From positions 1 to 64,000 of the forward strand of contig NZ_PJAT01000147.1 in NCBI RefSeq assembly GCF_002836715.1: a stretch of 64,000 nucleotides of DNA. The letters are read 5' to 3'. The translations under genes were made by a program, and so were the position numbers. Positions within the stretch are counted from its first letter, which is position 1. Each line of letters begins with the position of its first letter. Below the pieces are notes generated by a model that was not told where the DNA came from, searched no databases, and was given only the letters and a program-made list of their open reading frames with translations. Source of the DNA: Psychrobacter sp. 4Dc. GTDB lineage: Bacteria > Pseudomonadota > Gammaproteobacteria > Pseudomonadales > Moraxellaceae. This document shows positions 1 through 64,000 of the stretch, piece by piece.

Positions 1-82
1 ATAAAAATACTAATATAGAAAAAATTGTTCAGTGTTTATTACTCAATTCTATGTTCTGAAAAGTCAGTTTTGGAGTTTATTG

Positions 83-1039
83 ATGTGTGGCAACGAATCA
101 GCGACTATGGCTGAGAGAATATACGCTAGAGAAGCTTTAAAAAATATCTATCCTCTTATAGATACGCATACACATTTTGACGCTCCTGTATTCGATACTG
201 ACCGAAGGCAGCAGGTAGAGCAGGCTTATAGTCAAGGTGTCTGTCACTTAGTGCTAGTAGGTTATTTATACCATTATTTTGATCGAATGTACGATACTCA
301 AGACTCCATCAATGAACTGTCGCAATCGTCTGCGACCAAGGCAAACAACCAAGATAAATGCAATGTTACAGCCCATATCGCACTTGGCTTACACCCATTT
401 TATATTGAGCAGCATACTTACGATCATTTGATACAACTTGAGCAAATGGTGATAGAGCGTCGTCCATTAGCTATTGGTGAGATTGGATTAGACACCTTTA
501 CCGATGCAATGAAGCAGCCTGATGTATTTGTTAAACAAAAAAGGTTCTTTGCGGCGCAGTTGGATATAGCAGTGGCCCATCGACTTCCAGTAATGCTGCA
601 TATTCGTAAAGCGCATGCTGAAGCGCTCGCAATATTAAAAGCGCATAAATACGATGCGCATAAATTAGGTGGTATTGCCCATAGCTTTAGTGGTGGCGAA
701 CAAGAGGCGAAGGCTTTTGTAAAATTGGGGTTTAAGCTCGGTATTACTGGTCAGATAACCAATCCGAATGCCAAAAAACTGCGCCGTGCTATTCAAGTAG
801 CAGTTGAGAGTCATGGCATCGAATGCTTGGTCATTGAAACGGATTGTCCAGATATGACACCTATTATGTGTCAGACAACGGATAATACTGATTCACATAA
901 TAGGAATGTACCAGCCAATCTCCCATGGGTATTGGCAAGCTTGAGTGAGCTATTAGAAATACCACATGATAAACTTGCTAAGCAGTTATGGCAAAATAGC
1001 TGTGATGCTCTGAAAGTAGACTGGGCTTATTCAACGTAA
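83..1039 (+). CDS. tatD: TatD-family metal-dependent hydrolase (DNase)
   Basis: Predicted cytoplasmic TIM-barrel metal-dependent nuclease. Visible family signatures are the N-terminal DTHTHFD metal-binding motif, GEIGLD in the middle, LHIRKAH, the GIAHSFSGG histidine, and the late ETDCPDM motif. The reading frame opens with GTG at 32, but the ATG at 83 has a GGAG seven bases upstream and removes a hydrophobic extension unlike the family, so I chose it. A Gln/Asn/Ser-rich insert near residues 85-100 is probably a surface loop. TatD proteins are 3'-5' exonucleases linked to DNA repair and quality control; the substrate here is inferred from family only. Confidence 0.88.
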   Translation: MCGNESATMAERIYAREALKNIYPLIDTHTHFDAPVFDTDRRQQVEQAYSQGVCHLVLVGYLYHYFDRMYDTQDSINELSQSSATKANNQDKCNVTAHIALGLHPFYIEQHTYDHLIQLEQMVIERRPLAIGEIGLDTFTDAMKQPDVFVKQKRFFAAQLDIAVAHRLPVMLHIRKAHAEALAILKAHKYDAHKLGGIAHSFSGGEQEAKAFVKLGFKLGITGQITNPNAKKLRRAIQVAVESHGIECLVIETDCPDMTPIMCQTTDNTDSHNRNVPANLPWVLASLSELLEIPHDKLAKQLWQNSCDALKVDWAYST

Positions 1040-1139
1040 CTATACTATTTATAAGAAAAGCATCGTTGTAATTAGACGCTAAAAAGTACTAGCCAAATAA
1101 ATGACAACCAAAATATTTGAAAAGAGAATTTGATCTGTT

Positions 1140-2000
1140 ATGAGTGACACGCGACAATTTGAACAACCAGAATCCGTCGAAGACAGTCTTGCACAAGACG
1201 AATCGAGCCAACAAGATGAGCAGTACGATCGTCGTTTTCAAGGTACACGGACACTCTATGGTACCTCAGCGGTTGATACTTTTTCGGCAGCTCATGTCTA
1301 CATTATTGGTGTAGGAGGAGTGGGCTCTTGGGCAGCAGAGGCGCTGGCTCGGACAGCAGTGGGAACGATTACGCTGATTGATTTGGATGTATTGGTTGCG
1401 TCTAATGTCAATCGCCAACTGCCTGCACTAGACAGCACGTTTGGACAAAGTAAAATTGAAGCAATGGCAACTCGTATTAGAGAGATTAATCCCACAGTAA
1501 CCTTAAATTTAATCGATGACTTTTTGACAGTAGATAATGTCGCTACACTCTTACCAAGTCGTGAAGCAGTTAAATCTGCCAATGCTCAGGGGAAACCGAT
1601 TGTTATTTTAGATTGCGTAGACGATATGAATGCGAAACTAGCAATCGCTTTACACTGTCGTTTTAATAAACTAAAGTTGGTCTGTGCGGGTGGTGCAGGT
1701 GGTAAGATAGATCCAAGTCAGATTAGAGTAAGTGATTTGCGTGACTGTTATCAAGACCCACTATTAGCAAAGTTACGCAACAAGTTACGCCACGAAAAAG
1801 GCATTAATAGTGCTTTAAAAGAAAAATTTGGTATCAAATGTGTCTATTCGACAGAGCCACCGATTGTAGATAAAAGCTGTCAAACAGGCGGTTTACAGTG
1901 CGGTGGTTATGGCTCAGCAGTGGTCGTTACGTCAGTGGTGGCGATGATTATGGTGAGTGAAGCATTACAATTATTAATAAGACAGACGAGTCGTAACTAA
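1140..2000 (+). CDS. tcdA: tRNA threonylcarbamoyladenosine dehydratase TcdA
   Basis: E1-like ThiF/MoeB-family enzyme that cyclises t6A to ct6A at position 37 of ANN-decoding tRNAs, using ATP. The nucleotide-binding glycine motif GVGGVGSWAAEALAR is near residues 57-71, followed by LIDLD, the NVNRQ motif and a conserved DCVDD. Length of 286 residues fits the family. The first ~30 residues are a Gln/Asp-rich tail not found in E. coli TcdA. The gene follows tatD on the same strand after about 100 bases and may be co-transcribed with it. The CsdE/CsdA partner genes are not in the window. Confidence 0.9.
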   Translation: MSDTRQFEQPESVEDSLAQDESSQQDEQYDRRFQGTRTLYGTSAVDTFSAAHVYIIGVGGVGSWAAEALARTAVGTITLIDLDVLVASNVNRQLPALDSTFGQSKIEAMATRIREINPTVTLNLIDDFLTVDNVATLLPSREAVKSANAQGKPIVILDCVDDMNAKLAIALHCRFNKLKLVCAGGAGGKIDPSQIRVSDLRDCYQDPLLAKLRNKLRHEKGINSALKEKFGIKCVYSTEPPIVDKSCQTGGLQCGGYGSAVVVTSVVAMIMVSEALQLLIRQTSRN

Positions 2001-2030
2001 TGTGTCTGATATTATTTAATGGAGTTTACC

Positions 2031-3833
2031 TTGTCTATATCTAACTCACCTCAGCAGAGCTATCCAGTAACGGCAGATGAATCAGAACGTGTTCATAAAC
2101 TGAGAAAATATGATGTGCTCAACAATAACGAGGAGTCTGCATTTGAGCGTCTCATTGATCTTGCCAAGCTGTTTTTTGATGTGCCAGTTGTCATGATCAG
2201 CTTTATGGATGAGAAAACCCAGTATCTAAAAACAGGCCGTGTACCCGATCGCTTGTTTGGTAATATCTGTCAAACACCACGTAATATTGCTTTTTGTAAT
2301 TATACGGTACTGACAAATGATGTCTTCGTCGTACCAGATGCATTAGAAGATAGCCGTTTTAATCAAAATCCACTTGTCATAGAGCCTCCTTATTTACGGT
2401 TTTATGCAGGTGCACCCATTATTTTATATGAAGACAATAAAACCTATCGACTGGGTTCATTATGTTTGATGGATATCAAGCCTAATCATAGTTTTAATGA
2501 ACAACAATCAGAGATCTTGGCAGAGTTTGCCAAAATGGCAGCTGATGCTTTGCAATTACAGGATAAGCAGCGTGATGCTAAGCGTGCTAATGAAATGAAA
2601 TCGAGCTTTTTGGCTAATATGAGTCATGAAATTCGCACACCGATGAACGGTATTATCGGTATGGTAGAGATGTTAGGCGATACCCAACTCAGTAATGAAC
2701 AGCGAGAATACGTTGATAATATAAAAGTTTCTAACGAGCATTTGATGGTCATCATTAATGGTATTTTGGACTTATCAAAAGTTGAGTCTGGAAAAATGAC
2801 GATTGATTCTATTCCATTGAATTTATCTAGCTTATGTAATGAGGTCGTCAGTTTATTTGCAATAAAGGCACGTCAAAGAGGCCTGACCTTAGATTATAAT
2901 TATACTGAAACGCTATCACCTTATGTAAACGGTGATCCTGTACGTCTAAAACAGATTATTGCAAACTTGGTCAATAACGCGATTAAATTCACGCGTGAAG
3001 GTGGTCAAGTAAGTATCGATGTTAAACATATGGACAATTGCTACTGTCCAAATAACATCGATGAAAAATTTGTGAGTACGAGTAAAGAAAAAGAGGCAAG
3101 CAAAATAGAATGCGATAAAACTGGTCAGAACATGACTTTGTGTATAGAAGTGAAAGATACGGGTGTTGGTATCAAAGAAGAGTCATTAGAGGCGATATTT
3201 GATGCTTATGACCAAGCAAATAAGTTTACCCATCGTATTTATGGTGGTACTGGACTTGGACTGTCTGTTTGTAAGTCCCTAGTCGATTTGATGGGTGGTC
3301 AGATTCACGTAAACAGTGAAGTAGGGGTTGGTACGACATTTAGTGTTTTATTACCGTTGACTACTATTGATGAAGACAAGTATGAGGTATGGCAAGACTC
3401 TAACGATATGACGATGATTGAACCTACGCATGAGCGGTCTGGCCATATCTTGTTGGTTGAAGATGATACTGTTAATGCGATTATTGCCAAAAAAGCACTA
3501 ACCAACAGTGGTCATACCGTCACTCATGTTACTGATGGTCAGCAAGCAATTGAGGCTTTTGCTTTATTCCCTGAGCGTTATGATGTGATATTAATGGATC
3601 ATCACATGCCGATTTTGGATGGGGTACAGGCGACTATTAAATTGCATGAATTATATGATCCTCAAGTATTGCCGCCCATTATTGCCTTGACTGCCAATGC
3701 AATGGACGGCGAGCGTGAGAAATATCTGAAAGTTGGTATGCAGGATTATTGCACCAAACCTTTTAAGCAAGAGCAGCTAAATGCCTTAGTACAGTATTGG
3801 CTGATACAAAAGCAATCATTGGAAGAAGAGTAA
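2031..3833 (+). CDS. soluble hybrid sensor histidine kinase (GAF-HisKA-HATPase-REC)
   Basis: Cytoplasmic hybrid two-component kinase with no membrane segment. A GAF domain covers about residues 25-185, then a HisKA H-box ([15 protein letters not shown], His about 199-203), an HATPase_c domain with [14 protein letters not shown] and GGTGLGL boxes, and a C-terminal receiver whose phospho-acceptor Asp lies in [10 protein letters not shown], with the switch Lys in CTKPF. The frame opens with ATG at 2019, but that ATG has no Shine-Dalgarno, whereas GGAG at 2021-2024 sits six bases before an in-frame TTG at 2031, which I take as the start. The signal is unknown; no partner regulator lies next to it. 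A hydrophilic Lys/Glu-rich insert interrupts the HATPase domain near residue 350. Confidence 0.85.
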
Positions 3834-3897
3834 CTTACTAAATATTAGTATTGGCGCCATTGATTAGCATTTTAATGTAACTATGATCGGTAAATAT

Positions 3898-3937
3898 AAA
3901 AAAAGCTTAACCGCCTATATGGTGGTTAAGCTTTTTT
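3898..3937. terminator. bidirectional rho-independent terminator
   Basis: A long hairpin with arms AAAAAGCTTAACCGCC and GGTGGTTAAGCTTTTT (one G:U pair) separates the convergent kinase and efp genes. A-tract and T-tract flanks allow termination in both directions. Confidence 0.85.
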
Positions 3938-3991
3938 ATTGATGATAAAGATATCAGTAAATATCAACTACCAGTCATGTTTAGAGCGATA

Positions 3992-4564
3992 TTAGTTCAC
4001 GCGAGTTTGGTAGTCGCCAGTACGCGTATCAACACGTACCACTTCACCTTGTTGCACGAATAATGGCACACGTACAACAGCACCTGTCTCTAATTTAGCA
4101 GGTTTGCCACCACCGCCTGAAGTATCGCCGCGTACGCCAGGATCTGTTTCTACAATTTCTAACTCAACGAAGTTAGGCGGCGTGACTGACAGAGGAGCGC
4201 CATTAAATAACGTAATGGTACATAGAGCATTGCTGTTTTCTTTTAACCACTTGATTGAATCACTCATTGCGTTTTTGTCCGCTTGAATCTGCTCAAAGCT
4301 CTCAGGATGCATAAAATGCCAAAACTCGCCATCGTTATATAGATAGTTCATTTCAGTATCCATCACATCAGCAGCTTCTAGGCTGTCACCTGACTTGAAA
4401 GTTTGTTCCAGTACTTTGCCACTACGAAGATTGCGCAACTTAACACGGTTAAAGGCTTGACCTTTACCAGGTTTGACAAACTCGTTTTCAAGAATGGCAC
4501 AAGGGTTGCCATCAAGCATCACTTTTAGACCAGCTTTAAATTCATTAGTAGAAAAACTTGCCAC
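3992..4564 (-). CDS. efp: elongation factor P
   Basis: EF-P, 190 residues, relieves ribosome stalling at polyproline stretches. The N-terminal KOW-like domain contains VKPGKGQAF, with Lys34 at the position beta-lysylated in the E. coli type of EF-P. Two OB-fold domains follow, with the C-terminal signature [11 protein letters not shown] and [13 protein letters not shown]. It faces epmB across a 160-base divergent spacer, and EpmB supplies the (R)-beta-lysine that EpmA attaches to Lys34. This pairing supports the lysylation pathway rather than rhamnosylation; epmA itself is not in the window. Confidence 0.97.
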
Positions 4565-4724
4565 AAGAAACTCCTAGGGGTTGTAAATATAATAGTAAGA
4601 CATAGGGCTGACTGTACCAAAATTTTCTGTTATGCCAAGTATTTACGGATTAACGAGGATACTTTGATAGGCTAGACACTAAGGGCGTATAATATCGGAT
4701 TTTGGGCACAGGTAATAGGCTGTC

Positions 4725-5732
4725 ATGATAAACCATTTAATCACACAAAAAAACTGGCAAACGCAATTATCGGAAGCTATTACATCTGTTGATGAGCTAT
4801 TGAGTAACCTACAGCTTGAATCAATGCGTGCAGAAGTTTACGTACCTAAGCATTTTGAACTGCGTGTGCCGCGTGGCTTTGTGGCAAAAATGGCTATTGG
4901 CGACCGTAATGATCCCCTGCTTAAACAAGTGTTGCCAGACCAGCAAGAGCAAATCAATGTCACAGGCTACGTAGCAGATCCGCTAAGCGAAAACACTCAA
5001 AACCCTGTGAAAGGCTTGCTTCATAAATATCAGTCGAGAGTATTGTTAACGATTACAGGCGCGTGCGCTATTCACTGCCGTTACTGCTTTCGTCAGCATT
5101 TTGACTATAGTGCCAATATGCCGACTGCTGATGCAAAAGAAAATATCATCAATTATATTAATGCAAATCCTGAGGTCAATGAGGTAATTTTAAGTGGTGG
5201 TGACCCACTAAATGTGACCAATCGACGTTTGTTTTCATGGTTAGATACTTTGGAATCTCTTCCGCAGATTACTACCATTCGGCTGCATACGCGTTTGCCA
5301 TTGGTGATACCCGCACGCTTGGACGCTGCATTGTTAGAGAGGTTATCTCAAAGTCGCTGTCATATTGTCATGGTCATTCACTGTAATCATGCCAATGAGC
5401 TAGATGTACCAACCGCTGAGTATTTGCAACGTGCTAGAGCAGCTGGAGTTACGCTATTAAACCAAGCCGTGTTGTTAAAAGGTGTCAACGATACTCTTGA
5501 CGGGCAAGTGAAGCTTAGTCAGCGTTTGTTTGCTTCTGGCGTGCTACCATACTATTTACATGTGTTGGATAAAGTAGCTGGTGCAGCGCATTTCGATAGT
5601 AGTGAGCAAGTAGCGATTGAGCTGTATTGGGCGTTACTAGCATCATTGCCAGGCTACCTCGTCCCTAAGTTGGTCAGAGAGTTACCGAATAGACCTTTTA
5701 AAGTACCGATTGATATTTACAGCAATAGCTAA
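4725..5732 (+). CDS. epmB: EF-P beta-lysylation protein EpmB (lysine 2,3-aminomutase family)
   Basis: Radical-SAM, PLP-dependent aminomutase converting (S)-alpha-lysine to (R)-beta-lysine for EF-P modification. The [4Fe-4S]/SAM motif is CAIHCRYC with Cys114, Cys118 and Cys121, followed by LSGGDPL. At 335 residues it matches short EpmB rather than the longer catabolic KamA. The RVPRGF segment near residue 50 is also typical. It is divergent from efp, which agrees with its function. Confidence 0.95.
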   Translation: MINHLITQKNWQTQLSEAITSVDELLSNLQLESMRAEVYVPKHFELRVPRGFVAKMAIGDRNDPLLKQVLPDQQEQINVTGYVADPLSENTQNPVKGLLHKYQSRVLLTITGACAIHCRYCFRQHFDYSANMPTADAKENIINYINANPEVNEVILSGGDPLNVTNRRLFSWLDTLESLPQITTIRLHTRLPLVIPARLDAALLERLSQSRCHIVMVIHCNHANELDVPTAEYLQRARAAGVTLLNQAVLLKGVNDTLDGQVKLSQRLFASGVLPYYLHVLDKVAGAAHFDSSEQVAIELYWALLASLPGYLVPKLVRELPNRPFKVPIDIYSNS

Positions 5733-6099
5733 TGTAGGGCACTATATTAGCTTAGAGAAATTAGTAAACAAAGAGCGGCTCTTAAAAAAGATGCGGATAG
5801 TATCTTTAAAAATCAAAATCTAGGATTTATGCTTTTTTATAAGTGTAAATAGATATATGATTGGAACAGAATATAGGTTGTCGATATACCAGTTAATCAA
5901 AAGCATATAACGCTAGTTTCAAGACTCTGCCAGTATGTAGGTATTGTCAGAGCGTACTGCTAGATTTAGGCTCACAATAAATAGATATCATCACTTTTCT
6001 ATAGTCGAGCTTGACAAACATTTTTTATGCCATGCATGTATTTGTACTGCTGCATATTACTGATTGCTTCAGAGTGACTAATAGAGAGTAAAGATACTG
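5733..6099 (+). other. 367-base intergenic region, no gene seen
   Basis: No convincing ORF. It contains two weak hairpins after epmB (AAGAG/CTCTT at about 5769-5781 and AAAGAT/ATCTTT at about 5788-5809), which could be a poor terminator, and an imperfect CTCTGcCA/TGtCAGAG stem at about 5924-5951. A TTGACA hexamer at 6011-6016 may be the -35 box of the next gene, but no good -10 was found at standard spacing. Confidence 0.35.
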
Positions 6100-7857
6100 A
6101 TGATAACGTTATCAATGCTTCAAGAGCATTTAGATTCTACAGAGCCACTACCTCCGCTATCTAATCGCTCAGTAAATGGTCAAGAACGTTACTTGTTAAA
6201 AATGTTGGCAACGCTACCGGCGCTCAGCCAAGAGCAGCAAACAGAACATTTAGAGAGTCTACTGACAGTATTACGTGAATCCAATATGGATGAACAACAG
6301 CGTCTTAAATTAATGGCAACAGTCATTGATGCTTCAGACCGGCTGATTGCAGCTTTTAGGCAGCACTATATCTATGAGACAGGTGCGCTTAGTCAGGATC
6401 AGATGTCTTATATCGCTCAAATGCAATCGCTGCATTATTTAATTATTATGGTTTACGACAAAGTCATACGTCGTGAGACGCAGTTGTCAGAAGCCTCCTT
6501 AAACCAATCTTCTGGTAAAGGTTGGCAGCGTTTTTTTGGTGCTGAGACTACACCTGATAGCACGCTTGCTATTGCGATTTATCAATCACTATTAAGATAC
6601 CAAAAACTATTAGCAGAAGAAACACTGTGCTATCGAAAGCCATCAGATTACCTGTGGTCTAAAGTCAATCAGTTATATTATCTGGCTCATCAGAAAAAAG
6701 TAGCTGATATGGATTTAAGTCTACATACTGTCACCAATCAAACAAACAGTATCCATCAGCTATATTGCCAAATCTGTTTGCATCACTTGTTAAATTTGCG
6801 TGCTATGAGGCGCCCGAATATCTTACTCGTACAGCGTCTATTGCCTGACTGGGCTAAACACATGGTCGCGACAATGGAGCCCGCCACCGAGACAAAAGTT
6901 TTCGTTGATCTTCATAGTAGTAAGCCACCAAGCTATTTGACCGTCAACTCTCATATCAACCCCTATGAAGATCGTCATGACTGTCTATTTATAGAACTGA
7001 CACCGATAATTGAATATTTTGAGTCACGTAAAAAAGCCTTTATCGATGAAGGCAACACAGCAGAATATAGTCTGCTTAATGCTATTTCGATGACCATTAG
7101 CTATCGCTATTTGCAGCCGCCACCTACCTTACCAACCAAATATACTAGCAAGCAGCAGGCAAAATTAATCACCAATTTTAATGATATACACTACCATGTA
7201 GGTCATTCAAAAACTTTTGCCAATTTGATCGCTATCAAACATCTACGAGAAGAAGACAGGCCTTTATACGATACATTTGATAGCGAGCGTAGTCGCAGTA
7301 GCGTTATAAATATTGAGATATTTGACGACTATGAAAGTTCTTCAGCATATCGCAAACTGCATTTGTTGCCAAAAAATGGTAAGCCTAATGAGAAGGTTGC
7401 AGACAAAAATATTTTCAATAAAGAGAGGCTTATTGTAGAAAAACATGACTCTGACCTTTCTCTAACGGCACCGCAGCCCTTACACATAATGAGTTTAATT
7501 TTGGTCTATGGCTCTGAAAATACAGAACAACCTGATTGGTCAATAGGGGTGGTACGCTGGTTCAATGTAGATACTAAAAATCCAGAAGTGGAATGGCAAA
7601 TACTCGGGCATAAAATTGTGGCATGTGGATTACGTTTGGAAGGCAGTAAAACGCGAAGTCATCATTTTGTACCGGTATTTATTCTCGGTAAAGATGAACA
7701 GCTACAGACGACTGGCACGCTAATCGTACCGCCTTTTTACTTTCAAGCTGATGATAGAGTCGTCATGCGTATTGGTAATAAACAAACCACTCTACGATTA
7801 GGACGCAGGCTAATGATGACTGATAAGTTTAGTCAATATGAGGTGGCGCAGTTATAG
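6100..7857 (+). CDS. conserved protein of unknown function, upstream of fimX
   Basis: 585-residue predicted cytoplasmic protein with no signal peptide or membrane segment; I do not recognise a named family with certainty. The N-terminal ~300 residues look alpha-helical and Gln-rich. The last ~110 residues (from GVVRWFNVD to the end) alternate hydrophobic and polar residues as in a beta-barrel and could be a PilZ-like fold; this is a guess from pattern, and the canonical RxxxR...DxSxxG motif is not evident. The gene is followed by fimX 322 bases downstream on the same strand, so a shared role in c-di-GMP or type IV pilus control is the main contextual hint. Confidence 0.65.
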   Translation: MITLSMLQEHLDSTEPLPPLSNRSVNGQERYLLKMLATLPALSQEQQTEHLESLLTVLRESNMDEQQRLKLMATVIDASDRLIAAFRQHYIYETGALSQDQMSYIAQMQSLHYLIIMVYDKVIRRETQLSEASLNQSSGKGWQRFFGAETTPDSTLAIAIYQSLLRYQKLLAEETLCYRKPSDYLWSKVNQLYYLAHQKKVADMDLSLHTVTNQTNSIHQLYCQICLHHLLNLRAMRRPNILLVQRLLPDWAKHMVATMEPATETKVFVDLHSSKPPSYLTVNSHINPYEDRHDCLFIELTPIIEYFESRKKAFIDEGNTAEYSLLNAISMTISYRYLQPPPTLPTKYTSKQQAKLITNFNDIHYHVGHSKTFANLIAIKHLREEDRPLYDTFDSERSRSSVINIEIFDDYESSSAYRKLHLLPKNGKPNEKVADKNIFNKERLIVEKHDSDLSLTAPQPLHIMSLILVYGSENTEQPDWSIGVVRWFNVDTKNPEVEWQILGHKIVACGLRLEGSKTRSHHFVPVFILGKDEQLQTTGTLIVPPFYFQADDRVVMRIGNKQTTLRLGRRLMMTDKFSQYEVAQL

Positions 7858-8179
7858 CGCTTAGAGGTACTTAGATGCGACAAGTATTTCAGGCCATAAC
7901 GGAGAGTTTATACAGATTTTCGTCAGTAATATAGTAGGCGACAAAGGGCATAAGTTAATCTGCAGTTGGTCTAATTATTGTCTATAATGATAAATATTGT
8001 TACTCTGACTTTTATGATATCTCTAACTATAAAATAATTATCATAGTGAAAACTCAGTCTATACTGATAGGGTTAATAGAATATTAACGCTAGCATGTTT
8101 TATGTGCTAGGTTAGTTTTAGGCAAAGATGTAAAGTAACAAAATAAAAGATAACAATACGTACGACTAAAAGGCTCCTT
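7858..8179 (+). other. 322-base intergenic region upstream of fimX
   Basis: AT-rich, no ORF of note. A TATAAT hexamer at 7983-7988 has no matching -35 at 16-18 bases. It may hold the fimX promoter but I cannot place it. Confidence 0.3.
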
Positions 8180-10267
8180 ATGCGCTCTCAATCTCTTTTA
8201 AATTTATTGGTAATCAATGATGATCAGCTCTACGCTGAACGTCTTGTGCAGTTATTGAGTCCTTATTACGATAATGTAAATTTAGGGTTTTTGGACGATA
8301 AAGAAGAGCTATTGAAACTCTTACGCCAACCGTGGGATATCTTGGTATTTGGTAAGGCTTATGATATGAGCTTTACGGATGTAGTGAGCCTAGTACAAGA
8401 GCAAAATATTGATCTGCCGATGATTTGTCTAGTGAACGAAGAGATAGCGACGACAGCTTGTAATGAGGAAGGACTACCTACTGTTATTAGTGGCACAATG
8501 GTCAAAGCGCTCACCATCGATCAAGAAATGCCTGTCGTCATGGCTATTTGTCTACAGCATAGTAGTTTGCGCAGTCGTCGTGAGCTAAAAACTTTACGTC
8601 AAGTACTGTCTGAAGCAGAACAACGTGCTAATGTGCTGATTAAGAACTCCAAGAGCGCGGTTGCTTATATTGATGAAGGGATTCATATCTTTGCTAATGA
8701 TCCCTATCTCCAATTATTCGGTTTCAAATCAATGAATGAAGCGGTAGGCGTGCCTATTATTGATCTGATTTCGGGTGGTGATAGTGTCAAAGGATTTAAA
8801 CAGTTTTTACGTCAGTTTGACAAAGGCAGTCGCCAAGACGTTGAGTTTAATTTTGAAAGTGTGCGGACAGATGGCAGCACTTTTGAAGCGAAACTACAAT
8901 TAGCATCAGCCACGTTAGAGGGCGAGCCAGTCATTCAGATTATTATTCAGCAGAATAGTAATAATAGTGCGGAGGTTGCTAAGCGTTTAGCTGAAGCTGA
9001 ACGTAAAGATAATTTAACTGGCTTAGATAATCGTCGTGGTTTTGAAGAGCAGATGATAGCAATACATCAGCAGGCGTCCCAAGGACTAATGACCGCAGCC
9101 CTGCTATATGTGCAGGTTGATAATGTAGGAAAAATAAGAAGTAGTTTAGGTCTACAAGGAATAGATGCAACGGTCAAACAAGTTGCCCACACATTAACTG
9201 AGCTAGTACCTGATGGGCATGTGAGCCGTTTTAGCGATACAGCATTTACGATTTTAGTAAAAAACAAGATGACGAGTGATCTTGAAGAGATTGCTAAACA
9301 TATCGGTTCGTCAATCAAGGGTATGTTTATTGAAGTTGATAAACGTACAACGAGTACAACAGTCAGTATTGCTGTTGTCAAAATTGAAAAAAATCCTGTA
9401 GAGCCTGTCATTATATTAGAACGCGCCATGGATGCTATCAGCCAAATCATGGTAGAGACTTCTAATAGTGGCGGGTCTTACCGTATATATGACCCAAGCG
9501 AACATGCCAATAGTGACGATCATGCACTTGCTGAGTCATTAGTGGATGCTATTACTAATAACCGCTTTGAGCTATCATTTCAGCCAATATACGACATCAA
9601 CAACGATCGTAGCGACTTCTTTGAAGTGTATCTAAGGCTACCATTGTCCGATGCTGACAATACGGTATTAACCCCTGATCAATTTATGGCAGTGGCTAAA
9701 AAGCATCAACTGTTAGAGAAGATTGACCGATGGGTGCTTATCAATGCCTGTAAGAAAATCAACGATGTCCGCAAATTTCATCCTGAAGCCAAATTGTTAG
9801 TACAATTAACCAATGCTTCACTGGTTGATAAAAAATTGCCGATTGTTGCCAGTCAATTAATAAAAGCAGTAGGCGGTGCAGCTGGTGTATTGACACTCCA
9901 GTTCAATGAAATAGATATCTCTGATCATCTAACCGTCGCAAAATCTCAATTTTCCGCGCTTAACGATGTCAATTGTCAAATCGGTGTTAATAACTTTGGC
10001 TCGTCTGCCAAATCTATCGAAATTGCCAATTTTGTCCAGCCTGATATGGTACGCTTGGCACGCAGTTATATTCAAGACATTGGTTCAGCAGAAAATTTAG
10101 AAACGGTCAAGTCTATCATCATGCGCACTAATGATATCAAAGTTGATGTGCTCATGCCTTATATCGAAGATGCAGCAACGATGTCGGTCGCTTGGAGTGT
10201 GGGCGCACGCTATTTGCAGGGGTATTATTTAGAAGAGCCTAGTAGCACAATAAAGGTAGCGAGTTAA
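8180..10267 (+). CDS. fimX: FimX-like degenerate REC-PAS-GGDEF-EAL protein
   Basis: 695-residue cytoplasmic protein with the FimX domain order: receiver (1-~130), PAS (~145-255), GGDEF (~270-440) and EAL (~455-690). All three catalytic signatures are degraded. The receiver has DILVFG where the phospho-Asp belongs, the GGDEF site reads RFSDTAF, and the EAL site reads EVYLRL. In Pseudomonas and Xanthomonas, FimX proteins with the same degeneracy bind c-di-GMP through the EAL domain and promote polar type IV pilus assembly with PilZ and PilB. Length equals that of P. aeruginosa FimX (691 aa). The C-terminal GARYLQGYYLEEP motif is preserved. A pilus role is inferred from the family; no pil genes are in the window. 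Confidence 0.85.
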   Translation: MRSQSLLNLLVINDDQLYAERLVQLLSPYYDNVNLGFLDDKEELLKLLRQPWDILVFGKAYDMSFTDVVSLVQEQNIDLPMICLVNEEIATTACNEEGLPTVISGTMVKALTIDQEMPVVMAICLQHSSLRSRRELKTLRQVLSEAEQRANVLIKNSKSAVAYIDEGIHIFANDPYLQLFGFKSMNEAVGVPIIDLISGGDSVKGFKQFLRQFDKGSRQDVEFNFESVRTDGSTFEAKLQLASATLEGEPVIQIIIQQNSNNSAEVAKRLAEAERKDNLTGLDNRRGFEEQMIAIHQQASQGLMTAALLYVQVDNVGKIRSSLGLQGIDATVKQVAHTLTELVPDGHVSRFSDTAFTILVKNKMTSDLEEIAKHIGSSIKGMFIEVDKRTTSTTVSIAVVKIEKNPVEPVIILERAMDAISQIMVETSNSGGSYRIYDPSEHANSDDHALAESLVDAITNNRFELSFQPIYDINNDRSDFFEVYLRLPLSDADNTVLTPDQFMAVAKKHQLLEKIDRWVLINACKKINDVRKFHPEAKLLVQLTNASLVDKKLPIVASQLIKAVGGAAGVLTLQFNEIDISDHLTVAKSQFSALNDVNCQIGVNNFGSSAKSIEIANFVQPDMVRLARSYIQDIGSAENLETVKSIIMRTNDIKVDVLMPYIEDAATMSVAWSVGARYLQGYYLEEPSSTIKVAS

Positions 10268-10331
10268 AAGGCCAATATGTCATATCGTTTATGTCATAGC
10301 GATAATATTCTTCAACTAAAGATTGCTAAAA

Positions 10332-10790
10332 ATGTCCCTTATTAGTAGATATCAAATGAGCAGCCTTTTGGCTGCTGTTCTGTTGCTCACAGCTTGTGAG
10401 AAAACACCACCTGACCACCGCGCTCCTGTGATTCTGCCCTTATATACCGACGGGGATGCGGACAACGGCTCAATAATTTATAAAGATGCTTGCGGTCAAT
10501 GCCATCAACGTAATGCAGGTCTGAATAAAAAAGGCCCACAATTAATGAATATATATGGTGCGCCGGCTGCCGAGTTAAAAGACTATACCTACAGCAAAGG
10601 GTTAGAAGATTCAGGTTGGGTATGGGATGCAGAGACACTCGATCCATACATTGCAGATGCACAAAAAGCCATGCCAGACTCCAAAATGCTGTCTGACCCG
10701 ATGCCAGATGCGAAAGAGCGTGCTGATATTATTGCTTATTTATCTACGCTCCGTGCCGCTGCACCAACCGTTACAGATGATGTAAACTGA
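10332..10790 (+). CDS. lipoprotein c-type cytochrome
   Basis: Small class I cytochrome c, predicted to be membrane-anchored in the periplasm. A signal peptide ends in the lipobox LLTAC (Cys22 from this start). Haem attachment is CGQCH (Cys54, Cys57, His58), and the likely axial Met lies in MPDSKMLSDPMPD near the C-terminus. The frame also opens with TTG at 10323, but ATG at 10332 gives a more usual signal peptide; neither has a strong Shine-Dalgarno. It resembles soluble cytochrome c2/c550 types carrying electrons to an oxidase or peroxidase. The donor and acceptor are unknown. Confidence 0.85.
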   Translation: MSLISRYQMSSLLAAVLLLTACEKTPPDHRAPVILPLYTDGDADNGSIIYKDACGQCHQRNAGLNKKGPQLMNIYGAPAAELKDYTYSKGLEDSGWVWDAETLDPYIADAQKAMPDSKMLSDPMPDAKERADIIAYLSTLRAAAPTVTDDVN

Positions 10791-10832
10791 CTTATCATCG
10801 TTATGACCTAAAAAATGAGCCAATAACCTACT

Positions 10833-11858
10833 ATGACCCATGCAGCTAACGATAGATCATTATCTACCTCTCATATAACAGCGAATCCGCTTAGCCAGTC
10901 CATCCCTAGTACGGCTGATTTTCAACGCAATCAGCAGCAAATTGCACAGCTGTTAGCGCAATTAAATCAGATTGTATTGGACAAGCCGCAAGCAGTTAGG
11001 CTAGCACTCAGTTGTATCTTAGCAGGTGGTCATTTGTTATTGCAGGACTTGCCTGGTATGGGTAAGACGACTTTGGCACAGGGCTTGGCACAGCTGTTAG
11101 GTTTGAGCTTTAGCCGAGTGCAATTTACCAATGATATGTTGCCTGCTGATATTTTAGGTATGAGCATCTACGACCAAAGTAAACAGCAATTTGAGTTTCG
11201 TCCGGGCGCTATCTTTACACAGTTATTACTTGCTGATGAAATAAACCGTTCCAGTCCCAAAACGCAGAGTGCGTTGCTTGAAGCGATGGAAGAGCGCCAA
11301 GTCACACAAGATGGCCAGACTTATCCTTTGCCACAGCCATTCTTTGTCATTGCCACCCAAAATCCATTGCAACAAGCAGGTGTTTATCCGCTCCCAGAGT
11401 CGCAGTTAGACAGATTCTTGTTATGTTTATCGTTAGGTTATCCATCGCCTGCCGCAGAGCGTGAGCTGCTAAAAGGTAAAGATCGTCGCGAGCTGCTCAA
11501 AGATTTGGATACGGTGCTTGATACTGAAGCTGTACTATTGGCTCAGCAGGGTGTCAGGCAGGTTTATGTGGCAGATACTGTATTGGATTATTTGCAAAGA
11601 CTGGTTGCAAAAACTCGTGCAAGCCAAGAGTATCATGGTTTATCACCTCGCGGCGTATTGTCACTACAACGTGCTGCCCAAGCGCATGCCTATGTATCGG
11701 GATATATGGAAGTGACCCCTGAAGATATCCAAGCGGTGTTTGCTGCGGTCACTGATCATCGCCTCGGTCAGCGTTTCGTACCTGCACATGTGACTGGTGG
11801 ACAAGCGACAAAAACCATCGCCCAACGTATCCTAGCAGAAGTGTCAGTCGTTGCTTAG
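10833..11858 (+). CDS. MoxR-family AAA+ ATPase
   Basis: 341 residues. Walker A is LPGMGKTT (about 73-80), Walker B is LLLADEINR, and the MoxR signature SALLEAMEERQV follows, with sensor 1 ATQNP and the PLPESQLDRF box. MoxR ATPases act as chaperone-like remodelers and are typically encoded with DUF58 and transglutaminase-like proteins, exactly the neighbours here. The N-terminal ~30 residues are a variable Ser/Thr-rich tail. A 247-base spacer containing a dispersed repeat separates it from the DUF58 gene. Confidence 0.92.
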   Translation: MTHAANDRSLSTSHITANPLSQSIPSTADFQRNQQQIAQLLAQLNQIVLDKPQAVRLALSCILAGGHLLLQDLPGMGKTTLAQGLAQLLGLSFSRVQFTNDMLPADILGMSIYDQSKQQFEFRPGAIFTQLLLADEINRSSPKTQSALLEAMEERQVTQDGQTYPLPQPFFVIATQNPLQQAGVYPLPESQLDRFLLCLSLGYPSPAAERELLKGKDRRELLKDLDTVLDTEAVLLAQQGVRQVYVADTVLDYLQRLVAKTRASQEYHGLSPRGVLSLQRAAQAHAYVSGYMEVTPEDIQAVFAAVTDHRLGQRFVPAHVTGGQATKTIAQRILAEVSVVA

Positions 11859-11916
11859 CAGCTGGCAGACTGTTTGACCGTATTGATTAACTGCATCGGT
11901 GAAACGTAGTTCTACA

Positions 11917-12025
11917 CATAGTCAAAGCTATATAACTTAGAAAAAATATCAAAGTCACTCAGTTTACTATTTACGGTATTTTCCCCCGCTTTTCTTGTAT
12001 TCAAATTGTCCTGAATCAACTGTAT
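11917..12025 (+). repeat. dispersed ~107-bp repeat, copy 1 (most diverged)
   Basis: Fourth and weakest member of the 107-bp family also found at 30442, 32549 and 42033. The ends CATAGTCAAAGCTATATAA and GAATCAACTGTAT and the core CTTTTCTTGTATTCAAATTG align with the other copies, but the middle differs. It has inserted between moxR and the DUF58 gene. Confidence 0.55.
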
Positions 12026-12105
12026 CGTTCTATTCGTGAGTTTGTTTGTCAGTCAGATACAAATACTGACAGCATTGTTATTTAGATGGTAATAATAGGG
12101 TAGTC

Positions 12106-13122
12106 ATGAGCTTGTTACCAAAGACATTAACCGCACCAATAAAATCAGCTCTGAGCCGCTGGTTTGCCGCGCGTGCACCTAAGAGTGATAGTGCTACGCT
12201 TAATTTGCGTAATGTCTATATTTTCTTTAGTCGTGAAGGAGTGCTATTCGCCGTATTGTTAGTAATTACCTTTATCGCGGGTATCAACTATGGCAACAAC
12301 TTAGTGCTTGGTTTGTGCTTTTATCTGGTCAGTATTTGGCTAATTAGTTTTCATGTTACTTTTGCTCATATATCTGGTCTGCAAGTGCGTCTGCTAGAAG
12401 TCACTATGACAGAAGCTGGCTTGCCTGTTTGGGTTACGCTACAGTTGAATAGTGATAGTCGCCAACCAAGGCGCCAGTTGCTATTTGAATTTGAGCAGAT
12501 AACCAATAAAAAAACCAAAAATGGCACAAACACGCAAAGCTCAATACTCATCACACGATTACAAGGTGAGCAAGTCATTCGACTTCCTGTCCAGACTTAC
12601 AACCGTGGCCAACTTGAACTACCACGGTTAAAAATAAAAACAGTTTATCCCTTAGGTATCATGCGTGCATGGTCTTATGTCTACTTTGCGCGTACAGCTT
12701 GGGTATATCCAAAACCTGAAGTCTTCGACTGGCAAGCAAAATATGCAATCGCAAGCTTAGAGGACTTACCAACAGGTGGACAGTATAGACAGGGTCAGGA
12801 CGACTTTGAGCGATTAGATAACTATGTCGAGGGTGAGTCATTGGCCCGAGTCTCTTGGGGGCATGTAGCGCGGGGACAAGGCATGCTGACCAAGCACTTC
12901 GCTGATCCGGTCGGTCATGAGCAAACGCTTGATTATGCAGATATGCCAGCTGCACATCACGAGCAAAAACTTGCACAATTGGCTTATGGCGCATTGACGC
13001 TAGGTCAGCTAGGCGTGCCGTTTCAAATGCGTTTACCTAGTGATACTCCTGCTACTACGGAGATGGGTAACGGAGAATCCTTTGCGCAAGCATGCTTGCT
13101 AAGGCTTGCGAAAGCACCATGA
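12106..13122 (+). CDS. DUF58 domain protein
   Basis: 338-residue inner-membrane-associated protein. Two hydrophobic segments (about 44-90) are followed by a beta-rich region and the DUF58 core with LPTGGQYRQGQDDFERLD-type sequence, then LARVSWGHVARGQGMLTKHF. DUF58 proteins have a von Willebrand-like fold and work with MoxR ATPases. The stop overlaps the start of the transglutaminase gene (ATGA), so the two are translationally coupled. Confidence 0.9.
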   Translation: MSLLPKTLTAPIKSALSRWFAARAPKSDSATLNLRNVYIFFSREGVLFAVLLVITFIAGINYGNNLVLGLCFYLVSIWLISFHVTFAHISGLQVRLLEVTMTEAGLPVWVTLQLNSDSRQPRRQLLFEFEQITNKKTKNGTNTQSSILITRLQGEQVIRLPVQTYNRGQLELPRLKIKTVYPLGIMRAWSYVYFARTAWVYPKPEVFDWQAKYAIASLEDLPTGGQYRQGQDDFERLDNYVEGESLARVSWGHVARGQGMLTKHFADPVGHEQTLDYADMPAAHHEQKLAQLAYGALTLGQLGVPFQMRLPSDTPATTEMGNGESFAQACLLRLAKAP

Positions 13123-15383
13123 CCAATTCTAAACGCTTATCTTCTGCTGATGTTGATACACTGTCCACAGAGTATTCTGCGGTCGATGCTACAAAAACGG
13201 CCAGCTTTGAGCAGTTGGCTTTAGGTCAAAAAGTCTCAATTCGACCTGAGCGAAATGACGCTAAATGGTATCGTAAATTATTTGCACTGCCAGCTTATTA
13301 TTGGGTATTAATTGCTCAAGTCGTCGTTGTGTTACCGCATGCCGCACATTTGCCATTATGGCTGATAGGATTTGCCGCCGTCAGTATCGCCGCTCAATTG
13401 CCTCATATCAAAGCTAAATTCAAGAAACTATCGCACCTAAAACGTATTTATCAAAGTGTACAAATGCTAGGCTTTCTGCTGGGGCTATTAGGTCTGTGGC
13501 TAACCTACAATACAGCGTTTGGATTGGATATGGGCGTGGCGTTTTTAGTACTATGCTTAGTTAGTAAGCTATGGGAGCTATATAAGCGCCGCGATGCCTA
13601 TGTGGTTTTGAATTTATCATTGTTCGTGCTTGCGGCATTATTTTTGATGGACCAAGGTTTACTGACTACTTTAGAAGTGATCGTTGGCGCAGTCATTGTA
13701 TTGCTAGCATTTATTGCGCTTAATGATGATAGCAATGCTAGCGGTGATGGACGCTTGCGTACATTGGGTGTGTTAGGGGTTGGCGCGTTACCATTATTGG
13801 TGGTGCTATTTCTGTTTTTTCCGAGACTGCCGCCGCTGTGGTCAGTGCAGCTCTCAGGTCAGCAAGCCGTTACTGGCGTCTCTGACAGTATGTCGCCTGG
13901 TGATTTTGCTAATTTAGGACAGTCTACTGAGCTGGCTTTTCGGGTAGAGTTTGCAGATGAGCGTCCACCGCAGCAGCAGCTGTATTGGCGTGGTTTGGTA
14001 TTTAGTGATTTTGATGGGGTTACATGGCGACTAGCCTCTCGAAGGGATCAATGGTCGTCGAGATTGCAAGCACCTGCATGGATTCAGAATGCCTTTGCTA
14101 CTGTACCTGACGAATTAAGGGCGGCACCTGTCAATTACAAGGTTATCTTAGAACCCACTCAGCAAAATTGGCTATTTGGTCTTGATTATCCGTTCTCTGA
14201 GCAGCCAGATATCAATACTACCTCTGAATTTACCTTATCAAAGGGTCAACCTGTTACGCAGCAGCTTCGCTATGATGTGCTGCAGTTTGCACAGATGCGT
14301 ATTGATCCAGTTCTGATAGAGGCATCAAGACGTGAGAACCTTGCCTTGCCTAACGAAGGTAACCCTCAATCGCGCGCGCTTGCTAAGCAGTTATTTGAGC
14401 AGTCAGGTTCAGACCCTGTTCGCTACATCGCTGCTATTGAGCAATGGATTAATCGAACAGAGTTTCGCTATACGTTGTCGCCACCACGGCTCAATACCAA
14501 TCGTATTGACGAATTTTTATTTGAAACCAAAGCAGGGTTTTGTGAGCATTATTCGTCAAGCTTTACCTTTATGCTACGCGCCGCTGGTATTCCTGCACGA
14601 GTAGTAGCGGGCTATCAAGGCGGTGAGCCGAGTCGCAATGGTAACGTATGGGAAGTGCGGCAAATGGATGCGCATGCATGGACTGAGGTTTGGCTTGAGG
14701 GTCAAGGCTGGGTACGTGTGGATCCGACAGCCTTTGTGGCGCCTGAGCGAGTAGAGCAAGGTATGAATACGATGACCCAGCAGCAAGGGGCGGCTATGTT
14801 TGGCAATGGCGCCAGTGCACAAATCAGCTATCAGCAGTATCAAATGCTGCAAACGCTACGCCGACTATCAGACCAAGCGAGCTACTACTGGCAAAAAGAC
14901 GTAGTCGGCTATGACCAAGACAAACAGGTCGACTCGCTACTCAAATGGTTCAATATCAGCTCAATCATGCAGCAAATCATTTGGTTAGCCACCAGTGCGG
15001 TTTCCGTTATGGCTATCTTAGTATTTGTCATTTGGTATCGCCGCCGCAAGCGTTGGCATCCAGCAGACCTACCTCTTGCTCAGCTCTCAAAACGTGTTGC
15101 CAAACACGACAAATTATTAGCCCGCAATGATAATGAAGGGCAGCTAGCGTGGCTGGAACGTTTGGCATCAGCTATTGATAGCCGTCAGGGTGACAATACC
15201 CAATCTGCTACGAGTCAGCTAACAGATAGTAGCGACCCAATCGTTATTCAGACAAAGCTTATTGAAATTAGACAAAACTACCGTCAGTTACGCTATGGAC
15301 GACTGAGTACATTTGATAGCAGTCATAGCGAGTATCAAGAACGACTCAAACAACTTAAAAAAGATGTACGCGCATTATTATAG
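13119..15383 (+). CDS. tgpA: TgpA-like transmembrane transglutaminase (DUF3488)
   Basis: About 754 residues. The N-terminal third has five or six membrane helices, then a periplasmic domain with a transglutaminase triad: Cys in AGFCEHYSSSF, His in DAHAWTEVW, and Asp in WVRVDPTAF. One more membrane helix (about 620-640) and a DUF4129-type tail follow. P. aeruginosa TgpA is an essential or fitness protein of unknown substrate that has this architecture and sits with moxR and DUF58 genes. The frame opens at 13092, but ATG at 13119 overlaps the upstream stop as ATGA, so I prefer it. Confidence 0.9.
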   Translation: MTNSKRLSSADVDTLSTEYSAVDATKTASFEQLALGQKVSIRPERNDAKWYRKLFALPAYYWVLIAQVVVVLPHAAHLPLWLIGFAAVSIAAQLPHIKAKFKKLSHLKRIYQSVQMLGFLLGLLGLWLTYNTAFGLDMGVAFLVLCLVSKLWELYKRRDAYVVLNLSLFVLAALFLMDQGLLTTLEVIVGAVIVLLAFIALNDDSNASGDGRLRTLGVLGVGALPLLVVLFLFFPRLPPLWSVQLSGQQAVTGVSDSMSPGDFANLGQSTELAFRVEFADERPPQQQLYWRGLVFSDFDGVTWRLASRRDQWSSRLQAPAWIQNAFATVPDELRAAPVNYKVILEPTQQNWLFGLDYPFSEQPDINTTSEFTLSKGQPVTQQLRYDVLQFAQMRIDPVLIEASRRENLALPNEGNPQSRALAKQLFEQSGSDPVRYIAAIEQWINRTEFRYTLSPPRLNTNRIDEFLFETKAGFCEHYSSSFTFMLRAAGIPARVVAGYQGGEPSRNGNVWEVRQMDAHAWTEVWLEGQGWVRVDPTAFVAPERVEQGMNTMTQQQGAAMFGNGASAQISYQQYQMLQTLRRLSDQASYYWQKDVVGYDQDKQVDSLLKWFNISSIMQQIIWLATSAVSVMAILVFVIWYRRRKRWHPADLPLAQLSKRVAKHDKLLARNDNEGQLAWLERLASAIDSRQGDNTQSATSQLTDSSDPIVIQTKLIEIRQNYRQLRYGRLSTFDSSHSEYQERLKQLKKDVRALL

Positions 15384-15478
15384 AGATTTTTGATCATAGT
15401 GTTATTAACTTGCTAAGGTGTTTTGAGCTAATTAAAAAATAGATAAGCGAATTAGTGAATAAGTAGAGAGGTGGTTAT

Positions 15479-15766
15479 ATGGCGATATATGTAGATTTTG
15501 TACAGATAAAATTCAAAGGCCATAAGTGGTGTCATATGTTGGCGGATAGCTTGCAAGAGCTGCATGATTTTGCGGCATTTATTGATGTGGATGCGCGTCT
15601 ATTTCATCGTAACGCTAGCTATCCTCACTATGATATCACGGTTCAAATGCGTGAAATCGCTATTGCACAAGGTGCTATTCCTGCCGATAGAAAAAAGATT
15701 ATCGAGTGTGCAAAGAAATTAAAAGTAGAGCTGAATGACCAGATAGAGCAATCTAGTCATTCTTAA
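15479..15766 (+). CDS. DUF4031 domain protein
   Basis: Small soluble protein of 95 residues beginning MAIYVDFVQIKFKGHKWCH, with LHDFAA, GDAR-like DARLFHRNASYPHYD, and a basic C-terminus. This matches the DUF4031 pattern, whose function is unknown. A GAGAGG Shine-Dalgarno lies upstream. It follows tgpA by 95 bases on the same strand but may be an independent gene. Confidence 0.8.
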   Translation: MAIYVDFVQIKFKGHKWCHMLADSLQELHDFAAFIDVDARLFHRNASYPHYDITVQMREIAIAQGAIPADRKKIIECAKKLKVELNDQIEQSSHS

Positions 15767-15856
15767 TATGAGGATTTTTCAAGTAAATAAGTAATGTTTC
15801 AATTGTCTGTTCACTTATCTAATCGAATGTATATTTATTCAACTATACCAAACACA

Positions 15857-16375
15857 TTATTTTGCCGTTGCTGCAGTACTGATAGCGTTAAGTGCTTTTG
15901 AAATATTAGCAATCTCAGTATCGCAACCTTTGATATTGTGACGTGTCTTGAGGTAGTCAGGGTTGTTGTATGACAGCCATACTTTCTTATCAGCATCTTC
16001 GCTAATTAAGATTTTTTGCGGCAAATCAATGGCAACGGTTTGCTCACAGTTCATTAATGGCGTACCCGCTTTAGGGTTGCCAAACATAACGACTTGCGTT
16101 GGTCTCAATGATAAGTCGGCACTCTGTGCATTTTTCTGATGATCGACTCGTGCAAATACTTTCATACCCTTGCTTTCGATCACTGAGACCAGTTTGTCTG
16201 CGGTATCTTGGACGGAGTGATTACTTTGCATGGTCACCAAGCCTTTTTCAGCATTGATAGAGGTTGTTGTGTCTGTCATAGCACCAGTGCTATTGGTTTT
16301 ATCCAGCAGCGTATCGATACTGGCACAAGAGGAAACGGCCACTGCTAGCGCAGCTATAGAGACGATTTTAATCAT
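15857..16375 (-). CDS. DUF302 domain lipoprotein
   Basis: 172 residues. The signal peptide ends in VSSC (Cys17), so it is probably a lipoprotein. The DUF302 core runs from the NHSVQDTADKLVSVIESKGMKVFARVDH segment to VVMFGNPKAGTPLM and KVWLSYNNPDYL. DUF302 proteins are widespread periplasmic proteins of unclear role. A hydrophilic linker (about 18-45) joins lipid anchor and domain. Confidence 0.85.
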   Translation of the reverse strand: MIKIVSIAALAVAVSSCASIDTLLDKTNSTGAMTDTTTSINAEKGLVTMQSNHSVQDTADKLVSVIESKGMKVFARVDHQKNAQSADLSLRPTQVVMFGNPKAGTPLMNCEQTVAIDLPQKILISEDADKKVWLSYNNPDYLKTRHNIKGCDTEIANISKALNAISTAATAK

Positions 16376-16486
16376 AATTACACCTTTAAGTTATCTGTAG
16401 TATGGTCAGTCCTAACTATAATGAGCAACACCGAATATTCATTGTGCGTAATCAGGTTTGTGATTGCAATACGTCTTAATAGAACG

Positions 16487-17407
16487 TTAAACCAAATGTT
16501 CTGCCAAATAATCTACGAGCAGCCTAATCTTTGGTGATAAATGGCGGTTATGCGGATAAATGGCCCAAATGCTTTCTTCGGGCTCTCTATAGTCATCAAG
16601 TAAACTAACTAACTCGCCAGACGCTAAGTACTTTTGCACATAATAATCAGGCAGCTGTACGATACCCAGCCCTTTTAGCGCAGCATCGACCAGACTATAG
16701 CCGCTGTTATATTGCACCGTACCAGAGACACGCAGGTTCCTTTCTACGCTCGTTTGTTGGTTGTCCGTCTTACCATGAGTATTACTGTTCTCTTTTGTTT
16801 TAGTGGTATCTATAAAGTGCCAGTAGTCACGAGTACCCAATAGGCAGTTATGTTGACTTAAATCACTTAAATGATGTGGTATGCCGTGTTTTTTTAGATA
16901 AGAGGGCGCCGCGCAGACAAAATTAGTACGCAAGCTAAGTTTCTTTGCCATCATCGTCGAGTCGTGCAATTTGCCAATACGAATGGCCAAATCATAACCC
17001 CCTTCAATCAAGTCGATTTTCTGATTACTCAAAAAGGCAGTCACTTCGATATCGTGATACTGCATCATAAAATCATTGATCAGTGGTAATAACTGCTGCT
17101 CACCATAAGTAACGGGTGCTGTTAGTTTTATCCTGCCTTGAGGCTTTGACTGTAAGTTGCTTACGGCTTGCTCAGCGGCATCCAAGCCATCAAGTACACT
17201 GCGGCAGTGCTGATAGAATACACGGCCTTCTTCAGTTAGTGAGACCTTACGCGTGGTTCGATATAGCAGCTTTATGTTTAAACGTTTCTCTAACGCGCTG
17301 ATCTGGCGGCTGACTTGTGCAGTCGAGATACCCAGCTCTTTCGCACCACGTGTAAAGCTCTCGTATTCTGCAACATAGACAAACTCACTAATCCCTTCCC
17401 AGCGCAT
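16487..17407 (-). CDS. LysR-family transcriptional regulator
   Basis: About 306 residues. The N-terminal winged helix reads FVYVAEYESFTRGAKELGISTAQVSRQISALEKRL, and a LysR substrate-binding domain follows with GYDLAIRIG and GIVQLPDYYV. The frame opens with TTG at 17419, but the ATG at 17407 is the usual beginning (MRWEGISEF). It is divergent from the formaldehyde dehydrogenase gene, which such regulators often control. A Lys/Asn/Thr-rich insert lies near residues 205-225. The inducer is unknown. Confidence 0.88.
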   Translation of the reverse strand: MRWEGISEFVYVAEYESFTRGAKELGISTAQVSRQISALEKRLNIKLLYRTTRKVSLTEEGRVFYQHCRSVLDGLDAAEQAVSNLQSKPQGRIKLTAPVTYGEQQLLPLINDFMMQYHDIEVTAFLSNQKIDLIEGGYDLAIRIGKLHDSTMMAKKLSLRTNFVCAAPSYLKKHGIPHHLSDLSQHNCLLGTRDYWHFIDTTKTKENSNTHGKTDNQQTSVERNLRVSGTVQYNSGYSLVDAALKGLGIVQLPDYYVQKYLASGELVSLLDDYREPEESIWAIYPHNRHLSPKIRLLVDYLAEHLV

Positions 17408-17615
17408 GATTATTACCAATATGTAAAAGATATTTGCAAATATAGCATATTGTTATCTGCTCAGAAATAAATATAATGGTTAGTATCAATGTAAATAGAT
17501 GCTGCTTTATGGTCATCAATGCTTGCCTACAGAGGGCAGGCAAGATAAGCTCAGTCTATCTTTATTTGTTTTAACTGTAGATATAGTGACCGCTAAAATC
17601 CATAAGATGGGTTAG

Positions 17616-18830
<1,215 letters not shown>

Positions 18831-18881
18831 TCAACAAAGACAGCAACGACGTTATTGTCTTAGAAATACTTTATTAAAAAC

Positions 18882-18915
18882 AAAAAGGCTGCTTCAATAT
18901 TGAGGCAGCCTTTTT
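18882..18915. terminator. bidirectional terminator between frmA and HAD gene
   Basis: Hairpin with arms AAAAAGGCTGCTTCA and TGAGGCAGCCTTTTT around an ATAT loop, with A and T tracts on both sides, between convergent genes. Confidence 0.88.
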
Positions 18916-18954
18916 GTAATATTATTTCCACACATAGCTTAGTGATTGAAAGTC

Positions 18955-19650
18955 TCAAGCACTCTTTTTGCTAATGATTTGATCCGCTAATGTCGATAAG
19001 TCTGATGAGGTCAAGTCTGGAACTGGTACATTTGGCGCGTTTAGCATCGCATTATAAGGACGGGTCAAAAATGCACCGCGACAACCTGCCGCTTGTGCGC
19101 CTATGGTATCCCAGAGGTGACAGGCGACAAGGCATAAATCTGACGTATCAACGGCTAGCGTATCAGCCACCAATTGGTAAGTATCAGGTGCTGGCTTGAA
19201 TTTGCCAACAGTCTCAATACTAAAGTGCTGCTCAAAGAATTGACTGAGTCCTGCTTTTTCTAATGGCGTTGGAGACGCACTGCTTGCTGAATTGGTCAGC
19301 GTGACCAGTCGAAACCCTGCATCACGCAAACGAGTCAGTGCTGGCGCTGCATCAGGATGCGCAGGCAACGCACTCATTCTTTCTTTGAACTCATTGATAT
19401 CATCGTCTGTCAAAGTCACTTGTCTGATATCAGCAACCATTTGCAGAGCACCAACGCCAAGTTCACCAAAAGGCGTATAGAGGCCAGACAATGTCATAGT
19501 CTGTGAGTACAGTACTAGCTGAGCGAACCATTCTCGCAGTACTCTTTGCTTGCCAAAGACGCGCGTGAATAAAGGCGTTAGCGTGTCGATATCGAGCAAT
19601 GTTTCATTGACGTCGAACACAATAATCGAGGGAAAGCGTTCAGAAGACAT
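18955..19650 (-). CDS. haloacid dehalogenase, type II (HAD superfamily)
   Basis: 231 residues. The HAD motif I nucleophile is Asp13 in VFDVNETLLD, motif II is LTNS, motif III is KFKPAPDTY, and the C-terminal region has CLVACHLWDTIGAQAAG. This fits L-2-haloacid dehalogenase-like proteins of the HAD-IA class. The actual substrate could be a phosphate ester or haloacid. It is followed 44 bases upstream in map terms by the FrnE-like gene on the same strand, and the two may form an operon. Confidence 0.85.
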   Translation of the reverse strand: MSSERFPSIIVFDVNETLLDIDTLTPLFTRVFGKQRVLREWFAQLVLYSQTMTLSGLYTPFGELGVGALQMVADIRQVTLTDDDINEFKERMSALPAHPDAAPALTRLRDAGFRLVTLTNSASSASPTPLEKAGLSQFFEQHFSIETVGKFKPAPDTYQLVADTLAVDTSDLCLVACHLWDTIGAQAAGCRGAFLTRPYNAMLNAPNVPVPDLTSSDLSTLADQIISKKSA

Positions 19651-19694
19651 AAAGTATCCTTTTATAGAGTGACATTTTTATAACGTCAGGTGGT

Positions 19695-20348
19695 TTACTC
19701 AGTCATGTTGGCCAACTGCTCTAAGATACTGATGTAGTTCTCGACCCCTTGCGCGCCGCTGACCAGATGACGCTCATTAAAGATAATCGCTGGTACACTT
19801 TGGATGCCTTGCTGTTGCCAATGCTGCTCTTCTGCTCGTACTTCTTTTGCAAAAAATTGACCTTCTAACACTGCCAATGATTCACTACGATCAAGCCCAG
19901 TCTCTGCTGCAATATCGGCAAGCACATTAATATCTGAGATGTCTCTGTTATTGGTGAAATGTGCGGCAAACAAGGCTTGCTTTAATTCATGCATGCGGCC
20001 TTGTTGATCAGCGAAATGTAGCAGCTGATGCAAATTAAAGGTGTTGTGCATACGTGTATCATCATTGAAATTAAATTCAAAGCCAACTTCCTGTCCAGCT
20101 TCAGTCATTCTGACTCGGCTAGCATCTGATTCTTGCTTGGTAGAGCCGTACTTTTCAATAATATGCTCACGTAGATTTTGACCTTCGCTTGGCATGTTTG
20201 GGTTTAGCTCAAACGGATGCCAGTGGATAGTGTGAGCGGTATTGGTTTGCTCAAGTGCTGCTGCTAATTGGCGATAACCGATGACGCACCAAGGGCAGAC
20301 GACATCTGAGACGATATCTATTCGGAGTGGTTTTTCTGATGTGCTCAT
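19695..20348 (-). CDS. FrnE-like DsbA-family oxidoreductase
   Basis: 217-residue cytoplasmic thioredoxin-fold protein. The active-site CPWC is at Cys18-Cys21 within DIVSDVVCPWCVIGYRQL, and the cis-Pro loop is IQSVPAIIFNERHLVSGAQG. There is no signal peptide, unlike periplasmic DsbA. FrnE relatives act in polyketide biosynthesis or in protection from oxidative stress; the exact role here is unknown. Divergent from the nitroreductase gene across a 400-base region that holds candidate operators. Confidence 0.88.
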   Translation of the reverse strand: MSTSEKPLRIDIVSDVVCPWCVIGYRQLAAALEQTNTAHTIHWHPFELNPNMPSEGQNLREHIIEKYGSTKQESDASRVRMTEAGQEVGFEFNFNDDTRMHNTFNLHQLLHFADQQGRMHELKQALFAAHFTNNRDISDINVLADIAAETGLDRSESLAVLEGQFFAKEVRAEEQHWQQQGIQSVPAIIFNERHLVSGAQGVENYISILEQLANMTE

Positions 20349-20429
20349 ATTTCCTCGCGGGTATTATTATTTATGTTTTGTTTGGGATGTATGGATAGAG
20401 GCATATCAGTTGGAATCAAGCAGATATAC

Positions 20430-20457
20430 CTAGTTATCAGACAACTATAACTAGTTA
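20430..20457. promoter_or_regulatory. candidate operator with CTAGTTAT/ATAACTAG inverted repeat
   Basis: Within the 411-base divergent spacer between the FrnE-like and nitroreductase genes there is CTAGTTAT, nine bases, ATAACTAG, and the right half is part of a perfect TAACTAGTTA palindrome (20448-20457). This looks like tandem binding sites for a dimeric regulator. No such regulator gene lies beside it. The rest of the spacer shows only an AT-rich 3' half and the tandem repeat at 20696. Confidence 0.4.
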
Positions 20458-20695
20458 CCATGTATCAAGTCAGTTCATACTAAGAGAATGACTAAGTGAT
20501 TACAATGTAGTCTGCGCAGTCGGCGTCGCCAATTCGGTAGCGTAATTGTAACCATTACTAATAAGAAAGTAGGCGTTTTTGCAATACTCTGACTCAGTCA
20601 TAACAAAACCTACGAATACTTAACCAAGCAGGCATGGTCACAAAATAGCTTTTTATTTAAAGTGGCTTCGTTGAAATGATAATTGAAGAAGAAAG

Positions 20696-20733
20696 ATTCT
20701 AATAAAGAATAAAAATTCTAATAAAGAATAAAA
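20696..20733 (+). repeat. two tandem 19-bp copies
   Basis: Exact tandem duplication of ATTCTAATAAAGAATAAAA immediately upstream of the nitroreductase gene. It may alter promoter or 5' UTR length; no function is evident. Confidence 0.8.
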
Positions 20734-20759
20734 AATTAATATCAATAATGGAGTCACAG

Positions 20760-21416
20760 ATGAAAAATATCACTGAAGCAATGAACTGGCGCTATAGCAC
20801 AAAAGAGTTTGATACCGATAAGAAAATATCAACAGAAGATTTCCAAAGTCTAAAGGATATTTTGCGCCTCAGTCCTTCGAGTACCAATATTCAGCCTTGG
20901 TATTTTGTCATTGCTGATGATGAAGCTGGTAAAGCCCGAATCGCAAAAGGCACGGAGGGCATGTACGAGTTCAACGATGCCAAAGTAAAAGGTGCCTCGC
21001 ACGTCATTGTATTCTGTAGCCGTGTCTATGCCGATGATGAGTTTCTAGATGACATCTTAGAAAAACAAGATGCAGATGGTCGTTTCGCAGAGCCAAAATT
21101 TAAAGAGCAAATGCATCAGACGCGTAAAATGTTTTTGGACATTCGTCGTTATGAGCAAAAAGACGAGCCACATTGGTTGATAGAGCAATTGTATCTCAAT
21201 ATGGGCGCTTTGCTACTAGGGGCGGCAACTTTGGGTATTGATGCGGTGCCGATGGAAGGGGCGGATTTGAAAACGCTCGATGAAGAGTTTGATTTACGTA
21301 GTAAAGGCTACACCGCTGTGGCAGTCGTATCACTTGGTTATCGTAGTAAAGAGGACTTTAACGCTGAGCTGCCAAAATCACGTTTTGATGAAGAAACCAT
21401 TATTACGAAAGTCTAG
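20760..21416 (+). CDS. NfsB-like NAD(P)H nitroreductase
   Basis: 218-residue flavoprotein of the oxygen-insensitive nitroreductase family. It begins MKNITEAMNWRYSTKEFD, with LSPSSTNIQPWYFVIA in the FMN-binding region, HQTRKMF, and the late VPMEGAD and AVVSLGYRSKED motifs, as in E. coli NfsB and dihydropteridine reductase. The frame opens at 20748, but GGAG at 20750-20753 is six bases before ATG 20760. Likely reduces nitroaromatics or quinones using FMN and NAD(P)H. Confidence 0.9.
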   Translation: MKNITEAMNWRYSTKEFDTDKKISTEDFQSLKDILRLSPSSTNIQPWYFVIADDEAGKARIAKGTEGMYEFNDAKVKGASHVIVFCSRVYADDEFLDDILEKQDADGRFAEPKFKEQMHQTRKMFLDIRRYEQKDEPHWLIEQLYLNMGALLLGAATLGIDAVPMEGADLKTLDEEFDLRSKGYTAVAVVSLGYRSKEDFNAELPKSRFDEETIITKV

Positions 21417-21491
21417 CCAGTTATTAGCTAAGCAAAGAACGTGTTTAATAGACATATCTACTAAATACTATACGTAAAAAGTCTATTTAAG

Positions 21492-21527
21492 AGCCTCATA
21501 AACTGACCGTTTATGAGGCTTTTTTTT
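21492..21527 (+). terminator. rho-independent terminator after nitroreductase
   Basis: Arms AGCCTCATAAAC and GTTTATGAGGCT with a TGACC loop, followed by eight T. It lies in the 334-base gap before the paoA-like gene; the rest of that gap shows no gene. Confidence 0.92.
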
Positions 21528-21750
21528 AGGGATTTCCTTTGAAATAACGTTAAAAACTGATGATAAATCACATACCATCTATTAGCAGCGCTAACATTTC
21601 GATACTCTCGTAGATTAGAAACTACACTGGAACCCCTACAAAGTAAAAACAAAACAACTGTTTTCATACGTCATAATAAATTTATTAACGTTGTCATTTT
21701 GAAGCGTATTTCACCATTCCATTATATTCATCTGCCAGCGAGAAGCCAGC

Positions 21751-22422
21751 ATGTCTACTTTGACCTTAACAATCAATAAGCAAGATTATCAGCTCGAGAA
21801 TCTTGACGCCCGTACGACACTGCTCGACGTATGTCGTCAGCACCTACAAATTACTGGACCCAAAAAAGGCTGCGACCATGGTCAATGCGGAGCATGTACC
21901 ATGCTCATCAATGGACGACGGGTCAATTCCTGTCTGACACTCGCCGTTATGCATGATGGTGATGACATCACAACAATTGAAGGTATCGGAATGCCAGAGT
22001 CATTATCGGCATTGCAGCAAGCGTTTAAAGACAATGACGCTTTTCAGTGCGGATATTGCACGCCTGGTCAGATTTGCTCAGCGACCGCATTGATAGAAGA
22101 AGTAAAGCAAAATTGGCCAAGCCATGTGAGCACCGACTTAAAAAATCCTGATGGTCGCCTTGTACAAGAAATTGCTGAGCGCATGAGCGGTAACATCTGC
22201 CGCTGCTCAGCTTATCCAAATATTATCAAAGCCATTTCACAAGTGCTTGAGAGTCAGGTTTCAGAGAGTCAAATACAAGAATCTAGTACTCAAAAAATAG
22301 ACAATACAGTGCAAAACTCAAGCGTGACAGGTATCTGGTCACCGCCACCGAGCGAAGCGCAACTTGGCAAGACCTCAGCGAATAATAAGACAGTAACTGC
22401 TACAACAGGAGGCCGCTCATGA
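21751..22422 (+). CDS. paoA: aldehyde oxidoreductase/xanthine dehydrogenase-type [2Fe-2S] subunit (PaoA-like)
   Basis: 223-residue electron-transfer subunit. The plant-type [2Fe-2S] ligands are Cys41, Cys46, Cys49 and Cys61; the second cluster motifs are CGYCTPGQIC and SGNICRCSAYPNI. The gene order [2Fe-2S]-FAD-Moco followed by an XdhC protein matches paoABCD. E. coli PaoA starts with a Tat signal; this protein starts directly with the ferredoxin fold and has none, so the complex is probably cytoplasmic. The ~45-residue C-terminal tail is Ser/Gln-rich and poorly conserved. Its stop overlaps the next start (ATGA). Confidence 0.9.
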   Translation: MSTLTLTINKQDYQLENLDARTTLLDVCRQHLQITGPKKGCDHGQCGACTMLINGRRVNSCLTLAVMHDGDDITTIEGIGMPESLSALQQAFKDNDAFQCGYCTPGQICSATALIEEVKQNWPSHVSTDLKNPDGRLVQEIAERMSGNICRCSAYPNIIKAISQVLESQVSESQIQESSTQKIDNTVQNSSVTGIWSPPPSEAQLGKTSANNKTVTATTGGRS

Positions 22423-23411
22423 AACGCTTTGAATACAGTCGTGCTGATGCACCAGAGCAAGCGGCAATATCTGCCAGTACTGAAGATGCGTCTTTTATCG
22501 CAGGTGGTACTAACTTATTAGACTTGATGAAATTGGAGATTGAGACGCCAATCAAATTGGTTGATATTACCCGTTTAGAATTAGAGCAGGTTGAATCCAC
22601 TGCCGACGGCGGTTTGCGTATCGGTACGCTTGTGACCAATAGTGATTTGGCAGCGCATCCTGAAGTTATTGCCAATTATCCCGTATTGTCCCGAGCAATT
22701 TTGGCAGGGGCGACTGGACAGCTGCGTAATAAAGCAACGACTGGCGGCAATTTCTTACAGCGCACACGTTGTTATTATTTTTACCAGACAGATAGCGCAT
22801 GCAACAAGCGTGAACCGGGCACAGGTTGTCCTGCTATCAATGGTGAGAACCGTACGCTAGCTATTTTAGGTACGAGCGATGCCTGTATTGCGCAGCATCC
22901 ATCTGATATGGCAGTGGCTATGCGCTTACTGGATGCCACTATCGAAACAGTTAAAGCGGACGGTTCGACTCGTTCTATCAATGTAAAAGACTTTTATTGT
23001 CTGCCAAAAGATACACCGCACATCGAAAACGTATTAGAGGCAGGCGAGTTAATTACTCACGTTGTATTACCTGCACCTATCAAAGGTATGCACACCTATG
23101 ACAAAGTTCGAGATCGTGCCTCTTATGCCTTTGCACTCGTATCCTGTGCCGCAGTAATAGACGCTGATGATAGCGGCAATCTGAAAACGGTACGATTGGC
23201 ATTTGGTGGTATCGGTACGGAGCCATGGCGTAATGAGGAAGTTGAAGCACTGTTAACGGATACCGATGGCAATAATGACGTTATCGCGCAAGCCGCTGAT
23301 CTGTTATTGAATGATGCTAAAGGTAATGGTCAAAACGACTTTAAGATACCATTGACGCGTCGCCTACTAAAACAAGTCATTCAGCGCGCACTAGCGGGCG
23401 AGGGAGCATAA
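22419..23411 (+). CDS. paoB: FAD-binding subunit of molybdenum aldehyde oxidoreductase (PaoB-like)
   Basis: 330 residues. FAD-binding motifs are IAGGTNLLDLM (about 27-37) and GNFLQRTRC (about 110-118). A cysteine-rich insert with Cys118, Cys128 and Cys137 (CNKREPGTGCPA) matches the extra [4Fe-4S] cluster known from PaoB-type subunits; a fourth ligand was not assigned. It passes electrons between the Moco subunit and the acceptor. Translationally coupled to paoA and two bases from paoC. Confidence 0.9.
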   Translation: MKRFEYSRADAPEQAAISASTEDASFIAGGTNLLDLMKLEIETPIKLVDITRLELEQVESTADGGLRIGTLVTNSDLAAHPEVIANYPVLSRAILAGATGQLRNKATTGGNFLQRTRCYYFYQTDSACNKREPGTGCPAINGENRTLAILGTSDACIAQHPSDMAVAMRLLDATIETVKADGSTRSINVKDFYCLPKDTPHIENVLEAGELITHVVLPAPIKGMHTYDKVRDRASYAFALVSCAAVIDADDSGNLKTVRLAFGGIGTEPWRNEEVEALLTDTDGNNDVIAQAADLLLNDAKGNGQNDFKIPLTRRLLKQVIQRALAGEGA

Positions 23412-23413
23412 TC

Positions 23414-25852
23414 ATGTCATTATTTGAATCAATCACTCAGTCAGAACCGACCAAAAAAATGACCATGGATGAGCCTGTTGAGTCTTTATTTAGCACAACA
23501 GCGAGCAAACTGGTCGGTAAGCCAATTAACCGTGTTGACGGCTCGTTAAAGGTTAGCGGTCAAGCGCATTATAGTTCCGAAATCCACTTAGACAATAAAG
23601 CGTACGGTGTCTTGGTCGGTGCGACCATTGCCAAAGGACAGGTTGAGAATATCGATAGTAGTTCTTTAGACGGCATTCCTAATATTATTAAGGTCGTGAC
23701 AGATCCTAAGCACTTCTTGCGTAATTCTCAGCAAGGCGGATTGAAAAAAGCCCCGAAGCAGGGAGCGACTGAGATTTTTTATCATGGTCAACCTATCGCT
23801 GTTGTAATCGCTGAAACCTTTGAAGCAGCAACAGAAGGGGCAAATGCGCTTAAAGTCACTTATAAAGATGAGACTGACCAAGCGGCATTAAATTTTACTA
23901 AAGAGTTGTCTAACGCCCATGAAGTTGATGAGAAAAAAGGCTCTGACAAAAATTATGTCCAAGGCGATCCTGAGCAAGGATTGGCTGATGCTGAGGTAAC
24001 GCTTGATCGCTTTTATCATACGCCAAGTCAAAACAGCTCGGCGATGGAGCCACATGCAACATTGGCACATTGGGAAGGGGATAAGCTCGTTCTTTATACG
24101 GCCAATCAAATGCTCGCGTCTTGCAAGCAACAAGTGATGGATGCGCTAGACTTAAATAAAGATCAAGTTCAGTTGATCGCGCACTATGTCGGTGGCGGGT
24201 TCGGTAGCAAGCTCGGTATAGCGCCTGAATCTATTGCCGCTGCTATTGCGTCAAAAGATCTTGGTCGTCCAGTATTAATTACCATGACGCGTCCACAAGT
24301 GATGGAAGCCACAGTTAGACGCTCAAATACTCGTCAGCGCATTGCAATTGGCTGCGATAAAAATGGCGTTATCGATACGTTAATTCACGATACTATTTCT
24401 AGCAATTTGCCAGATGAGGCGTTCTTTGAGCCAACTGCCTTGTCTACGCACTATCTATACAGTGGTAAAAACCGCCGTGTAAATTATGAAATGGTCGATA
24501 TGAACCAAGTGTTATCAGGCTCGATGCGTGCACCTGGCGAAGCGGTCGGTATGATTGCCGTTGAATGTGCAATGGATGAATTGGCTGCGCAGTTAGACCT
24601 TGATCCTATAGAGCTGCGCCGCCGTAATGAACCCGAAAAAGACCCTAGCAAAGACATTCCATTTTCGACGCGCCAGCTAATTGCCTGTATGGAGCAAGGT
24701 GCCGAGCAGTTTGGTTGGAGTCAGCGAAACGCGAAGCCTGCCAGTCAGTTAGAAGGCGACTGGTGGATAGGAACGGGCATGGCTGCTGCCGCACGTGGTA
24801 ATCAATTACAGTCTTCTGAAGCGCGAGCAACTTTGCAAATCGATAAGTCAAAAGCGCTCGGTGTCAAAGCCGTTATTGAAACAGATATGACAGATATCGG
24901 TACTGGGTCTTATACGGTGTTTTCTCAGGTAGCTGCAGATTTATTAGGACTACCTATTGACCATATTGAGATGAAATTAGGTGATAGTGCCCTGCCGCCT
25001 GCATCAGGTTCAGGTGGTAGCTGGGGCGCTGCGAGTGCAGGTAGTGGTGTCTACCTTGCTTGTGAGCAGCTGCGTGAAATGTTAGCAGAAAAAGTCGGTC
25101 TATACCCTGATACGATTCAGCTAGATAATGGTCAAATTAAGCAAGCAGGCAAGCACGATCTGACTGCGGTAGAGGCAGCCAAAGAGAACGGTCAAGCGTT
25201 CGCTGATAGCACTATTGATAAAATATCTGAAACGACCGGAGTCTCATTTTCAGAGAATATATTAGAAGAACAGTTAGAATCGGAAAAATATGATTTTGAC
25301 AATACAGAATCATATGCGCTTGCTGACGTGATCGCAGGCTATGAGGAGCAAAAAGTCAGTGCTAAAGGACAGATAAAGCCAGGTAAAAATGGTAAAAAGT
25401 ATCGTCAATCTTCTTTCGGTGCAAACTTCGCTGAAGTAGCCGTACATAAAGTCACTGGTGAAATTCGAGTAAAACGTATGACGGGTGCATTTGCCGCAGG
25501 TCGTATTCTTAATCATAAAACAGCGACTTCGCAATGCTATGGCGGTATGGTATTTGGTATTGGTTCAGCGTTGATGGAAGAGGTCATCCATGATAAACGT
25601 GACGGACGCCTGTGTAACCATGACCTCGCTGAGTACCATGTGCCAGTTAATGCTGATGTACCACAGTTAGATGTGATATTGGTCGAAGAGGATGACCCTT
25701 ATACCAACCCGATGCATATCAAAGGTATTGGTGAGACGGCTATTGCCGGTGCTGCTGCCGCGATTGCTAACGCTGTCTACAATGCCGTCGGCGTACGCGT
25801 TTATGATTTTCCGATTACGCTTGATAAGCTGCTTTACGAGATGCCAGAGTAA
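23414..25852 (+). CDS. paoC: molybdenum cofactor-binding catalytic subunit (PaoC-like)
   Basis: 812-residue large subunit of the xanthine oxidase family. Moco-contact motifs include GGGFGSK, SMRAPGEAVG, a GSGGSWGAAS-type segment, and the catalytic Glu in GIGETAIAGAAAAIANAV near the C-terminus. It is about 80 residues longer than E. coli PaoC (732), owing to an N-terminal tail of about 30 and an acidic insert near residues 600-635. Expected activity is oxidation of aromatic aldehydes to acids using MCD cofactor, though the substrate cannot be read from sequence. A terminator follows directly. Confidence 0.9.
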   Translation: MSLFESITQSEPTKKMTMDEPVESLFSTTASKLVGKPINRVDGSLKVSGQAHYSSEIHLDNKAYGVLVGATIAKGQVENIDSSSLDGIPNIIKVVTDPKHFLRNSQQGGLKKAPKQGATEIFYHGQPIAVVIAETFEAATEGANALKVTYKDETDQAALNFTKELSNAHEVDEKKGSDKNYVQGDPEQGLADAEVTLDRFYHTPSQNSSAMEPHATLAHWEGDKLVLYTANQMLASCKQQVMDALDLNKDQVQLIAHYVGGGFGSKLGIAPESIAAAIASKDLGRPVLITMTRPQVMEATVRRSNTRQRIAIGCDKNGVIDTLIHDTISSNLPDEAFFEPTALSTHYLYSGKNRRVNYEMVDMNQVLSGSMRAPGEAVGMIAVECAMDELAAQLDLDPIELRRRNEPEKDPSKDIPFSTRQLIACMEQGAEQFGWSQRNAKPASQLEGDWWIGTGMAAAARGNQLQSSEARATLQIDKSKALGVKAVIETDMTDIGTGSYTVFSQVAADLLGLPIDHIEMKLGDSALPPASGSGGSWGAASAGSGVYLACEQLREMLAEKVGLYPDTIQLDNGQIKQAGKHDLTAVEAAKENGQAFADSTIDKISETTGVSFSENILEEQLESEKYDFDNTESYALADVIAGYEEQKVSAKGQIKPGKNGKKYRQSSFGANFAEVAVHKVTGEIRVKRMTGAFAAGRILNHKTATSQCYGGMVFGIGSALMEEVIHDKRDGRLCNHDLAEYHVPVNADVPQLDVILVEEDDPYTNPMHIKGIGETAIAGAAAAIANAVYNAVGVRVYDFPITLDKLLYEMPE

Positions 25853-25877
25853 TTTTTTAAGCCATATGTACGATAGG

Positions 25878-25901
25878 AACCCGCTTAATGAGCGGGTTTT
25901 T
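25878..25901 (+). terminator. terminator between paoC and xdhC
   Basis: AACCCGCT, loop TAATG, AGCGGGTT, followed by a T-run. It sits inside the apparent pao operon and may lower expression of the maturation genes relative to the enzyme subunits. Confidence 0.85.
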
Positions 25902-25963
25902 ATAACTCAATCATCAGTATATTTCGTCATTATCAAGAAAATAACTACCAAATAAGAGGCGTT

Positions 25964-27313
25964 ATGAATCAGGTCGCTGACATTCTTAAGCTGGCAATCA
26001 AAGCTAAGCAACAGGGTATTGATGCTGTATTGGCAACGGTCGTACGTACTGAAGGCTCAGCATATCGCCGTGCTGGCGCGATGATGCTCATCTGTGAGGA
26101 TGGTCGCTCAGTTGGGATGATTAGTGGTGGTTGCTTGGAGCCGCACATCATCAAACGTGCCTTTTGGCTTACTCGTAACGGTGCCAATGTGCAAGTTTAT
26201 CAGACGGGTGATGACATTCACTATGCTGACGATGGCCAAACGCAAGCAAGTGCTAAAGAAACTAAGTCTGATATATATGATGAGCTAGATAGCGATTTAG
26301 ATAACGACTTAAATAGCGGCTTAGATGGCGGTTTAAATGAAGCGGATTTTGATGAGCTAAATTTCGGACTGGGCTGTAATGGGCGAGTGCATGTATTATT
26401 TGAGCGACTAACGACAGCAACGCCATTGCTAGAGACCATCCGTAATGTTCGACGTACTCAGCAGCCGATTACTGTAGCGACTCTAATTCGTGTTAATGAC
26501 TATCAGCATCAAGATTCTATATCGCAAAACAGTGATAATTTGCAAACTGGGATGCGGATTAATTTAGATGAACATCGCAACTTGGGAAGTATTTCTGCAC
26601 AAGGGAAAACAGCTCTTTCCAGCATACTTGCCAATACTGTAGAAGAATTAGCAGAATATAAGCTGTCTGATAAAAATGCCGAATATGTGACGGTGGAAAA
26701 CGGCAAGGTAACAACAGAGTGGCTTGTACAACGCCTGCAACTACAATTGCGTCTATTGATTTGCGGGGCAGGTAACGACGTGATGCCACTAGTGACCATG
26801 GCCAAGCTGCAAGATTGGCATGTGACAGTTATAGATAGCCGCGCGCAATATGCGACGCGTATGCGGTTTCCTCAAGCGGATGTTGTGATGTCGCTATCTT
26901 TAGATGACAGTGAGACTTTGCTTGAGCTTAGTAACAACGCAGCAGTTGCTTTGATGTCACACAGCTTGAGTCAAGATCGCGCTCGCTTAGCAATACTGCT
27001 TAAGCATTCAGACAATTATAGATACTTAGGACAATTAGGGCCGCGCTATCGTACCGAACGTTTAATTAATGAGATTAGCATGAACCTTAGCAATCCTACT
27101 ATGTTAGAAGCGGGCATTCATAAACTACATTATCCGATTGGTTATAAGCTGGGTGGAGATGGCCCTGAGGCACTCGCACTCGGTATCATGGCACAGATTA
27201 ATGCGGTCATGTACAATCAAGATGCTCCAGTGAATGGTTCACATAGTAATCTCTCAAATATCACAGCGGTGAGTAGTGATATGGATGCCAATAATGTCCA
27301 GAGTGGCGTATGA
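25964..27313 (+). CDS. paoD: XdhC/CoxI-family cofactor insertion protein (PaoD-like)
   Basis: 449 residues. The N-terminal XdhC_CoxI domain has ATVVRTEGSAYRRAGAMM and GMISGGCLEPH; the C-terminal XdhC_C Rossmann domain has LLICGAGNDVMPLV and the late RTERLINEI. Such proteins bind, sulfurate and insert molybdenum cofactor into the catalytic subunit. Between GDDIHYADD and LGCNGRVHVLFERL there is an acidic insert (about residues 93-128) built of Leu-Asp/Asn repeats. The stop overlaps the mocA start. Confidence 0.88.
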   Translation: MNQVADILKLAIKAKQQGIDAVLATVVRTEGSAYRRAGAMMLICEDGRSVGMISGGCLEPHIIKRAFWLTRNGANVQVYQTGDDIHYADDGQTQASAKETKSDIYDELDSDLDNDLNSGLDGGLNEADFDELNFGLGCNGRVHVLFERLTTATPLLETIRNVRRTQQPITVATLIRVNDYQHQDSISQNSDNLQTGMRINLDEHRNLGSISAQGKTALSSILANTVEELAEYKLSDKNAEYVTVENGKVTTEWLVQRLQLQLRLLICGAGNDVMPLVTMAKLQDWHVTVIDSRAQYATRMRFPQADVVMSLSLDDSETLLELSNNAAVALMSHSLSQDRARLAILLKHSDNYRYLGQLGPRYRTERLINEISMNLSNPTMLEAGIHKLHYPIGYKLGGDGPEALALGIMAQINAVMYNQDAPVNGSHSNLSNITAVSSDMDANNVQSGV

Positions 27314-28032
27314 GTAAGCGTGTATTTACAGAAGGTACTGAACATACAGAAAGTACTGAACAGCATAGCCAAAACCATGCGATCATTATCTTAGCAAGTG
27401 GTCTCAGTCAGCGTCTCGGTCAACCCAAGCAGCTACTCATTAAGAATGGCGAGCCGTTGATTACTGATATGACTCGATTGGCAATAACGACCAATCCGCA
27501 AGTTATTGTCATTGTCATTCCTGATAACCATCGTTTGATTGCTAGTATGATGACAGAGTTGGCTGATCAATATCCAACGGTTCAAATAGTGGGGAACTCG
27601 CAAGCTAATACTGGTATGGCGCATAGTTTGAGTTTGGGTATTGAGACAATTGCTGCTATTGAATCGACTTCAATCGATCGGGTGCTCGTCATGGGAGTCG
27701 ATCAAGTATTATTAGATGAACCACATCTAATGGCTTTACTAGCGGGCGAGCAGCCAGTAGTAGCCAGTCGCTATCACAGCTGGCAACGTTTAGAAAAACA
27801 TCAAAATCGAGATAAAACGGTATCTGATATCATAGGTCTGCCTTTAGCAATTAACTGTAAACTGCTGAGACAGTGGCAGCCAGAGTTGATAGGAGATAAA
27901 GGGCTTCGTCACCTCATTAGAGGATTGCCCGCTGATCAAATAGTTGAGGTCGATAACGACCAACTCAGCTACGATATTGACACAGCGGAGCAGCTAGCTT
28001 ATGCAAAACAAGAAGGCTGGCTTGATAGCTAG
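27310..28032 (+). CDS. mocA: molybdenum cofactor cytidylyltransferase MocA-like
   Basis: 240-residue NTP-transferase. The nucleotide-binding signature is LASGLSQRLGQPKQLL (about residues 28-43), and the VMGVDQVLLDEPHL metal/nucleotide motif follows. MocA transfers CMP to Mo-molybdopterin to make MCD, the cofactor of PaoC-type enzymes, which agrees with its overlap with xdhC. A MobA-type guanylyl transferase is less likely because of this context. Confidence 0.85.
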   Translation: MSKRVFTEGTEHTESTEQHSQNHAIIILASGLSQRLGQPKQLLIKNGEPLITDMTRLAITTNPQVIVIVIPDNHRLIASMMTELADQYPTVQIVGNSQANTGMAHSLSLGIETIAAIESTSIDRVLVMGVDQVLLDEPHLMALLAGEQPVVASRYHSWQRLEKHQNRDKTVSDIIGLPLAINCKLLRQWQPELIGDKGLRHLIRGLPADQIVEVDNDQLSYDIDTAEQLAYAKQEGWLDS

Positions 28033-28068
28033 CCTGATTAATTTAATTTATTTTGAATAGTATTCATT

Positions 28069-28656
28069 TTGAACAACGAAATGCGAGAGAATAAAATTAT
28101 AAATACGATAGAAACCGAACGACTGTATCTTAGACAATGGCAAACGAGCGACTTTGCGCCATTCGCTGAGATGAACGCTAACCCTGAAGTAATGGAATAC
28201 TTTCCTAAGTTATTAACTACTTCGATGAGTAATGCTATCGCCAAAAAATGCCAGTCGCTGATTGATGATAATGGGTGGGGTTTTTGGGCGGTTAGTCTAA
28301 AAGAGACAGATACTTTTATCGGTATGGTTGGATTAAATAACGCGTATGCCGATATGCCGTTTTCTCCTGCTGTCGAGATTGCTTGGCGCTTAGATAATGA
28401 CTATTGGGGATTAGGGTATGCGACTGAAGCTGCCCGAGCATCTCTGAATTTTGCCTTTGTTGAGTTAGGGATTGAGGAAGTAGTTTCATTTACAGCAGTC
28501 ATTAATAAGCGCTCACAATTGGTTATGGAGCGCCTTGGTATGACCAATACACAAGAAAACTTCTATCACCCTATGATTAATCCTAATCATCGGCTCGCTG
28601 AGCATGTGCTGTACAAAATCACTCGGCAGCAATGGCAGGATACTGTGCTCACTTAA
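28069..28656 (+). CDS. GNAT-family N-acetyltransferase (RimJ/RimL type)
   Basis: Up to 195 residues. It opens ETERLYLRQWQTSDFAPFAEMNANPEVMEYFP, typical of RimJ/RimL-like GNATs, with acetyl-CoA region YWGLGYATEAARASLNFAF and a final SQLVMERLGM. The frame begins with TTG at 28069; ATG at 28081 is an equally likely start and neither has a clear Shine-Dalgarno. The acceptor may be a protein N-terminus or a small amine; this cannot be decided. Confidence 0.85.
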   Translation: MNNEMRENKIINTIETERLYLRQWQTSDFAPFAEMNANPEVMEYFPKLLTTSMSNAIAKKCQSLIDDNGWGFWAVSLKETDTFIGMVGLNNAYADMPFSPAVEIAWRLDNDYWGLGYATEAARASLNFAFVELGIEEVVSFTAVINKRSQLVMERLGMTNTQENFYHPMINPNHRLAEHVLYKITRQQWQDTVLT

Positions 28657-28675
28657 TTGCATTGACGGCTGGCTT

Positions 28676-29356
28676 TTACTCTGTTTGGCTACTATTATCT
28701 CGCGAAAACGTCAGAATATGCCCTTTAAAAGGTAAGTCTAGATAAGTAGTATTTTCAGGTTTGACATGCTTACTACTAAAGCCAAACTCAGTCATCTTGT
28801 TGGTTAACTTGTTTTTGCGACCGCGACCAGGATCGACCACGATGACCTCGCAAGTCGGCATAGCATGACGGTCAATGAACTCAGCCAATATATCAATGTG
28901 TTGGTCTTCATATAGCAAGTCACTGCCGATAATCATATCAAATTTACCAAGATGGCTATTGTCTTCTGCCCAATCTAAACGCTCAAAATTAATCTCTTTG
29001 TTATTGTTCAGCGTGGTATTCCTATCAAGGAAATACTCAACCGTTGGATGATAGTCAGTCGCTGTGATGTCCGCATGTCTATGATTCAATAGCAGACTAG
29101 AGAGCGCCATACCGCAGCCAACTTCCAAAATACGTTTGCCTGCAATATCGTAATCGAGCATATGATTGGCCAGCACCAAGCTTGACGGCCATATCACCCC
29201 AAACATCGGCCAAGAAGCAGAGCAGATGCCAAGGTTTAACGCTTCGTCATCAGGGTCGCTAAATTGTTGATTGTCACGCAAAGTACAAATATGAATGTCG
29301 GTGTTGCCAATTTCAATCGTTTGATAACGCACGCGCACAGTGGTCAGCGAAGTCAT
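28676..29356 (-). CDS. SAM-dependent methyltransferase (Methyltransf_16/Nnt1-like)
   Basis: 226 residues. The motif FGVIWPSSLVLANHML precedes the SAM-binding KRILEVGCGMALSSLLL and TATDYHP, and DMIIGSDLLYEDQHID follows, as in the METTL21-like protein lysine methyltransferase group. The substrate is unknown. Converges with the GNAT gene with only 19 bases between stops. Confidence 0.85.
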   Translation of the reverse strand: MTSLTTVRVRYQTIEIGNTDIHICTLRDNQQFSDPDDEALNLGICSASWPMFGVIWPSSLVLANHMLDYDIAGKRILEVGCGMALSSLLLNHRHADITATDYHPTVEYFLDRNTTLNNNKEINFERLDWAEDNSHLGKFDMIIGSDLLYEDQHIDILAEFIDRHAMPTCEVIVVDPGRGRKNKLTNKMTEFGFSSKHVKPENTTYLDLPFKGHILTFSRDNSSQTE

Positions 29357-29774
29357 AAACTGTCCTAAAAAATAAGCAAGAATGCAAGGTTTGGCAGGGG
29401 TTGCCGATTTCGGTAGGGTACAACGTTGGAAAAGATAATTAAAATATTGGAAGCGGTATAGATGTTTGAATGATTAGAGATTTGTGGCAACTTAAGTTGT
29501 GGCAAGAAAATACCTAAGTGTATGAGAAGAGTATGACCTAAATTCTGACAAGTTATTGTTAATTCTGAGAGTATTGTTATTGCTGCATAGAGTTAGCCGA
29601 TATCAAAGAGTGATATAGGTAAGAATGGTACGAACAGTTTCATATAAGCATAAGTAGTGTGCTTAGCTAGAATTAAGCACACTGCTTATGCTCGCGTAAA
29701 AGATTGAGATTAGGCATCAAATCAGTCGATGCAACGGAATCAACTAAGTGAGTTAAATCAGTTAAGCAACCTCC
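29357..29774. other. 418-base intergenic region with two palindromic elements
   Basis: No gene seen. It contains a perfect 12-base palindrome CAACTTAAGTTG (29488-29499), flanked by a direct TGTGGCAA repeat and about 130 bases upstream of the methyltransferase start, and the long stem-loop at 29647-29692. Confidence 0.5.
29647..29692 (-). terminator. 19-bp stem-loop downstream of the roadblock-cluster genes
   Basis: Arms AGCATAAGTAGTGTGCTTA and TAAGCACACTGCTTATGCT pair over 19 positions (one G:T) around an 8-base loop. It lies 83 bases past the stop of the 208-aa gene. On the minus strand it is followed by only a weak U-rich stretch, so it may be a terminator, an RNA end-protecting hairpin or a protein site. 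Confidence 0.5.
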
Positions 29775-30401
29775 TTAATTAAGAAATCTCAATCCAGAGG
29801 TTTTGAGTGCCCATACCAGCTCGACAAAGGCACGACTGTTGGTCAGAGGTTCGCCATCGATGATGAGAACGTAGCCTGCGTTATCTATCCATAAAAATAC
29901 AAAGCTGGTCTCAGGAATGAGTAGGTCTACCTGCTGAAAAAACGAGATTGCTTGGCTTTCTACCGCCCATCCACGTTGCTTTTGGCGAAGCATAAAGCCT
30001 GAAAAATCAGCGGCGGCGACACTGAGCATATCTGCTTCTTCTTGACTATAGCCCACTCGCGCCAAACAAAATCCTTCATCAGAGCCGATCGCGGCACGGC
30101 GTTTACCAGATAAGCTCGCCACGACATAAGGCAAGAACTGGTCCAATGGTAAGTTAGGTGCTGGTAAAAGTAGCGACAGCTTTTCAATCCAACCTTGTTC
30201 TATAAAGCTCTGTAGCCATTGTTCAGAATAGCGCTGAAGCCAGTCAGCAGCGAGCAACGTCTGATCATAAGACAGCAAATCCTGTAATGCCAACTGCTCA
30301 TCAGTTGGTTCGTTCTGTGAAAACGCCTCAAAAATACCAGCTGGCGTCAGGGTGAGATAGGTTTTATCAGCATTTAAGTAAGAAGACATAGTAACTACCA
30401 T
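29775..30401 (-). CDS. unknown protein with possible winged-helix and divergent roadblock-like domains
   Basis: 208 residues (196 if it starts at the internal ATG at 30389... residue 5 of the frame gives 204). No family is certain. Residues ~45-80 (LLSYDQTLLAADWLQRY, SFIEQGWIEKLS) could be a winged helix. The last ~110 residues (IGSDEGFCLARVGYSQEEADMLS, then FLWIDNAGYVLIIDGEP) parallel, element by element, the roadblock protein of the same cluster (LISNDGLMIASALPTGVDEDRVGAMS, then GYVIMTSSGDEAVLTI). This is my visual alignment. The 107-bp repeat lies 40 bases before its start and may have replaced its original upstream region. Confidence 0.65.
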   Translation of the reverse strand: MVVTMSSYLNADKTYLTLTPAGIFEAFSQNEPTDEQLALQDLLSYDQTLLAADWLQRYSEQWLQSFIEQGWIEKLSLLLPAPNLPLDQFLPYVVASLSGKRRAAIGSDEGFCLARVGYSQEEADMLSVAAADFSGFMLRQKQRGWAVESQAISFFQQVDLLIPETSFVFLWIDNAGYVLIIDGEPLTNSRAFVELVWALKTSGLRFLN

Positions 30402-30441
30402 TATGATAAAAGTGATTAATAAGTGACAAATTAGGCTTTCA

Positions 30442-30548
30442 TATCGTTGAGTTCAAATAATTTCGATACAAGGAAATCGAGCGTAAGTTATACATTAGTA
30501 TGCTTAGCGAGGATAATGATGTAGCGGATTTATATGGATTTGACTATA
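30442..30548 (-). repeat. dispersed 107-bp repeat, copy 2 (inverted)
   Basis: Exactly 107 bases, in the opposite orientation to the copies at 32549 and 42033, and very similar to the latter across its length (shared GCTAAGCATACTAATGTATA and CCTTGTATCGAAATTAT on its minus strand). Ends TATAGTCAAATCCATATAA and its imperfect complement. The stop codon and last six residues of the 207-aa protein lie in this repeat. Confidence 0.8.
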
Positions 30549-31153
30549 GTTTGATCGAGATGTTGTTGGCAGTTGTCCCAGCGTGCATCGAACTGCCAAT
30601 CACTTCTACCCAAGCGGAACCATACCAGCGAAAACGCAAGGCGATCATTGCGCGCAGTACAATGGGCAAAAAACTCATTTTCGATTTGCTCGATCGTACC
30701 CCAGTCTTCGTCCTCACGCGCTTGCATCAGCTCAGTAGTGATGTCTTTAGCGATTTCTCGGGCATCGTCGCTGCTGATACGCAGCCGTTGCTTTTGCTCA
30801 TTGAGAGAAGGAGATATCAGCACACTCCAACGAGTGGCCAACATACTATTGCGCTGGATGTATCTTTTTTTATCAATGCACTCGCGAAAGCCTTGCTGGA
30901 CATGAGGATACAAACGATCTTTGATACGGGTAAATAGGTTGTTTACATCGTATGGGATATCAAACCAGCAACCATAAAAAAAGTCTGCCACTGCACCCTG
31001 TAGCGGTTCTTTCTCCGTCAATAACAAAGCTGCGTTGATACGCTGCTCATGAAAATGACGGTTGTTAGGAGCTAAAAACACTTTACGAGAGTAAAACCGA
31101 AATACTCGGTGCGCGACTCTTTCATTTTCTTTGATCAGGTCTGAATCAGACAT
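30530..31153 (-). CDS. unknown 207-aa cytoplasmic protein
   Basis: Not recognised. It is rich in charged and aromatic residues, predicted helical, without signal or membrane segments. Notable stretches are FRFYSRKVFLAPNNRHFHEQ, AVADFFYGCWFDIPYDVNNL and LAFSLVWFRLGRSDWQFDARW. A strong AGGAGG Shine-Dalgarno (eight bases before ATG) supports this strand over the overlapping plus-strand frames. It follows the PhnD-like gene by 123 bases. The last residues TIVKSI and the stop derive from a 107-bp repeat, so the ancestral C-terminus may have differed. Confidence 0.75.
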   Translation of the reverse strand: MSDSDLIKENERVAHRVFRFYSRKVFLAPNNRHFHEQRINAALLLTEKEPLQGAVADFFYGCWFDIPYDVNNLFTRIKDRLYPHVQQGFRECIDKKRYIQRNSMLATRWSVLISPSLNEQKQRLRISSDDAREIAKDITTELMQAREDEDWGTIEQIENEFFAHCTARNDRLAFSLVWFRLGRSDWQFDARWDNCQQHLDQTIVKSI

Positions 31154-31276
31154 AATAATACCCTCCTGTCATTGCTATCATTACAACGGTGCTTGCTTCA
31201 GTGATATGATGTCATACGACAAGCGATAATGTAATCCAGAGAAATAGCGCTTGATATCAATATAATGATTGAGCGA

Positions 31277-32026
31277 CTAATCCAATAATGTCTGCATCAA
31301 ATCAATCATAAATTCGGCATCTTCTTCGCTCATTGGCTCAAACCCTTGAGGCATGCCAAGCTCAGCCAAGGCCTCTTTACCATCTGCATCGTTGTGCAAA
31401 TTCAGGATGGCTTCTAGGAAGATTTGTGCATCGGGAAAGTCTTCTTTGACTAGTAACACATGACTGATATCAGCCAAATCACTTTCGATAAGTACTGACA
31501 GCTGAGTCTTGGTCAAGCGTGAGAAGCTATGAAAAATCTCTGCCAAAAAGAACGCGACTTGGGCTTCACCTTTAATGACCTTGCGGGCAGCCGCTTGATA
31601 GGTCTCGGTCACATCCCAGTTGAGATCAGAGGCTTCTATATCGACGGCTTCTAGCAATCGCAAACCAATCAGTTTGACATCTCGGTTGTCCGCCATCGCG
31701 ACAGTAGCCCCTGCTCGAATGTCTTCCAAACGGCTAATAGCGCTATTAGCTGCGGCTGCAATGACCATCTCATCAGATTTGCCGATAGGTCGGGCAATGG
31801 CTCGATAGCCTTGCTCTCGGATGAGAGTGGCTGCATCAAAAGGGTTGGCATAAATGATTTGAATGTCACCAGCATCAATGACCTGCTCTTGCTCAGCGTG
31901 AGAGGCAGGGATATTGAGATGCATGTTTAAGTTGGCACGTTTTTGAATCAAGGTGTTGAACATGTGCCAGCCTGCAAAGCGATCAGGTGAGAAATCAGGG
32001 GCGATTAACATATTGTGTGTCGTCAT
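31277..32026 (-). CDS. PhnD-like phosphate/phosphonate-binding-type protein lacking a signal peptide
   Basis: 249-residue type 2 periplasmic-binding-protein fold: an N-terminal MLIAPDFSPDRFAGWHMFNTLI lobe, IIYANPFDAATLI, YRAIARPIGKSDEMVIAA, and ATVAMADNRDVKLIGLRLLEAV. It begins directly with the fold (MTTHNMLIAPD), with no Sec, Tat or lipoprotein signal, and no permease or ATPase gene is nearby. A cytoplasmic ligand sensor therefore seems more likely than a transport component. GAGGAAGG overlaps the end of the PAS gene, three bases upstream of which it begins, so the two are coupled. Confidence 0.8.
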   Translation of the reverse strand: MTTHNMLIAPDFSPDRFAGWHMFNTLIQKRANLNMHLNIPASHAEQEQVIDAGDIQIIYANPFDAATLIREQGYRAIARPIGKSDEMVIAAAANSAISRLEDIRAGATVAMADNRDVKLIGLRLLEAVDIEASDLNWDVTETYQAAARKVIKGEAQVAFFLAEIFHSFSRLTKTQLSVLIESDLADISHVLLVKEDFPDAQIFLEAILNLHNDADGKEALAELGMPQGFEPMSEEDAEFMIDLMQTLLD

Positions 32027-32029
32027 GAG

Positions 32030-32530
32030 TTAGCCTTCCTCATCTTGTTTCATTTGGGCATATTGAGTCATCGCCGCTTCAATTTTGCTGCGTGATGGTT
32101 TGCGTCGTACCGAGGTGTAGCCGACGGTTTCACCGCGACGCACGTTAGGCACCACAGTGGCATAGACCCAATAATGACTGCCGTCTTTGCATAAGTTTTT
32201 GACATAGCCATGCCATTTTTGTCCAGACTCGGCAGTACTCCATAAGTCTTTATAGGCAGCTTTTGGCATATCAGGATGACGCAAAATATAGTGCTGTTGG
32301 CCAATCAATTCATCTACATGATAGCCACTGATTTCGACAAAGGCGTCGTTGACGTGAGTGATGATACCGTCGAGATTGGTACGCGAGACAATCAGTTTGC
32401 CATCTGGGTAGGGGCGCTCTATACCAGTATCATAGACAGTCCGTGACGTGCCATCATGATAAGTCATCGTGATTTGCTCAGCAGGCATATCGGGTTTGTG
32501 TGCATCAGGGATTGGAGAACCCATGGTCAT
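32030..32530 (-). CDS. stand-alone Aer-type PAS domain protein
   Basis: 166 residues: a ~40-residue hydrophilic lead, then one PAS domain (about 45-150) strongly like that of the aerotaxis sensor Aer, with THVNDAFVEISGY, LRHPDMPKAAYKDLW (84 onward), VKNLCKDGSHYWVYA and SVRRKPS. In Aer this fold binds FAD and senses redox state. There is no methyl-accepting, kinase or other output domain, so it must signal to a partner. AGGAG lies six bases before the start. Confidence 0.88.
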   Translation of the reverse strand: MTMGSPIPDAHKPDMPAEQITMTYHDGTSRTVYDTGIERPYPDGKLIVSRTNLDGIITHVNDAFVEISGYHVDELIGQQHYILRHPDMPKAAYKDLWSTAESGQKWHGYVKNLCKDGSHYWVYATVVPNVRRGETVGYTSVRRKPSRSKIEAAMTQYAQMKQDEEG

Positions 32531-32548
32531 CTCCTTCGTTGATCGTTA

Positions 32549-32655
32549 TATCGTCAATCCTCTATAAGTTAGATACGGTGTCAGCCTTGCTTAGCCTACT
32601 ACTTGTAGTACTTTCACTCGGCTTCCTTGTATCCAAATTATATTGAATCAACTAT
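32549..32655 (+). repeat. dispersed 107-bp repeat, copy 3
   Basis: 107 bases with ends TATCGTCAATCCTCTATAA and TATTGAATCAACTAT and core CGGCTTCCTTGTATCCAAAT. It fills most of the 170-base gap between the roadblock and PAS genes and is inverted relative to copy 2. Confidence 0.75.
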
Positions 32656-32700
32656 GTTTATAGTAATTAAAAGCTAATAAATTCGATAAGCAGTCGCTAA

Positions 32701-33063
32701 TCAAATGAGCTTTGCCAACGCTTCTGAAGCGCGCTTAATATCTAGGAATATCAAGCCAAGCTTGGCATTGGGCTTTGCCATGATGGTGAGTACGGCTTCA
32801 TCGCCTGATGAGGTCATGATGACGTAGCCTTTCTCGCCTTGAATCATAATACGATCGATACTACCGCGTGCCAACTCGCGGCCTGCACGGTCACCTAATG
32901 ATAATAATGCTGCTGACATAGCACCCACACGATCTTCATCCACGCCGGTTGGTAGAGCTGAAGCAATCATAAGACCATCGTTAGAGATTAGCGCAGATGC
33001 TTCAACATCTGCTGATGAACTGTTTAAGTCTTCCAATATCTGCTGAAATGAATCTGTACGCAT
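32701..33063 (-). CDS. roadblock/LC7 (MglB-like) domain protein
   Basis: 120 residues, one whole roadblock/LC7 domain: SFQQILEDLNSSSADVEASALISNDGL at the start, GAMSAALLSLGDRAGREL helix, and IMIQGEKGYVIMTS strands. Such proteins dimerise and often act as GTPase-activating or scaffold partners of Ras-like GTPases, as MglB does for MglA in cell polarity. No MglA-like GTPase is in the window. A TATAAT on the minus strand at 33146-33151 could be its -10 box. First gene of the minus-strand cluster. Confidence 0.92.
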   Translation of the reverse strand: MRTDSFQQILEDLNSSSADVEASALISNDGLMIASALPTGVDEDRVGAMSAALLSLGDRAGRELARGSIDRIMIQGEKGYVIMTSSGDEAVLTIMAKPNAKLGLIFLDIKRASEALAKLI

Positions 33064-33686
33064 ATCGCTTTCTCTGTACTGGTGATTGGTTTTTTATTTA
33101 TGAACTAATGAAGTTAGTCAAAAATATCCTTGTTTAAAGAAAGGTATTATAATTCCTTCCTAATAATATTGATATACATTTGCCCAATTAAAAGTAAATT
33201 TTTTGGAATTTTATGCCTTTTGTCATCAAATCATTACCCTTTATCTTTATTTTTTCGAGGAAAATGGTGGTTTTTTATTATGTCTAGTCGATGAGCGGTT
33301 GAAGACCTAGCAAGATCCTTGGTATTTTTTTTCAATAGAGATATTCTTTGTAACTATAGATTAATGTCCATCATTGCTATCAAACGGAGCCGCTGAAATT
33401 TAGCTAATAAAAATCGCTTATAGATTCTTATGATGAAGATATTTACTAGACTTATAAGTCTCAAAAATGATATACAGTCATGAGGGGATAAATGTTGACA
33501 CTTCTAAATGCGTTATAAAAATACAAATTGAGTCAGCTTTTTTGATCCTATCAGTCTCTATACATAATCTTGTATAGGGGCGATTTCAGTTTTACATCAA
33601 CGTTTATAATCCTTTTGTTTACTCAATATATTGTAGCGTCGATGTAAATAATTACTATCACCAGTTTTATCCTAAGGAAGAAATAC
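33064..33686. other. 623-base divergent intergenic region between roadblock gene and gdhA
   Basis: No ORF that looks real. AT-rich. Holds the putative minus-strand -10 (33146-33151) and, for gdhA, only weak promoter-like hexamers (TTGACA at 33495-33500 with TATAAA 13 bases on, too close). A gene-free region this long before gdhA suggests regulatory sites, but I cannot define them. Confidence 0.4.
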
Positions 33687-35033
33687 ATGAGCATCAGTGA
33701 AGCCATCCAAAAAGTCGAAGCACGTTATGCCCATCAGCCCGAATTCATTCAAGCAGTAAAAGAGGTGGCAATTACGATTCAACCTTTATACGATGCGCAT
33801 CCTGAATATAGTACGTTAAAGGTATTCGAGCGTTTGGTAGAGCCTGATCGGGTATTTGGCTTTCGTATCAATTGGGAAGATGATCAAGGCGTGGTACAAG
33901 TCAATCGTGGTTGGCGTGTGCAGTTTTGCAATGCTCTAGGCCCTTACAAAGGCGGTCTTAGATTCCATCCTACCGTCAATCAATCCGTATTGAAGTTCTT
34001 AGGCTTTGAGCAAATCTTTAAAAATGCCTTAACTGGCTTGCCTATTGGTGGCGGTAAAGGTGGGTCAGATTTTGATCCTAAAGGTAAAACAGACAGTGAG
34101 ATACGTCGTTTTTGCTATGCCTTTATGCGTGAGCTACATCATTACGTGAGCAAAGACATGGATGTGCCTGCTGGTGACATCGGCGTCGGTGGTCGAGAAG
34201 TTAGCTATATGTTTGCGATGTATAAAAATTTAACACGCGAATCAACAGGGGTTATCACTGGCAAAGGCGTGGGCTTTGGTGGCAGCTTGATGCGTACAGA
34301 GGCGACTGGCTACGGTGCAGTCTACTTCTTAGAAAATATGCTCATCGCTCAGAACGATAAGCTTCAAGGCAAAAAGGTGCTGATATCAGGAGCAGGTAAT
34401 GTCTCATTACATGCTGCCGAAAAAGTGAATGCGCTAGGTGGTATAGCAATAACTGTCTCTGATTCACAAGGGACGTTGCATGATGAAAATGGTCTCAATC
34501 AAGAAAAAATTGATTGGCTCAAAAAACAAAAGCAGCAAAACAAGCCTTTAGCAGAGTATGTTGATGTTTATGGTGGCGAGTGGCTTGCCAAACAGAAACC
34601 GTGGCAGTTTGAAGCTGATATTGCGATTCCATGCGCTACTCAAAATGAAGTCAATGAAGCTGATGCCAAATTGTTGGTCGAAAATGGCGTGAAGTATGTG
34701 GTGGAAGGCGCTAATATGCCACTCACTGCGGAAGCAATTGATTGTATCCGTTTGCACCGTGTTCATTATGCACCTGGTAAAGCTGCTAATGCGGGCGGGG
34801 TAGCAGTATCTGCGCTTGAAATGTCGCAAAACTCTGTCCGTCAATATCAAACCTTTGAGCAAGTCGATGAGCGTCTAAAAGGTATTATGAAAGATATCCA
34901 CGACAGTGCTGCGAATGCTTCAGAACAATATGGTCAAACTGACAATGGTTATGTCGACTATATGGCTGGTGCCAATATGGTTGGTTTCAAACGTGTGGCT
35001 GATGCGTTGGTTGCTTTTGGTATTTTGAACTAG
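33687..35033 (+). CDS. gdhA: NADP-specific glutamate dehydrogenase
   Basis: 448 residues, the length of the hexameric bacterial/fungal NADP type. Motifs include KGGLRFHPTVNQSVLKFLGF with catalytic and substrate lysines, LTGLPIGGGKGGSDFDPKGK, and the dinucleotide motif SGAGNVSLHAAEK. It interconverts 2-oxoglutarate plus ammonia and glutamate. The neighbouring hut operon produces glutamate and ammonia, so a metabolic link is plausible. AAGGAAG precedes the start. Confidence 0.96.
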   Translation: MSISEAIQKVEARYAHQPEFIQAVKEVAITIQPLYDAHPEYSTLKVFERLVEPDRVFGFRINWEDDQGVVQVNRGWRVQFCNALGPYKGGLRFHPTVNQSVLKFLGFEQIFKNALTGLPIGGGKGGSDFDPKGKTDSEIRRFCYAFMRELHHYVSKDMDVPAGDIGVGGREVSYMFAMYKNLTRESTGVITGKGVGFGGSLMRTEATGYGAVYFLENMLIAQNDKLQGKKVLISGAGNVSLHAAEKVNALGGIAITVSDSQGTLHDENGLNQEKIDWLKKQKQQNKPLAEYVDVYGGEWLAKQKPWQFEADIAIPCATQNEVNEADAKLLVENGVKYVVEGANMPLTAEAIDCIRLHRVHYAPGKAANAGGVAVSALEMSQNSVRQYQTFEQVDERLKGIMKDIHDSAANASEQYGQTDNGYVDYMAGANMVGFKRVADALVAFGILN

Positions 35034-35088
35034 TCTTACTTATAAGTGGTAAACAAGCCTTAGCGGTTGGTTCATACGGACAAATAGC

Positions 35089-35122
35089 AAAGCCCCAGTC
35101 ACTGAATGATTGGGGCTTTTTT
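35089..35122. terminator. bidirectional terminator between gdhA and hutI
   Basis: AAAGCCCCAGTCA and TGATTGGGGCTTTTTT pair (one G:U) between convergent genes. Confidence 0.9.
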
Positions 35123-35148
35123 AATTGAGATAAACAAAGGTAGGTTGA

Positions 35149-36489
35149 TTACAGTGTCTCGCGCCATTGTCCTTGAACCATAATGCCTTGGGTAGGATTT
35201 AGTCCCATCTGATAGGCCAAGTCAGCAGGACGAGCGATATCCCATAGCGCTAAATCAGCATCACAGCCCACTTCCACTTTTCCTTTGTTGGACAGCCCTA
35301 ACGCTTGTGCTGCATAAACGGTTGAGCCTGCCAATACTTCTTCAGGCGTGAGGTAAAATAGCGTACAACCCATATTCATCGCCAACAACAGCGACGTCAA
35401 CGGTGAGGTGCCAGGGTTACAATCGGTTGAAATAGCCATAGGAACGTGATGTTTACGTAAAGCTTCAATCGGTGGCAACTTGGTGTCACGTAGCGTATAA
35501 AACGCCCCTGGCAATATCACGGCAACGGTATTGCTAGCCGCCATTTTTTTGATGTCTTCTTCTGATAAGTGCTCTAGATGGTCGCTCGATAGCCCTTTAT
35601 ATTCAGCAACTAAGGCACTACCACCTATATCAGACAGCTGCTCAGAGTGCAGTTTGACTGGTAGATTTAATGAGCGAGCCACTTCAAACACTCGTCTGAT
35701 TTGCTCAGTACTAAAAGCGATATTTTCACAGAAACCATCGACCGCATCGACCAAGCCTTCTTCATGCAGAATGGGTAGCCACTCGCAGACTTGCTCAATA
35801 TAGTCATCTGCACGATTTTTATACTCAGGTGACAAGGCATGAGCCGCCAAATACGTGGTACTTACATGAATGTCGTATTTTTCTCCCAGTTGACGAGCGA
35901 CCGTGAGCATTTTGCGTTCAGTGTCCAAGTCCAAGCCATAACCTGATTTGATTTCGATACTGGTGACGCCTTCTTTCATGAGCGCGAGTAGACGTTTTTC
36001 ACTTTGTGCAAATAGCGATTCAATACTGGCAGCGCGGGTAGCCGTGACCGTCGCGACAATACCACCGCCTTGTGCTGCAATGTCTTGATAACTAACGCCC
36101 TGCAAACGTGCTTCGAACTCATTGCTACGGTTGCCACCATAGACGATATGCGTGTGACAATCGATAAGCCCTGGGGTTATCCATTTACCATCCACGTCTG
36201 TGATTTGGCTAGCTTGATATTTAGGCAGATGAGCAGTGATTTGATCCTGTGTGCCAACCCAAGCGATTTTACCGTTTTTAATACCGATAGCCGCCTTTTC
36301 TAACTGACCGTATGGAATGCTATCAGTGTGCTTATTTTCATCATCACTTGTCTCAATACCAAAACCATAATGCGCTGAAAAAGTGGCAAGATTGGCATTG
36401 ATAATAATATGATCAAATGATGACATAGTAGATGCATCTAGCGTCTTTTCTATAGGACTTTTCGATACGGAGTTCTTTGATTTATTCAT
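35149..36489 (-). CDS. hutI: imidazolonepropionase
   Basis: 446-residue amidohydrolase, third step of histidine degradation, opening imidazolonepropionate to formiminoglutamate. The metal motif is [14 protein letters not shown], followed by [25 protein letters not shown] and [15 protein letters not shown] six bases upstream supports the start at 36489, which gives a 21-residue extension before the usual MSSFDHI beginning. Last gene of hutUHGI. Confidence 0.95.
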
Positions 36490-36536
36490 AATATGCTCCT
36501 GATTTTTGTGAAGTCGATGATCTTTATTGGCAAGAT

Positions 36537-37592
36537 CTAAGCGCTAAGTAAGTGCTGCTCTACAATAGTGGCTAGTAAGCGAGCAGCAACTTTGCAGCTA
36601 CGACTATCAACGTCAAAAGTAGGATTAATCTCAGCAATGTCGACCGTTTTTACTTTGCCTGATGCCATGATGGTTTTGACCATACGCTCAACAAAACCTA
36701 GCTCAATACCAAAGGCGGCAGGTGCGCTCACACCTGGAACGACACTGGCAGGTAAGCAGTCCATATCGATGGTTAAATACACGATATCGACTTGATTCAC
36801 AAAGCTTTTGACCCGCTCAGCAAGTGTATCCCAAGGCTGATAATGACAGTCTTCATCACTAATGACCTGTACGCCCAATTGCTCGGCACGATCGAAAAGC
36901 GCCGCCGTGTTAGAAAAGCGACTGACGCCAATACAGCAATAATGAAAGGGCTGGCTATGTGCATCAAGGTGCTCGGCAATTTGGCGAAACGGTGTCCCAG
37001 AAGTTGCGACATCCGACTGACGAATATCAAGGTGGGCATCGAAATTAATAATTCCGATAGTAAGCGCTGTGTTTGTGCTGATAGTTGCTTCGCTTGTATT
37101 TTCTAAAGCCTGCCATAATCCTAAAAAGCTACCATAAGCAATAGCATGACCACCACCAAGCCCGATGGGTAATCCACCTTGCTTAACGATAGTGCTCACT
37201 GCATCAGCATATTTGAACTGAGCTTGCTCAAGGGTGCTCTCGGCAAAGCCATCATTATCATTACAATGAATGTCACCAGCATCACCCAATAAGGTTGATA
37301 ATTGACCATCAAAACGTTGTTGTAAATCAGCGATGACTGGCAGTGTAGCAAAAGCTCGACGAATCAATGGGGGAGCAGCTCTAGCACCTACGCGGCCTTG
37401 GTTGCGTCTGACTCCTTGATCACAGGCAAAGCCAATTAGCCCAATATGTTGAGCCTCATAAGGCTGAGTAAGCTGATACCAATAGCGGGCACGCGCAGTC
37501 TCAAATGGCTCTGCACGTCCTGTCCACTGGCTCATATCAGCAGGTGTATGGCTAATGCGTGAGGTAGTCATTGGTGTTCTCGCTATTGTCAT
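36537..37592 (-). CDS. hutG: formimidoylglutamase (arginase family)
   Basis: 351 residues. Binuclear manganese ligands are visible in [18 protein letters not shown] and [18 protein letters not shown]. It hydrolyses N-formimidoylglutamate to glutamate and formamide, so this organism uses the direct route rather than HutF plus deformylase. GGAG precedes the start. It lies 23 bases after hutH. Confidence 0.94.
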
Positions 37593-37615
37593 TGCTGCTC
37601 TCCACCCATTAATCT

Positions 37616-39178
37616 TTATTTAGACTCGTACCAATCGCTGCGTAGTGACTGCCAATGCTCAGCAAGCGTACCGTCTAATACCAATTGCTTGGCTGCTTCG
37701 ATATCAGGGGCTAGATAGCGATCTTTGTCATAGAAAGTCACTTTCTCACGTAGTTTCTGATGTGCCACAGTCAGCGGCTCTGACGTATCTAGTCCGCGAT
37801 GGAAGTCGATGCCTTGACCAGCAGCCAGAAGTTCAATACCAATAATGGTGGCAGTGTTTTGCGCCATCTCGTATAGGCGACGTGCGCAATAAGTTGCCAT
37901 TGAGACATGGTCTTCTTGGTTGGCAGAGGTCGGGATACTATCGACGCTACCAGGGTGGGCGATAGATTTGTTTTCTGAAGCCAGTGCTGCGGCGGTCACA
38001 TGAGCAATCATAAATCCTGAGTTTACCCCAGCGTTATCAACCAAGAATGGCGGTAAGCCACCTGATAGCGTCGCATCGATTAGCAAGGCCACACGGCGCT
38101 CAGACATCGAGCCAATCTCAGCGATTGCCAAGGCCAAAATATCGGCGGCAAAGGCGACAGGCTCAGCATGGAAGTTACCACCTGATATAGCAACTGGCCC
38201 ATCTTCGTTATTGAAAATAAGTGGGTTGTCAGTTACTGCATTAGATTCTATTAGCAGAGTTTTCCCTGCTTGGTTGATGATATCAAGACAGGCACCCATG
38301 ACTTGCGGCTGACAGCGTAAGCAGTAAGGGTCTTGCACTCTATCGTCTTGCTCACCATCATGTGAGGCACGGATAGCACTGCCTTTGATGAGTTGACGAT
38401 GTGCTTTGGCGATTTCGATTTGACCATGATGGCCACGTACTTCGTGAATACGCGCATCAAATGGTGAGTCCGAGCCTTTTGCCGCATCAATTGATAGTGA
38501 GCCGACAATGGTCGCAGTCTCAAGCAAATCACGCGCCAAGAAATAACCACGTAATGCCAATGCGGTTGATACTTGCGTACCGTTGATCAGTGCAAGGCCT
38601 TCTTTAGCTGCAAGAGTAATTGGCTCAAGTCCATGCTGGGCTAGCGCGTTTGCTGCAGGCACTTTTTTACCAGCGACAAACACATCACCTTCACCCATCA
38701 TCGCAAGCGTCATATGTGATAATGGCGCTAAGTCACCAGATGCACCAACTGATCCTTTGGCTGGGATATTGGGTGTGATTTGATTGTTGATTAAGGCAAG
38801 TAAACTATCAACTACCTCGCGGCGTACACCAGAGACGCCTTGCGCCAGACTGGCAATTTTCATCACCATAATCAGTCGTACCACGCCTGCAGGGAGAGCT
38901 TCACCCGTGCCCACTGAGTGAGAAACGATCAGGTTACGCTGAAGTAGCTCAAGTTGATCATCACTGATACGTGTCTTAGCAAGTAGGCCAAAACCAGTGT
39001 TGATACCATAAGCGCTTTTGTCTCGCGCAATGATGGTACGTACATCTTCGTGCGAGGCATCTATCGCCTCATAAGCGCTCTCAGGTAGTGTCAATATGAC
39101 AGGCTGCTCGTAGATATCACGTAGCATCTCAAAGCTAAGCTGGCGAGGATGTAGGGTTAGTTGTTTGATATTGCTCAT
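37616..39178 (-). CDS. hutH: histidine ammonia-lyase
   Basis: 520 residues. The MIO prosthetic group forms from Ala146-Ser147-Gly148 in [23 protein letters not shown] is near residue 57, with conserved [19 protein letters not shown] sequence downstream. It deaminates histidine to urocanate. It sits 62 bases after hutU on the same strand. Confidence 0.97.
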
Positions 39179-39240
39179 AAGGGTAATCCTAGTTGCATAG
39201 TTATCTAGCTATTTATTTTTATAAAGTAAAATGATTCGAA

Positions 39241-40956
39241 CTATTTAATCATTGGTAAATTTAGACCATAATCTCTCGCTGTCTTAATCGCCAACTCATA
39301 ACCTGCATCTGCATGACGCATAACCCCTGAGCCGCAATCATTGACTAATACGCGTGACAGTCTTTTGGCCGCGGCGTCCGTGCCATCCGCTACGATGACC
39401 ATACCTGAATGCTGCGAATAGCCCATGCCGACACCGCCGCCATGATGTAGTGATACCCAAGTTGCGCCGCCAGCCACATTTAGCATACCGTTTAATAATG
39501 CCCAATCAGATACCGCATCTGAACCATCTTTCATGCTCTCTGTTTCGCGGTTTGGACTAGCGACAGAACCCGTGTCTAAGTGATCACGACCAATGACGAT
39601 TGGGCCTTTTAGTTCACCGTTTTTGACCATTTCATTGAATGCCAAACCTGCTTTGTCACGCTCACCAAGACCTAGCCAACAGATACGAGCAGGCAAGCCT
39701 TGGAATTGAATACGCTCTTTTGCCATATCTAACCAGCGATGGATATGTTTATTTTCAGGGAATAGCTCTTTGATTTTTTGATCAGTCTTATAGATATCTT
39801 CTGGATCACCTGATAACGCTACCCAGCGGAACGGGCCTTTACCTTGGCAAAATAGCGGACGAATATAAGCAGGGACAAAGCCTGGGAAATTAAAGGCATC
39901 TTTGACCCCTTCATCAAAAGCGACCTGACGGATATTATTACCGTAATCAGTCGCTGGAATGTCCATCGCTTGCAAGTCTAAAATCGCTTGGACGTGTACG
40001 GCACAAGACTGAGCAGCGGCTTTGGTCAGTGCTGCATGTTGGTCTGGATTTTCTTGTGCTGCTTTCCATTCTTCAACTGTCCAGCCACTTGGTAGATAGC
40101 CATTAATCAAGTCATGCGCTGAGGTTTGATCAGTAACCAAGTCAGGTTTTATCTCGCCTGCATTGGCGCGCTTGACCATCTCAGGCAAGATATCAGCCGC
40201 ATTGCCAAGTAGCGCGATAGAGACGGCTTCACCTGCGTCAGTATGCTGCTTAATCAGCTCATAAGCATGGTCAAGGTTGTCAGCTTGCTTATCGACATAG
40301 CCTGTACGCAAGCGAAAATCAATACTAGACTGCTGGCACTCGATGTTTAGAGAAGTCGCACCAGCAAAGGTCGCGGCTAATGGCTGTGCCCCGCCCATAC
40401 CGCCAAGACCAGCGGTCAAAATCCAACGTCCTGCCCAGCTGCCATCATAATGCTGGCGACCGGCTTCGACAAAGGTTTCATATGTGCCTTGGACAATACC
40501 TTGAGTGCCGATATAAATCCAGCTACCGGCAGTCATTTGACCATACATAAATAGGTCTTTGCGATCGAGCTCGTTGAAATGCTCCCACGTCGCCCAGCGG
40601 GGCACAAGGTTGGAGTTGGCAATCAATACACGCGGCGCATTTTCGTGAGTCTGAAAGACGCCAACCGGTTTGCCTGATTGCACCAATAAGGTCTCATCGT
40701 CTTCTAATTCTTTGAGTGACGCTAGGATTTGATCATAGCTTTCCCAGTTACGGGCTGCACGTCCGATACCGCCATACACAACCAAGCTTTTTGGGTTTTC
40801 GGCCACATCAGGGTGTAGGTTGTTTTGGAGCATACGATAAGGGGCTTCAGTCAGCCAGCTTTTGCAATTTAATGTGCTACCAGTCGGCGCAGCGATTTCG
40901 CGGCTCTCATCACGGCGGGTAGGTTTGTTGCTATCGGTATCAGTAGTCATGGTCAA
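39241..40956 (-). CDS. hutU: urocanate hydratase
   Basis: 571 residues, with tightly bound NAD. Signatures include [34 protein letters not shown] sequence, [15 protein letters not shown], and the active-site Cys region [16 protein letters not shown]. It converts urocanate to imidazolonepropionate. It is the first gene of the operon, transcribed away from hutC, with AAGGA before the start. Confidence 0.97.
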
Positions 40957-41068
40957 ATCCTTATGAAATCTTTTTAGACAATAAAGTAATCAAAGTAAGC
41001 GTTTTACAGTCAGTCTATAAATTCGGCGAAATATCGATTAGATGACGCAGATTTTTAGCACTACTGTA

Positions 41069-41086
41069 AATTTGTATATACAAATT
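41069..41086. promoter_or_regulatory. hutC operator: putative HutC operator
   Basis: Perfect 18-base palindrome AATTTGTATATACAAATT in the 298-base hutU-hutC divergent spacer. Its core TTGTATATACAA fits the known HutC-type site (TGTATATACA). It probably represses hutUHGI and hutC until urocanate binds HutC. Confidence 0.78.
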
Positions 41087-41254
41087 ATCAAAGATTATTT
41101 TCACACGCAAGTACTTTTTTATAAATGACTCAATTATTTTTGTGAGTGTTTTGGCAGATAGACAGAGGTGAAGGGGTTTTGCTGAGGTTCATGAAGTTAT
41201 CTCGTGATATTATGGCCTCATTATTATTGATGAAACTAACGGTTAAAGACGAAT

Positions 41255-42028
41255 ATGACAAAGACGATTCCAGCCTATCAGCGGATTAAAAATGCCATAT
41301 TGGATAATATCCATTCCGGAAAATGGCAGGCGGGCAATGCAATCTCTACCGAAATGGCCTTGGCAGAAGAGTTTGGGGTATCGCGTATGACGGTCAATCG
41401 TGCCTTAAAAGAGTTGAGTGAAGAGCGGGTATTGGAGCGCCGCCAAGGGTCGGGGACATTCGTCGCCCAGCAGCAGTTCAATCATACCTTTGTAGAAGTG
41501 CGTAATATTGCTCAAGACTTAAAATCAGCCAATCGTGACTACCAAGCACAAGTCGTGAGTAAGCGCAGTATTACCGCTAGCATGCTGGACGATGAGCTAC
41601 GCCGTAAGTTTGATATTGATGAAGAGTCTGTGATTGATGAAGGGTCTGTGCCTGCTAATACAAGCGCTCAGACAGATGCTAGTGATGAAGCTGTCCTGTA
41701 TGAAGTAAAAATTATTCATTTTGCTGATGGTCAGCCTATACAGTTTGAAGAGCGTTGGGTCGATGCCAAAAAAGTGCCGAAGTTTATCGATCAGGATTTT
41801 AGTGTGGTCAATACCAGTGATTACTTAATTGCCAAAAGCCCTCTAGAGAGTGGTAGCTATACCATCCGAGCATTGGCAGCTCCTGATGAAATTGCTAAGT
41901 TTTTGCAAATTGCGCCGCAGTCACCAACGCTTGTGCTGCGTCGGCAGACCTATTCGGCTGGTCAGGTCGTTACCTTTGTAAAAATGTGGCATGCAGGAGA
42001 TCGCTATCAGTTCTCAGGCGAGTTGTAG
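41255..42028 (+). CDS. hutC: histidine utilisation repressor (GntR/HutC family)
   Basis: 257 residues. The N-terminal winged helix reads ISTEMALAEEFGVSRMTVNRALKELSEERVLERRQGSGTFVA, and the C-terminal UTRA domain has FEERWV, YLIAKSPLESGSYTIRALA and LRRQTYS. Divergent from hutU. The UTRA domain carries an extra acidic loop (about residues 125-150: DEESVIDEGSVPANTSAQTD) absent from typical HutC proteins. Confidence 0.93.
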   Translation: MTKTIPAYQRIKNAILDNIHSGKWQAGNAISTEMALAEEFGVSRMTVNRALKELSEERVLERRQGSGTFVAQQQFNHTFVEVRNIAQDLKSANRDYQAQVVSKRSITASMLDDELRRKFDIDEESVIDEGSVPANTSAQTDASDEAVLYEVKIIHFADGQPIQFEERWVDAKKVPKFIDQDFSVVNTSDYLIAKSPLESGSYTIRALAAPDEIAKFLQIAPQSPTLVLRRQTYSAGQVVTFVKMWHAGDRYQFSGEL

Positions 42029-42032
42029 CAGA

Positions 42033-42139
42033 TATAGTCAAGCCTATATCAATCCGCTACATCCTCATCCTCGCTAAGCATACTAATGTATAACTTGCAC
42101 TCGGTTTCCTTGTATCGAAATTATATTGAACTGACTATA
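42033..42139 (+). repeat. dispersed 107-bp repeat, copy 4
   Basis: 107 bases beginning TATAGTCAAGCCTATAT five bases after the hutC stop and ending TATTGAACTGACTATA. Terminal bases form an imperfect inverted repeat (TATAGTCA/TGACTATA exact). Nearly the same sequence as copy 2. Confidence 0.82.
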
Positions 42140-42252
42140 GCTTACGTATGTTCACTGATTGTGTACGTTTTTCTGTCTAAAGTGAGATACTATATCCATA
42201 AGCTGCTATTTAATAAGGTAGCAATTGACGTTAATTAAACTCGTCAGAATAT

Positions 42253-42282
42253 TTGAACAATCGTTAAAAATTAAAATATAAT
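42253..42282 (+). promoter_or_regulatory. sigma70-type promoter of the ABC transporter operon
   Basis: TTGAAC (42253-42258), 18 bases, TATAAT (42277-42282). Expected transcription start near 42289, leaving a leader of roughly 187 bases. Confidence 0.65.
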
Positions 42283-42288
42283 ATAGAA

Positions 42289-42475
42289 ACAGTATTGAAA
42301 AATAGCCCGAATAACCTCAAATCGGGCAACCAAAGCCGAATATCATAGAAGAGCTTATATTGTTCTTCTGTGTCGGCTTGCCCTATTTATTAGCACCGTA
42401 TATTTTATTAGTGCTGTGTGTCTTATTAGCATTATACGTTTTTACTTTATTCATTCACTCTTATAAGGACGTCTT
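42289..42475 (+). promoter_or_regulatory. structured 5' leader with competing hairpins
   Basis: GCCCGA (42305-42310) can pair with TCGGGC (42322-42327). Alternatively GGGCA (42324-42328) plus AGCCGA (42334-42339) can pair with TCGGCTTGCCC (42373-42383), enclosing an AGAAGA/TCTTCT stem (42347-42352 with 42364-42369). A third stem AGCAC/GTGCT (42392-42396, 42411-42415) follows. The first two are mutually exclusive, the layout of an attenuator or riboswitch. No known riboswitch consensus was recognised. Confidence 0.45.
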
Positions 42476-43312
42476 ATGAAACGTCGTACTCTTTTAGCCC
42501 TTGCCGCCAGCACTATGTTCCTTGCCGCTTGTGGTCAATCTACTACCAACGAAGCCGATACTAGTGCAACTGACAGCGCTGCAACAGGCGGTTCTGATTT
42601 GCTACAACGTATCAACAACGGCGGCACCATCAACGTCGGTACAGAGGGTACTTATCCTCCGTTCACGTACCATGATGAGAGCGGCAAACTAACGGGTTAT
42701 GATGTCGAAGTAACGCGTGCAGTAGCGGATAAACTAGGCGTAGACGTTGAGTTTAAAGAAACCCAATGGGATGCGATGCTGGCTGGTTTGGATTCAAAAC
42801 GTTTTGATATGGTGGCTAACCAAGTTAGTTTGACCACGCCTGAGCGTAAAGCAAAGTATGACAAAGCAATGGCTTATAGTTGGTCAGGTGCGGTTGTATT
42901 GGCACCTACTGATGACAACCGTTATAGCTCGTGGGAAGGTCTAAAAGGCCTACGTACGGCGCAATCACTTAGCAGTAACTACGGTGAGCTTGCAGAGCGT
43001 TATGGCGCAGAGATCGTTCCTGTCGATGGTATGGCGCAAGCGATTCAATTAGTGAAGCAAGACCGTGCTGACTTTACGATGAATGACAATCTAGCGGTGT
43101 TAGATTATCTCAAAAAATTTCCAGATTCTGATCTTGAGATTAAACTGACTGCACCTGCTAGTGAGTTACGTGGTTCAGGCCTAGTGCTTATCAAAGGTGA
43201 TGATGAAGTCGTAGCGAAACTGGATGAAGCGATGGCTGAATTGGCGGCTGAAGGCACGCTAACTAAGCTTAGTGAACAGTTCTTTGGTGCTGATATAAGT
43301 CAACAAAAATAA
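42476..43312 (+). CDS. polar amino acid ABC transporter substrate-binding lipoprotein (cystine-type)
   Basis: 278 residues. Signal peptide with lipobox LAAC (Cys19), a Ser/Thr/Asp linker, then a family 3 solute-binding fold: [35 protein letters not shown] start, [21 protein letters not shown], and a final [11 protein letters not shown]. This resembles FliY/TcyJ and TcyK cystine-binding proteins most closely. Histidine is an alternative given the hut neighbours, but the sequence pattern favours cystine. Strong start with TATAAGGACG upstream. Confidence 0.85.
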
Positions 43313-44070
43313 TGTCAGTTTCTATCATGTCAGCTTCTGTAATGTCTACGTCATGGTTCGCGGACTTATTGGCAGTATTGCCATTTATGAGTCCTGATCG
43401 AGCGCAGATTGTTATCTCGTCGTTTTGGCCAATGCTCAAAGGCGGTATCTATTATTCGATACCGCTGGCGTTGATCTCATTTGCGATCGGTATGGCCATT
43501 GCACTGACAGTGGCATTGATTCGTATCATTCCGCGTGCCACTTGGTTCCATGAAATCATTTATCGGCTCGCTCGTGTCTATGTGTCCGCCATTCGCGGTA
43601 CACCGATGCTGGTTCAGCTGTTTATTATTTTCTATGGTCTGCCAAGTGTCGGGGTGAAGCTCGATCCCTTTCCCTCAGCGATTATCGCGTTCTCACTGAA
43701 CATCGGTGCGTATGCATCGGAGACAGTGCGTGCCTCGATTTTATCGATACCAAAAGGACAGTGGGAAGCAGGCTCGACGGTTGGCTTGACGTATCTACAG
43801 ACGTTTCGTCATGTGATTTTGCCGCAGGCGCTTAGAGTATCGGTACCGCCGTTATCTAATACCTTTATCAGTCTGGTAAAAGATACCTCACTTGCTTCAC
43901 TGGTGCTAGTCACTGAGCTATTCAAACAGGCGCAGATTATCACAGCACGTAACTATGAGTTTATGCTGGTCTATACCGAAGCGGCAATTATCTACTGGGG
44001 TATCTGTCTGTTCTTGACCTTTATCCAAGGCAAGCTTGAAACTCGGCTAGACCGTTATGTGGCAAAATAA
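43312..44070 (+). CDS. amino acid ABC transporter permease (HisM/TcyL type)
   Basis: Up to 252 residues with about five membrane helices and the EAA-type loop ([32 protein letters not shown]) that contacts the ATPase. The conserved [19 protein letters not shown] is typical of polar amino acid permeases. The first ATG overlaps the upstream stop (TAATG); ATGs at 43327 and 43342 are alternative starts. Confidence 0.9.
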
Positions 44071-44129
44071 GCTACGTAGTAAAATAAATTATGGCTCAAT
44101 AGACACTCCCTAGCACAACAGGAATTTTT

Positions 44130-44873
44130 ATGATCAAAGTCACTAATATTCATAAAGCCTTTGGTGGCAATCAGGTGCTAAAAGGCATTGACTTGACCAT
44201 CAATAAAGGTAAAGTAGTCGTAATATTAGGACCTTCAGGATCGGGTAAAACCACCTTTTTGCGTTGTTTAAATGCGTTAGAGATTCCTGATCAAGGTGTG
44301 ATTGCTTTTGATGACGATAGCTTGAGCGTCGACTTCGCAACTAAGCCAAGCAAAAAAACGCTACTAGCTTTACAGCGTAAGTCAGGTATGGTGTTTCAGT
44401 CTTATAACTTGTTTCCACATAAGACAGCCATTGAAAACTTGATGCTTGGGCCTACAGTGGTACAAGGGCAAAGCAAAGCGCAAGCCCGTGAGCAGGCATT
44501 GGTACTGCTAGAGAAAGTTGGACTGTCGGACAAAGCAGATCTCTATCCATTCCAGCTATCTGGTGGTCAGCAGCAGCGTATTGGTATTGCCCGTGCGCTT
44601 GCTATTGAGCCGTCATTGTTACTATTTGACGAGCCAACCTCTGCACTTGACCCAGAGTTGGTACAGGATGTGCTTGAGACGATGAAACAGCTCGCCTCTG
44701 AAGGTTGGACCATGGTCGTAGTAACTCACGAAATCAACTTTGCTCGTGACGTTGCCGATCATGTTGTACTGATTGAAGACGGTCATGTGGTTGAAGAAGG
44801 CAGTGCCAAGCAGCTCTTTGAGGATTCAAAGCACCCTCGTACGCAGGCATTTTTGCAACGTATTGAGCAGTAA
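44130..44873 (+). CDS. amino acid ABC transporter ATP-binding protein
   Basis: 247 residues. Walker A GPSGSGKTT, Q-loop MVFQSYNLFPH, signature LSGGQQQRIGIARAL, Walker B LLLFDEPTSALDPE, and H-loop THE. Matches the GlnQ/TcyN class. AGGAA lies upstream of the start. Third gene of the transporter operon. Confidence 0.94.
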   Translation: MIKVTNIHKAFGGNQVLKGIDLTINKGKVVVILGPSGSGKTTFLRCLNALEIPDQGVIAFDDDSLSVDFATKPSKKTLLALQRKSGMVFQSYNLFPHKTAIENLMLGPTVVQGQSKAQAREQALVLLEKVGLSDKADLYPFQLSGGQQQRIGIARALAIEPSLLLFDEPTSALDPELVQDVLETMKQLASEGWTMVVVTHEINFARDVADHVVLIEDGHVVEEGSAKQLFEDSKHPRTQAFLQRIEQ

Positions 44874-44906
44874 AAACATTTGTTTTTGCGTAAGTAATAA
44901 AATAAG

Positions 44907-44942
44907 AAGCTCCAATCACGATGCCATGGTTGGGGCTTTTTT
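44907..44942. terminator. bidirectional terminator
   Basis: A 12-bp stem (AAGCTCCAATCA with TGGTTGGGGCTT, two G:U) followed by T-run, between the convergent ABC ATPase and DMT genes. Confidence 0.85.
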
Positions 44943-44985
44943 ATTGAAATAAATTGGACGTATCTCAAATGAGCAGATAGTAACA

Positions 44986-45939
44986 CTATGCCCTTTGTCG
45001 TTGTTTTAACCAGCGAGGTACGCGAGTGGCGGTACCATTTAACACAGCATTTAATAGAGCCGCTAGCAAAATAAGCGCCACGCCTAGATATTGAATCCAA
45101 GACAAAGATTGATGCAGTAATAGCATCGCGAGCGCAATTGCAGTTAATGGCTCAAAAATCGTAAATACCGATGCACGAGTGGCGGGTAGCTTTTCCAATG
45201 CCTTCATATATAGCCCAAATGGTACGACGGTTCCCAATAATGATAATCCTAAAACATAGCCCCAAGTCATTAAGGGCAGACTCAATAACTGATCATAAGT
45301 GTTATAGGTCTCAGGCAAGAGGAGTAGTACGCCAGCACTAATGATAATGGAAGTGAAAAATACCAGAGGGGCAGGGTGAGCGTAATGCATCGCGCGCTTG
45401 CCCAGTACACCATATAACGAATAGCACATCCCTGCTGACAGACCGAGTAAAATGCCCCAGTTAACTTTTGCTTGTTCACCTAACATCGTTAAGCCAACGC
45501 CAAACACCGCCATTAGGGCTAGCAACACTGATTTACGAGTAATGGACTCACTCAGTAAGAATTTTGAAAACAATAAGCTAAATACGGGCGCGGTATAGAG
45601 TAAGGCAACGGCAGGGCCAGCACCAACATAACTGACCGCAAAAAAATAGCAGACAGACATGCCAAGGACACCTATCAACGACTGCATCGCCAGTCCGAGC
45701 CATTGTTTTGACTGTAATTTGATAAGGTGTGGCCACAGTTTTGGTAGCATGGCTAAAATGATAAAGGCCGCCGTGACGATACGTAATATGGTTACTTGCC
45801 AACCACTAAATCCAATTTGGTTTAGGTAAGTCGAGAATATACCCAACGTACCCCAGCAGATAGCAGCCGTGATGATTTGGATGGTGCCTAGCCATGATTG
45901 ATGCGAGTGGGTCGTCATTCCGTTGTCGATGTTTGCCAT
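44986..45939 (-). CDS. EamA/DMT-family transporter
   Basis: 317 residues with ten predicted membrane helices and two EamA repeats, starting IQIITAAICWGTLGIFSTYLN and with FGLYMKALEKLPATRASVFTIFEPLTAIALA in the second repeat. Inner-membrane drug/metabolite exporter of unknown substrate. It ends in a basic tail (WLKQRQR). Confidence 0.9.
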   Translation of the reverse strand: MANIDNGMTTHSHQSWLGTIQIITAAICWGTLGIFSTYLNQIGFSGWQVTILRIVTAAFIILAMLPKLWPHLIKLQSKQWLGLAMQSLIGVLGMSVCYFFAVSYVGAGPAVALLYTAPVFSLLFSKFLLSESITRKSVLLALMAVFGVGLTMLGEQAKVNWGILLGLSAGMCYSLYGVLGKRAMHYAHPAPLVFFTSIIISAGVLLLLPETYNTYDQLLSLPLMTWGYVLGLSLLGTVVPFGLYMKALEKLPATRASVFTIFEPLTAIALAMLLLHQSLSWIQYLGVALILLAALLNAVLNGTATRVPRWLKQRQRA

Positions 45940-46023
45940 ACTGTTTTCTTCTTACGATCTAAGTGACACAAGATGTTGTAAGATTGCTATTGATACAATC
46001 TCTCCAAGCAATACTGAAATAAG

Positions 46024-46056
46024 AAAAGACAACCTGATTAAAGGCTGTCTTTTGTT
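46024..46056 (-). terminator. terminator downstream of the LprI-like gene
   Basis: AAAAGACAACC and GGCTGTCTTTT pair around TGATTAAA; on the minus strand a TTTTCTTATT tail follows. It lies in the 299-base gap between the DMT and LprI-like genes, which shows no gene. Confidence 0.7.
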
Positions 46057-46238
46057 TATTCTTTTGAGTCTATCACTAAAAGATAATAAATGACTACTAG
46101 GTCGTGCGCTAAATTCAATTGATAGTTATTCCAATGGCTCAAAAATGGCTAGCGTTTACTAAATAACCTAAACAATATCGAATCATTAACTCATATCATA
46201 TTCTTGTTCGCATCACTTTTTTATTTCTACAGTCTCTG

Positions 46239-46985
46239 TTAATCAATCCATAAAAAGAATGTTTGCTCTCGGAGAGCATTTCGCTGAATAAAGCACACTT
46301 TTTCCACTTGGGTTCTTGGTAAATGATCCGTATCAGCTCCGCAATTTTTTGAGCGCTGTTTTATCCACTGAGTCTGCTCTTTCTTAAGATCAGCCGCCAT
46401 ATCTTCACCGTACAAGCGTCTGACTTCATTTCGCGTTACTCTATAGCTTTCATTCAATGCTTTATCAGACGTGTTATATATCTGATCAATCAGAGCAGCT
46501 TGTGATGCTAATGGCAGATAAGTCGCATTTTCTTTGTAGGTAGCACTATAGGTATCGACTGTCCATTTACTTCTTATAGATATTTCATGGTTTGATGTGT
46601 CTATAAACCCATCAAAATCTTCGCCCTCAAAGGTACAACCCTGAAATCGACACGGGGTCACGCCATCTTTACATAAGCTATGCTTGGTTTCCGCAGAGTA
46701 GTATTTAACAGCGTAGGGCGACTTACTAGGTTCCGGTGTTGTCTGCAATAGCCGTCCTAAATCGGGAGCGACTAGCAGCATATTGTTGCAAGTAACGCTT
46801 CCTTCTGCACAGCTCTCATAAAGGTTAAGACGTTGACCTTGGATGTCCATGCCCATTGTAAAGTTTGCCTGTACAGGAGCTACAGCCGAACTGATAGATG
46901 TCACTAGCGTTAAGCTCAAGAGCAACGCAGTACGTCTGAGTAAGCTGGAAGTATTTAGGCTTGAGGCAGACATGGAGACGGACAT
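46239..46985 (-). CDS. secreted protein with LprI/DUF1311-like C-terminus
   Basis: 248 residues. A Sec signal peptide (about 1-40, ending APVQA) leads a periplasmic protein. The C-terminal ~100 residues (LIDQIYNTSDKALNESYRVTRNEVRRLYG, EQTQWIKQRSKNCG, then CFIQRNALREQTFFL) match the DUF1311/LprI lysozyme-inhibitor-like pattern. The N-terminal half has several cysteines, probably disulfide-bonded. Three bases... six bases separate its start from trpG's stop, suggesting possible read-through from the trp genes. Inhibitor activity is only suggested. Confidence 0.75.
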   Translation of the reverse strand: MSVSMSASSLNTSSLLRRTALLLSLTLVTSISSAVAPVQANFTMGMDIQGQRLNLYESCAEGSVTCNNMLLVAPDLGRLLQTTPEPSKSPYAVKYYSAETKHSLCKDGVTPCRFQGCTFEGEDFDGFIDTSNHEISIRSKWTVDTYSATYKENATYLPLASQAALIDQIYNTSDKALNESYRVTRNEVRRLYGEDMAADLKKEQTQWIKQRSKNCGADTDHLPRTQVEKVCFIQRNALREQTFFLWID

Positions 46986-46991
46986 ATAGGT

Positions 46992-47639
46992 TTATACCTG
47001 TAGCAAGAAATTACTCAGCAATCGCTTAGCGCCTTCAGTGGCAAACGACTCAGGGTGAAACTGTACTCCTTGGATTGGGTACTCTTTGTGCGCCAGTCCC
47101 ATAATCTCATCACCAGTCAATGCTGACTCAGCAAAGCTCAATTCAGCACGGCTGTCATTGGCGACTACTGAGGTAATTGTCAGACAGCTTGGTATAGTGT
47201 CAGCTTTTACCACCAGTGAGTGATAGCGCATGATCTCAAGCTCTTGTGGCAAGCCTTGATAGATACCTGAATTATCATGGCGAATTGATGAGACCTTGCC
47301 ATGCATCGGCACACTGGCGCGTACCACATCACCGCCGAACACATGAGCGATGCCTTGCATGCCGAGGCACACACCCAGTAGTGGCGTCGTTTTACCCATT
47401 ACTTCGATCACTTCGGCACAGATACCAAAGTAGGCCGGATCATCGGGAGAGCCTGGGCCAGGTGAGATAATGATTCTATCAAGATTCATCGCTTCTACGT
47501 CTGCTAAAGTAATTTCGTTATTGCGTTTAACGATGACGCTGGCTTCTTCATCACGGTCTAAGGTTTGCAAAATCTCACCCACGTATTGGTAGAGATTGAA
47601 GGTAAACGAGTCGTAGTTATCGATAATTAAAACATTCAT
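46992..47639 (-). CDS. trpG: anthranilate synthase component II (glutamine amidotransferase)
   Basis: 215 residues, class I amidotransferase. The catalytic Cys91 is in LLGVCLGMQGIAHVFGG, with oxyanion motif PGPGSP and catalytic His in QFHPESFATEG. It supplies ammonia to the adjacent synthase subunit. PabA is closely related; the neighbouring TrpE-like subunit and TrpR favour TrpG. Confidence 0.85.
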   Translation of the reverse strand: MNVLIIDNYDSFTFNLYQYVGEILQTLDRDEEASVIVKRNNEITLADVEAMNLDRIIISPGPGSPDDPAYFGICAEVIEVMGKTTPLLGVCLGMQGIAHVFGGDVVRASVPMHGKVSSIRHDNSGIYQGLPQELEIMRYHSLVVKADTIPSCLTITSVVANDSRAELSFAESALTGDEIMGLAHKEYPIQGVQFHPESFATEGAKRLLSNFLLQV

Positions 47640-47731
47640 GGGTCATAAACTCTTTTGTAAAAATATAGCTAGGTAAAATATGGTCAATTTATGCAGTACG
47701 TTTGGTATGTATGAGTTATGGCTGATACGAA

Positions 47732-49150
47732 TTACGACTGCATAAAGCTGTCTAATACGACTTTCATCGCCGACAGTTTACGCTGAATCTCTAAGTATTC
47801 ATCTGCTGGGTTGGAGTCGTAAACGTTACCACCACAAGTTTGAGCGTAGGCAGACTCGCCATTGATAAAGAGGCTGCGAATTGGAATGGCAAAGATACAA
47901 TCACCATTAAAATTGAACGAGCCTAATGCACCACCGTAAGCTCCGCGACCATCTGGCTCTAGCTCATTAATCACCTTAATGGCTTCTACTTTAGGTGCGC
48001 CTGATAGCGTCCCAGCAGGGAAGTTACTGGCAAGGGCACTAAACATATCTTCGTTAGGATGCAAGATACCAACGATTTCAGAAGAAATATGCTGCACGTG
48101 AGAGAAGCGTTTGATATCCATCAGGCTACGGACTTTTACTGTACCAAATCGTGCCACACGGCCAATATCATTGCGATGTAGGTCGACTAGCATATTGTGC
48201 TCGGCAATCTCTTTGTCATCGTTGAGCAAGGCGCGGGCAAGCTTACGGTCTTCGATCACATCGGCGCCGCGCTTGGCAGTCCCTGCGAGCGGATAGGTTT
48301 CCATTTCACCTTGGCGCAAGCGAAATAGCAGTTCAGGAGACGCACCGATGATGCACTGCTGGGCAAATTTCATAAAATACATATGCGGTGATGGGTTGAC
48401 GGCACGCAACTTTTCATAAATCGGCATCTTATCACCAGCGATACGATATTTAGACTTAAAACCTACCTCACACTGAAAGATACGCCCAGCGATGATGTCT
48501 TCTTTGACTTGCATGACGACATTGGCATGCTCCTCTTGGCTCATACCATCGCCCAAAAATTCAACTTTAGGCGCTTCATAGCTAGGCGTTGGCTCATCGA
48601 GTAGGGCTTTGATTTGCTCGATGCGGTTTTCTTGTTGAGCGGTTGAGTAATAAAAGTAGAAGATTTCCCCAGTCATCTTATCTAGGGTCAATCCATCTAA
48701 ATACACGCCAAACTTAAATGGTTCAAAGTCTTCACTGGCTTTTGCATTGAGGCTAGGTTCAAAGAAGTTCACGCAGTCATAACCCAAATACCCGACCAGA
48801 CCACCACTTTGATCGCGAGCAATGACGTGCTGCGGTGTTATGTCACGCAGTAGCTGATAAGGGTTGTCAGTTTGATAATGGCTTGTTTCAGCAGTTTTAT
48901 TATCGGTAATGGCAAGCGTGTTGCGGTCTAAGGCTGCGATAGTTGTCACAGGGTCAAAGCCAATCGCATGGTGGCGCGATATATGGCTGTCTTCACCTAA
49001 TGATTCGAGTAAATAGCAGGTATCAAACGCGCTTTCGATACGTTTGAATAATGCAAAAAAATCGATATCTTGCGTCAGTTTGATGCGTTGTGGTTTGCTC
49101 GGAATATCGATAGGAGCAGGTTTGGTCTGTGTGCGAGTACTAGAGGTCAT
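47732..49150 (-). CDS. trpE: anthranilate synthase component I-like chorismate-binding enzyme
   Basis: 472 residues. The N-terminal LLESLGEDS resembles the LLES tryptophan feedback site, and the chorismate-binding domain has GASPELLFR, AGTAKRGAD, DLHRNDIGRV, FPAGTLSGAPK and TCGGNVYDSNP. Alanine in PLAGT is the TrpE state, whereas PabB has Lys. It makes anthranilate from chorismate with TrpG. It is shorter than enteric TrpE (about 520). Aminodeoxychorismate synthase remains a less likely alternative. Confidence 0.82.
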   Translation of the reverse strand: MTSSTRTQTKPAPIDIPSKPQRIKLTQDIDFFALFKRIESAFDTCYLLESLGEDSHISRHHAIGFDPVTTIAALDRNTLAITDNKTAETSHYQTDNPYQLLRDITPQHVIARDQSGGLVGYLGYDCVNFFEPSLNAKASEDFEPFKFGVYLDGLTLDKMTGEIFYFYYSTAQQENRIEQIKALLDEPTPSYEAPKVEFLGDGMSQEEHANVVMQVKEDIIAGRIFQCEVGFKSKYRIAGDKMPIYEKLRAVNPSPHMYFMKFAQQCIIGASPELLFRLRQGEMETYPLAGTAKRGADVIEDRKLARALLNDDKEIAEHNMLVDLHRNDIGRVARFGTVKVRSLMDIKRFSHVQHISSEIVGILHPNEDMFSALASNFPAGTLSGAPKVEAIKVINELEPDGRGAYGGALGSFNFNGDCIFAIPIRSLFINGESAYAQTCGGNVYDSNPADEYLEIQRKLSAMKVVLDSFMQS

Positions 49151-49177
49151 AACAAAGTCCGAAATGGTTCAAATATG

Positions 49178-49219
49178 TGTTGATTAATAAGTGTCGATTA
49201 ATAAGTGTCGATTAATAAG
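49178..49219 (+). repeat. three tandem 14-bp repeats between trpR and trpE
   Basis: TGTTGATTAATAAG followed by two identical TGTCGATTAATAAG units, in the leader just upstream of trpE. The regular spacing and location suggest protein-binding or slippage-variable sites; they do not match the enteric trp operator. Confidence 0.75.
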
Positions 49220-49264
49220 TATAAGTTTCGTCAGTAAAAAGCTAGATAGTATCGTCGTCAGAGG

Positions 49265-49540
49265 CTAAGAGCGGTCTCTATGAGTGGCCAGTAACGCGCT
49301 GACATCATGGCTTTGCTTGGCCTTGGCACCGCGAGAGACAGTGGCGATACCAACGCCTAGCTGCTCAGAGATATCACGTTGGGTGATGCCACGATCTAGC
49401 AAGTCAAAAATGCGAATACGATTGGCGATGTCATGCTGTTCTTTATCGGTCAGCAAGGCACTGAGCAGCTTTTCGATATCTGCGCTATCAGTACAGTTTG
49501 CCAGATGACTCAGTAAGCTGTGATAAGGGTCAGTACTCAT
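49265..49540 (-). CDS. trpR: Trp repressor-like protein
   Basis: 91 residues of the TrpR/YerC helix-turn-helix fold: LLSALLTDKEQHDIANRIRIFDLLDRGITQRDISEQLGVGIATVSRGAKAK, with the recognition helix at GVGIATVSRG. It begins a minus-strand run trpR-trpE-trpG, so autoregulation and control of anthranilate synthesis by tryptophan are likely. Slightly shorter than E. coli TrpR (108). Confidence 0.88.
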   Translation of the reverse strand: MSTDPYHSLLSHLANCTDSADIEKLLSALLTDKEQHDIANRIRIFDLLDRGITQRDISEQLGVGIATVSRGAKAKQSHDVSALLATHRDRS

Positions 49541-50021
49541 AATTTATCGTCTTATAATCAGTCGTCTTAATCAAAAATAGCCAGGGTAGCCATGAAGCTC
49601 TCGGCTTGTATCAGCATTCTAGTACAGTAGTACAAGAAATACAAGTGATGAGCTAAGTTAATAACAGGCTGCTATAGACGTGATGATTTTTAAGCTTTGT
49701 TTATATAGATTCAACTCGTGGCCAGCGTCATATTCGATAGCATATTTATAGTTGGTACCAAGCGTTGCTGTGTTTCCTTGGCATACTAAGCACTAGAATT
49801 GAGAATGTATAATATTAATTATTGCCAAATTGTTAATACTTAGTTATTATGCCTCTCATTATTTAAACGCTAATTATTATCATTAACATTAATCATGTTA
49901 TTCGCACGATGAGTTAAGTGTTTTAAGGTGTTTAATCTTCTGGTGAGCACTATTTTAAGGGTTATTTGACGACAACTTTTAAAAATAATTTTAAAAATTC
50001 TAAATTCTGACAGTAAACAAA
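49541..50021. other. 481-base intergenic region upstream of TonB-dependent receptor
   Basis: No gene seen. Apart from the Fur-box match at 49868-49882, it holds AT-rich DNA and a possibly decayed piece of the 107-bp repeat around 49600-49680 that I could not align with confidence. Confidence 0.4.
49868..49882. promoter_or_regulatory. candidate Fur box
   Basis: CGCTAATTATTATCA matches the 7-1-7 Fur motif TGATAATnATTATCA at 12 of 14 positions, about 140 bases before the receptor gene. Confidence 0.55.
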
Positions 50022-52109
50022 GTGAGTAAATGTGTTATGCGCGAAGTAAAGTTATCTAGTCAATTGACAGTATTGTCTATCGGTGTCGCCGCTGTATTGT
50101 GGACGCAAGCTGCCAGCGCTGCAACGGCAGCAGATATGCCAAACACGACATTACAGACTATCACTGTAACAGCAAATAGCTCAGTACGTGACGCTGTACA
50201 AGAAGACTCTGTCTATATAGATGACTACACCCCAGCTGCACAAGCCAGCCATTTGAGCGATTTTCTGGACGTTGTACCAGGGGTGAGCGTGGGCGGTACC
50301 TCATCGGTCAACCAACGTATTCGTGTACGTGGTCTTGATGATACCAATCTAAAAGTAACGATTGATGGCGCACGTCAAGAAGGCGCGTTGTTCTACCATA
50401 TGGGTGATGTCACTATTGATCCAGATCTGCTAAAACAAGCAGAAGTATCAGTGGGCAATAACTCAGTGACGCTAGGTAATGATGCCATCGGCGGTGCGGT
50501 TGCTTTTGAGACGGTCGACGCGGCAGATTTGCTTAAGCCAGGTCAAAAGGTAGGTGCTAAGCTGCATACAGGTTATGCTAGCAACAATGATGAACTGCTA
50601 ACTTCAGCTACTGTATATGGTGCGCCAACAGAAAATGTTGATTTACTGGCTTATTATGGTAAACGCAATGCGGACGCTGGTGAAGACGGTAAAGGCCGTA
50701 AAATCCAAACGGAAGACAGCGAAGGCGAAAACATCCTATTAAAAGCTGGTGCTTATGTCGGTAGTGATCATCATGTAGGCGCTAGCTTTAGCCGTACCGA
50801 AAACAAAGGCAAGTTCCCATTACGTCCAGATTTTCCTGCTGGTGGCTGGAACCCAATCATCCCGCAGGAAGTCAAACGCGATACCTATGCACTTGACTAT
50901 GCTTACAATCCTGCCAACCAATTGGTCAATGTAGATGCCAATGTATATCAGACCAGCACGCAGATTTTGCGTAACTCTGATGGCGTACCTGGGTTTGAGT
51001 TTGATGCAGAAGTCCAAACCACAGGCGCAAAAGTACAAAACACTAGTATCGTTGATAGCAGTATCATCAATGGTGTGCCAGGGGTTCATAAGTTCATCGC
51101 TGGGGTTGAGCATTACAAAAAAGAATCTGAGATGACACGCGACTTTGGTAATGCGAGCACCGATGAGGCAACCAATACGTCTGTATATCTAGAAGACCAG
51201 TGGCAAATGGGTAAGCTTAGCTTAACGCCAGGCGTCCGTTATGACCGTTATGAGTCTCCAGAGTATGTATCTGCTGGCAAGACTTATGACAATGTCGTTG
51301 GCGCACTAGCTGCTAGCTATGAGATTGCACCGCGTACCCAGCTATTTGCAAGCTATACGCAGTTATTTAATGGTCCAGATCTTAGCCAAACCATCTTTAA
51401 TTCCGATGGTGTCGATACATATGTGAACAATGACCTAAAAGCAGAAGAAGGTGACAATGCAGAAGTCGGTATTGCTACAACGCTGCGTGGTCTAACAATG
51501 GCTGATGACTCTTTAAAATTAAGTGCTAAATACTTTGAAACCAATATCGAAAACTATATTGAGTTTGTACGTGCAGGTAATGGTAGAGTTGGTTTAGATT
51601 GTGCAACTGGACAGTTAAACGGTAGCTGCCAAGGTGTCATTAATAATGACGAAGATTTTAAAATCAAAGGTGTAGAGCTATCAGCCGACTATCGAGCAGA
51701 TAACTTCAACATGGGTCTAAGCTATGCTCGTGCGCGTAGCAAAGGCGAGGATACGGGTTATAATATCTCTTCTGTCAGTGGTAGTGGCTCTGAGTCTGGC
51801 GATAAGTACATGGTCAACCTAGGTTATGCTCCAACCAATACTACTGAGCTTGGCTGGCGCAGTACTTATGTCGCCGATGTGACACCGAATACCGCTGATG
51901 ATGACAACGAAAAACCAGGCTATGACGTACACGATATCTTTATGACTTACACGCCAACTCAAATCGAAGGTCTAAAGGCCACACTAGGTGTGTACAACAT
52001 CTTTGATGAGACTTATGCAAGCCATGCGTCACGTAACTCTATTGATGATGACTATACTGATTTTGAGATGGGACGTAATATCAAAACGTCTTTAACTTAT
52101 CAGTTCTAA
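50022..52109 (+). CDS. TonB-dependent outer-membrane receptor (haem/haemoglobin-type)
   Basis: 695 residues. Signal peptide (about 6-33, ending ASA), a TonB box-like LQTITVTAN, a plug domain (SDFLDVVPGVSVGG, RIRVRGLDDTNLKVTIDGARQ), a 22-strand barrel and a terminal Phe. FNGPDLSQTIF and NNDLKAEEGDNAEVGI occupy the places of the FRAP/NPNL boxes of haem receptors but diverge, so the ligand is uncertain. The GTG at 50022 and the ATG at 50037 are both possible starts. A Fur-box match upstream suggests iron control. Confidence 0.82.
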   Translation: MSKCVMREVKLSSQLTVLSIGVAAVLWTQAASAATAADMPNTTLQTITVTANSSVRDAVQEDSVYIDDYTPAAQASHLSDFLDVVPGVSVGGTSSVNQRIRVRGLDDTNLKVTIDGARQEGALFYHMGDVTIDPDLLKQAEVSVGNNSVTLGNDAIGGAVAFETVDAADLLKPGQKVGAKLHTGYASNNDELLTSATVYGAPTENVDLLAYYGKRNADAGEDGKGRKIQTEDSEGENILLKAGAYVGSDHHVGASFSRTENKGKFPLRPDFPAGGWNPIIPQEVKRDTYALDYAYNPANQLVNVDANVYQTSTQILRNSDGVPGFEFDAEVQTTGAKVQNTSIVDSSIINGVPGVHKFIAGVEHYKKESEMTRDFGNASTDEATNTSVYLEDQWQMGKLSLTPGVRYDRYESPEYVSAGKTYDNVVGALAASYEIAPRTQLFASYTQLFNGPDLSQTIFNSDGVDTYVNNDLKAEEGDNAEVGIATTLRGLTMADDSLKLSAKYFETNIENYIEFVRAGNGRVGLDCATGQLNGSCQGVINNDEDFKIKGVELSADYRADNFNMGLSYARARSKGEDTGYNISSVSGSGSESGDKYMVNLGYAPTNTTELGWRSTYVADVTPNTADDDNEKPGYDVHDIFMTYTPTQIEGLKATLGVYNIFDETYASHASRNSIDDDYTDFEMGRNIKTSLTYQF

Positions 52110-52145
52110 TCTAGCTTATCGAATTTAAGTCTAATCGTACTTATA

Positions 52146-52180
52146 AAGTCAGCTGTCTTACACGGGAGCTGGCTTTTTTT
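52146..52180 (+). terminator. rho-independent terminator
   Basis: AAGTCAGCT and AGCTGGCTT pair (one G:U) and seven to eight T follow, just past the receptor gene. Confidence 0.85.
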
Positions 52181-52280
52181 ACGAGATTTTTGAGAGTGCG
52201 ATTTATCTAAGAGTAGATGTTAAGTTGCTCGTTTGGTAGAAGGTGAGGCTACCGTATAAATAGCATATGAGTTAAATCGT

Positions 52281-52421
52281 ATGCGAGCACTACGCCAATA
52301 CTCTAAACAACAGCGAGATATCATCGAAGCTCATTTATATCTCCCAAATTATCAGGAAATAATTGTGAGTGAATACGGGCATAGAGTAAGTAAACGTCGA
52401 AATTCTGAATCTGACGCATAA
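52281..52421 (+). CDS. possible 46-aa small ORF
   Basis: ATG at 52281 encodes a hydrophilic 46-residue peptide (MRALRQYSKQQRDIIEAHLY..., ending SESDA). Codon use looks protein-like but there is no good Shine-Dalgarno and I know no homologue. It could be a gene remnant. It lies in the 888-base gap between the two receptor genes. Confidence 0.2.
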   Translation: MRALRQYSKQQRDIIEAHLYLPNYQEIIVSEYGHRVSKRRNSESDA

Positions 52422-52551
52422 TGTTTCTAACTGGCCGAATTATCATATTGGATATATCGACAAGGTTTGACAGTGTAGTGCTTATACAATTGAAACTATT
52501 AGGCATTTCTATAGATATATTGAGCATTAATTAAACCGTTAACTAAACCGG

Positions 52552-52608
52552 ATATAATAATGCAAACATTAATGATAATTATTATCATTAATGTTTGCAT
52601 TATTATAT
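52552..52608. promoter_or_regulatory. 57-bp perfect palindrome centred on a Fur box
   Basis: Positions 52552-52579 pair with 52581-52608 without a mismatch around a single central T. The centre, TGATAATTATTATCA (52573-52587), is an exact 7-1-7 Fur motif; flanks GCAAACATTAA / TTAATGTTTGC extend the symmetry. It is about 390 bases upstream of the fepA-like gene. It may hold several Fur dimers or form a cruciform. The rest of the 888-base gap shows only the small ORF and AT-rich DNA with an ACGTCTA/TAGACGT repeat (52839-52874). Confidence 0.8.
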
Positions 52609-52997
52609 GTATCTTGCTAAAGTGTGTTTCGTTCATTACAGAACAGTTAATGGCTCTTTGCTTTATTCTATTTATAGAGACTTTTTTACGTTAAATATTT
52701 AATTCGTTGGCTAATGATAGTTACAGCGTCATCAAACTTTTAACCCTACTTAGTAGATACCCTTATTCGTTTACTCTCAATAGCTAAGCCTCTTGGCGAT
52801 ATTTTAGTCATGTTTTTATAACACATATATTTACGGACACGTCTATCCGACAATCGTATGTCAATTTTAGACGTTTATTTATGTGTACTTGCACCGAGAA
52901 TGCATCCGAAGCATCGCATAAAAAATGGCTAAAACCATTCACTGACGATGAGATAAACAGGTATTAACGAAATTGTGCGCTTCAAGGAATATTACTT

Positions 52998-55319
52998 ATG
53001 TCAAACCAATCAGGTTGCTCTGATTTCTCAGTCATCACTTCTCCAAAAAAACTTCAACGCGTCGTGACTGGTAAGCTTTTACTAAGTATCGCTGTGACTT
53101 CTATTCTTAGTAGTACAGCCGTTGCTGCAGACAGTGATGACAATATGATACAGGGAGCAAGTGGGCAGGAAGCTGTGCCTACAGCTACATTGGATACAAT
53201 TGTGGTGCGGGCAGCAAGGGACGAGCTAGAACAAGCAGCTGGGCTGTCTATTATTAGTGAAGAAGCCATCGAAAAAGCATCAGTTTCTAATGATATCTCG
53301 GAAATTGTACGTAAGATGCCAGGTGTGAATTTGTCGGGTTCATCAACGTCAGGTCAGCGTGGTAACCAACGTCAAATTGATTTGCGCGGTATGGGGCCAA
53401 ACAATACACTTATCTTAATTGACGGTCGTCCTGTCACTTCTCGCAATTCCTCACGACCTAGTCGTGGGAGTGAGCAAGACACGCGTGGTGACTCGCAGTG
53501 GGTACCACCAGGTGCTATCGAAAGCATCGAAGTATTGCGTGGTCCAGCAGCTGCCCGTTATGGCTCTGGTAGTATGGGCGGCGTGGTAAATATCATTACT
53601 AAGAGCCCGACTGAGCCAGAATTTTCTATCAGTGGTCACTATGAGGCACCAGAGAGCGATCTAGAAGGCAGTAGCTGGCGTACCAATATCAATATGGCAG
53701 GTGCATTGACGGATAAACTGTCCTCTCGTACCACTCTTGGTTATCACGATAGTGAAGGCGATGATCCTTATATCAATGCCAAAGATGCACAGATTGTTGA
53801 CGGGCGCAGTGGTCCGGCTGCCTCGGTAGCGGCAGGTACTGAAGGTGTCGAAAATATCGATGTGCGCCAATTGTTTGAATACGCGATGGATGCGATGAAT
53901 ACGGTCGGTTTTGAAGTGAATTATAGCCGTCAAGAAAACCGCTGGGCGGGTGATTCATTGTTCCAAACCGTGAACCAAAATTTGTTAGATGAGTTAGAAG
54001 GTGAAACAACGAGCAAAATGCAGCGCTATGGCGCGGCAATCACGCATCGCGGTGAGTACGATGACGCTAGTAGCAACAGTTTCATTGAGTATACTCGGAC
54101 AGTTAATGAGCGTTTGGGTGAAGGTAGTGCGGGTGGTGGTGAAGGTCAAATTCAAATACCTGACGAAGGCGAAGATTTTGAGTGGACAGAGGCGACTTAC
54201 GATACGCTGAATGCCAAATCAGAATGGGATATTTACTTTGATCGTCATACCTTGACTGCTGGTGCAGAGTTTCGCGGCGAAAAGCTAGATAACCCCGTGG
54301 TATCTGATTTGGCATTTGCAGAGGGTTTTGATTTTGGTAATGTAGAAACCGATCCTGAACAGCGTGATCCAACTTCAGATGCTTATCTTATTGGTGTATA
54401 TCTAGAAGATAACTACGAGATCACACCTGACTGGTATGTGACTCCAGGTCTACGCTTCGACTATCATAGCGAGGCTGGTAGTAATTGGTCGCCTAGTATC
54501 AATACTACTTGGCACTTTAGTCCTGATTGGTCAGTGAAAGGCGGCGTCAGTCGTGCGTTTAAAGCCCCATCGTTATATCAGCTTGATCCAAACTATATTT
54601 ACTATACTGGTGGCAATGGTTGTCCATCTTGGGTACCTCTTGATGAAAGAGGTTGCCACGTATTAGGGAACCCTGACCTAGAAAATGAGACATCTTGGAA
54701 TAAAGAGATCACCTTTACTTATGATGATGGTACTGGACTGAATGCAGGCTTGACTTATTACCATAATGCCTATGATAACCGCATTGGCGCTGGTACGGAT
54801 CGTGTGGCGGTAGATACAGCGACAAATCGTTCTATCTTTCAATGGGACAATCAAGGTGAAGCAATTGTCGAAGGTTTAGAAGGTTTTGTACAAGTACCAG
54901 TCACTGACAATGTAAGATGGTCTTCTAATATCACTGGTAACATCCGCTCAGAGCGAAAAGACAATGGCGAGCCATTATCGCTCATTCCTAAGTTCACTGT
55001 GAACACGGGTGTGGATTGGGATATTACGCCTCGCTGGAATGCCGACTTTGATGTGAGCTACTATGGTGTGATTGAAGCCCCAACGATTTCAGTTACGACT
55101 GGAGAAGATAGTGGTGACCCGTTGCTTGATCGCGAACCGTATGCCATTGCCAATGTGAGCACTCGCTATGATCTGACAAAAGCGATTACTGTTGGTGCTG
55201 GTATCAAAAACTTATTTGATGAGGGTGTTTATCGTGAGGGTACCGCTACGAACGCAGGTGCACGTACGTTCAATGAACCTGGTCGTACTTATGTGTTCGA
55301 CGTTAGCGTTGATTTTTAG
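52998..55319 (+). CDS. fepA: FepA/PfeA-type catecholate siderophore receptor
   Basis: 773 residues. A long signal region ends near AVAADS, the TonB box-like LDTIVVRAARDELEQA follows, then a plug nearly diagnostic for FepA/PfeA: VSNDISEIVRKMPGVNLSG, QRQIDLRGMGPNNTLILIDG, VTSRNS, RGDSQWVPPGAIESIEVLRG, PAAARYGSGSMGGVVNIITK. The barrel ends with Phe. It probably imports ferric enterobactin or related catecholates made by other bacteria, since no biosynthesis genes are seen. A perfect Fur box lies upstream. Confidence 0.9.
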   Translation: MSNQSGCSDFSVITSPKKLQRVVTGKLLLSIAVTSILSSTAVAADSDDNMIQGASGQEAVPTATLDTIVVRAARDELEQAAGLSIISEEAIEKASVSNDISEIVRKMPGVNLSGSSTSGQRGNQRQIDLRGMGPNNTLILIDGRPVTSRNSSRPSRGSEQDTRGDSQWVPPGAIESIEVLRGPAAARYGSGSMGGVVNIITKSPTEPEFSISGHYEAPESDLEGSSWRTNINMAGALTDKLSSRTTLGYHDSEGDDPYINAKDAQIVDGRSGPAASVAAGTEGVENIDVRQLFEYAMDAMNTVGFEVNYSRQENRWAGDSLFQTVNQNLLDELEGETTSKMQRYGAAITHRGEYDDASSNSFIEYTRTVNERLGEGSAGGGEGQIQIPDEGEDFEWTEATYDTLNAKSEWDIYFDRHTLTAGAEFRGEKLDNPVVSDLAFAEGFDFGNVETDPEQRDPTSDAYLIGVYLEDNYEITPDWYVTPGLRFDYHSEAGSNWSPSINTTWHFSPDWSVKGGVSRAFKAPSLYQLDPNYIYYTGGNGCPSWVPLDERGCHVLGNPDLENETSWNKEITFTYDDGTGLNAGLTYYHNAYDNRIGAGTDRVAVDTATNRSIFQWDNQGEAIVEGLEGFVQVPVTDNVRWSSNITGNIRSERKDNGEPLSLIPKFTVNTGVDWDITPRWNADFDVSYYGVIEAPTISVTTGEDSGDPLLDREPYAIANVSTRYDLTKAITVGAGIKNLFDEGVYREGTATNAGARTFNEPGRTYVFDVSVDF

Positions 55320-55348
55320 GAGGTAGACACAGGGTTTGTTAAATTAGA

Positions 55349-55381
55349 AAAAGGTCTGAGCTATTTGCTTAGACCTTTTGT
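55349..55381 (+). terminator. rho-independent terminator after fepA
   Basis: AAAAGGTCTGAGC and GCTTAGACCTTTT pair around TATTT. Confidence 0.85.
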
Positions 55382-55482
55382 GTTGTTAGGGCAGGTTCTT
55401 ATTTTCAAAATAAGCCCATGCCCTCGTAAATATTTTTAATAATTCAATAACTTACTATCACAATATAACAGCAGATTTATTT

Positions 55483-56814
55483 ATGTCATTTAATTTTCGC
55501 TATAGCTGTCTTTGGCTCCATCGTTATACTGGGCTTGCCATGGCAGCTTTTTTAATTATCACTGGTATTACTGGCACATTGCTGGCATTTCATGACGAGC
55601 TAGACGATGTCTTCAACCATAAACTGGCTCAGGTTGAGAAACAAAACGCATCACATCTGCCTATTGCCGAGCTTCATGACAAGGTCATCAGTGCGTACCC
55701 TCAATATGCTTTTTCTAGCATGCCAACCTCGATAACAGCAGAGAGGTCAGCCGTATTTTCGGTAGATAGAGCACGAGGCAAAGCCGCCCAAAACCAACCA
55801 AAAGCACCGTTTCAACAAGTTTATGTCCATCCTTATACTGGCGATATCATTGGTACTCGTGATAGAGATGAGTGGGCATGGCACAACACCATGTGGAAAG
55901 TGTTTTGGTTACATCGCGATTTATTACTGGGTGATATTGGAAAATTGCTACTAGGGATTGTCGCGCTCGTATGGACGATTAATTGCTTTATTGGCTTCTA
56001 CTTAACATTTCCTAGGGCGGTTAAGAAAAAAGCACAGAACCAAACCTCGCCTAAAAAACGTGCCTCCTTTTTAAAACGCTGGTTACCAGCGTGGAAAATC
56101 CGCCGCAAAACCAATCTCTTTAAGCTCAACTATGATCTACACCATGCCTTTGGGTTATGGCTTTGGGGGATTTTATTTGTCATCGCATGGTCCAGTGTTG
56201 GTTTTAACCTAAGAGAGGTATATCAACCTGTGATGCACGCTGTCGTAGGGCTTGAGGGTAGAGATGAAAGACAGGAGAACTCAAGAAAACAATCAGAAAA
56301 AGCAGAGCAGGCGTCTGGTGCAGAACCAGCGACTAGAGTTGAAGTTGTAAGCAATGAAGTTGTCGATGACGAGGCTGTTGATGTGGTCAACAAAGCCAAT
56401 AGCATTGCTTATTTAAGTGAGCAGGCAAACATCGCTGCCCAAAGTAAGGGTATGCTAGTACGAGAGTTTTTAGGCATACGCTGGATTGAAGATGAGGGTC
56501 AATGGCAGCTGCGTTTTAAAACAGATAGAGATATTGGTAAAAAAGGCGGCGCTTCGTCTATTACCGTCAATGCAAGGACTGGTAGCATCGAGCGTGTAAA
56601 TTTTGGCTATCAAAGTTCATCATTTGGCAGCAAAGCCGATCAATGGCTATCGACCTTACATATGGGGCATATCAGTCAAGGTATTGGCCATTTGCTGTAT
56701 CAAATATTTTTAGCATTGATAGGTTTGGCTGTGACAGTGTTGTCTATTACTGGTGTTTATCTATGGTGGAAAGGTCGACAGCAGCGACTTAAAGCGTCGC
56801 AAAAAGGTAGGTAA
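55483..56814 (+). CDS. PepSY-associated membrane protein (PiuB-like)
   Basis: 443 residues with four membrane segments (about 15-37, 150-178, 220-243, 405-430) and PepSY domains. It opens LWLHRYTGLAMAAFLIITGITGTLLAFHDELD, typical of the iron-regulated PiuB/PepSY_TM family, which often accompanies siderophore receptors; some relatives reduce ferric siderophores using haem. Histidines in the helices (LHR, HNTMWKVFWLHRD, LHHAFG, LHMGHISQGIGH) could bind haem. A Glu/Ala/Val-rich periplasmic or cytosolic linker lies near residues 260-305. Confidence 0.85.
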   Translation: MSFNFRYSCLWLHRYTGLAMAAFLIITGITGTLLAFHDELDDVFNHKLAQVEKQNASHLPIAELHDKVISAYPQYAFSSMPTSITAERSAVFSVDRARGKAAQNQPKAPFQQVYVHPYTGDIIGTRDRDEWAWHNTMWKVFWLHRDLLLGDIGKLLLGIVALVWTINCFIGFYLTFPRAVKKKAQNQTSPKKRASFLKRWLPAWKIRRKTNLFKLNYDLHHAFGLWLWGILFVIAWSSVGFNLREVYQPVMHAVVGLEGRDERQENSRKQSEKAEQASGAEPATRVEVVSNEVVDDEAVDVVNKANSIAYLSEQANIAAQSKGMLVREFLGIRWIEDEGQWQLRFKTDRDIGKKGGASSITVNARTGSIERVNFGYQSSSFGSKADQWLSTLHMGHISQGIGHLLYQIFLALIGLAVTVLSITGVYLWWKGRQQRLKASQKGR

Positions 56815-56881
56815 TATAGTGATATTTCTAGGGTATATTTTTATTTAGATAGCTATCTGTTGAATCAAAGGTATGCCCTAG

Positions 56882-57208
56882 TTATAAATTTAATTGCAAG
56901 AATATTGTGTATGCTATCGAGACAGTAAAAATGAAGAAAGCAAACGTTTCACCTATCATGACCCATCTATACCAACTACTATTTTCATCATAGTTCTTTG
57001 TGTAATCTACTGAAGAAATGTCTTGAGTAAAATCCATAGGAATAACCACCAATCTTAGACCATATAAGGTCATTCCTAACCAAAAAAAGGTATTTGATAT
57101 CTCCTTATTTAAAGCATTAAAAATGAATAAGCAAAAGCTAATTACTAAAACTAGTAGAGATAAGTTCTTGTAGTTTATCCATCGATTATTTAATAGCGCT
57201 CTATACAT
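56882..57208 (-). CDS. hypothetical three-helix membrane protein
   Basis: 108 residues, not recognised. Three hydrophobic segments (about 15-35, 41-60, 84-106) and a hydrophilic loop (DFTQDISSVDYTKNYDENSSW). It is more AT-rich than its neighbours, hinting at recent acquisition or weak selection. It lies downstream of the siderophore ABC operon on the same strand, 36 bases after the ATPase stop. Confidence 0.55.
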   Translation of the reverse strand: MYRALLNNRWINYKNLSLLVLVISFCLFIFNALNKEISNTFFWLGMTLYGLRLVVIPMDFTQDISSVDYTKNYDENSSWYRWVMIGETFAFFIFTVSIAYTIFLQLNL

Positions 57209-57243
57209 CTATAATTTCTTTTATTATTTGCGAAGTTCTTTAT

Positions 57244-58014
57244 TTAAACCGTATCAACAATCACTGGACGACCCTGATGACTTAGGACAGTGACATCGAC
57301 GTTGTATAAATCTTTCATCGTCTCTTTAGTAATAACATCAGCAGGGCAACCTATAGCGGTCACTTCTCCTGCTTTCATCGTAACTACTGTATCTGCAAAC
57401 TGTGCCGCTTGGTTGATATCATGCAGGACGATTACCACGGTTTTTTGCTGATTGTGGCTAAGCTGGCGTAGCTCACGCATGAGTCGACCAGCATGATACA
57501 TGTCTAGGTTATTTAGTGGCTCATCGAGCAATAGATAGGGCGTATCTTGACAGACAATCATAGCGATCAGCACGCGCTGTCGCTGTCCACCCGATAGCGT
57601 TGACAAGAAGCGCTCGGCAAGTGGCTCAAGCTCAAAGCGTTCGAGGATTTCCTGTACTTTTTGCTGATCGTCAGCGGTTGGTTGTCCTTGATGATAGGGA
57701 TAACGACCAAACATCAGTAGCTCATGTACGCGCAGGCGTCCTTGCACATGATTGTCTTGTCCGAGCATAGCGACAGTTTTGGCCAGTGTGCGCGCCTGAC
57801 AGCTGACAATATCACGCTCTTCATTATCTACAGAGAAGCTCACCTGCCCAGATTGTAGCGGCTGCAAGCGAGCCATGACAGAAAACAACGTAGACTTCCC
57901 AGCGCCATTAGGCCCAATCAAAGCAATCACCTGCGCCGTTGGTAGGGACAACGTAATGTCATGCAAGATTTTTTGTTTGCCAATATGGTGAGAGATATTA
58001 TTCAGTTTAATCAT
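57244..58014 (-). CDS. ferric siderophore ABC transporter ATP-binding protein
   Basis: 256 residues. Walker A GPNGAGKST, signature LSGGQRQRVLIAMIV, Walker B LLLDEPLNNLDM, H-loop VLHD. Fits the FepC/CeuD/VctC class. Last of the four-gene import operon (binding protein, two permeases, ATPase). Confidence 0.92.
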   Translation of the reverse strand: MIKLNNISHHIGKQKILHDITLSLPTAQVIALIGPNGAGKSTLFSVMARLQPLQSGQVSFSVDNEERDIVSCQARTLAKTVAMLGQDNHVQGRLRVHELLMFGRYPYHQGQPTADDQQKVQEILERFELEPLAERFLSTLSGGQRQRVLIAMIVCQDTPYLLLDEPLNNLDMYHAGRLMRELRQLSHNQQKTVVIVLHDINQAAQFADTVVTMKAGEVTAIGCPADVITKETMKDLYNVDVTVLSHQGRPVIVDTV

Positions 58015-58090
58015 AGTCAGTCTTATTTAAAAAGTCTTAGGGTTTTCTCTATCAACAGAATCAGCTAAATAAACAATGTCGGCTAAGTAA

Positions 58091-59170
58091 TCATAAAGAA
58101 CGACGTTGAGACATAAATATCAATGCTAAGAACATCAATCCACCTGCTAGCTCTATCACGACGGACAACACGCCTGCCATATCTAGCACTTGCTCAAAGA
58201 TAGTCTGACCCAGTACTAAGCAAATCATAGCGACCAAACTGACCAATATCAGCCGCTCGGTGTGATACATATGTCGAGCGATACGATTGGTCAATGCGCA
58301 AACCAATAGACCAAAGAAAGTCACTGGACCCACCAGTGCAGTGGCAGTGGCAACCAGTACAGCGATGACAGTTAATAGACCAAATGCCAGACGCTGATAG
58401 TTGATACCAAGATTGACGGCTTGTGCTTGTCCAAGCATCAATACATCGCACTGATAACGCCAGCGCCATACAAATATCGCGGTGATGGCACAGATGAATA
58501 AGCTGATACCTAGTAGCTGAGGGTTGACCGTATTGAACTGCGCGTAGCTGGCAGACTGTACGACCACAAAATCATCAGGGTTAATCAGCCGTGCAATGAG
58601 TGCTGATAAACTGCGAAATAACACGCCAAAGATAACGCCCACCAATATTAGCCGCGTCAGATCCTGACTGCTTTTAGAAAATAATAACTTAAACAATAAT
58701 AAAGATGCCCCAAACATCAGGACAATCTCTAGCGTGAACTTGGCAATAGGATCGAGACTGGTAAAGCTAATCGCACCTAAAAAGAAAACCAGTAAGCTCT
58801 GCAACAGAACATAGAGTGAGTCAAACCCAAGTAGGGAGGGCGTTAGAATTGGATTGTGAGTCAACGTCTGAAACAGTAGCGTCGACACGCCAATCGCATA
58901 GCCAACCACCATTAGTGCCAACAGTTTTTTGCCGCGTAATGGTAGTGCAAAGTCCCAATAGCCATTGACATTGAGTGTCATAAACAAGGTCATCGAGATA
59001 AGTAGAATAATAGCTGCTATGGATTTTGGATGGGCAGCTATCCATGCCCAAAGCTTTGCCAAATGACCTTGTGCAGCGGCTGAATACTGACCATCTGCTG
59101 AAGATGAATTATTTACCGCTGTGCTGGTAGCATCAGTCTTGGTGGAAGTAAGCTTAGTTGATGAGAACAT
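58091..59170 (-). CDS. siderophore ABC transporter permease (FecCD family)
   Basis: 359 residues. After a hydrophilic Ser/Thr/Ala-rich lead of about 50 residues there are roughly nine membrane helices, with GYAIGVSTLLFQTLTHNPILTPSLLGFDSLY and VGPVTFFGLLVCALTNRIARHMYHTER. This is the CeuC/VctG type of second permease. The 96-base spacer to the preceding permease gene shows nothing notable. Confidence 0.9.
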   Translation of the reverse strand: MFSSTKLTSTKTDATSTAVNNSSSADGQYSAAAQGHLAKLWAWIAAHPKSIAAIILLISMTLFMTLNVNGYWDFALPLRGKKLLALMVVGYAIGVSTLLFQTLTHNPILTPSLLGFDSLYVLLQSLLVFFLGAISFTSLDPIAKFTLEIVLMFGASLLLFKLLFSKSSQDLTRLILVGVIFGVLFRSLSALIARLINPDDFVVVQSASYAQFNTVNPQLLGISLFICAITAIFVWRWRYQCDVLMLGQAQAVNLGINYQRLAFGLLTVIAVLVATATALVGPVTFFGLLVCALTNRIARHMYHTERLILVSLVAMICLVLGQTIFEQVLDMAGVLSVVIELAGGLMFLALIFMSQRRSL

Positions 59171-59266
59171 ACAAAAATCCTATGGTGCCAAGCTTATCTA
59201 ATAAGGCAAAAAATGAACGACGGTACATGAGTACCAAAAGTGAGCACACAGTTAGTAAACATAGTG

Positions 59267-60352
59267 CTACTGCTCAGCTGGCGCACGTAATAACAGCCAT
59301 AAAAACAGCACTGTACCGACCACGCCAAAAATAGTGGCGACCGGTACTTCAAATGGATAGCGAATAGAGCGTCCGATAATGTCGCATAGCAGCACGGCTG
59401 AAGCACCAAGTAGGGCAACTGCTGGCAAGCTGCGACGTAACTTATCTCCCATTATGCGGCTCACAATGTTTGGCACGACCAGTCCAATAAAGGGAATCAT
59501 GCCCACAGTCACGACCACGACAGCGCTCATCATGGCTACCATACCCACGCCAATCCAAGTAACCTGACGCTTACTAATACCTAAGTTTAAGGCGATATTG
59601 TCACCCAAACCGACGATGGTCAGCTTGTCGGCAATAATATAAGCCAGCACACACAGTCCACCCGTTAGCCACAACAGCTCATAGCGCCCTGCCAATACGC
59701 CTGAGAAATCCCCAAACTGCCAAACACTAAGCATCTGTAGCGATTCGGTTTGATAGGCGATAAAAGTGGTGACGGCTTCAATAATGCCGCCAAAGACAAT
59801 ACCAATCAGTGGAATCATCAAAAAATCAGTGGGCGGAATACGGTGAATGAGCAGCATAAATAGCATCATGCCAAAAACGGCAGCGATGGTTGCCACGCCC
59901 ATTTTGACAATGAGCGCACTGGCAGGGAACAGCAGACTGACTACCAGCAAACCAAGTGCAGCGCTCTGAGTCGCACCAACCATAGATGGCTCTACAAAGC
60001 GGTTTTTTAGTACTACTTGGATAATCATCCCAGCCACTGCCATCGCAATACCAGTCAAGATAATGGCGATGGTACGCGGTATACGGCTAACCAATAACAA
60101 TGAGCTATCGGAGTTGGCACTCTGAGTCAGCAGGCTCTGCAAGATACCTGACCACGAAAAGTCAGCCACACCAATAGATAAGCTCAATAACACCAAAAGC
60201 CCCATAAGAATGAGGCTTGCTGTATTGATGAACCACGGTGGTATGACAGTACGTCGATGTAACGCATTGCCAGTACCGCTTTGCCAGCTTGACGCTGATG
60301 GAGCAGTACTGGATTTGAGCCTAGCATGAGTACGGTGTGAAAATAACGACAT
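59267..60352 (-). CDS. siderophore ABC transporter permease (FecCD family)
   Basis: 361 residues with an unusual ~45-residue basic N-terminal tail, then about nine helices. Family motifs are RIPRTIAIILTGIAMAVAGMIIQVVLKNRFVEPSMVG and FIGLVVPNIVSRIMGDKLRRSLP. CeuB/VctD type. Forms a heterodimer with the next permease. Confidence 0.91.
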   Translation of the reverse strand: MSLFSHRTHARLKSSTAPSASSWQSGTGNALHRRTVIPPWFINTASLILMGLLVLLSLSIGVADFSWSGILQSLLTQSANSDSSLLLVSRIPRTIAIILTGIAMAVAGMIIQVVLKNRFVEPSMVGATQSAALGLLVVSLLFPASALIVKMGVATIAAVFGMMLFMLLIHRIPPTDFLMIPLIGIVFGGIIEAVTTFIAYQTESLQMLSVWQFGDFSGVLAGRYELLWLTGGLCVLAYIIADKLTIVGLGDNIALNLGISKRQVTWIGVGMVAMMSAVVVVTVGMIPFIGLVVPNIVSRIMGDKLRRSLPAVALLGASAVLLCDIIGRSIRYPFEVPVATIFGVVGTVLFLWLLLRAPAEQ

Positions 60353-60434
60353 AATCTCTACTGGCTTAAAAATGAGCAGGGTTAACGGTAATAATTACCT
60401 ACTTGAGCAATAATTGTTTGTATAAGCAACGACG

Positions 60435-61487
60435 TTATTTAGCGTTAGTAAAAGCATCTTTGATCGTCGTTAGATCCTGCATCCACTGGTAGTAACCGCC
60501 AAATGCTAAGTAAGAATCTGGGCTCAAATAAACCACTTGCTGCTTGCTCCATGCATTGCTCTGGGCAACCAGTGGATTGTCCAATACGGCCTTGGCACCA
60601 ATACCGTCTTCACCAATTGCGGCACTGCGGTCGATGACAAATAACCAATCTGGATTGGCTTTTTGGATGTATTCAAACGATATCGGCTGACCATGAGGCG
60701 CATCGGCAATTTTGTCATCTGCCATTGGCACACCTAACACAGTATGGATAAAACCATAGCGAGACTTGTCACCATAGGCTGACATTTTGTTGCCATTGAC
60801 CATGACGACTAGGCCCGTGCCTTTATTTTCTTTTGTTAGACTCTTGGTCTCAGTGATGAGTCCATCGATGTTCTGTTGTAGCTTAGCGGCTTGATCGCTT
60901 TTACCAAACAATGCACCTAGATCATGCAGGCGCTGCTTGCTTGACTCATAGATATTTGCTGTATCAATACTCATATCCAATGTCGGCGCGATACTTGATA
61001 GCTCGTCGTATTTTTCTGCCATGCGTGAACCGACCAAAATAGCTTGTGGCTGCATTGCATTCAACGCTTCAAGATCTGGCTCAAACACAGTACCTACCGA
61101 TTTTGGATCAGGTTGCGTCTCTGAGTGTAGGTTCTTTAGTAATAGACCTCCAGGCATACCATCGACTGCCACATCTAGCGCGGCCAAGTCTTGCATCAAT
61201 GTCATGTCATAAACGACAAGTGGCGATGGGTTCATAGCCAGCTCAACATCACCTTTTACGGTATTGACCATGATTTTTTCAGCAGATACAGCGTCGTTAT
61301 TAGCAACGTTCTGTGATTCATCAGCCGTTGGGTTTTCGGTTTTAGCGTCTGCTGGCTCAGAGTCATTTGATTCAGGCGAGCTACATCCTGCCACTACCGT
61401 AGCTAATAACGCTGTCATGGCAGCAGTCAATAATGGACGTTTGAAAAAAGAGGCGGTAGATCTGCTAGATAATAAGGGTGTCGGCAT
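60435..61487 (-). CDS. siderophore-binding lipoprotein of ABC importer (CeuE/VctP-like)
   Basis: 350 residues. Signal peptide with lipobox VAGC (Cys35), an acidic linker to about residue 75, then a class III binding-protein fold: GDVELAMNPSPLVVYDMTLMQDLAALDV, AILVGSRMAEKYDELSSIAPTLDMS, DKSRYGFIHTVLGVPMADD, and a late VVYLSPDSYLAFGG. This resembles CeuE/VctP/FatB proteins, which bind catecholate siderophores or their breakdown products. First gene of the minus-strand operon, divergent from tonB. Confidence 0.9.
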   Translation of the reverse strand: MPTPLLSSRSTASFFKRPLLTAAMTALLATVVAGCSSPESNDSEPADAKTENPTADESQNVANNDAVSAEKIMVNTVKGDVELAMNPSPLVVYDMTLMQDLAALDVAVDGMPGGLLLKNLHSETQPDPKSVGTVFEPDLEALNAMQPQAILVGSRMAEKYDELSSIAPTLDMSIDTANIYESSKQRLHDLGALFGKSDQAAKLQQNIDGLITETKSLTKENKGTGLVVMVNGNKMSAYGDKSRYGFIHTVLGVPMADDKIADAPHGQPISFEYIQKANPDWLFVIDRSAAIGEDGIGAKAVLDNPLVAQSNAWSKQQVVYLSPDSYLAFGGYYQWMQDLTTIKDAFTNAK

Positions 61488-61611
61488 AATGAACTCGGTC
61501 TATCAAAAAATGTTTAAGCAATTGTCTAAAATAATTGCAAATGAATAACGCTAAAAATATTAAGTCTGAAAGTTGCTTGAGATAAAAAGCATAAAATAAA
61601 TAGTCTACTTA

Positions 61612-61781
61612 GGGCGTGTCCTCAATTCAAACGAGTGTCCTCTAAATGGGCTAAAAACAGCTAAATTTTGCCAAACATCGTCAAATAGTTGGTCAATATC
61701 TCGATATTATCTGCACTATTTTCCTCGTTTGACGGCAATTTATCTCATTTTTATCACCATTTTTAAAATGAGGACACGCCC
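61612..61781. mobile_element. 170-bp non-autonomous element (MITE) with IS5-like ends
   Basis: Perfect 13-bp terminal inverted repeats GGGCGTGTCCTCA (61612-61624) and TGAGGACACGCCC (61769-61781), flanked on both sides by TA, the target duplication of the IS427 group of IS5. A nested inverted repeat TCAAACGAG/CTCGTTTGA (61627-61635, 61724-61732) lies inside. No coding capacity. Confidence 0.8.
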
Positions 61782-61871
61782 TAGTACCACTCACTAATTT
61801 TTTATACGAATAGTTTTTATAAAAATAGTATGGGTAGACAGTACAGCGGTTATAATAAAGTAGTTGAGACT

Positions 61872-61894
61872 CATTATCAATATAAATGATAATG
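61872..61894. promoter_or_regulatory. candidate Fur box facing the siderophore operon
   Basis: CATTATCA, seven bases, TGATAATG: two inverted Fur-type half-sites in the 658-base divergent spacer. Besides this, the MITE and the next Fur site, the spacer shows no gene. Confidence 0.5.
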
Positions 61895-62078
61895 GTTTTT
61901 ATTAACAGCACTTGTTATATTAAACGCAACGTATCATTTGATGTAAAGATAAGATTCATAGTAGTGAGGTATAAAAGTAGGTAACGTTCATAGAAATAAG
62001 CGTTCTGATAAATAAGGCTACTAAGCAATGTCACGTGTCAGAGATGTATTAAATAGCAAAAATATTGTAAATTATTAT

Positions 62079-62093
62079 TGATAATAATTATCG
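62079..62093 (+). promoter_or_regulatory. candidate Fur box upstream of tonB
   Basis: TGATAATAATTATCG matches the 7-1-7 Fur motif with a single mismatch, 53 bases before the tonB ATG. It is followed by GTTTGCATTATTAT, also present beside the 57-bp palindrome. Confidence 0.7.
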
Positions 62094-62145
62094 TTTGCAT
62101 TATTATCTACGCCATTCTACTCTGAGTAATAAACATTAGGCTGTT

Positions 62146-63084
62146 ATGAGTTCAACGGATTTAGACGCGCCACCACTTAAGTCGTTATTGCTAGCTATTG
62201 TTGCAGTCTTAGGACTCCATGTGCTTGCCGCAATTGCACTAGTGGCAATAAAAACGCCTGAACTCAAACCTGAGCCAAAAAAAGAGATGTCACCACTTGA
62301 GATAAAGTTTGTGTCATTACCGGCAAAAACGGTCTCAACTGAAGTAGAAAAACAAACAGTCACAGCCAAAAAAGAAGTACAGCCTGAGGTGCAAGTTCAG
62401 CCAGCGCCGCAACCTGAACCAAAGCCTAAAGAGCCGGTTAAACAACCAAAAGAGCCTGTTGTAAAAAATATAGAGCCGAAAGTAACGCCTGTGATAGCGT
62501 CAGAAAAGCCTCGTCCTGATACCAGTCAAAAAGTAGCCCCAAAAGAGCCGCTACCGAAACCAAAGATTGATAATTCAGCAGCTGAAGCACAGCGCAAAGC
62601 AGCTGCCCAAGCTGAATCAGAGCGACAAGCCAGAAAAGCTGAGCAAGAGGCGCAAGCTAGGGCAGAGCAAGAAGCCAAAAGAGTCGCTGATGCCAAAGCT
62701 GCCGCTCAAGCGAAGGCTGCTGCAGAGGCCGCCGCTGCACAAGCAAGAGCTGAGGCGGAAGCAGCAGCTGCTTTAGCACAGAGTAATGAGCCTGTGAGCT
62801 TTACTGCTAGCTCAGCCAACTGGGCATCTGCGCCAAACTTTAGTTTCCCTGAGCGCGCCGCACGTAGAGCCCGTTCTGGTGATACGCTCAACGTTGTCTT
62901 GGTATTACGAGTCAACAAACAAGGCGGCATCGATAACGTGCGAGTTGCTCAATCATCAGGTAATCCGCTAGTAGACAAAGAAGCCAGACGTCAAGTGCGA
63001 TCTGGCAAGTTCAAACCCTTTACTAAGAATGGCGTACCCGTGGTAGGTGATGTGACCCTACCGATCAGTTACGCAGTTCCTTGA
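62146..63084 (+). CDS. tonB: TonB energy transducer
   Basis: 312 residues. An N-terminal membrane helix (about 11-38) is followed by a Pro/Lys/Glu-rich span (EPKPKEPVKQPKEP) and a long Ala/Glu/Arg-rich helical stretch (about 145-215). The C-terminal TonB domain (from FPERAARRARSGDTLNVVLVLRV) contacts receptor TonB boxes. The Ala-rich helix resembles TolA more than classical TonB, but the C-terminal domain and neighbours indicate TonB. Likely Fur-regulated. Confidence 0.9.
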   Translation: MSSTDLDAPPLKSLLLAIVAVLGLHVLAAIALVAIKTPELKPEPKKEMSPLEIKFVSLPAKTVSTEVEKQTVTAKKEVQPEVQVQPAPQPEPKPKEPVKQPKEPVVKNIEPKVTPVIASEKPRPDTSQKVAPKEPLPKPKIDNSAAEAQRKAAAQAESERQARKAEQEAQARAEQEAKRVADAKAAAQAKAAAEAAAAQARAEAEAAAALAQSNEPVSFTASSANWASAPNFSFPERAARRARSGDTLNVVLVLRVNKQGGIDNVRVAQSSGNPLVDKEARRQVRSGKFKPFTKNGVPVVGDVTLPISYAVP

Positions 63085-63192
63085 TAACTCATACTTTATA
63101 ACAACGTATTTATTAATCATTTTTTATTATAAAACTAAACATGATATTTACCTCAGTATCATGTAATGGCATTACACATTAAGGAGTCTGAC

Positions 63193-63882
63193 ATGGACTT
63201 TATGCAATACTGGCAGATCAGCGACATGGTGACAAAAACGTTGTTCTTTTTGTTGCTTGCGTTATCTATTCTCTCTTGGGTGACAGGTATCGTCCGCGTA
63301 TTGCAAAGCCGCAAACTGGCGACCAATGTAGCAGATGATTTGAGTCAGCAATTACAAGCCAGACAGTCTGATTTGGTTGGTACTGATGCTGCCACACGCC
63401 GTTTGGTGACTGAGCAGACTTTGCTCAAGCACATCGGTCGCTATCGCTTTGCTAGTGAGCGCGGTCTGCCAATTCTTGGCACGACGGCAGCGATTGCACC
63501 TTTCATTGGCTTGTTTGGTACGGTATGGGGTATTTTCCATGCCTTGCACAACATCGGTATGAGTGGTCAGGCAGGGTTGGGACAAGTTGCAGGGCCAGTC
63601 GGTGAAGCTCTGATTATGACAGGTCTCGGTATTGCAGTAGCGATTCCAGCCGTGGTGTTTTACAACCTTGCAGTACGTATCAATCGCCGCATAATGTACC
63701 AAGCCAACGACAGAGCGCATGATCTATTGGCGCAATCAACGGGTCTTGTGGATACTACCAAGGTAACCGCGAGCCATGCTGCTAGCGCCTCACAAGTACA
63801 CGCTGCAACAAGCAGTCGTTCAACGACGAGCGAGACGCAGCATACTAATAACTACAGTAATTCTGTGCCAAAGCAGCTATAG
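63193..63882 (+). CDS. exbB: ExbB proton-channel component
   Basis: 229 residues from ATG 63193, which has AAGGAG six bases upstream; the frame opens nine codons earlier. Three membrane helices of the MotA/TolQ/ExbB family: one near the start, then GLPILGTTAAIAPFIGLFGTVWGIF and ALIMTGLGIAVAIPAVVFYNLAV. The tail is Ser/Thr/Ala-rich. With ExbD it harvests proton motive force for TonB. Confidence 0.92.
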   Translation: MDFMQYWQISDMVTKTLFFLLLALSILSWVTGIVRVLQSRKLATNVADDLSQQLQARQSDLVGTDAATRRLVTEQTLLKHIGRYRFASERGLPILGTTAAIAPFIGLFGTVWGIFHALHNIGMSGQAGLGQVAGPVGEALIMTGLGIAVAIPAVVFYNLAVRINRRIMYQANDRAHDLLAQSTGLVDTTKVTASHAASASQVHAATSSRSTTSETQHTNNYSNSVPKQL

Positions 63883-63977
63883 ATAGTGTTTATTTTGCAA
63901 GCATTAAATCTGCAAGCGCTAAGTCTATAAAGGCTAAAACAACAAGTCGACAAACCGTCAAAAAACGGCTTGGCTGT

Positions 63978-64000
63978 GTGAAAATAACTAAAAGCATTGA
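63978..64000 (+). CDS. possible start of exbD, cut by the window end
   Basis: GTG at 63978 opens a frame reading MKITKSI before the window ends. ExbD is expected after exbB, but there is no clear Shine-Dalgarno and only seven codons are visible, so this is a guess from context. Confidence 0.25.

Follow-up and report, generated by a model that had tools for sequence, protein, structure and literature searches.

The window, which is the whole 64,000-nucleotide stretch of Psychrobacter DNA that was analysed, has five minus-strand ORFs at 29775-33063. They encode a roadblock protein, a PAS protein, a cytoplasmic PhnD-like protein, and two proteins designated d207 and e208. The features of the block are as follows.

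32701..33063, minus strand: roadblock/LC7 protein (MglB-like), first gene of the block, 120 aa; Pfam Robl_LC7, E 2.4e-18
32570..32655, minus strand: second copy of a dispersed repeat, in the roadblock/PAS gap; query of the repeat search
32030..32530, minus strand: stand-alone Aer-type PAS protein, putative FAD redox sensor, 166 aa; Pfam PAS_3, E 1.2e-17
31277..32026, minus strand: cytoplasmic PhnD-like (Phosphonate-bd) protein, 249 aa; PF12974, E 4.8e-35
30530..31153, minus strand: d207, adaptor-like protein, 207 aa; members of the wider family match TPR models
30443..30512, plus strand: copy of the same dispersed genomic repeat, in the d207/e208 gap; found by repeat search
30402..30529, minus strand: d207/e208 junction, the site of receiver-like and MglA-like GTPase genes in relatives, both absent here
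29775..30401, minus strand: e208, predicted N-terminal winged helix and divergent roadblock domain, 208 aa; structure prediction

An ORF check in the window recovers all five frames, and Pfam fits the roadblock, PAS and Phosphonate-bd assignments, in agreement with the earlier note, which had named five minus-strand genes of these kinds. Its remarks on expression also hold: the PAS and PhnD-like genes, described there as coupled, are 3 nt apart, and AGGAGG, a strong Shine-Dalgarno sequence, lies upstream of d207. For the window copies of d207 and e208, neither Pfam nor NCBIfam gives a significant family, and neither collection indicates a kinase or a GTPase among the five genes. The conserved alignment of e208 begins at 30389, which is probably its real start, giving 204 aa. 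The window also carries a GGDEF/EAL-type gene. Neither a link between roadblock, PAS and PhnD proteins nor this block appears among the literature matches listed.

Roadblock proteins are regulators of Ras-like GTPases, for example in Myxococcus polarity and in the Ragulator/Rag system of animal cells. The roadblock gene of the window is the sole Pfam Robl_LC7 match in its genome, and four Moraxellaceae copies are 66-68% identical over their full length to a copy from a distant family (L141). The structure predicted for e208 (AlphaFold pLDDT 86.6) joins a winged helix to a divergent roadblock domain, the second of the block, with the alpha-beta-beta-alpha-beta-beta-alpha fold. All 19 profile matches of e208 are roadblock proteins. 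Sequence-profile alignment with the roadblock family was negative at first and weak later, so the fold was accepted only in combination with the structure prediction. Comparison of e208 with the PDB covered 1000 ranked chains. The PriA region that was matched is a winged-helix domain, and the AP-3, COPI, TRAPP and CPLANE entries contain longin-type chains. If e208 is built as predicted, two roadblock proteins make up the core of the block. At phylum level e208 is matched in 5 of 299 genomes, four of them within the class and the fifth a partial match at E 1.9e-4.

The PAS protein matches PAS-type models only (Pfam and NCBIfam), and its top solved relatives by profile are the PAS domain of Aer (8dik, E 8.3e-42) and full-length Aer (31cj, 7.2e-41). 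This bears out its description as an Aer-like PAS protein without an output domain. Excerpts of PMC9668731 give Aer H53, N85 and R115 as FAD-contact residues. N112, mapped here to Aer N85, is kept in 101 of 102 proteins, R142, mapped here to R115, is kept in 20 of 20, and position 80, equivalent to H53, is H or Q. Similarity and contact residues alike are those of an Aer-type FAD PAS domain, and the protein is probably a redox sensor of the Aer type and a putative FAD binder, as judged from its sequence.

For the PhnD-like protein, the claim of a PhnD-like fold without an export signal is upheld by the Phosphonate-bd match and by hydropathy, tested crudely over residues 1-40. No signal-peptide-like stretch is seen in 91 of the 92 family members; the exception is the L202 copy, whose start may be mis-set. 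The PAS and PhnD-like genes behave as one cassette: of the 69 loci whose downstream sequence extends for 2 kb or more, 49 have both, 18 have neither and 2 have one alone. The cassette changes 8 times on the GTPase tree, at least 4 of the changes being forced by supported branches; the tree is flagged for long branches, and the count leaves out four loci that end too soon after the roadblock gene and one single-gene locus. A count of 12 changes (at least 7 forced) was rejected as too high because those four loci ended too soon. All 13 strong PhnD-like matches in 274 genomes fall within the 35 roadblock-positive genomes.

d207 appears to be a TPR-like, adaptor-like protein. TPR_19 is matched by 18 of 44 members of its family (best 6.9e-7), the d207 of the window having no TPR match of its own. 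Against solved structures the family profile matches the TPR region of FimV (4mal, E 0.0026), designed TPR proteins (2.8e-9) and the non-TPR helical protein TRF2 (5e-4).

The block is kept far beyond close relatives, as a neighbourhood search of the kind proposed in the earlier note revealed across Moraxellaceae and other gammaproteobacteria. The PhnD-like gene is present in 47 of 149 Moraxellaceae genomes, that of the window included, and all five genes occur together in 46 of these 47 loci, much more often than chance would give; the remaining one, L041, reaches a contig end. In L045 the PAS gene is broken across two frames. Elsewhere in the gammaproteobacteria there is a full operon, usually in the order d207, receiver-like protein, MglA-like small GTPase, e208, roadblock, PAS and PhnD-like protein; the order is permuted in Moraxellaceae, where 15 of the 47 loci have the receiver-like and GTPase genes placed between d207 and e208. 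GTPase, e208 and roadblock genes are found together in 18 of 20 class-level loci, which were picked for roadblock or e208 matches. Among the 69 named loci that extend 4.2 kb or more upstream, the counts are 68 for d207, 68 for the receiver-like protein, 68 for e208 and 47 for the GTPase. The operon GTPase of the relatives is missing the G4 lysine in 22 of 25 rows and has DAR in G5 in 23 of 25. The receiver-like protein, whose name is taken from PMC4316618, matches a response regulator weakly (E 0.016). According to that paper, Group 3 MglA systems combine MglA with one or two MglB proteins and with an unknown protein whose predicted fold is receiver-like plus winged helix. The MglB proteins have counterparts in the roadblock protein and, by predicted structure, e208. 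The seven-gene operon of the relatives is an MglA Group 3 system with components that do not appear among the literature matches listed.

Most Psychrobacter loci, two other Moraxellaceae loci and Oceanospirillaceae (22 loci with an absence of similar kind) have an operon without the GTPase, which amounts to 3 changes on a 95-locus tree. In the genome of the window (G000; 99.99% complete, 156 contigs), no relative of the GTPase was found with either one protein or a 25-row profile, and neither a GTPase with the Group 3 features (DAR in G5, mostly no G4 lysine) nor the Group 3 receiver-like/winged-helix protein was detected. In the window no receiver-like gene separates d207 from e208, and a 13-row profile of the receiver-like protein found no match in the genome in a search that had no positive control. 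Two accounts of the missing GTPase were rejected. Fusion into the receiver-like gene in Oceanospirillaceae was not seen: among the ORFs of 80 named loci, none matched two of the seven models. Replacement by a new partner was sought in a comparison of 25 loci (19 of them GTPase-less Psychrobacter, the window included), in which no non-block gene recurs in more than 15. The most frequent of these genes, N5, looks methyltransferase-like by eye; 15 of the 19 GTPase-less Psychrobacter loci carry it downstream of e208, which has the look of plain synteny.

All five genes are under strong purifying selection after GTPase loss. For 12 pairs of GTPase-less Psychrobacter, dN/dS is 0-0.059 for the roadblock gene, 0.019-0.070 for PAS, 0.022-0.088 for PhnD-like, 0.006-0.066 for d207 (11 usable pairs) and 0.015-0.063 for e208 (4 usable pairs). 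The genes are full-length in the 19 longer Psychrobacter loci; d207 of L264 is masked there by an antisense ORF and is present in the same locus read as L031. The block persists amid turnover of its flanking genes. Other copies of the dispersed repeat align from base 27 or later of the 32570..32655 copy, most from about base 36, and the copy in the d207/e208 gap is probably a late insertion. The repeat was rejected as the cause of gene loss, since in Psychrobacter loci L015 and L019 this gap measures just 29 bp, too short to hold it.

No relative of the GTPase was found in the genome of the window, yet the five genes are under strong purifying selection. It is on this ground reasonably probable that they are a GTPase-less derivative of the conserved seven-gene MglA Group 3 switch, in which a roadblock pair is combined with redox and ligand sensors. 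The roadblock protein and e208 would form a heteromeric scaffold on which two sensors act: the FAD-bound PAS protein would signal the cellular redox state, and the PhnD-like protein would signal a small ligand in the cytoplasm, perhaps an oxyanion or a compound resembling a phosphonate. In the full system this input would tune the GTPase together with the receiver-like output. In the genome of the window the scaffold would be the sole target of the same sensors, with output via the winged helix of e208, in contact with DNA or protein, via partners of d207, or via both. Our best guess is that the output passes through the winged helix. The earlier proposal of a cytoplasmic module for redox and small-molecule signalling survives insofar as the PAS and PhnD-like proteins are joined to the roadblock protein of a GTPase system. 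Its further claim, that the module acts on a GTPase encoded elsewhere, is not supported in this genome: in relatives the cognate GTPase is part of the operon, and the searches described above found nothing related to it here.

Alternatively, the module may still control a small GTPase that an unlinked gene provides in trans, loss from the operon being only relocation or replacement. Unlinked GTPase relatives do occur: of 7 Oceanospirillaceae genomes tested that have a GTPase-less operon, 5 contain them, in frames of about 320-370 aa, and a more distant relative lies elsewhere in 13 of 30 Psychrobacter genomes of this type. However, in G088, one of the 13, the second GTPase has its own roadblock-like neighbour (L088, read by eye, the sole such locus read). 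None was found in the other 17 of the 30, including the single-contig G144; this count is of genomes absent from a list of 66 matching ones. Motiliproteus coralliicola and Amphritea opalescens likewise gave no relative, and in the genome of the window the Arf model matches only frames of 488, 477 and 320 aa. Supply in trans is unlikely. It is doubtful that the block governs polarity or motility by type IV pili, with roadblock proteins that set pole identity and sensors that bias twitching aerotactically or chemotactically. The link to pilus polarity drawn in the earlier note is only weakly indicated, and the findings lend no support to its tie with FimX. PilT is matched at E <1e-120 in all 35 roadblock-positive genomes of the 274, but 232 of the 274 exceed the family cut-off; Fisher's test gives p 0.004, uncorrected for kinship and genome size, and the association was set aside because PilT is too common to be informative. 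The block is patchy where PilT is common, and no gene outside it recurs widely in the loci compared. In favour of a pilus role, orphan mglB alleles of Snodgrassella changed colony edges on soft agar (excerpts of PMC11112851), and Myxococcus MglB has the further partners MglC (PMC7949163) and RomY (PMC9481161), as excerpted.

Two readings deny the block a signalling role. Decay into a functionless remnant after GTPase loss would fit the disappearance of two of seven genes and the repeats inserted in two gaps, but selection on all five full-length genes, retention of the block amid changing flanks and the similar absence in Oceanospirillaceae make it very improbable. That the block is an ordinary phosphonate/phosphate uptake remnant with chance neighbours is scarcely credible. 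The Pfam Phosphonate-bd match would agree with it, but no transporter gene is among the five, signal-peptide-like N-termini are missing as described, the PhnD equivalog TIGR03431 scores 12.5 bits against a cut-off of 261.1, and the PhnD-like gene closely co-occurs with the roadblock gene.

The GTPase-less derivative remains the preferred reading, and it suggests that roadblock-type switches can work without a GTPase. More tentatively, at somewhat below even chances, roadblocks of the MglB kind may be the core of a GTPase-independent device, in which a roadblock and winged-helix-roadblock pair integrates an FAD sensor and a cytoplasmic solute-binding protein, has outlived the operon GTPase in about three lineages, and acts through its own winged helix. 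Lineages that have lost the GTPase but keep the roadblock pair and sensors under strict selection offer a direct test of whether roadblock scaffolds signal alone. For the little-studied Group 3 systems, the comparison adds candidate inputs (redox, small molecule) as well as a second roadblock subunit that had gone unrecognised.

Among known systems, the conservons (Group 2, Actinobacteria) are defined by the histidine kinase CvnA and the GTPase CvnD, for which Pfam and NCBIfam give no counterpart among the five genes. The PAS domain of the aerotaxis receptor Aer (8dik; excerpts of PMC9668731) is the closest solved relative, with FAD-contact residues largely kept in place, whereas the window protein is stand-alone and soluble, without HAMP or chemotaxis signalling domains. 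PhnD shares the Pfam fold family; the window protein differs in its N-terminus, in having no transporter gene in its block and in falling far under the equivalog cut-off. In the Myxococcus MglB/MglC and MglB/RomY systems the GTPase is present and the excerpted passages include no PAS or PhnD-like partner; the likeness lies in a roadblock homodimer with further partners, MglC being an MglB paralogue that binds MglB by an interface distinct from that of MglA (PMC7949163). The Snodgrassella mgl locus, whose mglA its authors assign to Group 3, keeps mglA and has three mglB genes, and the passages of PMC11112851 do not mention PAS or PhnD-like genes; as in the window, roadblock genes are under selection, and one of those in Snodgrassella is unlinked. 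The nearest system is MglA Group 3 of beta- and gamma-Proteobacteria. The main text of PMC4316618 contains none of the words PAS, PhnD, phosphonate and tetratricopeptide, and the window is without the GTPase and the receiver-like protein, but its relatives share the GTPase features, the unknown-family protein before the GTPase and the roadblock proteins after it.

The five minus-strand genes at 29775-33063 are best read as a sensor-scaffold module that outlived its GTPase. The genes and positions listed in the earlier note are borne out by the sequence, as are the coupling of the PAS and PhnD-like genes, which lie 3 nt apart, and the Shine-Dalgarno sequence (AGGAGG) upstream of d207. Pfam models identify three of the five products as roadblock/LC7, PAS, and Phosphonate-bd (PhnD-like) proteins, and the block's roadblock protein is the sole Robl_LC7 match of the genome. 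The other two, d207 (207 aa) and e208 (208 aa, with a predicted winged helix and a divergent roadblock domain), matched no significant family in family-model searches. A dispersed repeat of ~85 bp has 20 matches in this genome, the query counted, and one copy, folded as a hairpin, outdoes most of its shuffled versions (z -2.33, with 5 of 200 doing as well). Its copies in the window, the first two inside gaps of the block, are:

32570-32655, dispersed repeat
30443-30512, dispersed repeat
42065-42138, dispersed repeat

Elsewhere in the window, weak NCBIfam matches suggest a GGDEF/EAL-type protein at 8180-10267, with full-length models far under the cut-off, and the 763-aa protein at 13092-15383 has no NCBIfam match at 1e-10.

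The PhnD-like protein is present in 47 of 149 Moraxellaceae genomes, representing 4 of 16 genera. A gene-neighbourhood search, the check proposed in the earlier note, found the five genes grouped in a single order at 46 of these 47 loci (the remaining one, L041, reaches a contig end) and the block, whole or in part, in other gammaproteobacterial genomes. In L045, one of the 46 complete loci, the PAS gene is split across two frames (L045:7256-7700). Flanking genes vary around 19 Psychrobacter loci while the block is constant, and no flanking gene is common to more than 15 of 25 loci compared. Two extra genes, encoding a protein of 383-459 aa and a small GTPase of 178-184 aa, occupy the d207/e208 junction in 15 of the 47 loci; both are absent from the other 32, of which 30 are from Psychrobacter and 2 from another genus, g7. 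Alignments of e208 left out loci where the fetched sequence ended within that gene.

The genes are still under selection, and decay is an unlikely reading of the block. Values of dN/dS, which are rough because dS exceeds 1 in many pairs, are 0-0.059 for the roadblock gene, 0.019-0.070 for PAS, and 0.022-0.088 for the PhnD-like gene in 12 pairs of the GTPase-less Psychrobacter clade, with 0.006-0.066 for d207 (11 usable pairs) and 0.015-0.063 for e208 (4 usable). The five GTPase-bearing pairs, two of which include L045 with its partial PAS, give 0.006-0.029, 0.023-0.120, and 0.041-0.063 for the same three genes, 0.085-0.138 for d207 (4 usable), and 0.028-0.054 for e208. For L036/L037, a pair without the GTPase, the values of d207 and e208 are 0.125 and 0.131, at low dS.

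Among 274 genomes sampled across the Gammaproteobacteria, the e208 profile matched 19 and the roadblock profile 35, and 15 of the 18 e208-bearing genomes other than the window's have a roadblock gene no more than 1 kb from e208. The phylum sample yielded e208 matches in 5 of 299 genomes, 4 of them within this class. At 20 class loci picked for e208 or roadblock matches, the GTPase, e208, and roadblock genes occur together in 18; PAS and PhnD-like genes are both present in 10 and both missing from the other 10. The full operon most often runs d207 - receiver-like - GTPase - e208 - roadblock - PAS - PhnD-like; Moraxellaceae have these genes in a permuted order. In a scan of named genomes, the best 80 of 523 roadblock-protein relatives came from Thiothrix, Leucothrix, Amphritea, Neptuniibacter, Methylococcaceae, and others. 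Of this set, 69 loci extend at least 4.2 kb upstream; d207, the receiver-like gene, and e208 each occur in 68 of these, the GTPase in 47. Tubeworm-endosymbiont loci (L185, L207, L213, L214) have d207 downstream of the roadblock gene.

A tree of the roadblock, PAS, and PhnD-like proteins from 95 loci (46 of the 47 Moraxellaceae loci and 49 of the best 80 of 523), made by a quick search with no mixture model after loci missing any needed gene were dropped, implies three changes in GTPase presence, of which supported branches force two. One change falls on the Psychrobacter clade (30 rows), one on L036/L037, and one on the Oceanospirillaceae (22 rows). Change counts alone are compatible with gain or loss; loss is the natural interpretation, since the GTPase is present in both halves of the tree.

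The earlier note had the block acting on a GTPase encoded elsewhere, and no relative of the operon GTPase was found in the window's genome, either by a single-protein search or by a 25-sequence aligned search that recovered the GTPase in both positive genomes supplied (L190, L191). The receiver-like protein had no match there in a search run without a positive control, and the Arf model's sole matches have frames of 488, 477, and 320 aa. Supply of a GTPase in trans is possible in some relatives and less likely here. Of 30 Psychrobacter genomes with a GTPase-less operon, 13 have a relative elsewhere and 17, including the single-contig genome G144, have none (scored as presence or absence in a list of 66 genomes matching the GTPase). 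None was found in Motiliproteus coralliicola or Amphritea opalescens either; five other Oceanospirillaceae genomes have unlinked relatives. These unlinked relatives (L243-L246 among them) lie in frames of ~320-370 aa, sometimes in tandem, and are perhaps fused to another domain. In a module that outlived its GTPase, the signal may leave via the predicted winged helix of e208, the sole output-like domain seen in the block. Evidence for a possible pilus role is weak: a PilT match at E < 1e-120 occurs in 35 of 35 roadblock-positive genomes, and the family cut-off is passed by 232 of the 274.

The PAS protein is Aer-like, as had been proposed, its closest solved relative being Aer (8dik, E 8.3e-42). 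The FAD-contact residues of Aer, H53, N85, and R115 (PMC9668731), correspond in our mapping of the 8dik alignment to H80, N112, and R142; 101 of 102 proteins retain N112 and 20 of 20 retain R142, with H or Q at position 80. The suggested absence of an export signal from the PhnD-like protein extends to its family, a simple hydropathy scan finding no hydrophobic N-terminus in 91 of 92 members. The block as a whole bears little resemblance to a transporter. Some class loci have a protoglobin gene next to or within the operon (L146:8944-9498, Pfam E 8.7e-26; relatives by similarity in L157 and L159), consistent with input from oxygen or redox state. TPR models matched 18 of 44 d207-family members and gave no match to the window's own d207; the d207 profile matches designed TPR proteins (E 2.8e-9), the non-TPR helical TRF2 (5e-4), and the FimV TPR (4mal, 0.0026).

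PAS and PhnD-like genes are gained or lost mostly as a pair, since among the 69 loci with at least 2 kb downstream (from the best 80 of 523) 49 have both, 18 neither, and 2 a single one. On the GTPase tree, with loci that end too early excluded, the pair requires 8 changes, of which supported branches force at least 4; counting those loci too inflates the figures to 12 and at least 7. All 13 strong PhnD-like matches in the 274 class genomes are in roadblock-positive genomes, two of which (G173, G319) have the PhnD-like gene and the e208-roadblock pair on different contigs; two weak matches (E 1.1e-4, 3.3e-6) are in genomes with no roadblock match. Five loci (L144, L187, L198, L210, L223) have two PhnD-like genes, one of them between e208 and the roadblock gene in L144, L187, and L223.

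The GTPase resembles those of known MglA systems. In a 25-row alignment, G3 is YGTPGQ in all rows, the G4 lysine is absent in 22, and G5 is DAR in 23; DAR in G5 and an aberrant G4 that frequently lacks the lysine are described as characteristic of Groups 2 and 3 of MglA (PMC4316618). According to the same paper, Group 3 is almost confined to beta- and gamma-Proteobacteria, and its loci encode an unknown protein, predicted by fold to be receiver-like with a winged helix, together with MglA and one or two MglB. Our name 'receiver-like' for the protein preceding the GTPase follows that description; its match to a response regulator is weak (E 0.016). By eye, L082 and L083 are Group 3-like, with a GTPase, two short roadblock-like proteins, and then phosphoesterase-like and globin-like ORFs. 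A second Group 3-like arrangement in other Moraxellaceae (L084, L085, L086) comprises, by eye, a receiver-like protein, a GTPase, and a roadblock-like protein of ~140-150 aa; in L088 only the last two were seen. None of these four has PAS or PhnD-like genes alongside, and their kind of GTPase has no match in the window's genome. Among the papers listed by our literature searches, none treats the roadblock, PAS, and PhnD-like parts together. The text of PMC4316618 has no orphan MglB characterised at its time; later, orphan mglB alleles of Snodgrassella were reported with altered colony edges (PMC11112851). The operon differs from Group 3 as described in the main text of PMC4316618, where the words PAS, PhnD, phosphonate, and tetratricopeptide are absent, and the window's block falls short of a full system of that group.
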